From the NCBI GenBank assembly GCA_937141405.1, contig CAKZQQ010000006.1, positions 1 through 64,000 of the forward strand: a DNA stretch of 64,000 nt, in the 5' to 3' direction. Source of the stretch: an uncultured Campylobacterota bacterium (GTDB lineage Bacteria > Campylobacterota > Campylobacteria > Campylobacterales > Sulfurovaceae). The notes under the pieces were generated by a model. It did not search any database and was not told the origin of the DNA. It was given only the letters and a program-made list of their open reading frames with translations. Shown here in pieces: positions 1-64,000 of the stretch (position 1 is the stretch's first letter; every line of letters starts with the position of its first letter). A program made the translations under genes and the position numbers.

Positions 1-87
1 ACGGGTGTGGGAATGTAGGTCGCTGCCACATTGAGAATTCTTTCTTTATTTACAAAATCATTTTTTTATTATTGTTTGAGGGTTGTT

Positions 88-298
88 TATCAATATGTAG
101 GGTTACCCCTCGTGGTATCCAGTGTTAGAATATTCATCTATGGGCAACCATAAAGGATTGCCCCTACACATAAATCGCACATTTCAATTTTTGTTTTCAT
201 CAATATGTAGGGGTGCCCCTCGTGGGTACCCAGTGTCGGATATATATTTGCCGGCAATTATAAAGGATTTCCCCTGCGTACAAATCATATATTTTGAC
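88..298. repeat. Two tandem copies of a ~110-bp interspersed repeat
   Basis: Two similar units lie head to tail, starting near 88 and 198 (shared start TCAATATGTAGGG at about 90 and 200). Each unit opens with a GTAGGG...CCCCTCGTGG block and closes with an AACCATAAAGGATTGCCCC-like block, so each can fold as an imperfect inverted repeat. The two copies differ at a modest number of positions. This resembles the non-coding miniature palindromic repeats scattered through many bacterial genomes. The rest of 1-591 is very AT-rich and I see no gene in it. Confidence 0.6.
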
Positions 299-524
299 TG
301 AATTGATTGTAAAAGTTATATTTTTCTAATTATTTTTCCTTTAATATTCTAAAATTGTGCCATTAATCATTTATTTTGCAAAACCGATAGTTCATTCAAA
401 CTAAATCTAATATTTAATAACAAATTAATTTATTAAATAATATCAAGCTATAGCATTATTCTTACGGATAATTATTATTATTTGTACAGTAAAATAGATG
501 CAAAATAAAAAAATGATTAAATTA

Positions 525-557
525 ATTAACGTTTTTTTAATCTTTTTTAAGTATAAT
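525..557 (+). promoter_or_regulatory. Putative sigma-70 promoter of the adhesin operon
   Basis: A perfect TATAAT hexamer at 552-557 is preceded by T-rich tracts (about 531-548) rather than a clear -35 box, which is the usual Campylobacterota sigma-70 promoter form. It lies 35 bases before the ATG at 592, and a ribosome-binding site (AAGGGGG) sits between them. Confidence 0.5.
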
Positions 558-591
558 CGTGTATTTATTTTATATTAAGCAAGGGGGAACA

Positions 592-1440
592 ATGAAAAAA
601 TCATTTACCTATTATTTGGCAAGCTTACTTTTACTCTCTATATTTATGGGTGGTTGTACATCCAAAGAGGTGACTAAATCCGGCTCAATCGTATACCCTG
701 ATAGCGATTCAAAGATTCTTTTTTACAGAGATGCTGATACAACAGGGAAGCCTGTAACGATCAGAGTAGAAGATAGAATCGTTGGTGTCTTAAAACCAAA
801 AGAATACCTTAGTGTGCCCGTATGCATAGGGAAACATACTATAAAGGTATCTACAAGAGGCGCCGATAATGCTATGCATGACAAGAGTGCTTCTGTTGTC
901 GTAGATAACAATGCAAGCAAATACATCTATATCGATACAAGCAAAGCAATCGCAGAACCAAAGGCTGTTAGCGTTGCTTCTGATGATATGATTACTAGCG
1001 GAAGATCAGAGGGCGGTTATATGGTCAATAGATATGTACCGAATTGTACACGATACATTGATCTCTCTTCGGATGTTCTTTTTGCTTTTGGTGAAGCGAA
1101 ACTTACTCCAAAAGGAGAGGCTCTTTTGAGTGAATTGGTCACTACTTTAAAAACAAAAGCAATCGATATCAAAAAACTTGTTATCGAAGGGCATACAGAC
1201 ATCATCGGGGGAACAGCTTATAACAATAATCTTTCTAAAAAAAGAGCACAAGCTGTTGTTGATTTCTTTAAAAAACAAGGTCTAAAAATCCCTATGGTTG
1301 CAGTCGGAATGGGTGAGAAATATCCTATCACAAAAGGTTGCGAAAAAGTGAGTCCAAGAGCGAAGATGATAGAGTGCTTGAAGCCTGATAGAAGAGTCAG
1401 AATAGAGCTTATCAACAAAACACAACTTATAAAAAAGTAA
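592..1440 (+). CDS. OmpA-family outer-membrane lipoprotein
   Basis: This is a 282-residue lipoprotein expected to anchor the outer membrane to peptidoglycan. The ATG at 592 is preferred over an in-frame GTG at 559 because AAGGGGG lies just upstream and a signal peptide then starts directly, MKKSFTYYL... ending in the lipobox FMGGC. The middle part (about residues 40-120) is a beta-rich region of unknown role. The C-terminal ~115 residues are an OmpA-like peptidoglycan-binding domain, with the motif EGHTD followed by LSKKRAQAV and a terminal RRVRIEL. It is followed after 11 bases by the BapA-like gene and probably shares its transcript. A role in holding or displaying the two large secreted proteins downstream is inference from position only. 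Confidence 0.85.
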   Translation: MKKSFTYYLASLLLLSIFMGGCTSKEVTKSGSIVYPDSDSKILFYRDADTTGKPVTIRVEDRIVGVLKPKEYLSVPVCIGKHTIKVSTRGADNAMHDKSASVVVDNNASKYIYIDTSKAIAEPKAVSVASDDMITSGRSEGGYMVNRYVPNCTRYIDLSSDVLFAFGEAKLTPKGEALLSELVTTLKTKAIDIKKLVIEGHTDIIGGTAYNNNLSKKRAQAVVDFFKKQGLKIPMVAVGMGEKYPITKGCEKVSPRAKMIECLKPDRRVRIELINKTQLIKK

Positions 1441-1451
1441 GGAGATAGATC

Positions 1452-3674
1452 ATGGCAACAAATGTTATAAAAATTATTGATTCTCAAGATAAAGTTGTTT
1501 CCCAGACACAAGTTGCTTCGGGGAAATCGATCACAGTTTCTGCTAAAGAGGGACAATCCTATGAGTTTGTCAGCGGCGCTACTAAAAGAGCTCCTGATGA
1601 GATCAAAACAACAAGAGAGGGGAACAATCTCAAAGTTGAGATCAAAGATGGGGATGCAACATCGACAGTTGTTGTAGAAGATTACTATACCAATGGCGAG
1701 GGAGACCTCATAGGTTTGGCAGAAGATGGGCACTTCTATAACTTTGTACCTGAAGAGATGGGCAATGACTATATGGTAACTGATCTTGCCGATGGTGTCT
1801 CATCATTTCAAGCACTTGGGAGCGAGGGCGATAGCATGTCACCTTGGTGGCTCGGTTTACCTCTCCTTGCTTTAGGTGCTGCCGGCGGCGGTGGCGGTTC
1901 AGGAGCAGCCAATACTCTTGATACCACTGCGCCTGATGCACCGAGTGTGACTATGGTAACAGATGATTATGATATGCAAGCAGCGCTTAATTCAACCATG
2001 TGGGGCGCATATGATGATACTGGTAGTTGGAGTTTTGATAGCGCAACAGAAGAGTGGAGTGTAAGTAGTGGTACTGTAAGTCTTATTGATAATACGATTG
2101 TTACAAATGCAAATGGAGAAGAGCTTATATTCAGCGGGACCGGTGGAGAAGCAGGGGCGAAGATAAGTCTTTATGATGGTGTTGTTGTTGATCCAGATCA
2201 ACCAAACGGAACTCTATTGGGAGAAGCTACTGTTGCAAGTGATGGCAGTTGGAGCGTAACTATTGATGACGGTAAAGAGCTTGCCGATGGAGAGTACAGT
2301 CTCGTTTTGACACAAACAGATATAGCAGGCAATGTGAAAGAAGACGGAACAATAATAAATGTTATTATCGATAAAACGATTCCTATTGATCCAGGTAATT
2401 TCCAAATAAAAGATAGCACTCACAGTAGAGGATATTATGATGCAGTGCCAGGTGATGATGATACAAGCACTCCAACAGGAGATAATTACTATTTTAAAAA
2501 TGAATTTACATTGAGTGATACGCTTGGAACATCAATGCAGGGTACAGAAAGTGTATACAATGAAGGCGATAGTATATGTATTGAACTATATAATAGTACT
2601 ACAGATGTTACATATCGTATCATAGATTCAACGCTTGGAATAGAAGCTTCAGCAATTGTTGATAGCGACGGCAAATGGAGTGTTGATGTATATAGTGAAA
2701 CAGTTTATATGCAGAATACATTAACGGGAGAATGGGAGAAAGCAGACCTTGCTGATGGAGAATATATTCCAAAAATAGCAGTAGTTGAACCAAGTGGTAA
2801 TGTTAGTGGATTAATAGATGGCGGTGGTCGTTTCGCGATAGACACTACGGCACCCGAAGCAAATAGTATTGAAAGTTTTGCAAGGGATAACAATGACAAT
2901 ATAATGCTAAAAGGACAGATTAACAATTATCAAAAAGTTGGACTTGCTACTAGTGATAGTGAAAGCGGTAATGATATATACGATCGGGATTATGATGTTC
3001 TTACGGGCACTGAAGCATCAAAACTTTATATCTATAGAAGTGATGACGGCGGAAGCTATGCTCCTGTAGGAGAAGTTAATGTGGGGCAGTCGGTTAATTC
3101 GGATTGGTCGTGGATAGATACAGATATAGCAGATGATGGGGTTTATACATACAAGGTTGAGACACTTGATGTGGCCGGCAATAGCTCTGTGGGCGAAGCT
3201 TTTTATGCTGTAGTTGATGCCGATAGAGACGGTAATTATGATGGAGCCACTGCAGGGGTTGCAGGTACTGATGGAAATGAGGTATTTCAAACAGATGTAC
3301 TCAATTTAGGCTTCCAACTTGATGGAGGTGCCGGCGTAGATACATTGGTTTTAAATCCAACTTCTTCTACTGCTACTACTTTGACATTAGATAGCAACAC
3401 GGTAAATTTTGAAATTTACAATCTTGGTACTACGGCTACACTCAAAATAGACGATCTTGCATCAGTGCAAAATGCAGGTTCAGAATATACAGACCATGCA
3501 TTAACTATTCAAGGTAAAACTGGAAGTGAAGTAGATCTTGAACTTGATGCTGCTGCTTGGGTAGATACAGGGGACAATCAAGTAATTGATGGCGTAACAT
3601 ATAATGTATATCATTATGATGGAGCTGATACAAGTAGTAATCTTTGGATTCAAGACGGCGTAAGCGTTATATAG
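1452..3674 (+). CDS. BapA-like secreted surface protein with Ig-like repeats
   Basis: A 740-residue protein with no classical signal peptide. Residues 1-125 look like the N-terminal prefix domain of BapA-type biofilm proteins (a beta-rich head including DYYTNGEGDLIGLAEDG). A hydrophobic stretch with WWLGLPLLALG and a glycine run follows at 132-151. From about 158 come Ig-like modules of the bacterial Big type, each opening with a TTAPDAP- or TAPEANS-like motif. The last ~120 residues end in a GVTYNVY module shared with the next gene. These features fit a type I secretion substrate retained at the cell surface. The start is supported by GGAG at 1441-1444. It contains a single cysteine. No type I exporter genes lie in the window. 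Confidence 0.75.
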   Translation: MATNVIKIIDSQDKVVSQTQVASGKSITVSAKEGQSYEFVSGATKRAPDEIKTTREGNNLKVEIKDGDATSTVVVEDYYTNGEGDLIGLAEDGHFYNFVPEEMGNDYMVTDLADGVSSFQALGSEGDSMSPWWLGLPLLALGAAGGGGGSGAANTLDTTAPDAPSVTMVTDDYDMQAALNSTMWGAYDDTGSWSFDSATEEWSVSSGTVSLIDNTIVTNANGEELIFSGTGGEAGAKISLYDGVVVDPDQPNGTLLGEATVASDGSWSVTIDDGKELADGEYSLVLTQTDIAGNVKEDGTIINVIIDKTIPIDPGNFQIKDSTHSRGYYDAVPGDDDTSTPTGDNYYFKNEFTLSDTLGTSMQGTESVYNEGDSICIELYNSTTDVTYRIIDSTLGIEASAIVDSDGKWSVDVYSETVYMQNTLTGEWEKADLADGEYIPKIAVVEPSGNVSGLIDGGGRFAIDTTAPEANSIESFARDNNDNIMLKGQINNYQKVGLATSDSESGNDIYDRDYDVLTGTEASKLYIYRSDDGGSYAPVGEVNVGQSVNSDWSWIDTDIADDGVYTYKVETLDVAGNSSVGEAFYAVVDADRDGNYDGATAGVAGTDGNEVFQTDVLNLGFQLDGGAGVDTLVLNPTSSTATTLTLDSNTVNFEIYNLGTTATLKIDDLASVQNAGSEYTDHALTIQGKTGSEVDLELDAAAWVDTGDNQVIDGVTYNVYHYDGADTSSNLWIQDGVSVI

Positions 3675-3704
3675 TAATAAAATTTAAAATAAAAAAGGAA
3701 AAAA

Positions 3705-6700
3705 ATGGCAACGGTAAATTATACAGATGTAAATTTAGATGCACAAAACGGAGAGGCTATTGTTACTTATGTATCTAGTGAACCAATAATGTATTTAAAC
3801 TTGACAGAAGATTATGGCGGGGCATTAGAATTGGTGCAAACATCTTCTACAACATGGGAATTGAGAATAATCGATATCGATGGATTACCAAGTAGTTTCG
3901 AGCCACAAATTATCGGAAGAGATTTTTCTTTCATAACGGTTACGCCTTCCCCATTAACTGTTGAGTTAACTTATCTAAATGGTTTCGAAGCTGTTGCTGA
4001 TACAGCAGATACTCAGATAAATGAGGCTGTAACTACAGATGTATTGGATAATGATAACGGGGCAAGTGATGCGACAGTGGTTTCTGTAAGCGTTGATCCC
4101 ACACAAGGAACAGCAGTTATCAATCCTGATGGCACAGTAACTTTTACGCCTGCAGAAAACTTTTTAGGTGATGCAACTGTCACTTATACCATAGAAAACG
4201 CCGATGGTGAGACATCTTCAAGCACACTTACTGTGACTGTTTCCGATACCGTTGCCCCAACCCAAACAACAACTATCACAAGCATCATAGATGATGCAGA
4301 ATTCAATGTAGGTATTATCGCTGATGGTGGTGTTACAAATGATACAACACCGACACTTGAGGGAACTATCTCTGATGCTCTTGATTCAAACGAAGTTGTA
4401 GCTGTCTATAGAGACGGTGTAAAAGTAGGCGAAGCAACAGTAAGTGGTACTACATGGACATTTACTGATGCCGGACTTGTTGATGGCGATCATGCGTATA
4501 CTGCTAGAGTAGAAGATAGTGCAGGCAATCAAGGAGACAACTCAAATGAGTATAACATTGTTGTAGATACTGTAGCCCCTGTAGAGTCTACCGTTATCAC
4601 AACTATCGTAGATGATATCACTCCTGTTGTCGGTAACCTTAGCAATGGTGATACTACAAACGATACTACACCGACTCTTGAAGGAACCGTGAGTGTTGCT
4701 CTTGAAGCAGGAGAAGAGGTAATTATCTTACGAAATGGTGTAGAGATAGGTACAGCTACTATGACAGATGCAACACATTGGGAGTTTGCTGATAGCGGGC
4801 TCGTAGATGGTACGACATATACTTACACAGCTAGAGTAGAAGACGCTGCAGGTAATAGAGGTGCTATCTCCAATAAGTATAATATAACTATCGATACTTC
4901 AGCACCTACACAAACAGTGACTATAGATAAAGCAGTTGATGATGTAGCCCCATACACGGGTGATCTTGCAAGCGGTGATGTGACAAACGACTCAACACCT
5001 GAACTTCAAGGACACCTTGATGCCTCTTTAGGTACAAACGAAGTTGTTGCTATCTATAGAGATGGAACATATGTCGGTGATGCTACTGTAAATGGTACTA
5101 CATGGACATTTACAGATGGTGGACTTGCTAACGGTGAGGATTATACTTACACAGCCAGAGTAGAAGACGCTGCAGGCAATCAAGGTACAACTTCTAACGC
5201 ATTTGATCTTAGTATCGATACAGGTGGCCCTTCAGCAAATGCTGCTATCACAGCTATCAATGATGATGTAGCGCCTGTCATAGGAGCTATAGCAAACAAT
5301 GGAACAACAAACGACACAACACCGACACTCGAGGGAACTATAACAGGTACACTTGATGCAGGCGATAGCGTAGTTGTCTATAGAGACGGCGTAGCAATAG
5401 GTGAAGCAACTGTAAGCGGTACTACTTGGAGCTTTGAAGATAGTGGACTTGTAGATGGTGAAACTTATGTATATACTGTTCGAGTAGAAGATATAGCAGG
5501 GAATCCGGGAACAACTTCAAGTACCTATACTATCAGCGTAGATACATCAGCACCTACGCAAGATATAGCAATTGATCGTGCGATTGATAATGTTGACCCT
5601 GTTTCAGGTGATATCCCTAACGGTGGATTTACTAATGATGATACTCCTGAACTTCAAGGGCATATCGATGCAGCTCTGGGTGCAGGAGAGAGCGTAGTAA
5701 TCTACCGCGATGGTGTTGAGATAGGCACAGCTACTATGATAACAAGCACAACATGGAGCTTTACTGATAGTTCATTAGCAAGCGGTAGTACATATGAATA
5801 TACGGCATATGTTAAAGATGCTGCAGGCAATATCTCTGATGTCTCTAACGCAATCGGCTTTACTGTTGATACGAGTGGCGTTAACCAAACTACACAGATA
5901 CTTCATATCCATGATGATGTCGATCCTGTAACAGGTGCTGTAGCAAATAACGGAACAACAAATGATACGACACCGACACTTGAAGGAAGCGTTAATGTAC
6001 TTCTTGGAACAGGAGACAAAGTCATCGTCTATAGAGATGGTGTGGAGATAGGTGAAGCGACAGTAAGCGGTACATCATGGACATTTGAAGATACTTTGGC
6101 AAGTGATGGTACTTATGCTTACACGGCACTTGTTGAAAATGCTGCAGGCACACAAGGTTCTCTCTCTCAAGAGTATACAGTTACACTCGATACAACACCA
6201 CCAAGTGCTACAACAACTATAGACAGCTATAGTGATGATGTGGGTGCACTTCAAGGTGATTTCGGTAGTGGAACAGATACTGATGATACAACGCCTACAC
6301 TCAACGGTACGATAACAGGTGCACTTGATGTAGGTGATGTTGTTGCTATCTATAGAGATGGAACATATCTCGGTAATGCTACTCTTAACGGTAATAGCTG
6401 GAGCTATACCGATAGTGGGCTTGTTAATGGCAACGACTATACTTATACTGCGAGAGTAGAAGATGCCGCAGGTAATCAAGGTGCAACTTCTAATGCGTTT
6501 GATATCGGTATTGATACCAATGGTCCAACAGTAGGCACGACTATCACAGGTGTAAATGATGATGTAGCTCCTGTTGTCGGTGCTGTAGCTAATAATGGTT
6601 ATACAAACGACACTACTCCTGAACTTCAAGGAACTATCACTAGTGCTTTAGGTTTAGGCGAAGTTGTAGCTGTCTATAGAGATGGTGTAAAAGTAGGTGA

Positions 6701-9700
6701 AGCAACCATAAGCGGCACAACTTGGAGTTTCACAGATGCCGGACTAAGCGATGGCGAGGATTATACTTATACTGCGAGAGTAGAAGATAGTGCCGGGAAT
6801 CCTGGAGGCGACTCAAATAGTTATACTATCAATGTAGACATATCTGCCCCAACCCAAACAACAACTATCACAAGCATCATAGATGATGCAGAATTCAATG
6901 TAGGTATTATCGCTGATGGTGGTGTTACAAATGATACAACACCGACACTTGAGGGAACTATCTCTGATGCTCTTGATTCAAACGAAGTTGTAGCTGTCTA
7001 TAGAGACGGTGTAAAAGTAGGCGAAGCAACAGTAAGTGGTACTACATGGACATTTACTGATGCCGGACTTGTTGATGGCGATCATGCGTATACTGCTAGA
7101 GTAGAAGATAGTGCAGGCAATCAAGGAGACAACTCAAATGAGTATAACATTGTTGTAGATACTGTAGCCCCTGTAGAGTCTACCGTTATCACAACTATCG
7201 TAGATGATATCACTCCTGTTGTCGGTAACCTTAGCAATGGTGATACTACAAACGATACTACACCGACTCTTGAAGGAACCGTGAGTGTTGCTCTTGAAGC
7301 AGGAGAAGAGGTAATTATCTTACGAAATGGTGTAGAGATAGGTACAGCTACTATGACAGATGCAACACATTGGGAGTTTGCTGATAGCGGGCTCGTAGAT
7401 GGTACGACATATACTTACACAGCTAGAGTAGAAGACGCTGCAGGTAATAGAGGTGCTATCTCCAATAAGTATAATATAACTATCGATACTTCAGCACCTA
7501 CACAAACAGTGACTATAGATAAAGCAGTTGATGATGTAGCCCCATACACGGGTGATCTTGCAAGCGGTGATGTGACAAACGACTCAACACCTGAACTTCA
7601 AGGACACCTTGATGCCTCTTTAGGTACAAACGAAGTTGTTGCTATCTATAGAGATGGAACATATGTCGGTGATGCTACTGTAAATGGTACTACATGGACA
7701 TTTACAGATGGTGGACTTGCTAACGGTGAGGATTATACTTACACAGCCAGAGTAGAAGACGCTGCAGGCAATCAAGGTACAACTTCTAACGCATTTGATC
7801 TTAGTATCGATACAGGTGGCCCTTCAGCAAATGCTGCTATCACAGCTATCAATGATGATGTAGCGCCTGTCATAGGAGCTATAGCAAACAATGGAACAAC
7901 AAACGACACAACACCGACACTCGAGGGAACTATAACAGGTACACTTGATGCAGGCGATAGCGTAGTTGTCTATAGAGACGGCGTAGCAATAGGTGAAGCA
8001 ACTGTAAGCGGTACTACTTGGAGCTTTGAAGATAGTGGACTTGTAGATGGTGAAACTTATGTATATACTGTTCGAGTAGAAGATATAGCAGGGAATCCGG
8101 GAACAACTTCAAGTACCTATACTATCAGCGTAGATACATCAGCACCTACGCAAGATATAGCAATTGATCGTGCGATTGATAATGTTGACCCTGTTTCAGG
8201 TGATATCCCTAACGGTGGATTTACTAATGATGATACTCCTGAACTTCAAGGGCATATCGATGCAGCTCTGGGTGCAGGAGAGAGCGTAGTAATCTACCGC
8301 GATGGTGTTGAGATAGGCACAGCTACTATGATAACAAGCACAACATGGAGCTTTACTGATAGTTCATTAGCAAGCGGTAGTACATATGAATATACGGCAT
8401 ATGTTAAAGATGCTGCAGGCAATATCTCTGATGTCTCTAACGCAATCGGCTTTACTGTTGATACGAGTGGCGTTAACCAAACTACACAGATACTTCATAT
8501 CCATGATGATGTCGATCCTGTAACAGGTGCTGTAGCAAATAACGGAACAACAAATGATACGACACCGACACTTGAAGGAAGCGTTAATGTACTTCTTGGA
8601 ACAGGAGACAAAGTCATCGTCTATAGAGATGGTGTGGAGATAGGTGAAGCGACAGTAAGCGGTACATCATGGACATTTGAAGATACTTTGGCAAGTGATG
8701 GTACTTATGCTTACACGGCACTTGTTGAAAATGCTGCAGGCACACAAGGTTCTCTCTCTCAAGAGTATACAGTTACACTCGATACAACACCACCAAGTGC
8801 TACAACAACTATAGACAGCTATAGTGATGATGTGGGTGCACTTCAAGGTGATTTCGGTAGTGGAACAGATACTGATGATACAACGCCTACACTCAACGGT
8901 ACGATAACAGGTGCACTTGATGTAGGTGATGTTGTTGCTATCTATAGAGATGGAACATATCTCGGTAATGCTACTCTTAACGGTAATAGCTGGAGCTATA
9001 CCGATAGTGGGCTTGTTAATGGCAACGACTATACTTATACTGCGAGAGTAGAAGATGCCGCAGGTAATCAAGGTGCAACTTCTAATGCGTTTGATATCGG
9101 TATTGATACAACCCCTCCTGTAACCAATAGTATCGATATCACCTATATCACAGAAGATACCGGTGTTAGTGATACAGATTTTATAACCTATGATCAAACG
9201 CTTGTTATCGGCGGTACACTTGCAAATGCACTTCAAAGTGATGAGTGGGTTCAAGTAAGCCTTGATGGTGGCACAACTTGGGTTGATGCTACGGTAAGCG
9301 GTACAACATGGAGTTATGACAATACAGGCACTACGCTTGCAGAGGGTGATTACGATACACAAGTACGCATCGTAGATGTTGCAGGCAATGTCGGAGCAAC
9401 TGATGCGCAAACTGTGACTGTCGATACAACACCTCCGGCGACAAACAGTATCGATATCACCTATATCACAGAAGATACGGGAACTGCGGGTGATTTTATA
9501 ACCTATGATCAAACACTTGTTATCGGTGGTACACTTGCAAATGCACTTGGTGCAAATGAGCTCGTTCAAGTAAGCCTTGATGGTGGCACAACTTGGGTTG
9601 ATGCTACGGTAAGCGGTACAACATGGAGTTATGACAATACCGGTAGTGCTTTAAGCCTTGGCGAATATGATGTCGAAGCGCGCATCATAGATATTGCAGG

Positions 9701-10955
9701 CAATCTCGGAGCAGATGACACACAAAAAGTGACTGTAATCAACCAAAACCATGCGCCGACAGATTTGGTTACTAATGTAAACAGCATCGATGAGTATGCA
9801 AAAGCGGGAACGGTAGCTGCTACAATGTATGTTATAGACCCTGACTTACCAAATGATAGCCATACATATGCGCTTAGTGGTGCTGATGCTGATAAGTTTG
9901 TAATCGATAATAACGGTACGATAACCGTAAAAAATGACGGTTCACTCCATCTTGGGTGTCAAGCAAACGGCGAAGATCAGATCGTTACGGTTACAGTAAC
10001 GGTAACTGATGCAGGTGGTTTAAGCTATAGCGAAGATGTGGCAATCAATATTACAAATATTATGGAAGCTCCGATTAAATATTGCAACCCTTGTAGCCAC
10101 CAAGATTTGCATATAGTTGGTGCAGATAACAACGACATAATCGTAACAGGTTTTGGCGATGATTTTGTAATGGCGTGCGCGGGAGATGATTGCATCAAAA
10201 CAGGTTGTGGCGATGATACGATCTATGCCGGAGCCGGTAACGATAGGATCTATGCAGGAAGTGGCAATGATACTATCTATACAGGTTTAGGTGCAGATTA
10301 TGTTAGTGCAAGTTGCGGATATGATACGGTAAGTTATGAACACTCCACAAGCGGCGTAACCATAGGACTAGATGGTAGAAAAGGTAGTGGCGGTGATGCC
10401 GAGGGTGATAGACTCTGCAGTGTAGAGCATCTGATAGGAAGCGACTTTGATGATGTTCTAAAAGAAGGTTGTGGTGCTGATTTGATTGAAGGCGGCAAAG
10501 GAAATGATACAATCTATATCGATTGCAGCGATGTGGCGTACGGTGGTCAAGGCAATGATACATTTATCATAGATAGTGCATATACAGACGGCATCCATGG
10601 CGGTGAAGGGTATGATACGATCCAGTTTGGCTCTACAAGTTATTTAGATATGACAAGCTATCATGCGCCTGATGTTTCAAGTGTCGAAATGGTTGATATG
10701 ACAGATGGTGGTTGGTGTCGTGATACGCTTTATCTCGATAAAAATGCGGTAGATAGTATGACCGATAATGATCTTCTTTATGTTCAAGGTGATAGCAAGG
10801 ATAGAGTTGTTCTTGAGGGTGAAGGTAGCTGGTATAACTCAGTCGATTGGACACAGGCCGGTCAAGATACTGTGAATGGAGTAACTTATAATGTATATAC
10901 ATTGGATGGTCAAACTGTAATGGTCGATTCGGATGTTTCTGTAGTCCTTCATTAA
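3705..10955 (+). CDS. Giant RTX adhesin with Ig-like and cadherin-like repeats
   Basis: A 2416-residue probable type I secreted adhesin. An N-terminal head is followed by a tandem-95/cadherin-like segment (about 95-180, with VLDNDNG). About 17 Ig-like modules of roughly 108 residues follow (184 to about 2010), each with TNDTTPTLEGT and VYRDGV signatures. A cadherin-like domain comes next (about 2012-2125, opening NHAPTD). Calcium-binding RTX nonapeptides follow (about 2134-2205, for example GCGDDTIYA GAGNDRIYA), and the C-terminal module contains GVTYNVY. Modules 1-7 recur as an exact second set (residues 184-938 and 1048-1802). The start follows a GGAAAAAA ribosome-binding site, 30 bases after the previous gene. 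Nearly all cysteines are concentrated in the last ~420 residues, which is unusual. Ligand and exporter are unknown. Confidence 0.85.
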   Translation: MATVNYTDVNLDAQNGEAIVTYVSSEPIMYLNLTEDYGGALELVQTSSTTWELRIIDIDGLPSSFEPQIIGRDFSFITVTPSPLTVELTYLNGFEAVADTADTQINEAVTTDVLDNDNGASDATVVSVSVDPTQGTAVINPDGTVTFTPAENFLGDATVTYTIENADGETSSSTLTVTVSDTVAPTQTTTITSIIDDAEFNVGIIADGGVTNDTTPTLEGTISDALDSNEVVAVYRDGVKVGEATVSGTTWTFTDAGLVDGDHAYTARVEDSAGNQGDNSNEYNIVVDTVAPVESTVITTIVDDITPVVGNLSNGDTTNDTTPTLEGTVSVALEAGEEVIILRNGVEIGTATMTDATHWEFADSGLVDGTTYTYTARVEDAAGNRGAISNKYNITIDTSAPTQTVTIDKAVDDVAPYTGDLASGDVTNDSTPELQGHLDASLGTNEVVAIYRDGTYVGDATVNGTTWTFTDGGLANGEDYTYTARVEDAAGNQGTTSNAFDLSIDTGGPSANAAITAINDDVAPVIGAIANNGTTNDTTPTLEGTITGTLDAGDSVVVYRDGVAIGEATVSGTTWSFEDSGLVDGETYVYTVRVEDIAGNPGTTSSTYTISVDTSAPTQDIAIDRAIDNVDPVSGDIPNGGFTNDDTPELQGHIDAALGAGESVVIYRDGVEIGTATMITSTTWSFTDSSLASGSTYEYTAYVKDAAGNISDVSNAIGFTVDTSGVNQTTQILHIHDDVDPVTGAVANNGTTNDTTPTLEGSVNVLLGTGDKVIVYRDGVEIGEATVSGTSWTFEDTLASDGTYAYTALVENAAGTQGSLSQEYTVTLDTTPPSATTTIDSYSDDVGALQGDFGSGTDTDDTTPTLNGTITGALDVGDVVAIYRDGTYLGNATLNGNSWSYTDSGLVNGNDYTYTARVEDAAGNQGATSNAFDIGIDTNGPTVGTTITGVNDDVAPVVGAVANNGYTNDTTPELQGTITSALGLGEVVAVYRDGVKVGEATISGTTWSFTDAGLSDGEDYTYTARVEDSAGNPGGDSNSYTINVDISAPTQTTTITSIIDDAEFNVGIIADGGVTNDTTPTLEGTISDALDSNEVVAVYRDGVKVGEATVSGTTWTFTDAGLVDGDHAYTARVEDSAGNQGDNSNEYNIVVDTVAPVESTVITTIVDDITPVVGNLSNGDTTNDTTPTLEGTVSVALEAGEEVIILRNGVEIGTATMTDATHWEFADSGLVDGTTYTYTARVEDAAGNRGAISNKYNITIDTSAPTQTVTIDKAVDDVAPYTGDLASGDVTNDSTPELQGHLDASLGTNEVVAIYRDGTYVGDATVNGTTWTFTDGGLANGEDYTYTARVEDAAGNQGTTSNAFDLSIDTGGPSANAAITAINDDVAPVIGAIANNGTTNDTTPTLEGTITGTLDAGDSVVVYRDGVAIGEATVSGTTWSFEDSGLVDGETYVYTVRVEDIAGNPGTTSSTYTISVDTSAPTQDIAIDRAIDNVDPVSGDIPNGGFTNDDTPELQGHIDAALGAGESVVIYRDGVEIGTATMITSTTWSFTDSSLASGSTYEYTAYVKDAAGNISDVSNAIGFTVDTSGVNQTTQILHIHDDVDPVTGAVANNGTTNDTTPTLEGSVNVLLGTGDKVIVYRDGVEIGEATVSGTSWTFEDTLASDGTYAYTALVENAAGTQGSLSQEYTVTLDTTPPSATTTIDSYSDDVGALQGDFGSGTDTDDTTPTLNGTITGALDVGDVVAIYRDGTYLGNATLNGNSWSYTDSGLVNGNDYTYTARVEDAAGNQGATSNAFDIGIDTTPPVTNSIDITYITEDTGVSDTDFITYDQTLVIGGTLANALQSDEWVQVSLDGGTTWVDATVSGTTWSYDNTGTTLAEGDYDTQVRIVDVAGNVGATDAQTVTVDTTPPATNSIDITYITEDTGTAGDFITYDQTLVIGGTLANALGANELVQVSLDGGTTWVDATVSGTTWSYDNTGSALSLGEYDVEARIIDIAGNLGADDTQKVTVINQNHAPTDLVTNVNSIDEYAKAGTVAATMYVIDPDLPNDSHTYALSGADADKFVIDNNGTITVKNDGSLHLGCQANGEDQIVTVTVTVTDAGGLSYSEDVAINITNIMEAPIKYCNPCSHQDLHIVGADNNDIIVTGFGDDFVMACAGDDCIKTGCGDDTIYAGAGNDRIYAGSGNDTIYTGLGADYVSASCGYDTVSYEHSTSGVTIGLDGRKGSGGDAEGDRLCSVEHLIGSDFDDVLKEGCGADLIEGGKGNDTIYIDCSDVAYGGQGNDTFIIDSAYTDGIHGGEGYDTIQFGSTSYLDMTSYHAPDVSSVEMVDMTDGGWCRDTLYLDKNAVDSMTDNDLLYVQGDSKDRVVLEGEGSWYNSVDWTQAGQDTVNGVTYNVYTLDGQTVMVDSDVSVVLH
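4254..6517 (+). repeat. Direct repeat copy 1 (seven Ig modules)
   Basis: A block of about 2264 bp within the adhesin gene recurs at 6846-9109, an offset of 2592 bp (864 codons). I saw no mismatch in the stretches compared, synonymous sites included. It encodes seven consecutive Ig-like modules that differ from one another, so the copy is of the block as a whole. One unduplicated module (6518-6845) separates the copies. Confidence 0.9.
6846..9109 (+). repeat. Direct repeat copy 2 (seven Ig modules)
   Basis: Second copy of the 4254-6517 block, in the same frame and orientation. Identity begins at the GCCCCAACCCAAACA junction and ends at TATTGATAC, after which the two copies continue into different modules. 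Identity at the DNA level points to recent duplication or ongoing homogenisation. Confidence 0.9.
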
Positions 10956-10968
10956 ATTTAAAATATAT

Positions 10969-10990
10969 TTAGTCCCTTTTAGGGGACTAA
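10969..10990 (+). terminator. Hairpin after the adhesin gene
   Basis: Arms TTAGTCCC (10969-10976) and GGGACTAA (10983-10990) form an 8-bp stem with a 6-base loop, 13 bases after the adhesin stop codon. No strong T-run follows, so it may be a weak terminator or an mRNA-stabilising hairpin. Confidence 0.5.
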
Positions 10991-11082
10991 GATATCTACT
11001 TATCATTTTATCTATATAAACTCACAAAAATATCACAATTGTTATGTTACAATACTCCATCTTCAAGATTAAAGGATAAAAG

Positions 11083-11403
11083 ATGAAAACAATAATTAAA
11101 ATAGCTATAGCTGCTCTTTTTGGCTTTGCAATGATGACAACAACACTCAGCGCTGATGCTGCTAAAGGTCAAAAGCTCTATAGTAAATATATGAAAGATG
11201 TTTGTGGTTTCAGTGGCGCTAAATTTGCTGCTAGTCATACACAAGATGAGTGGGAAGAGATCAACACTGCCGGTAAATTTGCTGATGAAGTAAAAGTAAT
11301 ATGTCCAGGAATAAGCGACGCTTACAAAGATGCTTGGAGTGGATATCTTTATGATTTCTCTTATGAGTATGCATCTGATTCAGGAAATGTACCAAGCTGC
11401 TAA
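11083..11403 (+). CDS. Small secreted cytochrome-c-like protein without heme motif
   Basis: A 106-residue protein with a clear signal peptide (MKTIIKIAIAALFGFAMM, cleavage likely near SADA). The mature part opens AAKGQKLYSKYMKDVCG and ends with SDSGNVPSC. I recall similar short proteins in Campylobacterota annotated as cytochrome c, but no CxxCH heme-attachment motif is present, so covalent c-type heme is not supported. Three cysteines are spread through the mature protein (in DVCGF, VICPG and the terminal PSC) and could form a disulfide. It is monocistronic, with a hairpin immediately downstream. Function unknown; periplasmic location is likely. Confidence 0.7.
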   Translation: MKTIIKIAIAALFGFAMMTTTLSADAAKGQKLYSKYMKDVCGFSGAKFAASHTQDEWEEINTAGKFADEVKVICPGISDAYKDAWSGYLYDFSYEYASDSGNVPSC

Positions 11404-11408
11404 CATAA

Positions 11409-11434
11409 AAGATAAGGGTGAAAACTCTTATCTT
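11409..11434 (+). terminator. Terminator hairpin
   Basis: AAGATAAG (11409-11416) pairs with CTTATCTT (11427-11434), extendable inward by a G-C and a G-T pair, directly after the stop codon of the small secreted protein gene. Confidence 0.55.
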
Positions 11435-11571
11435 GTCTTATAACAATTATAATAATTTATAAACATTCTCACAAAATAATTTAAATTTTCCTATTTTAAG
11501 TTTTATGTCAGTCTTTCTACCCTAATCTTATAATGAAAACTAATAATAAAAGATAAGTGGGAGAACAAAAT

Positions 11572-13089
11572 ATGAAAAAAATTATAGCTTTGTCATTAGT
11601 CGCGGCAACAGCCATGGCATTTGGTTCAACGGAGAGTGATCTTGCTGCACTTAAAGCAGAGATAGATGCACTCAAAAAAGAGGTTGCAGCGCTTAAAGCA
11701 GGCGGAGGTGATGCAAAGGTCGGTAAAGAGATAACAAAACTCAAAAAGGGTTTGAGCGAAGTTAAATCTATGGCTGCTAATGATAATATAAAGTGGAGTG
11801 TTGACTTTAGAACAGCAGTAGATGGTCTCAACTACAAGATGGCAAGTGGGGCTACAAAGAGCAATGACTCTTTGATGAGCACAAGACTGTGGCTCAATAT
11901 GGCATATGCTCCGGATACTCATAATATCTTTAAGGGGCAACTCTCTTACAATAAAGCATTTGGTGCGGATTTTGGAGGTAACGGAACAGGTGCAATGCCT
12001 CGTGGTTGGGGTATGGATACATTTGATTGGGTTACAAATGAGTCTTTAACCGACAATGGTCTCAAAGTAAGACAAGCCTATTGGCTCTATATGGGAGACA
12101 CGGCATTTGGAGCTGATATGCCTTGGACACTCTCTGTGGGAAGAAGACCTTCAGCAAACGGTTTCTTAGTTAATCTCAGAGATGATGATAAATTTCAATC
12201 GCCACTCGGTCATATCATAAATGTTGAGTTTGACGGTGCAAGTGCGGGAATCAATCTTGGCAAAGTAACGGGAATCCCCGGAATGCACTTTAAGCTCTGT
12301 CTAGGACAAGGATCAACAAATGCTAATCCTATGTTTGCAAGCTCAACAAGCTACACCGATGATGAAAACGATATCGATGATATAAGACTTGCAGGGTTTA
12401 TCTTTACACCATATGATAACGGTCAATATATCGTGAAGACAACAGCGTTTAAATCTTGGGATCTTCCTGGATATGATGCATCACAGATGGGACTCCTTCT
12501 TGATGGTGATCCTGCAACGAATCCAAGTGTGATGAGTCAAGCCGGTGATATGTATGGAGCGGCTATCTCTGTTCTTGTAAATGGGTTTGCAGATTTTGGT
12601 TATCTCTCTGATGTGAAAGTTTTTGGATCAGTTGCTATGAGTAGAACAGCTCCAAAAGCAGGAGAGTATATGCTTGGCATGCCTACGCCTATGGGCACTG
12701 TAGGTGCTGATGCGGGTGAAGCAAAAACAGGATACTCATATTGGTTTGGTGTCAATCTTCCTGTGTTTGAAAAAGGGACACTCGGGGTTGAATATAACCA
12801 CGGCAGTAAATATTGGAGACCGTTTGATTATGGTGAAGATACTATGGTCGGATCTAAACTTGCTGCTAGAGGTGATGCATTGGAAGCATACTATACCCAT
12901 CAGATCACGGATGCTTTGAGTGCACAGCTTCGTTATACATATATAGACTATGACTATACAGGAAGTAATAACTTCTTTGGTGCTGATGGCGTGCCTCTCA
13001 CTATGGAGCAAGCAGTAGCATTTGGTATGGGCGATATGGTTGTTGATAAAGCGCAAGATATAAGATTTTATGTGAGATATAAATTCTAG
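11572..13089 (+). CDS. DUF3373-type outer-membrane porin
   Basis: A 505-residue predicted beta-barrel porin of the type common in sulfur-oxidising Campylobacterota. ATG 11572 is chosen over an in-frame GTG at 11557 because the signal peptide MKKIIALSLVAATAMAFGS begins there. Residues about 22-65 form a coiled coil (repeating LAALKAEIDALKKEVAALK), as in porins tethered to the cell wall. The rest is rich in alternating aromatic and polar strands. The protein ends in VRYKF, a terminal phenylalanine of the kind recognised by the BAM machinery. Substrate unknown. It stands alone between two terminator hairpins. Confidence 0.75.
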   Translation: MKKIIALSLVAATAMAFGSTESDLAALKAEIDALKKEVAALKAGGGDAKVGKEITKLKKGLSEVKSMAANDNIKWSVDFRTAVDGLNYKMASGATKSNDSLMSTRLWLNMAYAPDTHNIFKGQLSYNKAFGADFGGNGTGAMPRGWGMDTFDWVTNESLTDNGLKVRQAYWLYMGDTAFGADMPWTLSVGRRPSANGFLVNLRDDDKFQSPLGHIINVEFDGASAGINLGKVTGIPGMHFKLCLGQGSTNANPMFASSTSYTDDENDIDDIRLAGFIFTPYDNGQYIVKTTAFKSWDLPGYDASQMGLLLDGDPATNPSVMSQAGDMYGAAISVLVNGFADFGYLSDVKVFGSVAMSRTAPKAGEYMLGMPTPMGTVGADAGEAKTGYSYWFGVNLPVFEKGTLGVEYNHGSKYWRPFDYGEDTMVGSKLAARGDALEAYYTHQITDALSAQLRYTYIDYDYTGSNNFFGADGVPLTMEQAVAFGMGDMVVDKAQDIRFYVRYKF

Positions 13090-13094
13090 TTTTT

Positions 13095-13119
13095 CTCTTC
13101 CCATTGCGGGAAGAGTTTT
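13095..13119 (+). terminator. Rho-independent terminator of the porin gene
   Basis: A perfect 8-bp stem, CTCTTCCC (13095-13102) with GGGAAGAG (13108-13115), has an ATTGC loop and is followed by TTTT, five bases after the porin stop codon. Confidence 0.8.
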
Positions 13120-13231
13120 GAGCTTATTTGAGTGTCTATTTTCTAGGTGTTGAAATAAGTTTAGAGCAATAGTGTTGTTGCTATTGCAAGTGTTAATGTG
13201 GTAATTTTTACGAAGGTAGGACCATAATATT

Positions 13232-13444
13232 TGTCATTGCGATGAACGAAGTGAAAAAGAAATCTCTATAACTTTTCTTTTTAGTAAAGAAAAGTAAGAA
13301 AAGAAAATCGTCGTTTCACAATTGTGCGGGCGTTGTTCAACGCTCGTGCTTCGCAGTGCTCGCATTCACAACTGCACAAGAAGTGTGAAAGCGACAGAGA
13401 ACGAACACTGTCATTGCCACGAAACTAAAGCTTCTCGCAATGAG
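13232..13444. repeat. Non-coding repeat with GTCATTGCGA / CTCGCAATGAG ends
   Basis: The gene-free stretch 13120-13468 holds an element whose ends are inverted (GTCATTGCGA at 13233-13242 and CTCGCAATGAG at 13434-13444). Inside is a perfect 10-bp hairpin, ACTTTTCTTT (13271-13280) with AAAGAAAAGT (13286-13295). The termini match those of the element at 22716-22823. It looks like a miniature interspersed repeat without coding capacity. Confidence 0.55.
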
Positions 13445-13468
13445 AGATTTTTAAAGTGGCAAGATGGC

Positions 13469-14512
13469 TTACAACAACCCCATCTCTAGAAGAAGATTTT
13501 TCGTTATCTCCCTATAATACCCTTTTTGAATCGCATCATCCGTAGCCACAGCAGGTCTACCTGCATCAGAAGTCTCTCGTATATCCATCGTTAGAGGTAT
13601 TTTCCCAAGTAGTTTTATATCGTAGGTATCACAAAGATTTTGTGCACCGCCATTGCCAAAGATCGCATACTCTTTTTTGGTATCAGGTGCTATAAAAGTA
13701 CTCATATTTTCAACGATGCCGCCAATCGGTACTTTGATATCTCTGAACATCATGATAGCTCTGCTGACATCGTCACAAGAGACCTGTTGTGGAGTTGTGA
13801 CGATTATGCTACTTGTTATCGGGAGTTCTTGTGCCATAGTGAGTTGTATATCGCCTGTTCCGGGGGGCATATCGATAACCAAGAAATCAAGCTCTCCCCA
13901 ATTCACATCCTCTAAAAACTGGATCAACGCAGATACGGCGACAGAGCTTCTCCAGACGAGTGGTGTATCGCTCCTTGGGGTTGTGAGCCCTACACTCATA
14001 ACTTTGATGCCGTAATTCTCGCTTGGTATCATTTTGTCATCTTCGCCCCATTGAAGTTTCTCTTGCGTGATGCCAAGCATCCTTGGGATGTTGGGTCCAT
14101 AGACATCGGCATCAAGCAAGCCAACGCTAAATCCCATCTGTGCAAGAGAGACGGCAAGATTCACACTCACAGTACTTTTACCTACACCTCCCTTGCCACT
14201 CGTGATGGCTATGATATGTTTTGCATAAGGCGCACGATTGTTTGGAGCTTGCGTGCTTCCATAATTGGTAGAGGTTTGCTTGGATGCTAAAAAGGTTACT
14301 TCAATCTTTTTAAAATCATCTTTGAAGAGCATCCTGATTTGCTCTTCTATGGAGCCAAAGACGCTTTCGTTGTTTGAGATGAGTTCCAAAAACAGAGTTT
14401 CACCTTCGATCTTGATATCTTTGATGAGTCCCAAAGAGACAATATCGCGATCTAACCCTGCGTAGTTGACGTTTTTTAGTTGTTCTTTAACTGTTTCTAT
14501 GTTCATCATCAA
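13469..14512 (-). CDS. mrp: Mrp/ApbC-family Fe-S cluster carrier ATPase
   Basis: A 347-residue P-loop ATPase of the Mrp/NBP35 family, which carries Fe-S clusters to apoproteins in the cytoplasm. The N-terminal ~85 residues are a DUF59/MIP18-like domain. The nucleotide-binding domain has the deviant Walker A GKGGVGKST, LLDADVYGPN, and the Walker B-like FLVIDMPPGTGD. I do not see the C-terminal CxxC found in many homologues. The start codon is uncertain, since two adjacent ATGs read MMMN or MMN. The gene overlaps the upstream small gene by 26 bases, so the two are co-translated. Confidence 0.93.
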   Translation of the reverse strand: MMMNIETVKEQLKNVNYAGLDRDIVSLGLIKDIKIEGETLFLELISNNESVFGSIEEQIRMLFKDDFKKIEVTFLASKQTSTNYGSTQAPNNRAPYAKHIIAITSGKGGVGKSTVSVNLAVSLAQMGFSVGLLDADVYGPNIPRMLGITQEKLQWGEDDKMIPSENYGIKVMSVGLTTPRSDTPLVWRSSVAVSALIQFLEDVNWGELDFLVIDMPPGTGDIQLTMAQELPITSSIIVTTPQQVSCDDVSRAIMMFRDIKVPIGGIVENMSTFIAPDTKKEYAIFGNGGAQNLCDTYDIKLLGKIPLTMDIRETSDAGRPAVATDDAIQKGYYREITKNLLLEMGLL

Positions 14513-14870
14513 CCTTCATCATCTCTCTTTTAAGCAAAAGATTTGTGCTTTTTGCTTTGTGTATCCAAGAGCTAATCACCTCTCTTGCATGCGGGTGTTC
14601 ATCACCTAGTGCTCTATATTTTTTTGCTCTTTTTTCTATCAAGAGCCCAAAATGCTCAAGCAACTCTTTGAGCTTCGCATCTTTTTTTGCATCACCAATC
14701 ACTCTTCGCAAAAGGATATCTCTCTCTTTGAGCGGAAGTTTATAGCCTATCTTTTTGCCTATGGTAACGATATCATAAGAGGAGATATATACCCCACTAT
14801 GGAAAAGTGAAAGGAGTTGTTTCTCTAAGCTTTCATAATCATTTTGTCTATCTGTGTATTTTGGTTTCAT
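14487..14870 (-). CDS. Conserved small cytoplasmic protein, function unknown
   Basis: A 127-residue charged, mostly helical protein without signal peptide or membrane segment, containing KLPLKERDILLRRVIGD and a HPHAREVISSWIHKA stretch. I do not recognise a named domain, though similar short proteins occur in Campylobacterota. It overlaps the start of mrp (26 bases) and the end of the upstream HEAT-like gene (4 bases), forming a three-gene minus-strand operon. A link to Mrp function is inference from position only. Confidence 0.7.
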   Translation of the reverse strand: MKPKYTDRQNDYESLEKQLLSLFHSGVYISSYDIVTIGKKIGYKLPLKERDILLRRVIGDAKKDAKLKELLEHFGLLIEKRAKKYRALGDEHPHAREVISSWIHKAKSTNLLLKREMMKVDDEHRNS

Positions 14871-15433
14871 GGAAGCTCTTTTAGTTTGATTTCAGCTGCT
14901 TTTGCAACATCTTTATCTTCATCATCAAGCATAGATGTAAGAATATCTTTTGAGGCTGATCTGTTCTCGGCGACTCTAAGACGAACCATCTTGTCTCTAT
15001 CATCAGAGAGGACTTTTAAGATTTTCTTCGGAGTATTTGGGTTGCCGGAGAGCCCATCCCTGACGATTTTTTCATCAGAAAATAGCGTGTTGAGTATATG
15101 TGATGGTGTATTTGGGTTTGTTGCAACAAGAGCACGCACAAGGTTGACGGAATCGCCTGCTAAGTACGCAAGGACATCAGGGGGCGTCAAATGATTTTTA
15201 GCAACAGCCCATCTACTTCCCATATCCTCACTTTTGCTAAGATCACATAAAAGCGAGATAAGTGCCTCACTCCTACTTTTTTCTGAATCGTAGACGCTCG
15301 TGCGTCTTGAGGTATTCATGGCAACCATGCCAACAACCTCCATATCTTCTATAAAATTATCAAAAATATCTCGCACTTTTTGGATATCTAAATCAGTATC
15401 GTCCAAAAGCTCTAGAGCCTCATTTTTTGTCAT
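14867..15433 (-). CDS. HEAT/leucine-rich-variant repeat protein
   Basis: A 188-residue, all-helical, acidic repeat protein. From about residue 75 it carries repeats of ~24 residues with the pattern VATNPNTPSHILNTL, SGNPNTPKKILKVLS, AENRSASKDILTSML. This resembles leucine-rich-variant (LRV) or HEAT-like scaffolds used for protein binding. It lacks the N-terminal cysteine cluster of the Azotobacter LRV protein. First gene of the mrp operon. A role as a protein-protein adaptor is family-level inference. Confidence 0.7.
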   Translation of the reverse strand: MTKNEALELLDDTDLDIQKVRDIFDNFIEDMEVVGMVAMNTSRRTSVYDSEKSRSEALISLLCDLSKSEDMGSRWAVAKNHLTPPDVLAYLAGDSVNLVRALVATNPNTPSHILNTLFSDEKIVRDGLSGNPNTPKKILKVLSDDRDKMVRLRVAENRSASKDILTSMLDDEDKDVAKAAEIKLKELP

Positions 15434-15764
15434 AGTACACTCCGACTTTTATAATTAATCTAAATATATCATCTTTATATAATAGTATCTTTAAGCTTAG
15501 AGGGGTTTCTGTTTTTTAACTAAATGTGGGCAAATAATTCACTTCTTTGCATAAGATTGTAAAAAAAACTTTTTTATAAAATATAAAATATTGATGAATA
15601 AAACTTAATAAGTGTAGTTTTGTAATAAATTTATACGAATTTTTAAATATAACTTTTTTTTATTTTTCTTTAAGTAATCAGTTTCTATAATGGAGTGTGT
15701 AAAGCCCATGGTCTAGGCACTTAGACCTATAATATGAGGTTATTATAATTATAAGGAGAAGGTT
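15434..15764. promoter_or_regulatory. Divergent promoter region and leader of the molybdoenzyme operon
   Basis: This 331-bp AT-rich gap separates the mrp operon (minus) from the molybdoenzyme operon (plus). The best plus-strand -10 box is TATAAT at 15686-15691, preceded by long T tracts. Two later TATAAT matches sit at 15728-15733 and 15744-15749. A small inverted repeat, GGTCTA (15710-15715) with TAGACC (15722-15727), lies between the first -10 box and the gene and could be an operator or leader hairpin. The ribosome-binding site AAGGAGA is at 15752-15758. Minus-strand promoter boxes are not obvious. Confidence 0.4.
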
Positions 15765-16832
15765 GTGAAAAGAGTTTTGAAAATGACCACCGGTGCCATA
15801 CTCACCTTGAGTATGTTATGGGGTTCGCAGGTCCAACTTATTGAACCTGAAGAGGCTATAAAACTTATCGGAGATAAAGATGTGATATTTATATCCGGTG
15901 ACGGAGCAGACATATATTCGATCAATCATATCGTCGGTTCAGTAGAGATGGCTGCGCACCATTTACATCATTCAGATATTATGGGAAATATGCATTGCGC
16001 ACCTCTTTACAATTGCCCTAAAGAGGCGCAGGAATATATACGAAGCAAAGGGGTTAGAAACGATCAACTTATAATTGCGTACGATAATTTTAGAGGGCCT
16101 AACGCAACAGGCGTTTATAGTTTTTTTGAAAGCTTTGGACATAAAAAAATCAAGCTTCTCAATGGAGGATTCAATGGCATTCAAGCGATTGATCCCAATC
16201 AGATAAAATTTAATGAGCTTAAAAAGCAAAGAAAAGAGCTCAAAGGTCAAATCAAGCAAGAGAAAGATGCAGCAAAACTAGCCGGACTTAAAAAACAAGA
16301 TGATGACCTTAAGGCACAAATGAAGGCGCTTGAAGCAAAACTTTTAGTGCAAAGGGGCGATGAGCCAAAGCATGAACCAAGTGATTATACTATCGATCTT
16401 AATGCGCTTGATACAGAGTATATCGCCGACAAAAATGAGGTGAAAAAAGCTGTTGATGATATCTTAAAAAATGGCAAGGAAAGCAAATTTGCAGTCATTG
16501 ATACAAGAAGTATGGATGAGATAATCGGTGAGAGAAAGATGGATAATGTCGCAAGAGGCGGACATATCCCCGGCGCTACATTTTTGGAGTGGACTCACAT
16601 CACTGACATGGACAACAGAAAAAGCTTTAAAAGCAATGAAGCAATGCAAAAGGTTTTTGACCAGGCAGGCATAAGAAAAGATCAAACTATCTATGCATAC
16701 TGTCAGGTAGGAACGGGCAGAAGTTCACATATAATAACTGCATTACGACTGCTTGGCTATAAAAATGTTAAAGTATTTACAGGAAGCTGGGATGCTTGGG
16801 GTAATGATATGAACCTACCAATTAGAAGATAA
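15765..16832 (+). CDS. Periplasmic tandem rhodanese (sulfurtransferase)
   Basis: A 355-residue exported protein that starts at a GTG with a good AAGGAGA site and a signal peptide (MKRVLKMTTGAILTLSMLWG). It has two rhodanese domains. In the first (about 25-140) the active loop reads AYDNFRGPNATG with no cysteine, as usual for the inactive half of tandem rhodaneses. The second (about 220-355) has the catalytic loop YCQVGTGRSSH. A charged coiled-coil insertion (about 143-190, KQRKELKGQIKQEKD) separates them, which is unusual. It would carry persulfide sulfur. It lies 14 bases before the molybdenum subunit, so a sulfur-containing substrate or product for that enzyme is plausible but unproven. Confidence 0.88.
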   Translation: MKRVLKMTTGAILTLSMLWGSQVQLIEPEEAIKLIGDKDVIFISGDGADIYSINHIVGSVEMAAHHLHHSDIMGNMHCAPLYNCPKEAQEYIRSKGVRNDQLIIAYDNFRGPNATGVYSFFESFGHKKIKLLNGGFNGIQAIDPNQIKFNELKKQRKELKGQIKQEKDAAKLAGLKKQDDDLKAQMKALEAKLLVQRGDEPKHEPSDYTIDLNALDTEYIADKNEVKKAVDDILKNGKESKFAVIDTRSMDEIIGERKMDNVARGGHIPGATFLEWTHITDMDNRKSFKSNEAMQKVFDQAGIRKDQTIYAYCQVGTGRSSHIITALRLLGYKNVKVFTGSWDAWGNDMNLPIRR

Positions 16833-16846
16833 CGAGGGAGCAATTT

Positions 16847-19750
16847 ATGACAAAAAATATGACAAACGAAAAAAGAAGAAACTTCTTAAGATTCTCAGGT
16901 GTGACTGCAGCAATGGTTGCTTCTCAGGGGGCTCTCTTTGCAAAGACAAACCCGATGAGCATCGAGAACGGAAAAGAGGACTATCCAAACACAAGCTATA
17001 GTGAGAGTATGTATAGAGATGAGTTTTCTTTTACGCGCGGTAAAGTAGAAGATACAGGGTTTGCTTACCACTGCATAAACTGTCAAGGGAACTGTGCTTG
17101 GGAGATATGGTCACATAACGGTGTTGTCACAAGAGAGAATCAATCAGCAAGATACCCTTCTATCAACCCAAAAATTCCTGATTTTAATCCAAGAGGTTGT
17201 AACAAAGGCGTGCAACACTCTCAAGTAATGTATGAAAAAGATAGAGTTCTCTATCCTATGAAACGTGTAGGCAAAAGAGGTGAAGGAAAATGGAAAAGAG
17301 TAAGCTGGGATGATGCGGCAACGGAAGTTGCACAAAAGATATTTGATGTAATGACTGACCCAAATAAGGGTCCTGATAAACTCATGGTGCATGCAGGAAC
17401 AGGGCTACTTACAGAGGGGCGAAGAGGTGGACCTCTCCGACTCTCTACAATGCTTGGCGCAAACCGTATTTATCCAGCTTCTTATCTTGGGGATATGTTC
17501 ACAGGTTCTGCCGTTGCTTACGGAGAGGGAAATGTCGGTTGTACCTATGATTTTATGTATGGTGTTGATACCGCAGTATTTTGGGGAGGAAACCCATCGG
17601 TCTCTAGAATCCCCGATGCGCATTTTGTTTGGGAAGGGAAATACAACGGAGCAAAGGTTATCGTCATCACGCCTGAGTTCAATGGATCTGCAAAATCAGC
17701 CGATCTTTGGATACCTATCAAGGCGGGAAGCGATAACATATTGGCCGCTTCTGTAATCCATGAAATTCTCAAAGGGAAGATGTATAAACCGGCTTTTATG
17801 AAGATATTTACCGATCTCCCGTTTCTTGTTATAAAAGATACAAAAAAACTTCTTAGAAGAAGTGATGTTGAGCATGCAAAAGATAGTGAGAGTGAGTTTG
17901 AATATGAGGAGCAGTTCTACTCCATGAATAAAAATACGGGCAAGATAACTCTCATGCCCGGCACAGAGGGTGATGAGCACAAGTCAATAAGACTTAAAGA
18001 GCTTGACATCGATCCGGAGCTTGAGGGTGAATGGCAAGTGAAACTTGCTGATGGAAGTGAAGTGACGGTAACGACAGCATTTGAGATGTTAAAAGCGAAC
18101 ATTGAGCCATACTCTGCTGAGAATACCAAAGATCTCACAGGTGTGCATCCGGATACTGTGAAAATATTGGCAAAAGATATAGCGCTTCCTAAAGTAGTTT
18201 CTATCACGACAGGATTCTCACTCAATAAATACTTTAACGGTCTTATGTCTGTCTGGAATATAGCTTCTATCTGTGGACTTACGGGACGCCTCGGACCATA
18301 CGGCGGGCTCAATACGGAAAATGAGTTTCAACTCAGCGGACTCGGTGCACTTTCTGGCTTCTCGGGTAAATATAATCCGAGATTTGGTTCAGGGTTTGTC
18401 GGTGAGTTTGTTTTTGGTGACGGGATGAAGACATTTGATAAATATTTTTCAGATGAAGATGTTAAAAGAGCGCAAAACGGCATGAGCAAAGATGAGTATA
18501 TGAAAATCATCGAAGAGATGCTTGCGCTCGGCAAGAACGGCAAAGGAAATAATGAGAGCGAGCATGGCAATGTGGTCAAGCCTTGGTGGGAACCTGAGGT
18601 ATGCTTGGTCGTTGCTGATTCTAAATTTAGAAGAAATAAAGGGAGTGACTACAGAGAGGCATTCTTTAAAAAGATCAAATATTTTGCCTATGTTGATTAT
18701 AGGATGAGTGAGACTGCGGTCTACTCTGATCTTGTGCTTCCTGCAAAATCACACTATGAGGTCTGGGATCTTAGAACATCACCAGGGTATCATAGGTTTA
18801 CAAACTTGGCGCAGCCTATTGCTAACATGAAACCGGTTGGTGAAGCTAAAGATGAGTGGAGCATTATGGCGCTTATCGCTAAAAAGCTTGAAGAGATAGC
18901 CAATAAACCGCAAAATAAATCTAAAGCGAAAGTTGCAGATGACAAACGATATGCAAGAGAAGGGTTTCATGACCTCAGTATCGCCTATAAAGAGTTTACA
19001 AATACCGACGAAGAGAGCGAATCAAACATGGAGCCTTATCTCGGTGATGATAAGATGGCTCTTGAGGCGGCGCTTGAGAAGTGTGAACAGTATGAGCCTT
19101 GGACGGTTGAAAAGATGTATAAAGCAGGCGGCTATTTGCAGCTCAATGAAAAAGCCGGAAAGGTATCCCCACTCTATAGTGATAGACCATACAATACATT
19201 TGAAAATATGCTCTACAAATTTGAGAGATTTGAGACACTCTCAGGCAGACAAACATTTTATGTAGATCATGATATGTATATAAAGATGGGCGCACAAACG
19301 AACACGGCAATGCAGGGAATTAGACCGATTGATCCAAAGAGATATCCGTTTACGCTGATGACACCGCATGCAAGATGGTCAATCCACTCAAACTATAAAT
19401 CAAGCAGAACGCTTCAAAGACTCCAAAGGGGAGTTCCTTATGCGCAAATCAATAGATTGGTTGCTGAAAAACTCGGCATCAATGATGGCGATACGATGAA
19501 GATATATAATGCTTTGGGTGAGTTTTATGTGATGGCAAAAGTATCAAGTTCATGCCCGCCTGACGGCATTGTTATGGAGCATGGTTGGGAGCCGTACATG
19601 TACAAGTATAATCGCGGACACAATGAGTGTGTGCCTACATCACTCAACTTGCTTGAGATGGCTGATGGTTGGGGACATTTGAAATTTGGCGGTCTTTGGG
19701 ACGGTAACCAATACGCATATGACGGCGCAGTCAATATAGAGAAAGTATAA
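16847..19750 (+). CDS. Molybdopterin catalytic subunit, type II DMSO-reductase family
   Basis: A 967-residue catalytic subunit exported folded by Tat: the N-terminus carries RRNFLRFSG and a hydrophobic stretch. The cluster motif near residue 75 is HCINCQGNC with a fourth cysteine at 118, giving both H-x3-C-x3-C (NarG/EbdA-like) and C-x2-C-x3-C spacing. D216 in YLGDMFTG is the expected aspartate ligand to molybdenum in the type II clade (NarG, SerA, DdhA, ClrA, EbdA, PcrA). The C-terminal molybdopterin-dinucleotide domain includes FTLMTPHARWSIHSNY. Gene order alpha-beta-gamma-chaperone also fits this clade. Substrate is not predictable: selenate, (per)chlorate, nitrate, dimethyl sulfide and hydrocarbons are all handled by relatives. 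The upstream rhodanese hints at sulfur chemistry. Confidence 0.9.
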   Translation: MTKNMTNEKRRNFLRFSGVTAAMVASQGALFAKTNPMSIENGKEDYPNTSYSESMYRDEFSFTRGKVEDTGFAYHCINCQGNCAWEIWSHNGVVTRENQSARYPSINPKIPDFNPRGCNKGVQHSQVMYEKDRVLYPMKRVGKRGEGKWKRVSWDDAATEVAQKIFDVMTDPNKGPDKLMVHAGTGLLTEGRRGGPLRLSTMLGANRIYPASYLGDMFTGSAVAYGEGNVGCTYDFMYGVDTAVFWGGNPSVSRIPDAHFVWEGKYNGAKVIVITPEFNGSAKSADLWIPIKAGSDNILAASVIHEILKGKMYKPAFMKIFTDLPFLVIKDTKKLLRRSDVEHAKDSESEFEYEEQFYSMNKNTGKITLMPGTEGDEHKSIRLKELDIDPELEGEWQVKLADGSEVTVTTAFEMLKANIEPYSAENTKDLTGVHPDTVKILAKDIALPKVVSITTGFSLNKYFNGLMSVWNIASICGLTGRLGPYGGLNTENEFQLSGLGALSGFSGKYNPRFGSGFVGEFVFGDGMKTFDKYFSDEDVKRAQNGMSKDEYMKIIEEMLALGKNGKGNNESEHGNVVKPWWEPEVCLVVADSKFRRNKGSDYREAFFKKIKYFAYVDYRMSETAVYSDLVLPAKSHYEVWDLRTSPGYHRFTNLAQPIANMKPVGEAKDEWSIMALIAKKLEEIANKPQNKSKAKVADDKRYAREGFHDLSIAYKEFTNTDEESESNMEPYLGDDKMALEAALEKCEQYEPWTVEKMYKAGGYLQLNEKAGKVSPLYSDRPYNTFENMLYKFERFETLSGRQTFYVDHDMYIKMGAQTNTAMQGIRPIDPKRYPFTLMTPHARWSIHSNYKSSRTLQRLQRGVPYAQINRLVAEKLGINDGDTMKIYNALGEFYVMAKVSSSCPPDGIVMEHGWEPYMYKYNRGHNECVPTSLNLLEMADGWGHLKFGGLWDGNQYAYDGAVNIEKV

Positions 19751-19759
19751 GGAGAAGAG

Positions 19760-20881
19760 ATGTCAAAAAGACAATTAGCAATGGTTATGGATCTTAACAA
19801 ATGTATCGGTTGCCAGACTTGTACGGTAGCATGTAAGACACAGTGGACCAACAGAAACGGTAGAGAGTATATGTACTGGAATAATGTCGAAACATATCCG
19901 GGCACAGGGTATCCGAAGAAGTGGATGGATCTTGGCGGTGGTTTTGATGCCGCAGGTGATCTTCAAGAGGGGATCATCCCAAATATCGAGGCAGATTACG
20001 GTGTGCCTTGGGATTATAGCTATGATTCATTGGCCACATTTGATTATACTGCAGGCAATGAAAAGGCGGGGTTGCGACCAACTTCTGAGCCGACATGGGG
20101 TCCAAATTGGGATGAAGATGAGGGGACAGGGAATTTTCCAAGCGATAACTATTTCTTCTACATCCCTCGTATCTGTAATCACTGTACAAATCCGGGATGC
20201 TTGAGTGCTTGTCCAAGAGATGCGATATTTAAAAGAGATCAAGACGGTGTTGTGCTTGTCGATCTTGATAGATGCCAAGGATATCGATACTGCATCGCAG
20301 GGTGCCCTTATAAAAAGATATATTTTAATCCGAAGATATCAAAAAGTGAAAAATGTATCCTCTGCTTTCCGCGTATCGAACAAGGGTTGCCGCCGGCTTG
20401 TGCACAGCAATGTGTCGGTCGTATAAGATTCGTAGGATTCTTGGATGATGAAGAGAGTCAAGTACATAAACTCGTACACAAATACAAAGTTGCACTTCCT
20501 TTAAGAAGCGATTACGGTACGCAACCAAATGTCTATTATGTGCCACCGACTGAAGCGCCTGCAAAATTTGATGCTGAGGGTAAAGTGATCGAGGGAAGTC
20601 AAAGAGTTCCAACTGAAGAGCTTGAAGCGCTCTTTGGAAAAGATGTACATACAGCTATCAAAATACTCAAAGATGAGAAAGAAAAAAGAGCGAAAACAGG
20701 TGAGAGTGAGTTGATGGATCTTCTTATTGCTTATCATCACTCAGATATGTTTAGACTTGATAATAATTACTATCAAGAGTTTGCTAAAGAGAGCGGTAAA
20801 TCTCTACTGGCTCCGATCGATGAGAGATATTCAAGCGGAAAAAACACAAAAGAGATAACTCACTTTAAGGTGCACGCATGA
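19760..20881 (+). CDS. Four-cluster Fe-S electron-transfer (beta) subunit
   Basis: A 373-residue NarH/SerB/EbdB-like subunit carrying electrons between the molybdenum site and the heme subunit. Four cysteine groups are visible: CIGCQTCTVAC (from residue 15), CNHCTNPGCLSACP, CQGYRYCIAGCP, and CILC with a later ACAQQC. The third group has tyrosine in place of a cysteine (C-x2-Y-x2-C), the position where NarH has Trp and a [3Fe-4S] cluster. The expected set is therefore three [4Fe-4S] and one [3Fe-4S]. It has no signal peptide and is presumably exported with the Tat-bearing alpha subunit. It starts 9 bases after the alpha gene with GGAGAAG. Confidence 0.92.
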   Translation: MSKRQLAMVMDLNKCIGCQTCTVACKTQWTNRNGREYMYWNNVETYPGTGYPKKWMDLGGGFDAAGDLQEGIIPNIEADYGVPWDYSYDSLATFDYTAGNEKAGLRPTSEPTWGPNWDEDEGTGNFPSDNYFFYIPRICNHCTNPGCLSACPRDAIFKRDQDGVVLVDLDRCQGYRYCIAGCPYKKIYFNPKISKSEKCILCFPRIEQGLPPACAQQCVGRIRFVGFLDDEESQVHKLVHKYKVALPLRSDYGTQPNVYYVPPTEAPAKFDAEGKVIEGSQRVPTEELEALFGKDVHTAIKILKDEKEKRAKTGESELMDLLIAYHHSDMFRLDNNYYQEFAKESGKSLLAPIDERYSSGKNTKEITHFKVHA

Positions 20882-22098
20882 AAAGGATAGATATGATAAA
20901 AAAATTGACTTTAGGACTTATGTTTTTTGCAACGAGCTCACTCTTTGCTGAGCCGGCAATCACGGCAATAAAAGTTTCAAATAGTATAGATTTGAGTAAA
21001 ACTAAACCAAATGATGCAATCTGGTCAAGAGCAAAATCAAGCACTATAATTTGCTATCCTCAAACGACCATTAAATTTAATGATAAAAAAGCAAATGAGC
21101 TCAATGCTCAAAATAAGGCAAAAGCAGCAAACATATCGGCGATTTATAATGCGAACTCATTAGCGTTTAAGATAACCTGGAATGACGGCACTCAAAATAT
21201 ACAGTTACCGCAGAAATCAGATACTTACGGTGACGGAGTGGCTGTGCAGTTTGCTCAAAAATTTGATGATCCTAAAAAACTTCCTTACATCGGAATGGGG
21301 AGCAAAGATAGAGAAGTTTTGATCTATCTTCAAAAGGCAGTTGAGAAATACTTTGAGCCAAACAAAGATATAGAACATCAAGTAAGTAGAGACAACACCA
21401 ATGCTTTTGGTAATGATCTTAAAAAGTATGATGCTGCAGTTAAAGCGTTAGCAATCAATGAATACCATAAAGTGTTTGTGGGAGAAGGGTTCCGCTCGAT
21501 GACACAAGTGAGAAGCGACTACGGCAAGCTTGGTATGGATATGAGCTACAAAGGCGGAAAGTGGAGCGCTGTATTTACCAAACCTATGAGTGATGAGTAT
21601 GTGGATATCTCCAAAGTCGGAGCAATCCCTGCTTCATTTGCTCTGTGGGATGGCGATAAGTTGGGAAGAGATGGGCTTAAATATCTCTCTAGTTGGGTTG
21701 CAGTCAAATTCCAAGGGAAAAAAGGTGGCGATGCACTTGTAGATGAGCTTACAAGTGAGCCTACAGGTGATGTGCAAGCAGGAGAGGCGCAGGTCAAAGC
21801 GATGTGTGCAAGTTGCCATAGATTTGCTGATCAAAATGCCGCCCCTGCGGCGATGGGACCTGCTTTGTATAATATCGGTGGATATTCGACGAGTGCATAT
21901 CTTGCTGAGTCGATCAAAGAGCCAAACGCAGTTGTTGTTCCGGGATATAATAGAAATGCTCATAAAAATTTCAGTTGGTATAGTGTGGATGATAACGGCA
22001 CGAGAACAACGACTATGCCTCCTATGATGAGTGACGACAAGAGTATAGCAGATGCTGTAGCCTATCTTAAGACTTTAAAAGCGGAGGTAGAAAAATGA
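20878..22098 (+). CDS. Heme-b gamma subunit fused to a c-type cytochrome
   Basis: A 406-residue exported protein (signal peptide MIKKLTLGLMFFATSSLFA; the coupled ATG is at 20878 and a second at 20893 also fits). Residues about 25-290 resemble the heme-binding gamma subunit of ethylbenzene dehydrogenase-type enzymes (EbdC/DdhC/SerC), including DAIWSRA, AFKITWNDG and DGVAVQFA. Residues about 295-406 form a cytochrome c domain with CASCH (310-314) and a likely axial methionine in TTTMPPM (near 380). Relatives usually keep these as separate proteins. The fusion would pass electrons from heme b straight to heme c and then to a soluble carrier or oxidase. It overlaps the beta gene by 4 bases. Confidence 0.85.
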   Translation: MKRIDMIKKLTLGLMFFATSSLFAEPAITAIKVSNSIDLSKTKPNDAIWSRAKSSTIICYPQTTIKFNDKKANELNAQNKAKAANISAIYNANSLAFKITWNDGTQNIQLPQKSDTYGDGVAVQFAQKFDDPKKLPYIGMGSKDREVLIYLQKAVEKYFEPNKDIEHQVSRDNTNAFGNDLKKYDAAVKALAINEYHKVFVGEGFRSMTQVRSDYGKLGMDMSYKGGKWSAVFTKPMSDEYVDISKVGAIPASFALWDGDKLGRDGLKYLSSWVAVKFQGKKGGDALVDELTSEPTGDVQAGEAQVKAMCASCHRFADQNAAPAAMGPALYNIGGYSTSAYLAESIKEPNAVVVPGYNRNAHKNFSWYSVDDNGTRTTTMPPMMSDDKSIADAVAYLKTLKAEVEK

Positions 22099-22604
22099 TC
22101 AAACAATACAAGATAAAAGATATAGCATGGATATTTGCAATTGCAATTTCCATAGCTTTTATCGGATGTGGTGAAGAGAAAAAAGCAGAAAATAACGAGC
22201 AGACAAAAACATCAACTACTGCGCCGGCTACTGAAGCGTCATCTGCTAATGCAAAAGAGGTTGCAATGGAAGGGTTTATGACGACTGAGTGGTGTGCCAA
22301 GCAAGGGATGTTCCGTGATTGTAGAATGGAGAGCATCGTATGTGGTGAAGGCGGCTGTTATAAGCATTGGGAATTTGGTGACAAAGAGAAGATGAATCTT
22401 GTTCTCTATGTTCATGATGATATGAAATCCTATAAAATCAAGCCTACAAAAGAGTTTAATATCCCTAAATTTTTAGAGACAAGTATCAATAGAAATGCAG
22501 TTACGGTAAAAGGGAGCTATGATGAGGCTACAAATACTATCTTAGCAACAAGTTTTGAAGCACCACCACCACCTAAGAAATCCTTTTTCAAAGGGTGCCT
22601 CTAG
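22095..22604 (+). CDS. Cysteine-containing lipoprotein of the molybdoenzyme operon
   Basis: A 169-residue protein with an N-terminal hydrophobic stretch and lipobox (IAFIGCGEEKK), so a periplasm-facing lipoprotein. A Ser/Thr/Ala-rich linker (about 35-55) leads to a domain with four clustered cysteines (EWCAKQG, FRDCRME, IVCGEGGCYKHW), then beta strands and a proline-rich tail ending KGCL. I recognise no family. The start overlaps the gamma-cytochrome stop by 4 bases, so the two are translationally coupled. A part in assembly, membrane anchoring or substrate delivery for the molybdoenzyme is inference. Confidence 0.75.
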   Translation: MIKQYKIKDIAWIFAIAISIAFIGCGEEKKAENNEQTKTSTTAPATEASSANAKEVAMEGFMTTEWCAKQGMFRDCRMESIVCGEGGCYKHWEFGDKEKMNLVLYVHDDMKSYKIKPTKEFNIPKFLETSINRNAVTVKGSYDEATNTILATSFEAPPPPKKSFFKGCL

Positions 22605-22715
22605 GTTTGGGACCAAGGAATGTCCGTTTATGCTGAGCAAAGTCGAAGCATAGCGTGGTTTTGGATTTAGTATCAAATAGCGTTAAGTGTTAAGCGAGTA
22701 GCATTAAGATATTTT
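22605..22715. other. Start of the gene-free stretch 22605-22956
   Basis: No gene is seen in 22605-22956. This first part contains GCTGAGCAAAGTCGAAGCATAG-like sequence typical of degenerate intergenic repeats. The remainder holds the two inverted-repeat elements listed next and then the short leader of the chaperone gene. I see no strong terminator after the molybdoenzyme operon. Confidence 0.4.
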
Positions 22716-22823
22716 GTCATCGCGAGCCTAGCGCGGCGATCCATTTTTTTGGATTGTCTTCTGACTAAAGTCTTGCGAGATTTCGTTTCACTACATGCTT
22801 CATCATACGCTCCTCGTAATGAC
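22716..22823. repeat. Non-coding repeat with GTCATCGCGAG / CTCGTAATGAC ends
   Basis: A ~108-bp element has near-perfect inverted ends (GTCATCGCGAG at 22716-22726, CTCGTAATGAC at 22813-22823; 9 of 11 pair). The ends match the element at 13232-13444. Non-coding, miniature-repeat-like. Confidence 0.55.
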
Positions 22824-22843
22824 ACTGCTCTTTCTGTGTCGCA

Positions 22844-22898
22844 CTGAACTTGTTTCAGGGTCTATAAATTTAGATGCTAGATGCTGAAACAAGTTCAG
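22844..22898. repeat. Inverted repeat with CTGAACTTGTTTCAG arms
   Basis: Perfect 15-bp inverted arms, CTGAACTTGTTTCAG (22844-22858) and CTGAAACAAGTTCAG (22884-22898), flank a 25-base spacer. It is adjacent to the previous repeat, so two intergenic elements have accumulated between the enzyme operon and its likely chaperone gene. Sequences of this form recur in many bacterial genomes. Confidence 0.65.
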
Positions 22899-22956
22899 CA
22901 TGACGAGCAACAAGAACTATAAATAATATAGGCTATAATAATCTCAAGGAGTATCT

Positions 22957-23535
22957 TTGGATCAAAAAACAAGAGTATATATCTATGCATTTTTATCACG
23001 CATCTTTAGTGAACAGATTGATAAACAACTTTTGAGTGATTTAAGAAGCGATGATGCTTTGCTCAAAACGATAGGTGAAGAGGCTTTCTCTTACATCCAA
23101 AGTAAAGATGAAGATGTGCTCTTCGAAGAGCTCAATATCGAGTATCATTCGCTTTTTGTGATGAATAATCATCCCATAGAATCTTCTGTTCAAGATGTTA
23201 AAAATGAGATACTCGTAGGGCTTCAAAATCCTGTTATGCAGTTCTATTTTCAACACGGATATGAAGTAAATATGGATACATCAAATCTTTATGTGCCCGA
23301 TCATTTAGGGATGGAACTTGGTTTTATGCAAAACCTTATCTTGCAAAATGAAAAGCAAGCCCAGTTACAATTTTATAAGGCGCATCTGCTCTCTTGGGTG
23401 CCACAATTTTTGATCGCTCTCAAAGAGATGAGTACCAATCCTTTCTATCGGGATATCTGTGATTTTTGTATCGATTTTATGTTGGAAGATTTCAGTGATC
23501 TAAGCTTCGAAGCGGAGCGTCAAGTTGACCTTTGA
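22957..23535 (+). CDS. TorD/DmsD-family molybdoenzyme chaperone
   Basis: A 192-residue, helical, cytoplasmic protein of the TorD/NarJ-like family. Such proteins bind the Tat signal of a molybdoenzyme and hold it until cofactor insertion. It has the typical N-terminal YIYAFLSRIF, the EELNIEYHSLF segment and the family-like PDHLGMELGFM. It probably starts at a TTG with AAGGA upstream; a TATAAT at 22934-22939 is a possible -10 box. It is placed after the molybdoenzyme operon and is its natural client-chaperone pair. It overlaps the next gene by 11 bases. Confidence 0.88.
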   Translation: MDQKTRVYIYAFLSRIFSEQIDKQLLSDLRSDDALLKTIGEEAFSYIQSKDEDVLFEELNIEYHSLFVMNNHPIESSVQDVKNEILVGLQNPVMQFYFQHGYEVNMDTSNLYVPDHLGMELGFMQNLILQNEKQAQLQFYKAHLLSWVPQFLIALKEMSTNPFYRDICDFCIDFMLEDFSDLSFEAERQVDL

Positions 23536-24568
23536 AAATAGATTGCAAGTAAACTTAGAGCCTCTGTCGTGTTTAAGGGCGGAGTATCTCTATAATGATT
23601 GCAGGCTCTGTTTGGATGCTTGCCCTCAAGATGCATTATCTCTTGATAGACGATCAAGAGTAGAGCTTGAGAGTAGAGAGTGCATAAATTGTGGTGTTTG
23701 CATCGGTGTGTGCCCAAGTGAAGTGTTTCAGAGTGAGACTTTTGATCCCAATGCCTATGTCATTAAAAAAGGCTATGACGGGGAGATAAAACTCTCTTGC
23801 AAAGAGATCTCTGCATGCCTAAAAGTTTTCAATGAAGAACATCTTCTCTCGCTGAGATTGCGAGGCAATAGTGTTGTTTGCGATATGAGTGAGTGTCAAG
23901 ATTGCCCCATAAATACTCAAGGGCATATACAAGCTGATATAGAGCAAAATGTCAATCAGGCAAATATATTTTTAGAGCATTTCGGCTTCGAGCCAATCCA
24001 AAATGAATACACAAAAAAAGAGCTAGATCGTAGGGGTGCGATAGCAAAGATATTTAAAGAGACCAAAGGTGCATTTACCGATGAGCCACCTCTTTTGCAT
24101 AAAGAAAAAAACATCCCACAATATAGAGCAATTTTTCAAAATTCACTCAAATATGCCATTGACAAGATGGAAGATCACTCCATGATAGATTTTAAACTCT
24201 CCAATATTTCCCATAAGCAGATTGCATATGAGAGCTGTGATAATTGCGGTGAGTGTGTGCAGTTTTGTCCAACTAAAGCATTAACATACAGCAGTGATGA
24301 GACGAAAATTCTTTTTGCTCCGCTTCATTGTATCTCGTGTGGTATCTGTAATGATATATGTAAACCAAATGCGATACATGAAACCAAAGAGCTTGATATC
24401 GTTTTTTTAGCCTTTGATAGAGCCGAGATACTCATAGAGCACACTTTTGCAACATGCAGCGAATGCAGAGTCAGTTTTCCACAAAAAAAGGATGAAAAAG
24501 TGTGTGCAAGATGTAGCTCTTTCGTCTTGGAAAATAGTGACCTTTTTAAGCTCGAAAAAGATATGTGA
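23525..24568 (+). CDS. Cytoplasmic multi-cluster ferredoxin-like Fe-S protein
   Basis: A 347-residue protein without export signal. Cysteine groups: CRLCLDACP (near 26), CINCGVCIGVCP (near 53), CDNCGECVQFCP (near 238) and CISCGICNDIC (near 269), so up to four [4Fe-4S] clusters in two ferredoxin-like pairs. A middle cysteine pair (CQDCP) and a C-terminal zinc-ribbon-like CSEC...CARC (near 305-328) are further metal sites. I recall related proteins next to TorD-like genes of Campylobacterota molybdoenzymes. A role in electron delivery or maturation in the cytoplasm is inference. It is co-translated with the chaperone gene and ends one base before a convergent gene. Confidence 0.75.
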   Translation: MTFENRLQVNLEPLSCLRAEYLYNDCRLCLDACPQDALSLDRRSRVELESRECINCGVCIGVCPSEVFQSETFDPNAYVIKKGYDGEIKLSCKEISACLKVFNEEHLLSLRLRGNSVVCDMSECQDCPINTQGHIQADIEQNVNQANIFLEHFGFEPIQNEYTKKELDRRGAIAKIFKETKGAFTDEPPLLHKEKNIPQYRAIFQNSLKYAIDKMEDHSMIDFKLSNISHKQIAYESCDNCGECVQFCPTKALTYSSDETKILFAPLHCISCGICNDICKPNAIHETKELDIVFLAFDRAEILIEHTFATCSECRVSFPQKKDEKVCARCSSFVLENSDLFKLEKDM

Positions 24569-25294
24569 TTAGGTTATTATCGTATTGTGCCACTGCACAA
24601 GCGTGAGCCTAAAGCCTTCCTCGACAACTTTGACTTCATGGCTAAAAAGCGGGTTTGAAGGAAATGCAATCATATCTCCTGCTTTTGGCTTCAAAGAGAC
24701 TTGTGTGCCGTCTTTGTAGTAGAGATAGTTGAAGATAAGTTCACCACCATCAAAATAGTACCGGTCCGAATCGGCATATGATTTATGGGAGGTTCCAAAA
24801 GCAACGGTAGTTATCTTTCTTTGTGGGGCGACAAGTTGAAAACCTATCGTTTGCCCCTCTTTATCGATGATCTCATTGGAATCATCAGAGTGCTTGATAT
24901 AAAAGTCACCTTGCATATAGAGAAGCACTTGTAGCGGGGTGGATGCGGTGAGTGGTGCAGCAAAATACTCCTCTATCTTCCCTCGGGAATCTAAGAATCT
25001 ATTTGTGTAAATTTCTTCAAAAAGTGATGAAGGTTTATGGATGAGTGTTTTCCTGATCGTTTTATCCACAGCAGGATTTACAACACTATCAAGGAGCATA
25101 CTTTTTACTTCGGCTTGTTGCACGTCTTCATCAATATATGCCTCTTTTGCTATGAAAGCGCACTCTTGTTTGGAGAGAAAATCTTCTATGATGAGAAATG
25201 GTGTTTTATAGTAGGGGTTTGGAAGAGAGAGATTTTGGATATTCATCTCAAAAAGCGTTGCATCACAAAAGATATCTTCACTGATCTGTCTCAC
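24569..25294 (-). CDS. 2-oxoglutarate/Fe(II)-dependent oxygenase (prolyl hydroxylase-like)
   Basis: A 241-residue cytoplasmic oxygenase of the P4Hc type. The iron site is visible as HSD in IKHSDDSN with the distal histidine in FSHEV. The 2-oxoglutarate-binding basic residue is the arginine in EGFRLTLVQWH. The N-terminal half carries the FLIIEDFLSKQEC entry typical of the family. The target is unknown; bacterial relatives hydroxylate proteins or small molecules. It converges with the Fe-S protein gene with no bases between the stop codons. Confidence 0.85.
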   Translation of the reverse strand: MRQISEDIFCDATLFEMNIQNLSLPNPYYKTPFLIIEDFLSKQECAFIAKEAYIDEDVQQAEVKSMLLDSVVNPAVDKTIRKTLIHKPSSLFEEIYTNRFLDSRGKIEEYFAAPLTASTPLQVLLYMQGDFYIKHSDDSNEIIDKEGQTIGFQLVAPQRKITTVAFGTSHKSYADSDRYYFDGGELIFNYLYYKDGTQVSLKPKAGDMIAFPSNPLFSHEVKVVEEGFRLTLVQWHNTIIT

Positions 25295-25399
25295 GCATCT
25301 CCTTAAAGTTAATCCGCAATTATAGTATAAATAGTGCCAAAAGAGAGGTATAAGGTGAGATTGTTTGAAAAGAAATAAAAAAAGTATTTTTAAAAAGTT

Positions 25400-26467
25400 T
25401 TATAGTCCTGCTTCTTGAATCGCTTCAGATCTTGCATGGGAGATAAGCGGATCAACAACAAGACTCAAATTGCCATTTTCCATCACATCATCAAGTGCGT
25501 AGATAGTGAGTCCGATTCTGTGGTCGGTAAGTCTATTTTGTGGGTAGTTGTAGGTACGAATTTTTTCGCTTCTATCGCCTGTGCCGACTTGAAGTTTTCT
25601 ATCTGCTGATGTAGCATCTAGTTGTTCTTGCATAGCTTGTTCATAAACTCTAGCTTTGAGTACTTTCATCGCCTTATCACGATTTTTATGCTGTGATTTT
25701 TCATCTTGTATAGCAACAACGATGCCGGTAGGTATATGCGTAAGTCTAACGGCAGAGTCTGTTGTATTTACTGATTGTCCACCACATCCACTCGAGCGAT
25801 AAACATCCATTTTTATCTCATTTGGCTTGATATCCACTTCGACATCATCCACTTCGGGGATAATAGCAACGGTGATAGCAGAGGTGTGTACCCTGCCTTG
25901 CGTTTCGGTATCAGGAACTCTTTGAACTCGGTGCGTTCCGGCTTCATATTTGAGCTTTGAGTAGACCCCATCGCCTTTAATCTGAAAGATAAGCTCTTTA
26001 TAGCCACCGGCGCTGCCTTCGCTTGAGCTGACTATCTCTATCTTCCATCCCATTTGATCAGCGTATCTCGTATACATCTTAAAAACATCTGATACAAAAA
26101 GTGCGCTCTCGTCGCCTCCTGTTCCTGCTCTAAGCTCTACAAAGATATCTTTATCGTCATTTTTATCTTTGGGAATCATAAGAATCTTGATCTCCTCTTC
26201 AAGCTCTTCGATAAGCCTCTCTTGCTCGGCTAACTCCTCTTTTGCAAGTTCGCCGAGCTCATCATCATAGATGAGTTCTCTATTCTCTTCAATCGATATT
26301 TGCGTTTGGATATAGAGTTTTGCTTTTTCAACGATAGGTTCAAGTGAGCTTTGCTCTTTGCTGAGCTCGGTCATTTTTTTTATATCGCTACTGATATCGG
26401 GAGAGCTTAGAAGTGTAGAGATCTCGTTATATCGATCAATAAATGGAGTGAGTTTACTTTGAAGCAT
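25400..26467 (-). CDS. prfA: Peptide chain release factor 1
   Basis: A 355-residue class I release factor that reads UAA/UAG. It has the GGQ loop ([11 protein letters not shown]) for peptidyl-tRNA hydrolysis, and the RF1-type recognition region around [14 protein letters not shown]. Length is normal for the family. It lies immediately downstream of rpsT on the same strand, an order shared with Helicobacter. Confidence 0.97.
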
Positions 26468-26514
26468 AGAAGCTCTTTTTGTTTGATTTTAAGAGAGGGT
26501 TATCAAAACTGCAT

Positions 26515-26784
26515 TTATGCAGCTTCGATAGCGTTTACCATTTTGTGAAGTCTACTTACTTTTCTTGAAGCAGTTGGTTTTTTGATAAAACCTTTGCTGA
26601 CCATAGAGTGAATCTGTTTGTTGACATTTTGAAATGCCGCTTCAGCTGCTTTTTTGTCAGCCGCTTCAACAGCTTCTAGTACTGCTTTTGTTAGGTTTTT
26701 AATACGAGTTCTATAATATCTATTTCTCTCAGTTTTAACCGCTGTTTGTAAAATACGCTTTTTAGCTGATTTATGATGTGCCAT
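26515..26784 (-). CDS. rpsT: 30S ribosomal protein S20
   Basis: An 89-residue basic, helical small-subunit protein opening [14 protein letters not shown], the family signature. Two ATGs occur in a row; the second is preferred because it matches the family start and is better spaced from the AGGAAGAG site. It binds 16S rRNA. Divergent from glmM, with about 200 bases between them. Confidence 0.96.
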
Positions 26785-26982
26785 CATCTCTTCCTTTTTC
26801 TAATCTGTGAAATACGCCTTATGTAAAGTGCGTAATAAGTTCGCGAATAATATCAAAAAAAAGATTAAATTCTGATTAATGTAGCTATTAGACGTTTTTC
26901 CCACTTCGCATACGGCGCTTTATGAGCGAATTTAATTTAATTTCAGTTAAAATTACTCTTAACTATAAAAGAAGGATGCTCT

Positions 26983-28320
26983 ATGTCGCTTTTTGGAACA
27001 GATGGAGTACGCGGAAAAGCCGGTAAAAAAATCAACGCTTTAGATGTCATGAAGCTTGCTATGGCAACGGGAATATATTATCGTCAATTTTCAAAAACAA
27101 ATAAAATTTTAGTCGGCAAAGATACAAGAAGAAGTGGTTATATGATCGAAAATGCTCTCGTCTCTGGGCTCACAGCAGTCGGCTTTGATGTTATCCAGAT
27201 CGGTCCTATGCCCACACCTGCCATCGCATTTTTGACTGAAAATATGCGTTGTGATGCAGGCATTATGATCTCTGCAAGTCACAATCCTTACTATGATAAT
27301 GGGATTAAATTTTTTGATTGCGTCGGCAATAAACTTAGTAATGATAAAGAGCGTGCGATTGAGAAGATATTTCGCGATGAAGCGATGCTAAAATCAGCAC
27401 AAGCCCAAGATAGACTGATAGGAAAATCAAAAAGAATCGATGATGTTATCGGTAGATATATCGTCCATATCAAAAACTCATTTCCAAAGCCACTGAGTCT
27501 TGCCGGTAAAAAAGTTGTTGTTGATTGTGCAAACGGTGCTGCTTATAAAGTTGCACCGACCATTTTGCAAGAGCTTGGTGCTGATGTTGTCGTGATTGGC
27601 AATAATCCCGATGGATTTAATATCAATGAGGGGTGTGGCGCTATGCATCCTGAAGTTCTCTCAAAAGCGGTCAAAGAAACTAAAGCCGATTTGGGGGTTG
27701 CGCTAGATGGAGATGCCGATAGAGTTGTGATTGTGGATGAAAAAGGACATATCATTGATGGTGATAAACTCATAGGCTCACTTACAATCTACCTCAAAGA
27801 AGCAGGTGCACTTAAAGGTAATGGTGTCGTTACGACCGTTATGAGTAACAGCGCTTTAGAGGACTATTTAGGTGAGCATGGATTAAGGCTTTATAGAAGT
27901 GCAGTCGGTGATAAAAATGTTGTTGATATGATGATGGTGGAGGGGGTTAATTTTGGCGGCGAGCAGAGTGGTCATATCATCTTTAGTGATTATGCAAAGA
28001 CGGGTGATGGACTTGCGAGTGCACTTTTAGCACTTGCCTATCTAAGCACTAGCAATAAAAGCGCTAGTGATCTTTTTAATCCTTTTGAACTTTATCCTCA
28101 AAAGCTCGTTAATCTCAATATCTCAAATAAAAAAGAGATAGAGAGTTTAAGCGGGATAGAGGAGTTAAAAGCCAAGATAGAATCGCTCAATATGCGTCAC
28201 CTTTTTAGATATTCCGGAACAGAAAATAAGATACGTCTCCTTCTTGAGGGCAAAGATAAGAGCACGCTTGATACGATGATGCAAGAGGCAGTAGCTTTCT
28301 TTACTAAGGCGCTTTCTTGA
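26983..28320 (+). CDS. glmM: Phosphoglucosamine mutase
   Basis: A 445-residue enzyme that interconverts glucosamine-6-phosphate and glucosamine-1-phosphate for peptidoglycan and LPS. The phosphoserine loop [16 protein letters not shown], the metal loop DGDADR and the C-terminal phosphate loop [10 protein letters not shown] are all present. Length is standard. RBS AAGAAGG precedes the ATG. The stop overlaps the TTG start of lspA by 4 bases, so the pair is coupled. Confidence 0.97.
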
Positions 28321-28772
28321 ATCGAAGAGTAGCTCTCTTTTTGGGCATTGCGATTGTGGTGTTTGTGCTTGATCAACTTATAAAGTTCTTTTTTGTGCAG
28401 GGATTTTCTTGGGAGAGTAGTTGCATCTCTTTAGAGCTTCACTATAACAAAGGGGTCGCTTTTTCGATGTTTGCTTTTTTGGGTGAGAATCTTAAGTGGA
28501 TTCAGCTTGTGCTTATAAGTGCACTCCTTGTTTATATATTCAGAGGCGGCTATCTTAAAAGCTATCTATTGCCGGCAGCCATTTTAACAGGTGCTGCGCT
28601 CGGTAATCTTTTAGATAGATTCGTACACGGTGGAGTGGTTGATTATATCTATTGGCACTGTGGGTTTGAATTTGCGATATTTAATTTTGCCGATATGATG
28701 ATAGATCTTGCCATCGTACTGTTTCTTCTGCAAGCATATATCTTAGAGCGAGGAGCGGCTAAAAAGGGCTAA
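28317..28772 (+). CDS. lspA: Lipoprotein signal peptidase
   Basis: A 151-residue inner-membrane aspartic protease that cleaves prolipoproteins at the lipobox cysteine. Four membrane segments are visible. Catalytic aspartates lie in GNLLDRF...VVDYI and FNFADMMID. It starts with TTG overlapping the glmM stop. Its substrates here would include the OmpA-type protein, the operon lipoprotein at 22095 and the L,D-transpeptidase. Its end overlaps the convergent suhB by 14 bases. Confidence 0.96.
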
Positions 28773-29541
28773 GTTTTGCAAGAAGCTCTTTGTGAATCTT
28801 CCCATTAGTTGCAACGATAGTTTTAGAATCAAAAGTATAATCTTCTCCGTTCACACTGCTATAAACGCCTCCGGCTTCTGCGAGTATAATCATTCCTGCT
28901 GCGACATCCCAAGGCTTGAGATCAACTTCATAAAATCCATCAATTTTGCCTTGTGCAAGATAGCAGAGATCAAGCGCGGCAGCACCTAAGCGTCGTATAT
29001 CTCTAATGTTAGGTAAAAGTGCGCCAAGATTTTGCATAACCCATTCGTACTCAGCACCTCTATTGACTTTAGCATAAGGAAATCCGGTCCCTATGAGTGA
29101 TTGTTGCAGAGATTTTTGCGAGCTCAGTTGAAGCACTTCTCCGTTGAGGTATGCTCCGCCGTTTTTTTGTGCGTAGAACATCTCATCTAAGATAGGATTA
29201 TAAACAACACCCATAAGACCGATACCTTTTTCATAAACACCTATGGAGACGGCAAGATGAGGTATGCCGTGGATAAAGTTAGTTGTCCCGTCAATTGGGT
29301 CTATATAGATCGCTTTCTCGCTTTTTTCGCCCCCACCCCAACTCTCTTCACCGATAAGTGTATAGTCACTAAAGTGCTCTTTGAGTTGCTCTATGATGAA
29401 TGCCTCACACTTAAGATCATACTCTGTCACAAGATCAACAACACCTTTGTGCGTTATCTCTTTTTTGGCAAGATAGCCGCTCTTGATGATTGCTCCTGCT
29501 TCTTTTGCGATTTTTTCTAGTTTTTCTAGTTTCGTATTCAT
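28759..29541 (-). CDS. suhB: Inositol-monophosphatase family phosphatase
   Basis: A 260-residue Mg-dependent, Li-sensitive-type phosphatase (SuhB/IMPase fold). Motifs: IGEESWGGG for metal binding, IDPIDGTTNFIHG for the active site, and the C-terminal LKPWDVAAGMIILAEAGG. Start MNTKLEK at 29541 is chosen because a longer reading frame would overlap the divergent pqiA-like gene. Its physiological substrate may be inositol- or nucleotide-type phosphates. A second family member (cysQ) is at 57451. Confidence 0.9.
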   Translation of the reverse strand: MNTKLEKLEKIAKEAGAIIKSGYLAKKEITHKGVVDLVTEYDLKCEAFIIEQLKEHFSDYTLIGEESWGGGEKSEKAIYIDPIDGTTNFIHGIPHLAVSIGVYEKGIGLMGVVYNPILDEMFYAQKNGGAYLNGEVLQLSSQKSLQQSLIGTGFPYAKVNRGAEYEWVMQNLGALLPNIRDIRRLGAAALDLCYLAQGKIDGFYEVDLKPWDVAAGMIILAEAGGVYSSVNGEDYTFDSKTIVATNGKIHKELLAKLSPF

Positions 29542-29566
29542 AAAAGAATTGTAGTATAATTTCGCT

Positions 29567-30379
29567 ATGAAAACGAGCATATATTTACTCATTATGTCTA
29601 TTCTTTTAAGTGCATTTTTTTATCTGTTGCTTGATACCTATAAAGTTTCAAAGGGGTATGAAGTGACTTCGAAAGAGATTGCTCTCGGAAATAACGCAGA
29701 GCAACTGCTTGATGTCAAGTTGCGTGAGTTAGCCGAACTTTTTAGTTTGGGGACATATAAGGATGAAAAAAAAGAGGCGATAGATGCGCTCAAGCAAAAA
29801 AATAGTGAACAGCAAAAGAGCATTCAAGGCAAATTGTTCGCGATAGCGTTATTGGTATTTGTGATTCTAGTAAGCTATTTTTTTCTCTCAAAAAAACATT
29901 ATACTTTTTTTGTCTCTTTGAGTGCACTTTTTGCTTTGGTATTTGGCGTGATAACGCCTATTCTTATGGTGGTTATCAAAAAGGATGTCGAATATTTGGG
30001 TGAAGTTGTGCTCTCTTTTGAATCCAAAGGGGTATTAAGCTCTATCATGAAACTTTTTGAGAAGCAAGAGTATGTGGTAGGAGCGGTTATTCTTCTCTTT
30101 TCCGTACTATTGCCTCTTATAAAGTCGCTTGGACTTATGCTTTTGAGTATGCGTGAAAATCTGCCTTGGGCTTCAAGTATTGTAAAATTCTTTCGATTTA
30201 TCGGAAAATGGTCGATGGTCGATATCTTTGTGGTGGCAACTTTCTTGGTCTATCTCGCAGGAGGCAATTCTGATGTGAGTAGGGTAAGTTCTGGAGCAGG
30301 GCTCTATATATTTTTATGCTATGTGTTTCTCTCTGCAGCAGCGAGCTTTAGTGCCGAAAAGATGTTAGAGTCTAGATAA
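29567..30379 (+). CDS. PqiA-family inner-membrane protein
   Basis: A 270-residue protein with an N-terminal membrane anchor, a charged periplasmic or coiled segment (about 30-90) and four later membrane helices. The motif KWSMVDIFVVATFLV is the family hallmark of PqiA/YebS proteins, which work with MCE proteins in lipid transport across the periplasm. No MCE partner is adjacent and this copy is a single-domain, divergent form. Only 25 bases separate its start from the divergent suhB. Confidence 0.8.
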   Translation: MKTSIYLLIMSILLSAFFYLLLDTYKVSKGYEVTSKEIALGNNAEQLLDVKLRELAELFSLGTYKDEKKEAIDALKQKNSEQQKSIQGKLFAIALLVFVILVSYFFLSKKHYTFFVSLSALFALVFGVITPILMVVIKKDVEYLGEVVLSFESKGVLSSIMKLFEKQEYVVGAVILLFSVLLPLIKSLGLMLLSMRENLPWASSIVKFFRFIGKWSMVDIFVVATFLVYLAGGNSDVSRVSSGAGLYIFLCYVFLSAAASFSAEKMLESR

Positions 30380-30644
30380 CCATTTCCACAGAAGGGTGGT
30401 CTTGGAATTTTTTAAACAGTGCGTCACGCTCCTCTTTTGTCTCAACCGTACAGCTAGCATTATAACTATGGAACTTACCGTTCTTTGAGGGGTTGCCATA
30501 GGAGCATAGGTGCTCTTTTTCTTGCATAACCTCTTTTATAATGCTATGAAGCTCCTCTTTATCTCGACCGATTATCTTAAATCCCCAAGAGGTAGGGTAG
30601 GTGATTTGCGGTTTGTCGCTACTCTTTTCATCAAGAATTTTCAT
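30372..30644 (-). CDS. DUF493 (YbeD-like) protein
   Basis: A 90-residue protein with the DUF493 pattern: [18 protein letters not shown], a middle [17 protein letters not shown] and the end DHPSVEMVI. The fold is a ferredoxin-like alpha-beta sandwich and members are thought to be small regulatory proteins. It overlaps moaC by 4 bases and the convergent pqiA-like gene by 8 bases. Confidence 0.85.
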
Positions 30645-31120
30645 TTCTCACCTCGCTTAAAATCTCCCGATTTTCCACCGCTTTTGCTCTCTAATCGGAT
30701 ATCATTGATCACCATACTTTTATCGATGGCTTTGAGCATATCATATATCGTAAGCAGTCCTATGCCCACACCACTGAGCGCTTCCATTTCGACACCGGTT
30801 TGCCCATTGAGCTTTGCAGTGACAAAGAGTTTAAAACCGGGAAGTTCAGGTATATCTTCTATATCTGTTTTGATAGAAGTGAGCAAAAGCGGGTGGCACA
30901 TGGGGATGAGATCACTCGTCTTTTTAGCACCCATAACAGCAGCGATGACAGCAGTCTGCAATACGGGACCTTTTTTTGTGTCATCATTTTTCACTGCATC
31001 ATAAGCTGCTTGGCTCATCGTGATGGTGCCACTTGCCGTTGCTATCCTTTGGGTATTTTGTTTGTCTCCAACATCCACCATTTTAGGTTTTTTATTTTCA
31101 TCCAAATGTGTTAAGTTCAC
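30641..31120 (-). CDS. moaC: Cyclic pyranopterin monophosphate synthase
   Basis: A 159-residue enzyme for the early step of molybdenum-cofactor synthesis, acting after MoaA on the GTP-derived intermediate. Motifs [17 protein letters not shown] and [20 protein letters not shown] are intact. It is relevant here because the window encodes a large molybdoenzyme. It heads a two-gene minus-strand unit with the DUF493 gene. Confidence 0.96.
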
Positions 31121-31257
31121 TGCGTTGCTCTTTTCAATTTTATTTTTATAATTGTATCAAAAAAAGTGGGAGAGTGGAAAATGACGATAATATTGAAAAA
31201 AGTATTGACTTTTATCATCATAATTAGTTAGGATTATATAAATGATAAGGGGGGAGT

Positions 31258-31923
31258 ATGATTTATGCCTATTTTAGACAATTGGCAAACCATATCGGTT
31301 TGTCTGAACAGCAACAGATGGTGCTCTCTTTTTCATTAAAGAGACAAATGGATATCGATAAAGAGGTGGTTGAATATTCAGCTAAAAATCTCTCTATAGA
31401 GAAAAGAGGTCAATTTGAGAAGTTTATTCAAGGATTAAAGAGACACGATGTGATAGTCATACACTCACTTCCTGTTTTGAGCAATCATGCCGAAGAGCTT
31501 ATCAAGATAATAACCTGTTTTTTAAGCAAGAGAGTCGCCGTATATGTAGCAAAGTGTGGCGTATTTATAAACAAAAATTCAAAAATAGAAGAGATATTTC
31601 CTCTGCTCAATGATCTTAGAGAGATTGAGCAGTCAAAAGAGCTAAAGGTCGGCAGACCAAGGGGGAGTTATTCAAAATCAAAATTTGATCAATATCAGCT
31701 TGATATTATTGAACTGCTGAAAGATGGATACAACGTAAGTGCGATAGCAAGAAAGTTAAATGTGAGTAGAAGTTCGCTCAAAGACTATATACAATCGCGC
31801 AACATAAAATCTATATCAAAAGGTTCATGGGTTGAGATTGATAAATCAGATAATTTAAATGATAGTGATGATACTATAATAATCTGCCCTTTTGACAAAG
31901 AGAATAATGAAAACAACAAATAA
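31258..31923 (+). CDS. Resolvase-derived DNA-binding protein lacking catalytic residues
   Basis: A 221-residue protein related to serine recombinases. Residues 1-120 follow the resolvase N-terminal fold (IYAYFRQLANH in place of the YxRVS signature), but the nucleophile serine is missing and the usual DRLxR arginines are replaced (HSLPVLSNH). A GRPRG AT-hook-like hinge at 132-136 precedes a helix-turn-helix (150-181, YNVSAIARKLNVSRSSLKDYI). It is therefore more likely a DNA-binding regulator than a recombinase. It lies 19 bases before ccoG on the same strand, so regulation of respiratory genes is an attractive inference. RBS GGGGGGAG is strong. Confidence 0.75.
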   Translation: MIYAYFRQLANHIGLSEQQQMVLSFSLKRQMDIDKEVVEYSAKNLSIEKRGQFEKFIQGLKRHDVIVIHSLPVLSNHAEELIKIITCFLSKRVAVYVAKCGVFINKNSKIEEIFPLLNDLREIEQSKELKVGRPRGSYSKSKFDQYQLDIIELLKDGYNVSAIARKLNVSRSSLKDYIQSRNIKSISKGSWVEIDKSDNLNDSDDTIIICPFDKENNENNK

Positions 31924-31942
31924 AGAAGAGAGGATGTAAAAA

Positions 31943-33379
31943 ATGGAAACAGTTCAAGAGAATGAAAAAAGCAAAAAGAGGGGGTATCTGAAAGGTTGGA
32001 TTCCCTATAGTGTAAAAAGGTACTGGGGCTTTTTGGCAATAACAGTGGTAGCGTTTGTTTTGCCATGGATAAAAATAAATGAAAATCATATATTTTTGTT
32101 GAGTTTTGATCAGAAGAAGCTTAATCTTATGGGTGTTGCGTTTGATATGCAAGAGCTCTATCTTATGCCATTTCTGCTGATGTTGCTCTTTATAGGTATA
32201 TTTGCGATAACAGTGTTAGGCGGGAGAGCATGGTGTGGTTGGGGATGCCCGCACACAATCTTTCGTGTGATCTATAGAGACCTTATTGAGACAAAACTTT
32301 TAGGATTGAGAAAACGTATCTCCAATAAGCAAAAAGAGCCGGATATGTCACTTGCGAAAAATAAGATTAAAAAAGTGATCGCTATACTTTTATGGTCTGT
32401 GTTGGCCATTGTGGCAGCATCGAACTTTATGTGGTATTTTGTTCCGCCGGAAGATTTCTTTGCGTATATCCAAAATCCTTCAGAACATATGGTTTTAGTA
32501 AGTTTTGTTGCAGGATTGGCACTCTTTTTGATAGCCGATATTGTTTTTATCCAAGAGAATTTTTGTGTTTATGTCTGTCCATATAGCCGCGTACAATCAG
32601 TCCTATATGATGAAGATACGATTATGGCAGTGTATGATCCACTCAGAGGTGGAACGATATACGAAGGTCATGGTCCTGAGCGAACTAAAATGTTTTCGAA
32701 ACAAAAAGAGCTTCTCTCGGTTGACTCCAGTGCCGAATGTACAACATGTGAGAGCTGTGTAACGGTCTGTCCTACACATATCGATATCAGAAAAGGATTG
32801 CAGCTTGAATGTATCAACTGTCTTGAGTGTGTTGATGCCTGTACGAAAGTTATGGGTGCTCTTGGAAAGCCAAGCTTGGTGGTATGGTCAAGTGAAAAAG
32901 AGGGAGCAAGACATGAGGGCAAGACGCGATATTTTAGACCAAAAGTCATCGCTTACTTTACAGTACTTGCTATTGTGCTTTTTGCCCTTTTTGCCATGGG
33001 CTCAGAAAAAGAGAATATGCTTCTCAATGTCAATAAAACAACACGACTCTATAAGCTTCTAGATGACAAAGGGGTTGAGAATGATTACATATTCTTGTAT
33101 GCAAATACAGACAATAAAGATCATGAATATTACTTTGAAGTTGTAGGGAATGATAAGATAGAGATAGAAAGACCACAAGAGCCATTTAGAATAGGTGCAG
33201 GACAGAAGAAAAAAAGTGTTGTTGTGTTGACAACACATGATATATTGGTTAGTGATGATAGAAAAGATACCCCGCTGCCAATAACAATCAGAGCATATGC
33301 AGTAGATGATCCTGAAAATATTGTTGTTACTAGAGAGACGGTATTTGTCTATCCTCGTATAGATCTTCTAAAGGATTAA
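31943..33379 (+). CDS. ccoG: Cytochrome cbb3 oxidase assembly protein CcoG (RdxA/FixG)
   Basis: A 478-residue inner-membrane Fe-S protein that reduces copper for cbb3 oxidase assembly. Membrane segments lie near 25-45, 75-95, 145-165, 190-210 and 330-350. Cysteine motifs: GRAWCGWGCPHTIFR, FCVYVCPYSR, then two ferredoxin-type groups CTTCESCVTVCP and CINCLECVDAC. The C-terminal ~120 residues form the FixG Ig-like domain. The oxidase subunit genes themselves are not in the window. Confidence 0.95.
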   Translation: METVQENEKSKKRGYLKGWIPYSVKRYWGFLAITVVAFVLPWIKINENHIFLLSFDQKKLNLMGVAFDMQELYLMPFLLMLLFIGIFAITVLGGRAWCGWGCPHTIFRVIYRDLIETKLLGLRKRISNKQKEPDMSLAKNKIKKVIAILLWSVLAIVAASNFMWYFVPPEDFFAYIQNPSEHMVLVSFVAGLALFLIADIVFIQENFCVYVCPYSRVQSVLYDEDTIMAVYDPLRGGTIYEGHGPERTKMFSKQKELLSVDSSAECTTCESCVTVCPTHIDIRKGLQLECINCLECVDACTKVMGALGKPSLVVWSSEKEGARHEGKTRYFRPKVIAYFTVLAIVLFALFAMGSEKENMLLNVNKTTRLYKLLDDKGVENDYIFLYANTDNKDHEYYFEVVGNDKIEIERPQEPFRIGAGQKKKSVVVLTTHDILVSDDRKDTPLPITIRAYAVDDPENIVVTRETVFVYPRIDLLKD

Positions 33380-33386
33380 GTATCAC

Positions 33387-33412
33387 CAATCCAAGCTTTT
33401 TGGCTTGGATTG
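33387..33412 (+). terminator. Strong intergenic hairpin after ccoG
   Basis: A perfect 10-bp stem, CAATCCAAGC (33387-33396) with GCTTGGATTG (33403-33412), follows the ccoG stop codon by seven bases. No T-run follows, so it may stabilise the upstream message or attenuate rather than terminate fully. Confidence 0.55.
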
Positions 33413-33440
33413 CCTCAAAAATTTATCAATGGAGCAAACA

Positions 33441-34601
33441 ATGAGAGTTCTTATATTAGGTGGCGGATTTGCCGGCATAGAAAGCGCTATTTTTTTGAGA
33501 AAAAATGGAGTTGATGTAACAGTCGTAAGTGATAGAGATTTTTTCTACATCTATCCCACATCTATATGGATACCGACAGGAGAGTGTGAGCTTAATGATG
33601 TGAGCGTTCCACTTGATGATCTTGGTGAGGCACATGGTTTTGATGTGATAGTCGATGAGGTGAGCTCGTTAGATGCAAAAGCAAAAAGTGTGACGCTAAA
33701 CAGTGGTGCTACGCTTGAAGGTTTTGATAAGATCATCATAGCGATGGGTCACCATAAGGTTCAGATCAAAGGCATGAAAGAGCATACGCTCTCCATTTGT
33801 GGTGCCCCCGAAGAAGCAGTAGAACTTCACACAAGGCTTGATGCACTCATCCAAAAAGGTGGCGGTAAGCTTGCTTTTGGTTTTGGAGGCAATCCGAAAG
33901 ACAAATCATCGGTTAGAGGCGGACCTGCTTTTGAAGTGATGTTCAATGTGCATAACTATCTCAAAAAGAGAAAGCTAAGAGATAAGTTTGAGTTGACATT
34001 TTTTGCTCCTATGCAAAGACCGGGTGAAAAAATGGGAGAAAAAGCACTCGTGATGATGGATAAGATGCTCGGCATGACAAATATAGATAAAAAGATTGGA
34101 AAAAAGATTGCCAGCTTTGAGAGTGATGGGATTATCTTTGAAGATGGAGAGAAGCTTGTGAGCGATCTGACTATGTTTATATCTGCAGGCAAGGGACACA
34201 ATATCTTGGAGAGCTCAGAACTTCCCTTGAACGAAGCCGGCTATGTCGTAACCAACGAATATAATGAAGTAGAGGGCTTCGAGAATATCTATGCTATCGG
34301 TGATAGTGCGATGCTTCTAGGCGAGAATGATTGGAAGGCAAAACAGGGGCATGTTGCCGAAGTGATGGCAAGAAATGTTGCGCATAATATACTCAACCCT
34401 GATGATAAATTGAGCTATATCGACCATCTCAATATCCTCTGCGTTATGGATATCGGTAATGGTGCCGCATTTGTCTATAGAAGTAATACAAGTGCCAAGA
34501 TGATACCACTTCCGATTGTCGGACACTGGATGAAAAAAGGGTGGGGCTGGTATTGTAAAAATTCTAAACTCGGTCGTATCCCCAGATTACCGGGACTATA
34601 A
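33441..34601 (+). CDS. Sulfide:quinone reductase-like FAD oxidoreductase
   Basis: A 386-residue flavoprotein. The N-terminal FAD motif is LILGGGFAGIESA and a second FAD-contact region is YAIGDSAM. Two cysteines at SQR-like places, SICGAPEEA (near 130) and ILCVMD (near 345), suggest a sulfide or polysulfide redox site. The C-terminal segment WMKKGWGWYCKNSKLGRIPRL could be an amphipathic membrane attachment. It may oxidise sulfide and pass electrons to menaquinone, but the exact SQR type is uncertain. ATG 33441 is chosen because GGAG lies at 33431-33434; upstream in-frame starts fall in or near the hairpin. Confidence 0.78.
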   Translation: MRVLILGGGFAGIESAIFLRKNGVDVTVVSDRDFFYIYPTSIWIPTGECELNDVSVPLDDLGEAHGFDVIVDEVSSLDAKAKSVTLNSGATLEGFDKIIIAMGHHKVQIKGMKEHTLSICGAPEEAVELHTRLDALIQKGGGKLAFGFGGNPKDKSSVRGGPAFEVMFNVHNYLKKRKLRDKFELTFFAPMQRPGEKMGEKALVMMDKMLGMTNIDKKIGKKIASFESDGIIFEDGEKLVSDLTMFISAGKGHNILESSELPLNEAGYVVTNEYNEVEGFENIYAIGDSAMLLGENDWKAKQGHVAEVMARNVAHNILNPDDKLSYIDHLNILCVMDIGNGAAFVYRSNTSAKMIPLPIVGHWMKKGWGWYCKNSKLGRIPRLPGL

Positions 34602-34648
34602 GAGCTACAATGGAATAGTTGATGCATGTCATCACAAAAGGAACAACG

Positions 34649-34861
34649 ATGCGTTTTAATCCCGATGATTTTTTTACAACAACTACAGTGAAAGATATAG
34701 CCCCTGCATTTCCACATCTAGAAGTATTGGATTTTTCTACTTGTAGTCTCAATAATGAGTTGGTAAAGCTAAATTATGAGATTGCTTCATCTGAGTATCG
34801 TGATTTTCTATATGCCAATCTCAAAGATTATTACCATTTTGAAGTAGATACAATAGTTTAA
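34649..34861 (+). CDS. Small hypothetical protein
   Basis: About 70 residues starting at the ATG with AAAAGGAAC upstream (an in-frame ATG at 34619 has no good site). Acidic, aromatic-rich (DFLYANLKDYYHFEVDTIV at the end), no export signal, one cysteine. I do not recognise it. It follows the SQR-like gene by 47 bases and may share its transcript. Confidence 0.55.
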   Translation: MRFNPDDFFTTTTVKDIAPAFPHLEVLDFSTCSLNNELVKLNYEIASSEYRDFLYANLKDYYHFEVDTIV

Positions 34862-34975
34862 AATTTTTAGAGCAGCAATCAACTTTTCAATCCCGCAAGA
34901 AATAATGCTTAAATATTATAATAATTATAAGTCTATTGTAATAATTGGTCGGTAAAATTCCACAAAAGGAGATTT

Positions 34976-35371
34976 ATGAAACAGAAGATTATAATGGAAA
35001 AATATCCCGTGCTTGAACTCGAGATTTCAGCGAATGAGACAAGTTATAAAAGTGTTGATGAGATAATGGAATTTTTAAAAATTCAAATAGAAGCCCATCC
35101 GATAGCTAAGCTTATCGCAATTTTTGATCACTATACACATACTAAAATGATTGAAGGTGGAGTCATAGACGAGGGGATATTGGACGCAAAAAATATCATT
35201 TTTTGTTTCGGTAAAGAGCTTCATGCACCGGAAATTTTATCTATACGACCGAGAAGTATCGCTGTAGCAAAAATGCAAGATAGATTTATAATCACACTCC
35301 TTGAGACACCAAACGATGTTGTCAATACAACTATGCAAAGTTGGGTTAAAGCGATAGCGAATATCTCATGA
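34976..35371 (+). CDS. Conserved hypothetical protein (131 aa)
   Basis: A cytoplasmic alpha-beta protein with HPIAKLIAIFDHYTHT, NIIFCFGKEL and SIRPRSIAVAKM. I recall similar uncharacterised proteins in sulfur-oxidising Campylobacterota but cannot name the family with certainty. RBS AAAGGAG precedes the ATG. Its stop overlaps the next gene's start by 4 bases. Confidence 0.65.
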   Translation: MKQKIIMEKYPVLELEISANETSYKSVDEIMEFLKIQIEAHPIAKLIAIFDHYTHTKMIEGGVIDEGILDAKNIIFCFGKELHAPEILSIRPRSIAVAKMQDRFIITLLETPNDVVNTTMQSWVKAIANIS

Positions 35372-35760
35372 AGAAGTTGCTTTTTGCTCTTTTGATGCTC
35401 TTTTTGGTTGGGTGCGAAGAGAAATATCCTGTCTATAGTAAATTTCATTATCAAAGTGATCACCAAATCAGTTGTTTACGCATCATGACATCTTCTCAAT
35501 GGCTCAAAGAGCGACTAGATACATCATTGGGGCAATATCAAGATAAGCAATGCCCCTATATACTCAAAGCAAAACTGCACGATATCACAAAATGCAATAG
35601 TAGTTTTTCAACTGCCACTCCAAAAGATTTTACAGGCTACATCACACTTGAGATATATGAAGGTGATAAGCCATTCTATAAGGTTCAAAGTGATTTTCAA
35701 AATGATAAAGAGGCTTCGTTTGAGCGTGTAATTGCAAGATTAAAAACAGATATATTTTGA
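35368..35760 (+). CDS. Small lipoprotein, function unknown
   Basis: A 130-residue lipoprotein: signal peptide MKKLLFALLMLFLVGCEEK with a clear lipobox. The mature domain has three cysteines (ISCLRIM, KQCPYIL, TKCNSS) and a beta-rich end (GYITLEIYEGDKPFYKV). No recognised family. Translationally coupled to the preceding hypothetical gene. Confidence 0.65.
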   Translation: MKKLLFALLMLFLVGCEEKYPVYSKFHYQSDHQISCLRIMTSSQWLKERLDTSLGQYQDKQCPYILKAKLHDITKCNSSFSTATPKDFTGYITLEIYEGDKPFYKVQSDFQNDKEASFERVIARLKTDIF

Positions 35761-35868
35761 GTATTTTTGTAACAAAATAGTATTTTTAGAACAATATTTT
35801 TGAATTAAGACAAATTTTATCCTATTTGTGCAATAATTGGGCATATAAATTCAATATAAGGAAAAACT

Positions 35869-36381
35869 ATGGCTACAGTAACACTCAAGGGTAACTCCTG
35901 TGAACTTGCAGGCAATGAGATAAGTGTTGGAGATAATGCTCCAAAAGTGGTTGTCGTAAAATCAGAGGATCTCTCAGAGATTACAGTCGGTGGAGCAAAA
36001 GAGAAGGCGCAACTTATCGTAGCTGTCCCTAGTCTTGATACACCGGTTTGTGCTTTGGAGACTACAAAATTTAACAATCAAGCAGCAGCAATAGAGGGAC
36101 TTGAGGTTACGGTTGTCTCTATGGATCTTCCCTTTGCGGCAAAGAGATTTTGTTCAACTGCAGGGATTGACAATTTGACAGTTGGTAGCGATTTTAGAAA
36201 TAAAGATTTCGCAGAAGCTTATGGTGTATTGATTGCCAATGGACCGCTTGCCGGTGTAATAGCGCGATGTATATTTGTTGTTGGCAAAGACGGAAAAGTA
36301 GTCTATAAACAACTTGTTCCTGAAATCACTGATGAGCCAAACTATGAAGAAGCATTAGCCGCAGCAAAATCGGCAGTATAA
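35869..36381 (+). CDS. tpx: Thiol peroxidase
   Basis: A 170-residue peroxiredoxin of the Tpx type, reducing hydroperoxides with thioredoxin. The peroxidatic cysteine is in PSLDTPVCALETTKF and the resolving cysteine in KRFCSTAG. Length and motifs are standard. It is a single gene with its own upstream AT-rich region and a downstream terminator. Confidence 0.95.
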   Translation: MATVTLKGNSCELAGNEISVGDNAPKVVVVKSEDLSEITVGGAKEKAQLIVAVPSLDTPVCALETTKFNNQAAAIEGLEVTVVSMDLPFAAKRFCSTAGIDNLTVGSDFRNKDFAEAYGVLIANGPLAGVIARCIFVVGKDGKVVYKQLVPEITDEPNYEEALAAAKSAV

Positions 36382-36386
36382 TCCAT

Positions 36387-36419
36387 AACCGCCAAATGGC
36401 GGTTTGGCCCCTCTTTTTT
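36387..36419 (+). terminator. Terminator of tpx
   Basis: AACCGCC (36387-36393) pairs with GGCGGTT (36398-36404) around an AAAT loop, followed after a short GGCCCC stretch by CTTTTTTA. Confidence 0.7.
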
Positions 36420-36489
36420 ACTCATATTTATCTTTTTTTATTGTACAATACGCATTAAGTCGCTTGATATCTTTTTAAAAAGGCTTGGT

Positions 36490-36870
36490 TTGGCTCGATA
36501 TACACAAAAACAGATTGATAAGTATAATCGTCAGAAGTATATCTCGCTCTTGGAGAAGATTGCTAAAAATTTATTTAAAATGTTTCGAGATAAAGATATA
36601 TCCCATGAGCAATTTTTAGTAAAATTTCAATCTGCAGCAAGCAAACTATCTGATTATGATACCGTGCTTTTAGACGGCGAATACTACCATAAGCTCAAAG
36701 AGTATATAGAGACTCTCTTTGGTCGTTTAAGGGCAGATAACTTTGATGCTTCAATTTTTGAAGAGATGCGAGAGGTGGAGTTGACAAATCTCAATAGACT
36801 CCAAAAGCTTAAAAACCAAAATAGCTATAAAAAAGATAAACATAGGACCCAATACAACGACTATGACTAA
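36490..36870 (+). CDS. Small basic hypothetical protein
   Basis: A 126-residue, highly charged, helical protein starting at a TTG. It contains QKQIDKYNRQKYISLLEKI and a C-terminal lysine- and glutamine-rich tail. No export signal, no cysteine and no recognised domain. It precedes the L,D-transpeptidase gene by 13 bases on the same strand. The start is uncertain. Confidence 0.5.
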   Translation: MARYTQKQIDKYNRQKYISLLEKIAKNLFKMFRDKDISHEQFLVKFQSAASKLSDYDTVLLDGEYYHKLKEYIETLFGRLRADNFDASIFEEMREVELTNLNRLQKLKNQNSYKKDKHRTQYNDYD

Positions 36871-36883
36871 AGGAGAGTTATTT

Positions 36884-37474
36884 ATGCATTATAGATTTTT
36901 GTTTTTTTTGTTTTTAGCAGGCCTATTTATAAGTGGTTGTGCTCAGAAGAAGCCATATTATGGCAAAGCGGATAATACACCTTATGAGATAAAAGAGTGT
37001 CTTAATGAGCTAAATCATGGAAAAGATATCAAACAGCCACGTGCCGATAAAATAGTAGTTTATAAATCTCAGAAAAAACTTTATCTTTATAGAGACGGCA
37101 AGGTTATAGGGGAGTCTTTGATCTCAATGGGTAAAAACTGGGATAAGGGAACGAAGGTTAAACAAGGGGATTATAGAACGCCGGAGGGTACTTACAAAAT
37201 CGTAAGAAAAAAATGCGATCCTAGGCTTTATAGAAACCTGCTTATATCTTTCCCCCACGCAGAAGATATAGCAAGATCAAAATCATTAGGATATAGTACC
37301 CCAGGTGGGCTTATCACGATTCATGGACAACCGAAATGGAATGCTGACGGTAGAGGTGATAAGTATACTTTGGCGCATGATTGGACAGAAGGATGCATCG
37401 CACTTCCAAACAGTACAATGCAACTATTATGGGAGTCTGTAGCACTTGGTGTGCCTATAGAAATTCATCCTTAA
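36884..37474 (+). CDS. L,D-transpeptidase (YkuD) lipoprotein
   Basis: A 196-residue envelope enzyme that makes 3-3 peptidoglycan cross-links or attaches or trims peptides. ATG 36884 is used because AAAGGAGAG lies just upstream and a lipoprotein signal peptide (LFLAGLFISGCAQKK) follows; an ATG at 36863 in the same frame is less likely. The YkuD domain covers about 55-195, with ITIHGQ and the catalytic HDWTEGCIALPN (Cys nucleophile and upstream His). Confidence 0.88.
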   Translation: MHYRFLFFLFLAGLFISGCAQKKPYYGKADNTPYEIKECLNELNHGKDIKQPRADKIVVYKSQKKLYLYRDGKVIGESLISMGKNWDKGTKVKQGDYRTPEGTYKIVRKKCDPRLYRNLLISFPHAEDIARSKSLGYSTPGGLITIHGQPKWNADGRGDKYTLAHDWTEGCIALPNSTMQLLWESVALGVPIEIHP

Positions 37475-37525
37475 TTATATTTTAAAGTTTTTTGATATAA
37501 TATAGTATTAAAAAAAGGGGCATTT

Positions 37526-38032
37526 ATGCAAAAAAAAGTATTTTTTATCGGATTATTAGTAGGCACTATCGGTCTTTTGAACGCCGGTGGGCTTGTTGAT
37601 GAGGTCGAGCCGATCGTTCAAGGTGTTCAAGATACAAAGCCAAGATGTAAGGTAAATGCAGTCTATGTAGACAAAAAAGCTCAACTTATGTGGCAAGATT
37701 CTGCTTATTACAACCAAGAAGATGGTGCCTATAAGAGAGAGAAATCAAATGCCCAAGCCGGTAATCTCGCTTATGCTAAAGAGTATTGTAGAGCACTTGA
37801 TTATAATGGATACACGGATTGGAGACTACCTTCATCTGATGAGTTGATGGAGCTTAATGCCAAAGAAGATGTCCTTGTCAACAATAGAGGCGGTGATTTT
37901 TGGTCATCAACAAAAGCGAAATTTGATAAATATTATGTCGTCTATAGCGTGGATGGATATAGATATGAAAGAGATGCTACTCAAACGAACTATATACGAT
38001 GTGTTCGTTGTTTAACCGGAGCATCTAAGTAA
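37526..38032 (+). CDS. DUF1566 exported protein
   Basis: A 168-residue protein with a signal peptide (MQKKVFFIGLLVGTIGLLNA). The mature part carries the DUF1566/Lcl C-type-lectin-like pattern: LMWQDS, AKEYCRALDYNGYTDWRLPSS, FWSSTKA and a final IRCVRC. Relatives are fibre-like or adhesive envelope proteins. A TATAAT at 37496-37501 is a possible -10 box. The gene ends one base before the convergent murB. Confidence 0.75.
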   Translation: MQKKVFFIGLLVGTIGLLNAGGLVDEVEPIVQGVQDTKPRCKVNAVYVDKKAQLMWQDSAYYNQEDGAYKREKSNAQAGNLAYAKEYCRALDYNGYTDWRLPSSDELMELNAKEDVLVNNRGGDFWSSTKAKFDKYYVVYSVDGYRYERDATQTNYIRCVRCLTGASK

Positions 38033-38033
38033 G

Positions 38034-38810
38034 TTAGAGTATTTTGACCTCTTCTTCGAGGTTGATATTAAACTTTTTTTGCACCTCTTCTTTTGCAAGA
38101 TTAATGAGTTTGAGGGCATCTTCAAAAGTGCCTTCACCAAGATTAACTAAGAAATTTGCATGGATAGCACTCCATCCCATACCTCCTATCTGTTTACCTT
38201 TGAGTCCACATTCTTCTATAAGTCTTGCAGCATAATCATCTTTTGGATTTTTGAAAAAAGATCCGGCACTTGGTTCTTTGGGCTGGTTTTTTCTTAAAGA
38301 GATAAGTTCATCAAGCAGTTTTGCATCAAAACCTTCCTCTTTTTCAAATGTTGCTTCAAGCGCGATGCCCCCAAGTTTTGCGTATCTATATCCGTGCTCG
38401 ATATCTGCTTTATTTTTCCACTCACCTTCTATGTTGATAGCTTTTAGGATGTTAAATATCTCATATGCCTTTACGCCCGCATTCATTGCGAGCATGCCCC
38501 CTAAAGTGCCCGGGAGTTTAACAAAAAATTCAAACCCTTTAAGATTGTTTTTTTTAGCAAAAGAGAGCACTTTACCTGTTGGAGTAGCGGCACCTATTAT
38601 GATACTGTTTTCTTCCATCTTGATATAATCAAAATCCTTTCCAAGCATCATCAGGGGTGGTGGATTATCTGAAACCAAGATATTTGCACCGCCACCTATA
38701 AGATGTCTCTCTTTTGAAATGATGTCGCCTTTTTCAATGATAGCGATATCGATCTTGGGACCTATGTGTATATTTGTATGCTTGCTAAGATCAATGCTTT
38801 TTGTAAACAC
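38034..38810 (-). CDS. murB: UDP-N-acetylenolpyruvoylglucosamine reductase
   Basis: A 258-residue FAD enzyme making UDP-N-acetylmuramate. Motifs: LIGGGANILVSD and AGVKAYEIFN for FAD and substrate binding; KEPSAGSFFKNP contains the catalytic serine; GLKGKQIGGMGWSAIHANFLVN is near the end. Its short length matches Campylobacterota enzymes. It abuts mqnD upstream (1-base overlap). Confidence 0.94.
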   Translation of the reverse strand: MFTKSIDLSKHTNIHIGPKIDIAIIEKGDIISKERHLIGGGANILVSDNPPPLMMLGKDFDYIKMEENSIIIGAATPTGKVLSFAKKNNLKGFEFFVKLPGTLGGMLAMNAGVKAYEIFNILKAINIEGEWKNKADIEHGYRYAKLGGIALEATFEKEEGFDAKLLDELISLRKNQPKEPSAGSFFKNPKDDYAARLIEECGLKGKQIGGMGWSAIHANFLVNLGEGTFEDALKLINLAKEEVQKKFNINLEEEVKIL

Positions 38811-39670
38811 TATTTTGCCCTAAGTTCATTATAGTCTTTTGGGATGAGATATCCGTTTGTTGTTATCTTTTCATCAAAATAGCCGTGTGTATAGCCTATC
38901 TCAAAAAGTTTATCGAGTGCTCTAATCTGGAGTTCACTGAGTGATACAGACTCACCAGAAGCATACATATCAAGGTATTTCTCAAGCATTTTCCCGTCAA
39001 TCCTCACTAGATTATGTGCCTCAAGTTTTTGTGAAAGTTCTACTTTCTTCTCATTTGCGACTCGAACACCTTCGGTTAATATATCTTCTATCTCTATGGC
39101 TCTATTAAGGGGGAGTGATCTTCTTATTGCCATCCCTCCAAGAGGCAAAGGTAACGCTTCACCTGCAAGTTCAAGCCAGATATCCCAAAGCTCTTTTTCG
39201 ACCTCTAGGCTTGTATTAAAGTTGAGGATAGATTCATGGATCAAAACGCCCGCATCAACCTCACCGCTCAACACAGCCGCTTCAATCTCTAGAAAGTTTT
39301 TATAAACGATACGAGCCTGCGGATAATATATCTTAAACAAAAGGGCATTGGTCGTGTGTGTTCCTGAGAGTGCGACCTTGAAATTTCTTTTGAGTTTTGT
39401 CTCTTTTTTTCGTATGAGTTTTGGTCCATACCCCTCACCGAAACTAATGGCTGTTCGAAGCAGAGCATACTCATCTTTGATGAGCGGATACATTCCAAAG
39501 CTAACGGCACTTACATCATAAGTGCCTTTAAGTGCCTCTACATTGAGTGTTTCGATATCAAGTGCACTATTTTCAAAATTATAATCTTTGGTGTCAACCC
39601 AACCGAAATATATAGCATAGTACATAAATATATCATCTGCATCGGGTGAGTGCGCAAGTGTAATTGTCAT
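38810..39670 (-). CDS. mqnD: 1,4-dihydroxy-6-naphthoate synthase (futalosine menaquinone pathway)
   Basis: A 286-residue periplasmic-binding-protein-fold enzyme without signal peptide that acts on cyclic dehypoxanthine futalosine. The start MTITLAHSPDADDIFMYYAI is the MqnD signature (HSPDxDDxFM), with AGVLIHESILN and LPLGGMAIRRSL further on. It supports menaquinone as the respiratory quinone and the Campylobacterota assignment. Confidence 0.93.
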   Translation of the reverse strand: MTITLAHSPDADDIFMYYAIYFGWVDTKDYNFENSALDIETLNVEALKGTYDVSAVSFGMYPLIKDEYALLRTAISFGEGYGPKLIRKKETKLKRNFKVALSGTHTTNALLFKIYYPQARIVYKNFLEIEAAVLSGEVDAGVLIHESILNFNTSLEVEKELWDIWLELAGEALPLPLGGMAIRRSLPLNRAIEIEDILTEGVRVANEKKVELSQKLEAHNLVRIDGKMLEKYLDMYASGESVSLSELQIRALDKLFEIGYTHGYFDEKITTNGYLIPKDYNELRAK

Positions 39671-39812
39671 AATGGCTCCAAATGTTGTTAGAAAGATTAT
39701 AGCAAAAGAGTGATTATAGCACGGAGTATCAATCCAAAGTAGTACTTAAGTTATGGTATTATATCGCAAGATTTTATCGAGTAAAATATTTATAACAGAA
39801 ACAAGGAGAGAT

Positions 39813-41774
39813 ATGCGTCTGTTTTTAGTGATAATGCTACTGAGTGTTTTTAGTTTTGCCAAAGTTGACATAATAGATCCTTATAAGAAGATAGATTATT
39901 TTGAGCTTGAAAACGGTATGAAGGTCTATCTTCTTAGTGATAATAAAGCAGTCAATACACAAATATCTGTTGAAGTTAATGTCGGTTATGACGTAGAAGA
40001 TGCTAAGAATTATGGGCTCTCTCACCTTGTAGAACATATTATTTTTCGTGACCAGCGTGTTCCCTATCATGATTATTTGGATTATATCAAAGAAGAGGGT
40101 GGCATCGAGGTTAACGGCTATACATCACGGTACAAAACAAAATATTTTACTACAATAGATAGTGCGAAATCCTATTGGATAGCACAAATATTTGCACAGA
40201 TGCTTTTTGATAAAAAAGTTACTCAAGAGGACGTTGAAGTTGAAAAGGGGGCGCTTCAAGCAGAGATTGGTGAAATACAATGGCACAATAAATTTCTCTG
40301 GGCTATTAAAAGTTTTTTAAAGGCGATATACCCACCAAGTGAAGATATGTATGAAAATGAATTTATGTTGAGTAAACCTAAAGAGTTACCTCCACGCTAT
40401 CATACCCAAGAGAATAACAGGAATTTTACGCTCGAGCAGATAAAAAAGCACTATGAAGCTTACTACTATCCTGCAAATATGACACTCTTTATGGTTGGTA
40501 ATTTTGATGCGCATAAGATGAAAGAGTTTATTGTTGCAAATTATGGCAAGGTACAAAAAACGGGAAATGCGAGCACGGTAGAACCGCCAAAAAATCCAAA
40601 GCTTAACGATAGACCCTATCTTAGATTTTATGAGGGGGCAGATGAAAATAGTGCCTACATAGGGGCTAAATATATCTTAGATGATTATAAAAAATATCTT
40701 ATTCTCTCTATCTACACCAGAGACCTTGCGGAAAGATTGCAGCAACATATGCGCAATATCGAAGGCAAAACCTATAGTGTCAACTCTTACCATTTTTATG
40801 ATCGCAAGGCCGGAGTTGCAACTGTAACATTTGATGGTTTGCATGATGATTTTCAGAGTAATATCGAATATGTAAAAGCAACAATAGAAAATGATATGAA
40901 GCATTTGAGTGACACTACTATTCAAGAAGCGATAGATCAGTATGGCAAAAAAGTATACGCTTCGATCGAACATGATAGCCACTCTTTGATGAATACCGTT
41001 TTAACGAGCAGATATATGCGAAAAGAGCACAATATAACAGAGCAAACCTCATATGGTGTGTTTAGCTCCATCACCCCCGAAGAGTATAGAGCGGTCCTCG
41101 CAGAAACATTCACACCCAATAATTACTATAGCTATATCACAAGAGACTACTATTTCTTTCCGTTAGAGATGTACGCTATCTCAATTTTAGCCTTTATATT
41201 TTTATTTATCATCTATTTTTGGCTCTATCGCATCGATCTCAAGCGCTCCGGCGTCATCTATACTCAGCGCGATATTGTAATGCAGAGACGAGTAACAAAT
41301 CGTTTTGTGGGCTTTTTGATTTTTGTATTTATACTTGTACTGTCATCCATAGTGTTGGGATGGGGAAAATATCTTATCTCGAAATATCTTCTGGGCGATC
41401 CATTTTATCTTACAACAATAGATGTGCCTTATAGTTATATTTTCACGGTACTTGATCCAGTATTTTATCTCTTCATCTTCATCTTTTTTTATCGTTATCT
41501 CTTCTCTTATTATGCGCGATTGGATGTTGTAAAAAATGCTATGTATGCTATTGGCAGTAAAGTTAAAGTTTTTCCAAAAGAGGAGATAGAGAGCGTTGAT
41601 GTTGCGCCATGGAGATTTAAAAATTGCCGCAAGATAATCGGGAGCATGGTTCGTTTTTGGAAGCCGCTTGTGCGCATCAATATGAAAGATGGCTCTATCT
41701 ATTATATAAGAGCATCTCAGGCAGAGCACCTTAGAGAGGATATTAGCGAGTGGATTGCTGCTAAAAATAGTTAG
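39813..41774 (+). CDS. M16-family zinc peptidase with C-terminal membrane domain
   Basis: A 653-residue protein starting at the ATG preceded by AAGGAGAG. A signal sequence or anchor (MRLFLVIMLLSVFSFA) is followed by an M16 peptidase domain with the inverted zinc motif HLVEH (71-75) and a downstream EVEKGALQAEIGE glutamate. A second M16-like half continues to about 450. Three membrane segments follow (about 455-475, 510-530, 545-570). The last ~80 residues are cytoplasmic, beta-rich and PH-domain-like (VRINMKDGSIYYIRAS). The protease head would face the periplasm. Substrate unknown. The domain combination is unusual for M16 proteins, which are normally soluble or have a single anchor. Confidence 0.78.
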   Translation: MRLFLVIMLLSVFSFAKVDIIDPYKKIDYFELENGMKVYLLSDNKAVNTQISVEVNVGYDVEDAKNYGLSHLVEHIIFRDQRVPYHDYLDYIKEEGGIEVNGYTSRYKTKYFTTIDSAKSYWIAQIFAQMLFDKKVTQEDVEVEKGALQAEIGEIQWHNKFLWAIKSFLKAIYPPSEDMYENEFMLSKPKELPPRYHTQENNRNFTLEQIKKHYEAYYYPANMTLFMVGNFDAHKMKEFIVANYGKVQKTGNASTVEPPKNPKLNDRPYLRFYEGADENSAYIGAKYILDDYKKYLILSIYTRDLAERLQQHMRNIEGKTYSVNSYHFYDRKAGVATVTFDGLHDDFQSNIEYVKATIENDMKHLSDTTIQEAIDQYGKKVYASIEHDSHSLMNTVLTSRYMRKEHNITEQTSYGVFSSITPEEYRAVLAETFTPNNYYSYITRDYYFFPLEMYAISILAFIFLFIIYFWLYRIDLKRSGVIYTQRDIVMQRRVTNRFVGFLIFVFILVLSSIVLGWGKYLISKYLLGDPFYLTTIDVPYSYIFTVLDPVFYLFIFIFFYRYLFSYYARLDVVKNAMYAIGSKVKVFPKEEIESVDVAPWRFKNCRKIIGSMVRFWKPLVRINMKDGSIYYIRASQAEHLREDISEWIAAKNS

Positions 41775-41865
41775 CAATCCATAGGGCGTTTGCGTAGATT
41801 TTATAAAGATAATATAAGGTTTGTTGACTATAATGGAATACTAAAATAACATTAAAGGTGTATAT

Positions 41866-44040
41866 TTGAGAACAGTAGCCTTTATACTAACCCTGATGAC
41901 TTTGCTCTGTTTGGATTGTTCCGCTAGCGGGTTTGATTTTACTAGTTATGTCGATTTTGATAATGTAGATACAAAGAGTGAAGAGTTTATCCAATTTACT
42001 GCACTCTTTGGTTTGGGTATTGTAGGGCTTGTGGCTCTGTTTCTCTCATCTGAGCGCTTACGTAATTATGAAAAGAAAGTTATCAAAGAAAGACAGAAGA
42101 AAGAGGAGTTCAATAAAAGACAAGGTCTCATGCTCTCGGAGATGACTGAGAATATTCAAAATATAGCTAAAGAGACTGTAAATACCGCAAAAGATTTATA
42201 CACAAAAGATCAAAAATCTACAATTTCGAAAGATATTAGAAAGGTTGTATCATCTGAGGCTAAGTTGCTCTCTATCACAACAAATCTTATCGAGTTTCTA
42301 AGAATAAAATCAAGAAAAGTTGAGGTGGTCGATGAGGATTTTATCCTGTGCAATCTCCTTAATGATGTGACCGGTACATTAAAAGAGGCTACCAAAGATA
42401 TAGAGTTAAACCTTATATATGATGTTCAAAAAGATATATTGGATCATCTATGCGGTGATACGCTCAATACGAGTAAAATCATTGTAAATATAGCTCTTTT
42501 TTGTATAGAACATGATGCGAAAGAGATAGTAGTAGAAGTCTCAAAAGGCAAATATCATAATACGAATTACCTCTATTTTAAAGTTGTCAGCTCTATCGAT
42601 GTTGATGTAGAAGATGATAACAGTATCTTTAATTCGAGCTATAATGAAACTACCAATAGTTATGATTCGCTCGGACTATTTATAGCAAAAGAGCTAGCTA
42701 TTTTAACAGATGGAGATATATATACTAGAAACAATAAAGATGGAAGCGTTGAATTTACCTTTTTCACTCCTTTCAAAGAGCATCCGGATGCTAAGAAAGC
42801 AAAACCCGATAATAATGTAACAAATAAGATGATTTATCTTCTGGATACTTCCGAGAAGACAACAACGTCTCTAAAAAATATGTTACTAAGCATGCACCAC
42901 TCCGTTAAGGTTGATACGAAAGAAAATTGCCTAACAAAAACACCTGATTTTTCTAAATTTGATTTAGTAATTATTGATGAGAAGGTTCTAACCTTTAAAG
43001 TCGTTGAGGCACTCAAAGCGAGTAAGGCTAAAATCATATCTTTGAGTAATATTTTTAATCCTATGCAGGATTATCCTCATAGTGCAATTGTTGATGTAGA
43101 GTTAAGTAAGCCTATTACGAGACAGCAATTGATTAACAACATCAATGGACTATTCCAGGAAAAAGGGAAGAAGGGTATTCCTGGGCAAGAGGTGCTAGTG
43201 TCTACCTCGAAACTCCCGGTACATAGAGCACTTTTTGAGGATGCGCCGGATGTAACTTTGAATAGTTTCTCCCAATTCAGAGATTCTGAAGTTTTACTCG
43301 TCGAAGATAACCTTATCAACCAAAAGGTCACAACAAGCCTTTTGAGTAAATCTGAAATGAACATCACTATAGCAAATGACGGAAAGGAAGCGATAGATAT
43401 ACTTCGAGATAGTGGCAAAAAGTTTGATATAGTTTTTATGGATATCAATATGCCTGTAATGGACGGTTATACGGCAACGAAACTGATAAGAGCAGATAAG
43501 AGATTTGATGATCTTCCTGTCTTGGCGCTGAGTGCACTCACATCAGCATCCGAGATAAGCAATATGTTTAAGTCCGGGATGAACGGATATCTCTCAAAAC
43601 CTCTGATTATCGGTAGATTTTTTACGGCATTTAGTGTCTTTTTGGAACAAAAAGATGAAATTGTACAGCCGGTTAAAAAGAAACAAGAGATTCGTGATCT
43701 CGATGGCTTGGATGTACAAATCGGGATAGTTCAAGCAAATGATAGTGCTATCTTCTATAAAGAGATTCTTTTAGAGTTTAAAGATGCTTACGGTGAAAGT
43801 GGTGATATCTTTGAAAAACTTGTAAAAGATTTTAGATATGAACAGCTCAAAATGCTCTGTATCGATCTCAGAGGTCTTGCCGGGTCAATCGGTGCACGAG
43901 ATCTGTATAAATTGATTGCTGAAGTGGTACAGAGACTTATAATGAAAAGATATGAATTGATGCCAAGCTACATAGAGCCATTTAAAAAAGAGATTAGTAG
44001 AGTTATCGAGTCTATAGATATATACACAAAACAGATATAA
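41866..44040 (+). CDS. Degenerate hybrid sensor with receiver and Hpt-like domain
   Basis: A 724-residue membrane protein: signal or first membrane segment (1-20), a second at about 44-62, then a long cytoplasmic part. The dimerisation helix region (about 125-165, KDIRKVVSSEAKLLSITTN) has no phospho-accepting histidine, and the ATPase-like domain keeps only a SLGLFIAKELA glycine box. A degenerate receiver (about 325-430) is followed by a good receiver (VLLVEDNLINQ, FMDINMPVMDGYTA with phospho-Asp near 525, LSKPL). The Hpt-like end reads CIDLRGLAGSIGA, with isoleucine where the histidine belongs. It may act as a phospho-receiving scaffold for another kinase. A start other than the TTG at 41866 is possible. 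Confidence 0.75.
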   Translation: MRTVAFILTLMTLLCLDCSASGFDFTSYVDFDNVDTKSEEFIQFTALFGLGIVGLVALFLSSERLRNYEKKVIKERQKKEEFNKRQGLMLSEMTENIQNIAKETVNTAKDLYTKDQKSTISKDIRKVVSSEAKLLSITTNLIEFLRIKSRKVEVVDEDFILCNLLNDVTGTLKEATKDIELNLIYDVQKDILDHLCGDTLNTSKIIVNIALFCIEHDAKEIVVEVSKGKYHNTNYLYFKVVSSIDVDVEDDNSIFNSSYNETTNSYDSLGLFIAKELAILTDGDIYTRNNKDGSVEFTFFTPFKEHPDAKKAKPDNNVTNKMIYLLDTSEKTTTSLKNMLLSMHHSVKVDTKENCLTKTPDFSKFDLVIIDEKVLTFKVVEALKASKAKIISLSNIFNPMQDYPHSAIVDVELSKPITRQQLINNINGLFQEKGKKGIPGQEVLVSTSKLPVHRALFEDAPDVTLNSFSQFRDSEVLLVEDNLINQKVTTSLLSKSEMNITIANDGKEAIDILRDSGKKFDIVFMDINMPVMDGYTATKLIRADKRFDDLPVLALSALTSASEISNMFKSGMNGYLSKPLIIGRFFTAFSVFLEQKDEIVQPVKKKQEIRDLDGLDVQIGIVQANDSAIFYKEILLEFKDAYGESGDIFEKLVKDFRYEQLKMLCIDLRGLAGSIGARDLYKLIAEVVQRLIMKRYELMPSYIEPFKKEISRVIESIDIYTKQI

Positions 44041-44087
44041 TATCTCTTCTGTCCTTTGGTTTATTAAAATTTTATGGTGATAAAAAT

Positions 44088-44114
44088 AAAAATATGACAT
44101 TTTGACATATTTTT
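44088..44114 (+). terminator. AT-rich terminator hairpin before recA
   Basis: AAAAATATG (44088-44096) pairs with CATATTTTT (44106-44114) around ACATTTTGA. The U-rich 3' arm gives terminator character for the sensor gene upstream. Confidence 0.5.
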
Positions 44115-44173
44115 CCATACCTCTTCCGAAATCGATTAAAATGGTGGTAGAATTTCACTACAAAGGATAAAGG

Positions 44174-45223
44174 ATGAGCATGGCAATGGATGCACAAAAA
44201 GAAAAAGCACTTGAGATGGCCATAAAACAGATAGATAAGGCATTTGGTAAAGGTGCCCTTATGCGCCTCGGCGATAAGGAGATAGAGTCTATAGCCTCTA
44301 TAAGTACCGGTTCACTTGGGCTTGATATTGCACTAGGGATCGGAGGCGTACCGCAAGGAAGAGTGATAGAGATATATGGTCCTGAGTCTTCAGGGAAAAC
44401 AACACTCTCTTTACAAATTGTTGCTTCAGCACAAAAAGAGGGCAAAATATGCGCTTTTATAGATGCCGAGCATGCACTTGATGTGCAGTATGCTAAGAAT
44501 CTTGGCGTAGATGTAGAAAACCTGCTCGTTAGCCAGCCTGATTTTGGAGAGCAAGCCCTCGATATCTTAGAGACTTTAGCAAGAAGTGGCGCTGTGAGTG
44601 TTATCGTTATCGACTCGGTCGCAGCACTAACACCGAGAAGCGAGATAGAAGGAGATATGGGCGATAGCCATATGGGACTTCAAGCAAGATTGATGAGTCA
44701 AGCCTTGAGAAAAATAACGGCAATACTGCATAAAACAAACACGACTGTAATCTTTATCAATCAAATTCGAATGAAAATAGGAACAATGGGGTATGGATCT
44801 CCCGAGACAACAACCGGAGGGAATGCTTTGAAGTTTTATGCTTCAGTGAGAGTAGATGTTCGACGCATAGCCACACTTAAACAAGGTGAATCACAAATAG
44901 GCAATAAGGTAAAGGCAAAAGTTGTTAAAAATAAGGTGGCCCCACCATTCAGACAAGCCGAGTTTGACATTATGTTTGGCGAGGGGATATCAGCAGAAGG
45001 TGAAATCATCGATTATGGTGTAAAACTTGATATTATAGACAAAGCAGGCGCATGGTTTAGTTATGGTGAGCAAAAACTTGGACAGGGAAAAGAGGGCGCA
45101 AAGCAGACGCTCAAAGAGAACAATGAGCTCAGGAAAGAGATAGAAGGCAAAGTAAGAGAGGCACTAGGCGTAAGCAGTATGCTTACTATGGGAAATGAAG
45201 ATGTCAGTGCTTCTGAAGAGTAG
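44174..45223 (+). CDS. recA: Recombinase A
   Basis: A 349-residue DNA strand-exchange ATPase and LexA-type co-protease. Walker A is GPESSGKTT, the catalytic glutamate and Walker B region is FIDAEHALD with [12 protein letters not shown], and loop L2 is [19 protein letters not shown]. The start has GGATAAAGG just upstream. It is followed by eno, the order I recall from Helicobacter and Campylobacter. Confidence 0.98.
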
Positions 45224-45281
45224 ATAACAAACCTCTTATCTAAAATTAGTTAAAATAACCTCATTAAAATTTGTGAGGTAA

Positions 45282-46811
<1,530 letters not shown>

Positions 46812-46815
<4 letters not shown>

Positions 46816-47090
46816 AGTTGCGTTCACTTGTTGTTTTTATCTTTTTTGTCACCTTTTTGTTAAGCACTGAGAATCCATTTGATATCCAAGAAAATAAAGC
46901 GAAAATTGAGCAAGAGGAGAGAGCCTATCTTGATAGATTGCATCTCAAATCTGATGAGAATGTTATTGTCCAGGTTCAAAATAACGAGACAAATGATACC
47001 AATCAAACACCGAGTGAAAAAGAGGTTTTATGGGAAAAGATAAGAGAAGACTCTCATTCTACTCAGAAAATTACTGTTTTTAACAATTAA
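46812..47090 (+). CDS. Small exported protein downstream of the ftsB-like gene
   Basis: A 92-residue protein starting at a GTG that overlaps the previous stop by 4 bases. A short signal sequence (KLRSLVVFIFFVTFLLS) precedes a charged, low-complexity mature part (AKIEQEERAYLDRLHLK, NNETNDTNQT). In relatives a longer periplasmic protein, sometimes with an AMIN domain, sits at this position. This version may be a shortened counterpart, but I cannot show that. It overlaps the convergent bioB by 4 bases. Confidence 0.6.
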
Positions 47091-47926
47091 CACCTTGTAC
47101 CGATATTAAACCCCAAATCTTTTATCATCTTTATGTCTTTGAGAGCATCCTCACCTTTAGTCGTGAGATAATCTCCTATAACGATGGCATTAGCGCCTAC
47201 AGCGAACATTTTTTGTTCATCACCCTCAAACATAGGCTCTCTTCCGCCGGCGATCATGACGATGGGCTCTGCACCGAGCCCATCTCGTATCTCTTTGATA
47301 ATTGTAAGTGCCTCATCTTGTGTTAAGTTTGAACTTTTGACGGGTAAAGCTTTGTTTGGGAGGAAAAAATTTATAGGCACAGAGTTCGGTTCGAGCGAGA
47401 CTATCGCACGGATAAGCTCATCTCGATCATCTGCCTCTTCCCCCATTCCAAAGATGCCCCCACTGCAGAGTGCAAGGCCGGCTAATTTTGTATTTTCACA
47501 GGTTTGATATCTCTCATCCCATGAGTGTGTTGTGCATATCTTTTCATAGTACCAAGGTGAAGTCTCTAGATTATGGTTGTAGCTATCTATGCCATTTTTT
47601 TTGAGATAATTTAATTGATCAAGATCAGCTGTTCCATTGCACCCGATGAGGTGGATATCTTCAATCTCTTTTTTAACCGCCCGGGCTGCTTTTGCGATAA
47701 ACTCTGTTTTTTTATCATCTAATCCTTTACCGGCAGTAACAAGGCAATATCCAAAAGCTCCAAAAGATTTTGCCATCTTTGCCTCTGAGACAATCTGATC
47801 TATACTCTTGTAGTTGTAGCGCTCAATGTCGGCATGGTATTTTACGCTTTGTGTACAGAAGCCGCAATCTTCACTGCAAGTTCCACTTAGGACATTGTTA
47901 ATGGCGCAAAGATATATGTTGCTCAT
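47087..47926 (-). CDS. bioB: Biotin synthase
   Basis: A 279-residue radical-SAM enzyme inserting sulfur into dethiobiotin. The radical-SAM cysteines are in SGTCSEDCGFCTQS. Other family segments: GFCTQSVKYHADIERYNYK, FGYCLVTAGKG and the final IVIGDYLTTKGE. The short form is typical of Campylobacterota. The start overlaps the topA stop by 4 bases, and topA-bioB is also an order I recall from Campylobacter. Confidence 0.95.
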   Translation of the reverse strand: MSNIYLCAINNVLSGTCSEDCGFCTQSVKYHADIERYNYKSIDQIVSEAKMAKSFGAFGYCLVTAGKGLDDKKTEFIAKAARAVKKEIEDIHLIGCNGTADLDQLNYLKKNGIDSYNHNLETSPWYYEKICTTHSWDERYQTCENTKLAGLALCSGGIFGMGEEADDRDELIRAIVSLEPNSVPINFFLPNKALPVKSSNLTQDEALTIIKEIRDGLGAEPIVMIAGGREPMFEGDEQKMFAVGANAIVIGDYLTTKGEDALKDIKMIKDLGFNIGTRC

Positions 47927-50124
47927 TGGATATTCTCTTTATGTTTACACTCAAAGCATTCATAATACTCTTTTGTTTTAAGAGTCTTTTTCCCCATCAT
48001 ATAGCCACATGCAGGACATTTTTTATCTGTTGGTTCAAAGTTTGCTATAAATGTGCATTTTGGATAATTGCTACATCCAAAGAATTTTCCTCTTTTGCCC
48101 ATTCTCTCTATAATCTTGCCTCCACATTTAGGGCAAGGAACCTCAAGCTCTTTGGGGGCAATAAGTGATTTTGCATTTTTGCATTTTGGATAAGCGCTAC
48201 ACGCTAAGAATTTGCCTCTTCTGCTATCTTTGATGACCATAGGTGAGCCACATTTATCACATGTGACATCACTCTTTTCTTCATTTCGCTCTCCGCTCTC
48301 ATCGGCTTGGTTTTTTGTATATTTACATTTTGGAAAATTGCCACAAGCTACGAATTCACCAAATCTTCCTTTTCTGAGTACAAGTTCACCACCGCACTCA
48401 GGGCATTTTTCTCCGGTCGGTGTTGAAGTTTTTAGGCTTTTGATATCTTGTTTACCTTTTTCTACTTGTTGCATAAAAGAGATATAAAAGTCTTTGAGCA
48501 TCTTTTGCCAATCTTCTTTTCCTTCTGCTACAAGGTCAAGTCGCTCTTCCATATTTGCCGTAAAACCGGTATCGACAATCTCGGCAAAATTATCTTCAAG
48601 TGTTTTTGTCACTATCATGGCAATTTCTGTTGGATGAATCCTCTTCTCTTTCAGCTCTATATACTGTCTTTGATTGAGTATAGTGATAGTAGGTGCATAG
48701 GTACTTGGTCTGCCAATTCCTAGGGACTCTAATGTCTTAATAAGACTAGCCTCATTGTATCTTGGAGACGGTTGCGTAAATTGTTGCTCTATTTTCAGCT
48801 CTTCAAGTTTGCTAACGCTGCCTTGTTCAAGCTTTGGTAGAAGTTTATCTTTTTCGCTATAACCTAAAACTTTGTAAAAACCGTCAAATGAGAGTCTTTT
48901 CCCACTCGCTTTAAATTCACTCTCTTTACCTTTAAAGATAATGCTTTGTGATTCGATGATGGCTTCATTCATTTGACAGGCCAAAAATCTATTGTAGATA
49001 AGTGTATAGAGTCTCAATTCATCTTTTTCTAGGTACTTCGCCGCAATATTTGGCTCAAAATCGATTATAGTTGGTCGGATAGCCTCATGTGCTTCTTGTG
49101 CCCCTTTTGCTTTCGAAGTGTAAAACTTTGGTTTTTCAGGAAGATATTCAGCAGCAAAATTAGCTTTGATATATGCTCTAGCACTCTGTACTGCCTCTTT
49201 TGCAAGATTGAGGCTATCGGTTCTCATATAGGTGATAATACCGGTAATGCCTTTGTCTGTTTTGACGCCCTCGTAGAGTTTCTGAGCTATCATCATCGTC
49301 TTTTTTGGGGTAAACCCAAGTCTTGTGGAGGCACTTTGTTGGAGCGTAGATGTCATAAAAGGTGGTGGTGTTTTTGTTTTTTTAGATCGTGTATCTATCT
49401 CACTTACAATAAATGCATCATTTAAAACAGAGGTTTTGATTTCATTTGCCATTGCTTCATTTGCAACAAAAAGTTTGTCTGTCTTTTCTTTTTTGTAGCT
49501 ATACAAAGAGGCATCAATACTCTCATCAAAAAGGGCATCAACGCTCCAATACTCTTGAGGCTTAAAAGCTTCTATCTCTCTTTCGCGGTCAACAACAAGT
49601 TTGAGTGTAGAGCTTTGCACCCGCCCCGCACTTAATCCTCTTTGAATCTTACTGCTAAGTAATGGAGAGAGTTTATAGCCAACGATTCTATCGAGAAGTC
49701 GTCTGCTTTGTTGCGCATCCACACTTGCCATATCTATCTTTCTAGGATTGTCAAGCGCGCCTGTTATAGCCTGTTTTGTAATCTCGTGAAAGACAATCCT
49801 TGGTAGTGTTGCCGGCTCTTTGCCAATTGCCATTGCTATATGGTAACCTATAGCTTCACCCTCTCTATCCTCATCCGTTGCGATATAGAGGTTTTCAGCT
49901 TTTTTTGCATACGTTTTCAACTCTTTTACGGTATTGCTTGCCGCTTTAGGGATGACATATTCAGGTATAAACTCTCCGCTTTTTTCATCAATTTTTATAC
50001 CAAATTTATATTGAGGCAGGTCTCTTATGTGACCTTTTGATGCTATAACTTTGTAATCTTTTCCTAAAAAACTACCTATTGTTCTAGCTTTAGCGGGGGA
50101 TTCAACGATTATAAGATTTTTCAT
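47923..50124 (-). CDS. topA: DNA topoisomerase I
   Basis: A 733-residue type IA topoisomerase that relaxes negative supercoils. The start is at MKNLIIVESPAKAR, six codons inside the longest frame. It has the Toprim domain (LYIATDEDREGEAI), the active-site tyrosine in GIITYMRTDS and four C-terminal zinc-ribbon modules (CPECGG, CDKCGS, CPKCGG, CPACGY, each closed by a second cysteine pair). Confidence 0.97.
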   Translation of the reverse strand: MKNLIIVESPAKARTIGSFLGKDYKVIASKGHIRDLPQYKFGIKIDEKSGEFIPEYVIPKAASNTVKELKTYAKKAENLYIATDEDREGEAIGYHIAMAIGKEPATLPRIVFHEITKQAITGALDNPRKIDMASVDAQQSRRLLDRIVGYKLSPLLSSKIQRGLSAGRVQSSTLKLVVDREREIEAFKPQEYWSVDALFDESIDASLYSYKKEKTDKLFVANEAMANEIKTSVLNDAFIVSEIDTRSKKTKTPPPFMTSTLQQSASTRLGFTPKKTMMIAQKLYEGVKTDKGITGIITYMRTDSLNLAKEAVQSARAYIKANFAAEYLPEKPKFYTSKAKGAQEAHEAIRPTIIDFEPNIAAKYLEKDELRLYTLIYNRFLACQMNEAIIESQSIIFKGKESEFKASGKRLSFDGFYKVLGYSEKDKLLPKLEQGSVSKLEELKIEQQFTQPSPRYNEASLIKTLESLGIGRPSTYAPTITILNQRQYIELKEKRIHPTEIAMIVTKTLEDNFAEIVDTGFTANMEERLDLVAEGKEDWQKMLKDFYISFMQQVEKGKQDIKSLKTSTPTGEKCPECGGELVLRKGRFGEFVACGNFPKCKYTKNQADESGERNEEKSDVTCDKCGSPMVIKDSRRGKFLACSAYPKCKNAKSLIAPKELEVPCPKCGGKIIERMGKRGKFFGCSNYPKCTFIANFEPTDKKCPACGYMMGKKTLKTKEYYECFECKHKENIQ

Positions 50125-50266
50125 AAACAGACTAACTTTCAAGATGCAAATTTTCGTTATTGTAGCACAAATGTATCTAAAATCCTTTAATGAAAATAAA
50201 ATAGCAAGGTTTAGATTTTAAAACTATATGTTACAATAGCTTTTAAAAATTAATGCTAGGATTACT

Positions 50267-51091
50267 ATGAAAAAAATATTAGCAGTAACTTTTCTCTCTC
50301 TTTTTTTGTTTGCCGAAGCAAGAATTGTAGATGGTGTTGCAATTATTGTTGACAATCAGCCAATCATGATGAGCGAGATATCAAAAACAAGAGCAGCCTT
50401 GAAGATATCGAAAAAAGAGGCTATTGATAAACTTATCATTCAAAAGTTGCAAAAAAATGCCTTAGAGAGTATCAAAGTCGGGGAAGATGAAGTAGATCAA
50501 AAGATAGCTCAGATAGCAGCTCGCAATAAGGTTTCTGAAGCCAAGATGAGGGGTCTTTTAAAGCAGCAGGGGACGAGTTGGGCTCAATATAGAGAAAATA
50601 TCAAAAGAGAGATTCAAAAACAGAAATTTTTTCAAACAAAAGTTTTAAGTTCGATCGAAAAACCAAGCGAAGATGAGCTGAAGCTCTATTATAAAAACCA
50701 TAAACAGCTGTTTTCGATGCCGACATCTATTACGATGACTGAATATAAAGCAAAAACTAAAAGAGATTTGGAGATATTTTTCTCAAATCCTTTGGCCGGT
50801 GGTGCTGATGTAAGTTCTAGAAAATTTACTCAAAAGATAGAAAAGATATCGCCATCGCTCTTGCCGATATTGCTTCAAACACCATCAGGGGGCATAACTC
50901 CTGCTATTAATTCTGGCAATGGATATATCGTCTATTATGTTGAATCAAAGAATGGCATTAGAAAGAAAAGTTTTGAAGATGCCCATAATGCAATTTTGCA
51001 AAAGTGGGAAGAGAACCAAAGAGAATCAGCCCTCAAGGACTATTTTGAAAAACAGAGAACAAAAGCCGTTATAGAAATTATTAGAGATTAG
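50267..51091 (+). CDS. SurA-like periplasmic chaperone / peptidyl-prolyl isomerase
   Basis: A 274-residue exported protein (signal peptide [18 protein letters not shown]) with a SurA-type N-terminal chaperone domain ([27 protein letters not shown]) and one parvulin-like domain (about 150-235) that is poorly conserved. It resembles the SurA-like outer-membrane-protein chaperone described in Campylobacter. It probably helps outer-membrane proteins such as the porin at 11572. It is followed by dcd after 14 bases. Confidence 0.82.
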
Positions 51092-51105
51092 TTCAAGGAA
51101 GTTGT

Positions 51106-51669
51106 ATGGGTTTAAAGTCAGATAAGTGGATAAGAGAGATGTCTCTCGATTATGAGATGATTTCTCCTTTTAGTGAGAGTCTTGTGGGCGAAGGTGTGGT
51201 GAGTTTCGGTCTTAGTAGCTATGGGTATGATATACGAGTGAGTGATGAGTTTAAGATTTTTACGAACATAAATGCGCAAGTTGTAGACCCAAAAGACTTT
51301 GATGATGCGAATGTTGTCGATTTTAAAGGGGATGTTTGCATCGTTCCGCCGAACTCTTTTGCACTTGCTCGAACAGTTGAGTATTTTAAAATGCCAAGCG
51401 ATACTTTGGCAATTTGTCTTGGTAAGAGTACTTACGCAAGGTGTGGCATCATTGTAAATGTTACCCCATTTGAGCCCGGTTTTGAAGGACATATCACAAT
51501 AGAGATATCCAATACAACACCGCTTCCGGCAAAGATATATGCTAATGAAGGCATCGCTCAGGTACTTTTTTTGCAAGGTGATGAGGTGTGTGAGACGACC
51601 TATAGAGACAGAAAAGGAAAGTATCAAAATCAGACAGGTATTACGCTGCCAAGAATATTGAAAAAATAG
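51106..51669 (+). CDS. dcd: dCTP deaminase
   Basis: A 187-residue enzyme converting dCTP to dUTP for thymidylate synthesis. Motifs: [37 protein letters not shown] (the catalytic glutamate lies in this region) and [13 protein letters not shown] near the end. Family length is normal. Confidence 0.96.
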
Positions 51670-51744
51670 ATAATTTTTTTGCATCATTTTTAAATAAAAA
51701 TAGCCTATAATGATATGTAACTAAAAATTAAGGAGAATGCGATC

Positions 51745-52191
51745 ATGGGCTTTTTTAATTTTATGGTAAATGCCGGTAAAAAATTACTAGGCAAGGGCGA
51801 TGACAACGAGGCTATAAAGAGAGAGATAAAAGAGAGTTTTAGCGAAGTTCCTATTCAAGGATTGGTTATTGAGGTTGATGGAGATAGTGTCTTGATAGCC
51901 GGAGTTGCCAAAGATTCTGCCACGAGAGAAAAAGCGATTTTGATTGCAGGCAATGTAGAGGGAATAGCTAAAGTAAATGCGGATCAGCTTGTGCTTCTTC
52001 CCGAGATTACTCCTGAGCCGGAATCAAAATTTTATACTATCCAAAAAGGTGATACGCTTTGGAAAATAGCAACTACTTTTTATGGTGATGGTTCAAAATA
52101 CCCATCCATTGTCGAAGCAAACTTAGAAGTTATCAAAGATGCAGACCTCATCTACCCGGGGCAAAATATTCGTATCCCTGAACTCGCATAA
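51745..52191 (+). CDS. BON-LysM domain protein (YgaU-like)
   Basis: A 148-residue protein without signal peptide: N-terminal helix, BON domain (about 30-90, VEVDGDSVLIAGVAKDSATREKAI) and a C-terminal LysM peptidoglycan-binding domain (about 97-147, YTIQKGDTLWKIATTFYGDG, ending IRIPELA). This is the YgaU (Kbp) architecture; E. coli Kbp senses potassium. Here it lies alone with a strong AAGGAGAA site. Confidence 0.88.
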   Translation: MGFFNFMVNAGKKLLGKGDDNEAIKREIKESFSEVPIQGLVIEVDGDSVLIAGVAKDSATREKAILIAGNVEGIAKVNADQLVLLPEITPEPESKFYTIQKGDTLWKIATTFYGDGSKYPSIVEANLEVIKDADLIYPGQNIRIPELA

Positions 52192-52196
52192 ATTTT

Positions 52197-52218
52197 AAGG
52201 AAGATTCCTCTCTTCCTT
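52197..52218 (+). terminator. Hairpin between the LysM gene and the glycan locus
   Basis: AAGGAAGA (52197-52204) pairs with TCTTCCTT (52211-52218) around TTCCTC, six bases after the stop codon. No T-run follows, so terminator strength is uncertain. Confidence 0.5.
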
Positions 52219-52274
52219 GACCCCGGCATAAAAGAATTACTGCTATAATTGAAAAAACAATAAAGGGTTTACCT

Positions 52275-53165
52275 ATGAAAGGTATTATTCTTGCAGGCGG
52301 AAGCGGAACAAGACTCTATCCTGTAACAAAAGGAATCAGCAAACAGTTAGCCCCAATCTACGATAAACCTATGGTCTATTATCCGCTATCTATTCTCATG
52401 CTTGCCGGTATTAAAGAGGTACTCATAATATCAACCCCAAATGATTTACCGAGATTTCAAGAACTGCTTGGAGATGGCTCTGATATCGGTATGAGTTTTT
52501 CATATATAGAGCAACCAAGTCCGGATGGGTTGGCACAAGCCTTCATATTGGGTGAGAATTTTTTAGATGGTGATGATGTATGTTTAATCTTGGGCGATAA
52601 TATATTTTATGGAGAAGGCATTCATGAGCTTTTGGCAAATTCGATTAAAAATGCAAAAGAGAGAAACGCAGCAACTGTTTTTGGATATAGAGTTAATGAT
52701 CCTGAAAGATATGGAGTTGCTGAGTTTGACAGCGAAGGGAAAGTAATCTCGATTGAAGAGAAGCCAAAGAAGCCAAAGTCAAATTATGCAGTTGTGGGGC
52801 TCTACTTTTACCCTAATAATGTAGTCAAAAAAGCAAAAAAGATTACGCCGAGTGCGCGAGGTGAGCTTGAAATTACAACGCTGAATCAAGACTATTTGAA
52901 AGAGGAGCGATTAAAAGTCGAGCTTATGGGCAGAGGGTATGCTTGGCTTGACACAGGAACACATGAGAGTATGCTTGAAGCTGCAACATTTATTCAGACG
53001 ATTGAACGTAGACAAGGGCTTAAGGTGGCTTGTATTGAAGAGATCGCCTATGAGATGGGGTATATCTCAAAAGAGAAGCTTATAGAGCTCGCACAACCTT
53101 TGAAAAAGAATCAGTACGGCCAATATCTGCTCAAAAGAGCAAAAGAGGGAAGAGTTGCGCGATGA
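52275..53165 (+). CDS. rfbA: Glucose-1-phosphate thymidylyltransferase
   Basis: A 296-residue nucleotidyltransferase making dTDP-glucose, the first step to dTDP-L-rhamnose. Signature [22 protein letters not shown] at the N-terminus (kept here to its core GGSGTRL), with [10 protein letters not shown] and VEEKP-like [14 protein letters not shown]. It starts the polysaccharide operon and overlaps rfbC by 4 bases. Confidence 0.96.
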
Positions 53166-53737
53166 ACTTTATAAGAGCAAATATTCCCGAAGTTATCATA
53201 TGCGAGCCAACTGTTCATGGGGATCATCGAGGATATTTTGTAGAAACATTTAGAAAAGATAAGCTAGAAGAGTTTGTGGGCTACGAGATAGACTTTTGTC
53301 AGGATAATGAAAGTAAAAGTAATTACGGCGTGTTTAGGGGATTGCACTATCAATTACCCCCTTACGCACAGACAAAATTGGTGCGTGTTATCAAAGGGCA
53401 GGTTTTGGATGTAGCGGTTGATATTCGCAAAGGAAGCCCGACATTCGGAGCGTATGTTGCGGTTGAATTGAGCGGAGAAAACAGAAGACAACTTCTTATT
53501 CCAAGGGGATTTGCACATGGGTTTGTTGTCTTGAGTAATGAGGCAATATTTACTTATAAAGTAGATAGCTACTATTCACCTGAGTGCGATAGGGGCATAG
53601 CATTTGATGATGCTAATATCGGCATTGATTGGCAAATAGAGCATTCAAAATTACAACTCTCAGATAAAGATAGGAAACAGCCACTCTTAAAAGATGTAGG
53701 TGAACTTTTTCAATATGGGGTTGACTATTATGCTTAA
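53162..53737 (+). CDS. rfbC: dTDP-4-dehydrorhamnose 3,5-epimerase
   Basis: A 191-residue cupin-fold epimerase, third step in dTDP-L-rhamnose synthesis. It has [19 protein letters not shown] with the catalytic histidine, [10 protein letters not shown], and [15 protein letters not shown]. It overlaps rfbA by 4 and rfbD by 8 bases. Confidence 0.96.
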
Positions 53738-54596
53738 AGTTTTAGTGACGGGCTCAAAAGGACAACTTGGAAGCGAGATAGAAGAGCTCTCAGCTTCTTA
53801 TGATTACGATTTTATTTTTGTAGATAGAGATGAGCTAGATATCACAAAAGAAGAACAACTCAAAGATTTTTTTACCAAGAATAAAATTGATGCTATCATT
53901 AATTGCGTAGCATATACTGCTGTCGATAAAGCAGAAAGTGAACAAGAAAAAGCAGATAGAGTCAATAGAAAAGCAGTAAAAAAATTAGCAAAAATCGCAA
54001 AAGAGAATAACATAAAGCTGATTCATTTATCAACTGATTATGTATTTGATGGAAAGGCTCATAAGCCTTATATAGAGGAGTTCCAAACAAATCCAAAATC
54101 CGTATATGGGCAGACAAAACTTGAGGGTGAAAATGCAATGATAGCTATCAACCCACCAAATTCTATAATCATAAGAACTAGCTGGGTGTATGGCTTTTAT
54201 GGATCAAATTTTGTAAAGACAATGTTGAGATTAGGCAAAGAGAAAGAGCAAATCAATGTCATTTATGATCAAATAGGAGCTCCGACTTATGCTAAAGATT
54301 TGGCAAAAACTATTTTAGATATCTTGCCTAAGATAAGTAATGATAAGGTAAAGATCTATAACTATTCAAACGAAGGAGTGCTTTCTTGGTATGATTTTGC
54401 AAAAGAGATTCTGAAAATGGCAAAGATAGATTGTAAAATAGTCCCGATAGAAACATTTCAATATCCAACACCGGCAAAAAGACCACACTATTCACTACTC
54501 AATAAAACAAAAATAAAAGATAAATTCAATGTTGAAATATCCTATTGGAAAGATAGTCTAGAGGATTGTCTTAAAAGATTAGGAGAAAGAAAATAG
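53730..54596 (+). CDS. rfbD: dTDP-4-dehydrorhamnose reductase
   Basis: A 288-residue SDR-type reductase, last step in dTDP-L-rhamnose synthesis. The start at [14 protein letters not shown] is the NAD(P)-binding motif and is preferred over an upstream ATG at 53700 inside rfbC. It has INCVAYTAVDKAE, the STDYVFDG loop and the catalytic YGQTKLEGE. It is directly followed by rfbB with no spacer. Confidence 0.95.
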   Translation: MLKVLVTGSKGQLGSEIEELSASYDYDFIFVDRDELDITKEEQLKDFFTKNKIDAIINCVAYTAVDKAESEQEKADRVNRKAVKKLAKIAKENNIKLIHLSTDYVFDGKAHKPYIEEFQTNPKSVYGQTKLEGENAMIAINPPNSIIIRTSWVYGFYGSNFVKTMLRLGKEKEQINVIYDQIGAPTYAKDLAKTILDILPKISNDKVKIYNYSNEGVLSWYDFAKEILKMAKIDCKIVPIETFQYPTPAKRPHYSLLNKTKIKDKFNVEISYWKDSLEDCLKRLGERK

Positions 54597-55631
54597 ATGC
54601 CTAACAATAAAACAATATTAGTAACGGGGGGTGCGGGATTTATAGGAAGTAATTTCATACCCTATTTCTTGGATAAATACCCGGATTATTATATAGTCAA
54701 TCTCGATCTTTTAACTTACGCAGGAGAGCTTGATAATCTCAAAGAGATAGAAGCCAATGATAGATATAGATTCATCAAGGGAGATATCTGTGATAGAGAA
54801 CTTATAGAGTCAATATTAGAGAGATACGATATCAGGGGAATCATCCACTTTGCGGCAGAGTCCCATGTAGATAACTCCATTAAAGATCCTGGTGTATTTG
54901 TACGAACCAATGTCAATGGAACTTTTACACTTCTTGATGTAGCCTATAGGCACTGGATGGAGAAACCTTTTATTTTTAAAAAAGGATATGAGGAGTGTAG
55001 ATTTCATCATATCTCAACTGATGAGGTTTACGGTACTTTGGGCGAAAGTGGACTCTTTAGCGAAACAACACCTTACGCCCCAAACTCTCCATATAGTGCT
55101 AGCAAAGCAGGAAGCGATATGATTGTGCGCTCCTACCACCATACCTATGGCATGGATACCGTCATAACAAATTGCTCAAATAACTATGGTCCAAAACAGC
55201 ATGATGAAAAACTCATCCCTACGATTATTAGAAATGCGCTTGTTGGCAATCCTATCCCAATCTATGGAGATGGAAAAAACATAAGAGACTGGCTTTATGT
55301 GCTTGACCACTGCAAGGGAGTAGATCTCGTATATCATGATGGTAAAAGTGGAGAGACCTACAATATCGGCGGGAGAAATGAGCGAACTAACTTGCAAATA
55401 GTAGATACAATTTGCACTCTATTAGATGAAGTTTATCCAATCAAAAATAACCAATCAATCCAAAACTACAAAGATCTTGTGGTCTTTGTAGAGGATCGTG
55501 CAGGCCATGATAGAAGATATGCCATCGATGCATCAAAGCTTGAAAATGAGCTTGGCTGGAGGGCTGATGAGAGTTTTGATACAGGCATAGTGAAAACTAT
55601 TGAGTGGTATGTGGAGAAATATAAAGAATAA
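54597..55631 (+). CDS. rfbB: dTDP-glucose 4,6-dehydratase
   Basis: A 344-residue SDR enzyme, second step in the rhamnose pathway. NAD motif VTGGAGFIGSNFIPYF, HFAAESHVDNSI, the catalytic STDEVYGTLG and YSASKAGSD. With rfbA, rfbC and rfbD it completes dTDP-L-rhamnose synthesis in the order A-C-D-B. Confidence 0.97.
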   Translation: MPNNKTILVTGGAGFIGSNFIPYFLDKYPDYYIVNLDLLTYAGELDNLKEIEANDRYRFIKGDICDRELIESILERYDIRGIIHFAAESHVDNSIKDPGVFVRTNVNGTFTLLDVAYRHWMEKPFIFKKGYEECRFHHISTDEVYGTLGESGLFSETTPYAPNSPYSASKAGSDMIVRSYHHTYGMDTVITNCSNNYGPKQHDEKLIPTIIRNALVGNPIPIYGDGKNIRDWLYVLDHCKGVDLVYHDGKSGETYNIGGRNERTNLQIVDTICTLLDEVYPIKNNQSIQNYKDLVVFVEDRAGHDRRYAIDASKLENELGWRADESFDTGIVKTIEWYVEKYKE

Positions 55632-55679
55632 TTGTTAAAATTATAAGTGCATTGAGAGGTTAAATGTCTCAGTGTGTTT

Positions 55680-56414
55680 ATGAAAACACTTGAGTATATA
55701 GACTATGTCGACAAATTTAGAAAAAGGAATATGTTGATTGTCGGGAATGGAATGTTAGCGTATGAATTTAGTGATTATAGAGATGACAACGATATTATAA
55801 TATTTGCTTCCGGGGTTTCTAATTCTAAGGAGACAAGAGAAAGTGAATTTGAAAGAGAGAAAGAACTACTCACTAAAACTATTGGTAATATTTCATCTGA
55901 AAAAATAATTTATTTTAGTACATGCGCCATGTATGACAGCTATTTTGCTAATAATAGATACATAAAGCATAAACTTCATATAGAATCTTATATTAAAAAA
56001 AATGTTAAAAACTTTATCATAGCAAGACTCCCCCAGGTTATAGGAAAGAGTAATAATAAACAACAATTAATGGGGTTTTTGTATGATAAAATCTTAAATA
56101 ACAAAGAGTTTGAACTCTTTAATATAGATAGAAATATCATTGATGTTCAAGATGTAAAAAAAATTTTAGAATATAGTTTAACCAACCATTTATTTAATAG
56201 AGAAACAATCAACATTGCTAATCCAAAAAATATCAATATGATTACTTTAGTGGGTTATATTGAAGATATTCTTGAAAAAAAAGCTATCTATTCAATAAAG
56301 AATTTAGAAGGTAGTTTTTGTATCGATATTGAGAAAATATCCCCCATAATCAAAAAATTAAACCTTTTTAAACCAACATACATGAGGGATATCATAAAGG
56401 TTAATTATGGCTAA
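55680..56414 (+). CDS. NAD-dependent epimerase/dehydratase-like protein
   Basis: About 244 residues. The nucleotide motif is MLIVGNGMLAYEF rather than the strict GxxGxxG. STCAMYD and a Y-x3-K (YIKHK) keep the SDR catalytic pattern. It is shorter than typical sugar epimerases, with a reduced C-terminal substrate domain. Base use is more AT-rich than the rfb genes, which is common for strain-specific glycan genes. The start is uncertain: a GTG at 55674 is also in frame. It overlaps the glycosyltransferase gene by 8 bases. Confidence 0.7.
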   Translation: MKTLEYIDYVDKFRKRNMLIVGNGMLAYEFSDYRDDNDIIIFASGVSNSKETRESEFEREKELLTKTIGNISSEKIIYFSTCAMYDSYFANNRYIKHKLHIESYIKKNVKNFIIARLPQVIGKSNNKQQLMGFLYDKILNNKEFELFNIDRNIIDVQDVKKILEYSLTNHLFNRETINIANPKNINMITLVGYIEDILEKKAIYSIKNLEGSFCIDIEKISPIIKKLNLFKPTYMRDIIKVNYG

Positions 56415-57312
56415 TCTCATTTCTGTAATATTGCCTGTATATAATGGAGCACTTTATCTTGATGAGGCAATAAAAAGTATATTGAGTCAAACATATTCCA
56501 ATTTTGAATTTATAATCATAAACGATGGATCGACAGATAATAGTTTGGAGATAATAAATAGACATAAATCTATAGATGATAGAATCAAAGTCATTTCAAG
56601 GGAAAATAGGGGCTTAATAGCGTCTTTGAATGAAGGAATCGAGAAATCTGAAGGTACTTATATAGCAAGAATAGATCAAGATGATGTCTCTCTCCCCGGA
56701 AGATTAGAGAAACAACTTAATTATATGTTGAAAAATCATTTAGATATTTGCGGAGGAGATTTTACTAAGATTGATGTACAAAACAATGTTTTAGAAGAGC
56801 ATAAAGTGCCAAAAACAGAATCTGAAATCATAATCACATTAGCAACGAATATGCCATTTGCACATTCATGTGTTATGATAAAAGAAAGTTTTTTATCAAA
56901 AAATAATTTAAAATATGGATTAAACGGCTATAGGAATGCAGAAGATTTGGACTTGTGGATTTTAATGTATGAGAATGGTGCTAAATTTGGTAATGTAGAT
57001 GCAAAAATATTAAAATACAGGATATTACCTTCATCAATGTCAAGAACAAATCTTAAGGAGATTAAAAAAGAGTCAGATAGACAGTTTGATAGTTTTATTA
57101 AAAATAATAGAGTAGATTTTGAAAATAGATTTCAAATTTTACTCAAACAAAAAAACATCTCAAATGCAATACAAAGAGATATGATGAGAGCAATCATAAG
57201 ATATTCACTGCTAACTTATAAAACAAATTTTATATTTAAAACCATATTAAAGTTAAAAATGTCAAACATTGTCATGGGCATTCTCTCTTTTATAAAATTA
57301 AAATATATGTAA
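56407..57312 (+). CDS. Family 2 glycosyltransferase
   Basis: A 301-residue GT-A enzyme transferring a sugar to the growing glycan at the cytoplasmic face. N-terminal ISVILPVYNGALYLDEAI, NDGSTDNS, and the metal-binding ARIDQDDVSLPGR (DxD-like). C-terminal basic and hydrophobic region without clear membrane helices. Donor and acceptor are unknown. AT-rich, like its upstream neighbour. Confidence 0.9.
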   Translation: MANLISVILPVYNGALYLDEAIKSILSQTYSNFEFIIINDGSTDNSLEIINRHKSIDDRIKVISRENRGLIASLNEGIEKSEGTYIARIDQDDVSLPGRLEKQLNYMLKNHLDICGGDFTKIDVQNNVLEEHKVPKTESEIIITLATNMPFAHSCVMIKESFLSKNNLKYGLNGYRNAEDLDLWILMYENGAKFGNVDAKILKYRILPSSMSRTNLKEIKKESDRQFDSFIKNNRVDFENRFQILLKQKNISNAIQRDMMRAIIRYSLLTYKTNFIFKTILKLKMSNIVMGILSFIKLKYM

Positions 57313-57450
57313 TATAGGAGAATAAAACTTATTAACAATAAGAGTTTGCATTTAAAGAAGCGGTTTTGAAAAAGAGTTTTTGACCAACAAATATAGTGCA
57401 TATAATGATATAATAAAACACAAAAATAAAAGATGCCAAAACGGGAGTTT

Positions 57451-58212
57451 ATGAGCTTGTTTAAAGATATAGAGATTCAAAAGATAAGAGATATCGCTTT
57501 AGAGGCGGGAAGATTGATTATGCATATTTATGAAAAAGATTTTTCCATAGAGTATAAAGATGATAATTCTCCGTTAACTGAAGCGGATACAAAATCCAAT
57601 GAACTTATCTGCGATAGGCTGAAATCGTTCTATCCAAAAATCCCGATTATGAGTGAGGAGAGCAAGCAAGTTGCTTATGAGATACGTAAATATTGGGATT
57701 GTTATTGGTGCATAGATCCGATTGACGGGACAAAAGAGTTTATCAAAAAAAATGGAGAGTTCACGGTAAACATCGCATTGATATGTAAGGGTGAGCCTGT
57801 TTTGGGTGTCGTTTATGCGCCCGCACTTCAAGAGCTTTACTCTGCAAAAAAGGGTGAAGGTGGCTATAAGAATGAACAAAGATTGCCTCTTTGCGCAAAT
57901 GATAATCCAAAGCAGAAACTATCGGTTGTTGCCTCTAAATCTCACCTCTCGTCTGAAACTCAAGCATTTATAGATAGTCTTGATGCAAAAGAGATAGAGC
58001 AGGTCTCAAAAGGGAGTAGTTTGAAGCTTTGTATGGTGGCCGAAGGAAGTGCAGATATTTATCCAAGATTAGCACCTACGATGGAGTGGGATACGGCTGC
58101 GGCAGATGCGATTGTTCGGGAGAGTGGCAAAATGACCTATCAATTTGAAAGTCAAGAGCCTCTAATGTATAATAAAGAGAACCTTTTGAATCCCTGGTTT
58201 GTGGTGAAGTAA
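57451..58212 (+). CDS. cysQ: 3'(2'),5'-bisphosphate nucleotidase (PAP phosphatase)
   Basis: A 253-residue member of the inositol-phosphatase superfamily that converts PAP, the by-product of PAPS-using sulfotransferases, to AMP. Motifs: [41 protein letters not shown]. Start MSLFKD at 57451 is supported by GGGAG at 57443-57447. It heads the PAPS gene set and lies one base before cysC. Confidence 0.92.
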
Positions 58213-58213
58213 G

Positions 58214-58816
58214 ATGGATAAAAATGTAGTATGGCATAGTCACAATATAGACAAACAAAAAAGAGCGGCATTAAAAAATCAAAAACCATGTATTCTCTGG
58301 TTTACCGGACTTAGCGGAAGCGGTAAAAGTACTATAGCCGGAGCACTTGAAGAGATGCTCTATAAAAATGGTAATCATACCTATCTGCTTGATGGAGATA
58401 ATATTCGCCATGGACTCAATAATAATCTTGGGTTTGATGAGGGAGGCAGGATAGAGAATATTCGAAGAGTGGGGGAGGTGGCGAAACTTTTTGTCGATAG
58501 TGGGCTTATCGTCTTAAGTGCCTTTATCTCTCCTTTTAACAAAGAGAGGGCATTTGTAAGAGAGCTTGTAGATGAGGGAGAATTTATAGAGATATTTATC
58601 GATACTCCGCTTGCTGTTTGTGAAGCAAGAGACCCCAAAAAACTTTATAAAAAAGCACGATTGGGCGAGATCAAAGATTTCACAGGCATAGATAGTCCTT
58701 ATGAGCTACCTATTTCGCCCGCTATTCATATAATGAGTGATACAATCTCTGCACAAGAAGCATCTAGGCAGATATTTGATTATCTTGCGCAAAAAGGATA
58801 CATATATGTTACGTAG
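58214..58816 (+). CDS. cysC: Adenylylsulfate kinase
   Basis: A 200-residue kinase making PAPS from APS. P-loop [11 protein letters not shown] (32-40), the substrate loop [16 protein letters not shown], and the FISPF active segment. Family length is normal. It overlaps cysD by 11 bases. PAPS is the donor for sulfotransferases and the substrate for CysH; neither is in the window. Confidence 0.95.
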
Positions 58817-59729
58817 TGATATTTCGTCTCATAAGCTTACTCATCTCAAACAACTCGAGGCTGAGTCGATTCATATCATGAGAGAAGTAATTGCTGAATT
58901 TAGCAAGCCGGCTATGCTTTATAGTGTCGGTAAAGATAGCTCTGTGATGCTGCATCTGCTTCAAAAGGCATTTTATCCCGCACCCCCACCGCTTCCTTTA
59001 GTTCATGTAGACACGAAGTGGAAGTTTAAAGAGATGATAGAGTTCCGTGACCGTAGAGCCAAGGAGGTCGGAATGGAGCTTATCGTTTATAGCAATCCAA
59101 AAGGCGATGAGCTTGGCATTTCTCCATTTATCCACGGTTCAGCTATGCACACGGATATCATGAAAACAGAAGGGCTCAAACAGATGCTTGATATCTATCA
59201 ATTCGATGCTGTTTTTGGCGGTGCTAGAAGAGACGAGGAGAAGAGTCGCGCAAAAGAGCGTATCTACTCTTTTAGAGACAGAAATCATAGATGGGATCCC
59301 AAAAGACAGCGCCCCGAACTTTGGAATATCTATAACGGTCGCCACAATCAAGGAGAATCTATCAGAGTTTTCCCTCTTTCAAATTGGACAGAACTTGATA
59401 TTTGGCAGTATATTTATCTGGAAAATATACAGATACCGAGTCTTTATTTTGCAAAAGAGCGAGAAGTAGTTGAATATATGGGCACAAAAATTATGGTGGA
59501 TGATGCAAGAATGCCAAAAGACCTTAAAGAAAAAGCAAAAAAAGAGATGGTGCGGTTTCGTACACTTGGATGCTACCCTCTTACGGGTGCTATCAACTCC
59601 CAAGCTTCTACGTTGCCTCAAATCATTCAAGAGATGCTACTTACAACTACAAGCGAGAGACAAGGAAGGCTGATTGATAGTGACAGCGATGCAAGCATGG
59701 AGAAGAAAAAACAAGAGGGGTATTTTTAA
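58806..59729 (+). CDS. cysD: Sulfate adenylyltransferase subunit 2
   Basis: A 307-residue ATP-PPase subunit that makes APS with CysN. The start is at [14 protein letters not shown], inside the end of cysC. The PP-loop is [33 protein letters not shown] and GCYPLTGAI are family-typical. The stop overlaps the cysN start by one base. Confidence 0.96.
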
Positions 59730-61189
59730 TGGCACATCAATCAAACCTCATTGAAGAAAATATTGAAAAATATCTCAAGGAGCATGAAAACAAAGAGATA
59801 CTTCGTTTTATCACATGTGGGAGTGTAGATGATGGAAAATCAACTCTTATCGGTAGATTACTCTATGATAGCAAAATGATATTTGAAGATCAGTTAGCTT
59901 CGATAGAAAAAGATAGTAAAAAAAGCGGAACAAACGGAGATAAGATTGATCTCGCTCTTTTGGTAGATGGTCTTGCGAGTGAGCGGGAGCAAGGAATTAC
60001 TATCGATGTCGCCTATAGATTTTTCTCGACCGAGAGACGCAAATTTATCATAGCCGATACTCCGGGCCATGAGCAGTATACGAGAAATATGGTAACGGGC
60101 GCGAGTACGGCTGATCTTGCAATCATTCTCATCGATGCAAGATCAGGGGTATTAACGCAAACAAAAAGACACTCGTATATCGCGTCACTTTTAGGCATCA
60201 GAAATATTATCGTGGCTATCAATAAAATGGATCTTGTCGATTTCGATCAAGATATCTTTGAAAATATCAAAAAAGATTATGAGACGATTATCTCCAATTT
60301 GCCACATCATAAAAATATCGATTTCAACTATATTCCTATCTCGGCGCTTGAGGGGGACAATATTGTCTTAAATTCTAAACGATGTTCATGGTACAAGGGT
60401 ATATCTTTGATGGAGATGCTCAATACTCTAGAAATTTCAAAACAAAAAAATACTCATTTTCGCCTCCCCGTTCAGTATGTCAATAGACCACATCTCAACT
60501 TCAGAGGATTTTGCGGTACAATTGCTAGCGGGAGCATCCAGGTAGGCGATAGCATAACTGTGCTCCCTTCAAAAAAAACTAGCAAAGTAAGATCGATTAT
60601 CTCCAGTGAGATTAAAGTGCTTCGTCCAAAAAACAAAGACGAGAGCGTAGAAGAGATCAAAGAGGCATTTGCGCCGATGTCCACTACAATCACTTTAGAG
60701 GATGAGATTGATATCTCTCGTGGCGATATGATTGTAAAAAGCGAAAATATTCCGCAAATATCCAACCACTTAAGTGCAATGGTTGTTTGGATGGATGAGA
60801 TACCTATGCGACTCCATCAAAACTATATTATAAAGCGTGCCACATCAGTGATTAACGGTTCGTTTGGCTCGATTGAGTTTAAGAAAAATATCAATACATT
60901 TGAAGAGGTGAAGGCTAACTCTTTGGAGCTTAATGATATTGCTAAATGCACTTTATCGCTTGATAGACAAATAGCTGTTGATCCTTACAGTGAAAATCGC
61001 TATACAGGTAGCTTTATCATTATCGATCGCTATACAAATGCCACCTTGGGTGCAGGCATGATCGTATCTTCCATTATAGGAAAAAGTTCAGGTAAAGAGA
61101 AGACTATTCGAGAGTATACTAAAGCAGAAAAAGAGCTCAATGAGTTTATCCGTACCAACTATCCTGAGTGGGGCTGCAAGGAGATATAG
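59729..61189 (+). CDS. cysN: Sulfate adenylyltransferase subunit 1 (GTPase)
   Basis: A 486-residue translation-factor-like GTPase that drives APS formation by CysD. G1 is GSVDDGKST (31-39), G3 DTPGHEQY and G4 NKMD. Elongation-factor-type beta barrels follow. It carries no fused CysC domain, unlike CysNC forms; the kinase is separate here. Confidence 0.96.
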   Translation: MAHQSNLIEENIEKYLKEHENKEILRFITCGSVDDGKSTLIGRLLYDSKMIFEDQLASIEKDSKKSGTNGDKIDLALLVDGLASEREQGITIDVAYRFFSTERRKFIIADTPGHEQYTRNMVTGASTADLAIILIDARSGVLTQTKRHSYIASLLGIRNIIVAINKMDLVDFDQDIFENIKKDYETIISNLPHHKNIDFNYIPISALEGDNIVLNSKRCSWYKGISLMEMLNTLEISKQKNTHFRLPVQYVNRPHLNFRGFCGTIASGSIQVGDSITVLPSKKTSKVRSIISSEIKVLRPKNKDESVEEIKEAFAPMSTTITLEDEIDISRGDMIVKSENIPQISNHLSAMVVWMDEIPMRLHQNYIIKRATSVINGSFGSIEFKKNINTFEEVKANSLELNDIAKCTLSLDRQIAVDPYSENRYTGSFIIIDRYTNATLGAGMIVSSIIGKSSGKEKTIREYTKAEKELNEFIRTNYPEWGCKEI

Positions 61190-61192
61190 TTT

Positions 61193-61918
61193 ATGTACAA
61201 AGATACAAATAGAAGATCGATTGCTAAGGGCATTAGTTGGAGAATTTTTGCAACACTGACAACCATTATCATCGTTTATCTTCTTTTTGGCAAGCTCGAC
61301 CTTGCTGTCGCAGCGGGAGCAATCGAGGTGATTGCAAAGATTATTTTGTATTGGGCTCATGAGCGTTTATGGGTCAATGTTAGGTGGGGCAGAAAGCGTA
61401 TAGAGCCTTTTAACCTTTGGTTTACCGGGATTCCTATGAGCGGTAAAACGACTATTGCCGATAAGGTTTATAAAGAGCTGCAAAAACTTGATATTCCTTT
61501 GGAGAGAATTGACAGTAAAGATATCCGCGAGTTAATACCCGATATTGGGTACAGTAGAGAAGAGAGAAATCAGCATATTAAGCGTATCGGGCATTTGATA
61601 GCGACGCTGCAAAATAATGCAATCTCTACGGTAGCCTCTTTTGTGAGCCCCTATAGAGAGTCAAGAAAAGCGATTCATAATATGGTCAAGAATAATGTCG
61701 TGATTTATATAAAAGCAGATATAGAGACTTGTATCGAACGAGACTACAAAGGTGCATATGAGCAAGCGCTCAGAGGAGAGCTTAAGAATTTTACGGGTAT
61801 CAATGATATCTATGAAGAGCCGCAAAATGCCGATATTATCATAGATACAGATGTAATGAGTATTGATGAGGCGTGTAGGATTATCGTGAAATATGTTAAA
61901 AAAAGATATACTAAGTAA
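61193..61918 (+). CDS. DUF2061 membrane domain fused to APS-kinase-like domain
   Basis: A 241-residue fusion. Residues 1-65 are a DUF2061 domain with two short membrane segments (SWRIFATLTTIIIVYLLFG and a second through AGAIEVIAKIILYWAHE). Residues 73-241 are a CysC-like P-loop kinase: FTGIPMSGKTT (78-87), FVSPY and the LKNFTGI segment shared with CysC. The APS-binding DGDNIR loop is replaced by DSKDIRELI. It may be a membrane-bound APS kinase or a kinase for another sulfate- or nucleotide-linked substrate. It lies three bases after cysN, so it is part of the PAPS unit. It duplicates the activity of the separate cysC, which is odd. Confidence 0.82.
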   Translation: MYKDTNRRSIAKGISWRIFATLTTIIIVYLLFGKLDLAVAAGAIEVIAKIILYWAHERLWVNVRWGRKRIEPFNLWFTGIPMSGKTTIADKVYKELQKLDIPLERIDSKDIRELIPDIGYSREERNQHIKRIGHLIATLQNNAISTVASFVSPYRESRKAIHNMVKNNVVIYIKADIETCIERDYKGAYEQALRGELKNFTGINDIYEEPQNADIIIDTDVMSIDEACRIIVKYVKKRYTK

Positions 61919-61943
61919 AATGAAATAACCCACTGGAGTTTTT

Positions 61944-62909
61944 TTGGAAAACCCTAAGTTTAACTTTCAGCCTACAGTTCTTATATCATCCAATGAGGAT
62001 ATTCGATATCGAGGATCGTCTGGTGGGATTATTACTCAAATCATTCAGTATCTGTTTGATATGAATAAAATAAATACATGTTTGGGTTTTAGATTTGAGG
62101 GTGTAGAGCTTTTTAAGCCATATCTGCTTTACAAATATGATGATTATATACAATCTGGTTCAATCTATCATCATATTAACATTTATAACTTTTTAAAAGA
62201 GAATATTAAAAACATACAACCACCACTTTTTTTAACTTGCCTGCCTTGTCAAATAGGACCAATTAGAAGATTGCTTTTAAAACATAATATTGACGCAGTT
62301 ATGATAGCCCTTGTGTGCTCATCACAATTAGAGAAAGAAGCAACCTATTATTTTCTAGAAAAAAATAATATTGATATAAAAGAAGTAGAAGAGTTTAGAT
62401 ATAGGGGTAACGGTTGGCCTTCAGGCATACAGTGTGTGGCAAGAGATAAAGAATATTTTTTTCATAATAACAATTCTAAGTGGATTGATATTTTCCATTC
62501 CCAGATTTTTAATCTAAAAAAATGTTTTGCTTGTAAAGACACATTTGGTTTGGAGGCTGATATAAGCGTTGCGGATCCTTGGCTAAAAAGATATATAGAA
62601 AATGATTCAATTGGTGCATCAATCGTTTTACCACACAGTAAGAAAGGTGGAGCGGTTATCCAGGCGATAATTAAAGATGGTCGTGTAAAACTGATAGAGT
62701 TATTAAATAGTGATGAAGTAGTTTTATCACAAAAGGTTACATTGGTCCGAAAACATCTCTTTAAAAAGTATAGAATTGGAGAGAGTCTTATTATAAAAAT
62801 GATAAGAACATCTTACTATAAGAAGATGTACTATAGAATAAGTACTTTACACCGAAAAATATTTTTTAAAATAATAGCTATAGCTAAAAGATTTCAAAGA
62901 GAAAAATGA
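61944..62909 (+). CDS. FrhB/FdhB-like Fe-S protein of polysaccharide loci
   Basis: A 321-residue protein related to the coenzyme F420 hydrogenase/dehydrogenase beta subunit family, in the variant found in polysaccharide clusters beside pyruvyl transferases. RGSSGGIITQIIQYL, LTCLPCQIGPIRRL and the cysteine pair in KKCFACKDTFG with ISVADPW are family-like. Its role there is unknown; no F420 is expected. The TTG start has CTGGAG upstream. The stop overlaps the next gene's start (ATGA). Confidence 0.8.
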   Translation: MENPKFNFQPTVLISSNEDIRYRGSSGGIITQIIQYLFDMNKINTCLGFRFEGVELFKPYLLYKYDDYIQSGSIYHHINIYNFLKENIKNIQPPLFLTCLPCQIGPIRRLLLKHNIDAVMIALVCSSQLEKEATYYFLEKNNIDIKEVEEFRYRGNGWPSGIQCVARDKEYFFHNNNSKWIDIFHSQIFNLKKCFACKDTFGLEADISVADPWLKRYIENDSIGASIVLPHSKKGGAVIQAIIKDGRVKLIELLNSDEVVLSQKVTLVRKHLFKKYRIGESLIIKMIRTSYYKKMYYRISTLHRKIFFKIIAIAKRFQREK

Positions 62910-64000
62910 TTATTACAATAATTAACCAACATACTTTAAATCATGGAGATGAAGCGGCTGCAAAAGCATTATATAAAGCCCTACATCATGATAAAATAGA
63001 AAAATTAAATATACTTCATACGATAACAGAGGCTGATTTATTCCAAGTTAAAAAATTAGTTTGTAATGATAAAAATCAAAACCATTATGCTATTTTACAG
63101 CTTAGGTTATTTGAGAAAGTAATACTAATTGCCTCTCTATTTTTCCCATATTTTTTAAGTCAAAAACTTATTCGATTAAGTAAAGCATTAAGCAAAGAGT
63201 TGGATATCATTAAATTTTCAAAGAAAATTATCAGTGCACCAGGAGGAGTCAATTTAGGTCCATATAAAGATTGGAGATATCTGTGGAGGCTATATGTTGC
63301 CATAAAGGAGAGAAAAGAGATAGCTGTATATTCTATCTCATATGGACCATTACCCGATATACCTTTTTTTCGTAAAAAAAGTCAATATGTGCTTAATGGG
63401 GTGAAATTTTTATCATTGAGAGATAAAAAAAGCCAAGAGTTTGCCAAACAGGCAAATATTGATTTTATTCCTGCAATCGATACAGCTTTCTTGTATAATG
63501 ATTATGATTCTGTCGATATTCCCTCTAAGTACCATTCATTAATCAAAAAGAATTTTATTGTCATAGTACCCAATGAGCTTTATATATGGCACCCAAATTT
63601 TAAAAATATAAAGCCAGAGATTTTGGATGATAAATATATAAAAATATTTAACTATTTTTTAGATAGAGGTTTTGATATTGTCTGTTTGCCTCAACTATTT
63701 GGTCGACAGAATGATAAAGATTATATGGCAAGAATTAAAAAACAGCTTGGGTCAGAAAATATACATATATTTAATGAACAGGACTCTTCGGATATACAAC
63801 AAGCTATTATTGCAAAATCTCAATTTGTTATTGGCGCTAGATATCATTCGATAATTTTTGCCATCAATAATAATATTCCATTTGTTTCATTGGCATATGA
63901 GCACAAAATGACTAATACCCTTGAGCTTTTAGGGTTACAAGAAAACAATATAATGATTGAAGATATGTTAGATAACGATGATTATATAGAAAAGATAGAT
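62906..64000 (+). CDS. Polysaccharide pyruvyl transferase (CsaB-like), cut at window end
   Basis: An open frame of 365 codons that runs past the window edge without a stop. Reading the frame gives NQHTLNHGDEAAAKAL at the N-terminus, SAPGGVNLGPYKDW, YSISYGPLPDIPF, LSLRDKKS and the C-terminal IGARYHSIIFAI with PFVSLAYEHKM. These are the signatures of polysaccharide pyruvyl transferases, which add ketal-linked pyruvate from phosphoenolpyruvate. Its start is translationally coupled to the FrhB-like gene. Confidence 0.88.
   Translation, partial: MIITIINQHTLNHGDEAAAKALYKALHHDKIEKLNILHTITEADLFQVKKLVCNDKNQNHYAILQLRLFEKVILIASLFFPYFLSQKLIRLSKALSKELDIIKFSKKIISAPGGVNLGPYKDWRYLWRLYVAIKERKEIAVYSISYGPLPDIPFFRKKSQYVLNGVKFLSLRDKKSQEFAKQANIDFIPAIDTAFLYNDYDSVDIPSKYHSLIKKNFIVIVPNELYIWHPNFKNIKPEILDDKYIKIFNYFLDRGFDIVCLPQLFGRQNDKDYMARIKKQLGSENIHIFNEQDSSDIQQAIIAKSQFVIGARYHSIIFAINNNIPFVSLAYEHKMTNTLELLGLQENNIMIEDMLDNDDYIEKID

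Follow-up and report, generated by a model that had tools for sequence, protein, structure and literature searches.

The closest described systems are DivL, a tested sensor of a phosphorylated receiver that lacks the phospho-histidine and for which the available part of the source reports no kinase or phosphatase activity (PMC4211667), and RetS, a hybrid kinase that acts on another, GacS, through heterodimers (PMC12189002, in the portion of the text available). According to the available part of a domain census, the histidine is missing from 0.9% of HisKA domains (722 of 76,471) and from 0.9% of Hpt domains (90 of 10,312) (PMC12632262). Pseudo-histidine kinases are thus already known as a class; what is new, within the literature searched, is a conserved family that has lost both histidines and retains an intact receiver. 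No description of this doubly His-less family was found in that literature, most subscription journals being outside its scope. To our knowledge, most of the pseudo-histidine kinases described so far are individual proteins (DivL, RetS and RcsD). RetS reportedly keeps a histidine and has no pseudo-HPt, in both respects unlike the protein described here, and RcsD is said to be a pseudo-kinase with an HPt domain that keeps its histidine, which the present protein does not.

The protein is encoded in a window of 64,000 nucleotides (the whole stretch of DNA analysed) from an uncultured Campylobacterota bacterium of the Sulfurovaceae. Its open reading frame (41866..44040, + strand, as are all features below) begins with a TTG codon, has the sequence AAAGG 7 bases 5' of this start (by eye), and encodes a hybrid-kinase-like protein of 724 amino acids that was assigned to its doubly His-less family by profile and tree. 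From the N-terminus, the order is a transmembrane segment, a DHp-like domain, an ATPase-like (CA) domain, a degenerate receiver (REC1), an intact receiver (REC2) and an HPt-like domain. The membrane anchor, REC1 and the family-wide scope of the histidine losses are additions to the initial annotation. A hydrophobic segment recognized by eye (residues 43-61, 41992..42048) is the presumed anchor and follows a signal-like N-terminus; in the AlphaFold model it is part of a helix (residues 34-113) that runs from the membrane segment into the DHp domain, with the second DHp helix at residues 120-148. The two-helix DHp-like domain (residues 75-150, 42088..42315) contains no histidine and aligns with intact DHp domains in hhalign (probability 96.6, E 5.2e-10). 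The degenerate ATPase (residues 157-302, 42334..42771) was delimited by Pfam, alignment and model, and REC1 (residues 322-430, 42829..43155) by model and alignment. REC2 (residues 475-592, 43288..43641) matches PF00072 with an E value of 5.5e-24 and PDB chain 8phx_B with Z 19.4 and rmsd 1.3 over 125 residues. The C-terminal helical bundle (residues 617-723, 43714..44034) aligns with intact HPt domains (hhalign probability 99.4, E 2.9e-21).

The model of the whole protein was built from 23 aligned sequences (mean pLDDT 80.1, pTM 0.52) and that of the bundle alone (residues 605-724) from 18 (pLDDT 95.0); both alignments contained intact relatives, which may bias the models toward the usual folds. 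The best structural matches of the bundle are HPt domains, namely 3myf_A (Z 18.0, rmsd 1.6, 114 residues) and the HPt of BarA (3iqt, Z 15.0), and the first non-HPt chain follows at Z 10.3. The core matches structures of ShkA, HK853, DivL and RetS. These folds are largely invisible to domain searches. Response_reg (PF00072; 84.9 bits, residues 476-583) is the only Pfam domain over its cut-off, HATPase_c falls short of its own (17.8 versus 26.4 bits), and neither HisKA nor Hpt has a Pfam match in this protein at E <= 10. Pfam likewise finds no DHp and no HPt domain in seven of the eight other members scanned; in the eighth, L042, both domains match under the cut-offs. Domain censuses may therefore miss such proteins.

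The initial annotation held that the H-box has no histidine, that the ATPase keeps a single glycine box and that isoleucine stands at the HPt histidine position, and each of these statements holds up. The site that reads SHEIRTP in intact kinases is here T94-E95-N96-I97, with Glu95 (42148..42150) at the phospho-histidine position according to the alignment, hhalign and the count of the histidine column. The description of a single glycine box is fair, since the N-box asparagine (NIALFCIEH) and the G1 box (VVSSIDVDVE) are lost and a G2-like SLGLF is present. Ile666 occupies the HPt histidine site and is followed by Asp667 (43861..43866; CIDLRGLAGSIGA). Compared with an active HisKA kinase, the protein has the DHp-CA fold (HK853, 5uht_A, Z 20.5, rmsd 3.4, 222 residues) and lacks the phospho-histidine and two of the three ATP-site boxes; compared with an HPt domain, it has the helical bundle and lacks the histidine. 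A kinase fold without the histidine site places it among the pseudo-histidine kinases. All eight histidines of the protein lie outside residues 75-155 and 610-720, so that no simple positional shift of histidine within the two domains has occurred, and the objection that a displaced histidine might take over fails for this protein. Three residues past the H-box site, at column 98, 34 of 62 family members have a histidine, where the window protein has glutamine. With just these 34 members it does not serve as a family-wide replacement, and in the members that have one it could conceivably be a phosphosite.

In the middle receiver the initial annotation saw DINMPVMDG and the lysine of LSKP retained, and REC2 indeed has the complete set of residues: the acidic pair Glu480-Asp481, the predicted phospho-acceptor Asp526 (43441..43443), Ser556, and Lys578 in the motif LSKP (43597..43599). 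Lys578 is present in 66 of 68 family members and Asp526 in 64 of 69. The five exceptions have asparagine and all belong to genus g11, in which two further members still have the aspartate; receiver phosphorylation is thus not universal in the family. These g11 paralogues (L022, L023, L172, L173 and L177) show a mirror-image decay, and two of them, L022 and L023, combine the asparagine in REC2 with a retained ATPase N-box (ENAFKF) and G1 box (DTG). REC1 has lost its second acidic residue and keeps Asp371 and Lys415 in the window protein, the former being aspartate in 33 of the 67 family members with a residue there. Because Asp371 is present in the window protein, it is uncertain which receiver matters.

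Loss of the histidines is common to a family in sulfur-oxidising sea bacteria. The window's taxonomic family is represented by 175 genomes, and in 101 of them a profile made from 12 members of the protein family finds a match at E <= 1e-70. In 8 of these 101 the best match is weaker than 1e-130, a range shared with intact relatives (L184 at 8.6e-120 and L181 at 5.6e-117), and 93 of 175 is therefore the safer count. The window's own genus has the family in 4 of 11 genomes, and the named member nearest to the window protein, L038, comes from a record labelled Sulfurimonas sp. The alignment holds 70 family rows, 64 taken by score (window protein included) and six by hand, after the earlier removal of nine redundant rows. 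None of the 62 members with a residue at the H-box column has histidine there; 53 have glutamate, 4 tyrosine, 3 aspartate, 1 asparagine and 1 glutamine, and 8 rows are gapped. At the HPt column histidine is again absent (0 of 68, with 2 gaps) and the residue is mainly leucine, isoleucine or valine, followed by the near-invariant Asp667 (65 of 68). Among the 101 profile matches outside the family, histidine is found in 97 of 99 at the H-box and in 71 of 79 at the HPt site, counting those with a residue there. The same picture, with both histidines lost and REC2 retained, emerges from 40 rows thinned to <60% identity.

Family and intact relatives were separated by a score cut between 441 and 440 bits that was placed by eye where the histidines reappear. 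The independent test is therefore a tree of 73 rows built from residues 100-600 without both histidine columns. All 47 of the 70 family rows that it includes fall on one side of a single branch, with a support of 100 from a quick method without bootstrap; one row, L065, is long. Closest to the family among the other rows branch the Campylobacterota kinases L181, L182 and L184, which by eye have receivers on both sides of the kinase core, an intact HPt domain and a similar YRLPSK/YRLPSR linker. The first-branching family row, L042, lacks both histidines and keeps the N-box, which suggests that the loss of the histidines preceded that of the ATP site.

Selection on the window gene is purifying. 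Against the orthologue in G004 (73.6% identical, 571 codons) dN/dS is 0.086 overall, and 0.146 for the N-terminus, 0.076 for CA, 0.103 for REC1 and 0.055 for REC2; these are rough values, as dS is near saturation throughout and the DHp domain and linker were excluded for saturated dS. The most conserved 20-residue segment of the family begins at residue 523, at the REC2 phospho-site, whereas that of the intact relatives begins at residue 86, at the H-box. With both histidines gone family-wide, purifying selection and predicted folds that are intact, the earlier proposal of a pseudokinase, as opposed to a sequence accident or a pseudogene, is well supported. Alignment at the three decisive sites bears this out (histidine in 0 of 62 at the H-box and 0 of 68 at the HPt site, aspartate in 64 of 69 in REC2).

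Several described proteins share parts of this anatomy. DivL has a kinase core without the phospho-histidine and matches structurally (4q20_B, Z 20.2, rmsd 4.6, 222 residues), but it binds a separate receiver, DivK, has tyrosine at the site and carries PAS domains, whereas the window protein has glutamate at the site and holds its receiver and pseudo-HPt in cis. The match to RetS, the Pseudomonas inhibitor of GacS (6dk7_E, Z 19.3, rmsd 4.2, 208 residues), is one of structure, and sequence-level membership is not claimed. The best structural match is ShkA (6qrj, 414 residues, Z 22.4), albeit at an rmsd of 9.5; ShkA has the order DHp-CA-pseudoREC1-REC2 with a degenerate first receiver (PMC7010744, available text), but it is an active kinase under c-di-GMP control. 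BarA gives the best NCBIfam match of the window protein at 153.8 bits, far from the equivalog cut-off of 890 bits, and its HPt domain is a close fold match.

An intact REC2 in a chain without phospho-histidines is explained most economically if the protein reads the phosphorylation of another kinase, as the initial annotation had proposed. We consider it probable, if by no wide measure, that the protein is a membrane hybrid pseudokinase of the DivL/RetS kind, in which REC2 would be phosphorylated in trans, with docking surfaces provided by the pseudo-DHp and the pseudo-HPt. To the observed anatomy and its conservation, this model adds a predicted phosphorylation, partner and output. Asp526 would receive its phosphate from a NIT-domain hybrid kinase encoded on contig C5 or from the adjacent HPt protein. 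The change in REC2 would be relayed through the pseudo-DHp, which would dimerise, perhaps as a heterodimer with the partner kinase, and also through the pseudo-HPt, which would dock a receiver and be unable to accept phosphate. In this way the protein could tune the balance of kinase and phosphatase activities of its partner, as DivL and RetS do for theirs.

Evidence on the partner comes from genome organisation. Four genomes of genus g9 (G018, G027, G035 and G071) contain the family. In each of them a co-directional hybrid-kinase gene directly adjoins or overlaps the family gene, the starts being mechanical first start codons. This pairing fits the reading of phosphorylation from another kinase. 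In the g9 partner kinases HisKA begins almost at once (residues 29-38), and Pfam finds no sensor or HPt domain in them. Three of the four are in the tree, where they group (CORE, 100) with the NIT kinase of the window genome and four similar kinases. Nine HisKA matches at E <= 0.01 were obtained in the window genome, of which one is in a protein with a fused receiver; HPt is matched once. This protein and the HPt match belong to the same cluster on contig C5, which encodes a PAS protein, the HPt protein (410 amino acids), the NIT-domain hybrid kinase (1079 amino acids) and a CheY-like protein (123 amino acids). Judged from genome organisation, then, the g9 partner appears to be related to the one hybrid kinase found in the window's genome. 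CheA was considered as phosphodonor and rejected, since at E <= 0.1 nothing in the genome other than the C5 protein matches HPt and no CheA P1 domain was found. Co-occurrence with HPt genes was also set aside as partner evidence: among the genomes that have a family match 96 of 101 carry such a gene, as do 65 of the 74 others, a difference that is not significant (Fisher P 0.096), and at E 1e-70 intact relatives are counted as family too. A conserved neighbour as general partner was likewise abandoned, because among the places examined a kinase partner was seen at g9 only. The window's own copy has no kinase gene next to it, its neighbours being an M16-type peptidase gene and recA. Many type-A genes of genus g3 are found between RuvX-like and NlpC/P60-like genes, and three SPOR-like type-B genes are flanked by bioB- and topA-like genes (all names by eye).

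The strongest rival explanation is that the protein forms a heterodimer with a hybrid kinase and that REC2 drains phosphate from the DHp histidine of this partner, damping the relay, with the pseudo-HPt as a structural leftover. The intact REC2, the kinase-like dimerisation helices and the presence of RetS structures among the top matches are all compatible with such a phosphate sink, and siphoning from GacS by RetS has been described (PMC12189002, in the part of the text available). The pseudo-HPt does not behave as a leftover, however. Its best-conserved segment is residues 658-677, the helix expected to bear the histidine, with a mean entropy of 1.40 bits against 2.00 for the whole pseudo-HPt (REC2 has 1.54), and the contrast is about the same as that in intact HPt domains (1.89 for the histidine helix versus 2.62 for the domain). 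Within this helix residue 669 is lysine or arginine in 53 of 68 members and residue 670 is glycine in 60 of 68, positions which we take to be those at which an HPt domain docks its receiver. As constraint on the helix has not relaxed despite the lost nucleophile, we read it as a preserved docking surface. Dimerisation through the DHp domain is also not essential in all members, given that three g9 members lack most of it while retaining REC2 and pseudo-HPt, and that short forms consist of little more than a receiver and a pseudo-HPt. We regard the sink as a serious possibility, but an unlikely one. The same three g9 members constrain the preferred model, because in them it cannot operate through DHp heterodimers.

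According to another explanation, which we consider improbable, the protein is a stand-alone sensor whose REC2 takes its phosphate from a small molecule, for instance acetyl phosphate, or is active when unphosphorylated, and whose output partner lies outside two-component systems. In its favour, a kinase neighbour was not recognised beside most members with listed surroundings, and the residues of REC2 needed for phosphorylation by small donors are present, but the conserved HPt-type helix and the kinase pairing in g9 both point to a two-component partner. A cryptic enzyme, either an autokinase that works through some other residue or a response-regulator phosphatase, is a good deal less probable still. 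The kinase-like fold is kept, and L022, L023 and L042 retain the N-box asparagine and may bind ATP; in the window protein, though, both this asparagine and G1 are gone. HisKA phosphatases use threonine or asparagine four residues past the H-box site, and just 23 of 64 members have either residue there, the window protein (asparagine) among them. Decay of an ordinary hybrid kinase into a pseudogene, suggested by the many lost catalytic residues and by internal stops in the genes of a few relatives (e.g. G108, G143 and G148), is rejected in view of the stop-free open frame of the window gene and of most listed members, a dN/dS of about 0.09 (dS near saturation) and the same losses across the family.

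A bolder extension of the preferred model, in which REC2 responds to phosphorylation in trans, is that the whole lineage carries a listening phosphorelay. The two histidine domains of a single ancestor would have been turned from phosphate donors into phosphate-blind readers, a hydrophobic-Asp pair would replace His-x in a pseudo-HPt that still docks a receiver, and the receiver would be the sole input, so that the flow of information is reversed within one polypeptide. This proposal is tentative, and we would give it rather less than an even chance. The intact relatives in the same bacterial group would allow the conversion of a phosphorelay from sender to receiver to be tested, and the family could show whether bacteria can use a pseudo-HPt for docking that is blind to phosphate.

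Family members differ in the parts that surround the receiver. Read by eye, the short forms (L025/L179, L027/L180 and L070) have a hydrophobic segment, one receiver and a pseudo-HPt with the conserved aspartate, and are without DHp or ATPase; L078 has the same receiver and pseudo-HPt. A second type of 820-880 amino acids (L042, L162, L164, L175 and similar proteins) carries a SPOR-like periplasmic N-terminus, with a SPOR match in L042 under the cut-off (E 0.0076). The genes for L174, L175 and L183 follow a SPOR-like gene of 200 amino acids and lie between bioB- and topA-like genes (names by eye). Elsewhere in the window, the M16-type peptidase gene at 39753-41774 has both M16 domains over the cut-off and a C-terminal stretch with hydrophobic segments that has no Pfam match; the close relative G004 lacks this gene at the corresponding position. 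The region 559-10955 contains an OmpA-family gene followed by two genes with Ig-like domains; the product of one of these two, 2416 amino acids long, combines 17 Big_13 stretches with RTX calcium-binding repeats and is, by its domains, a giant surface adhesin.
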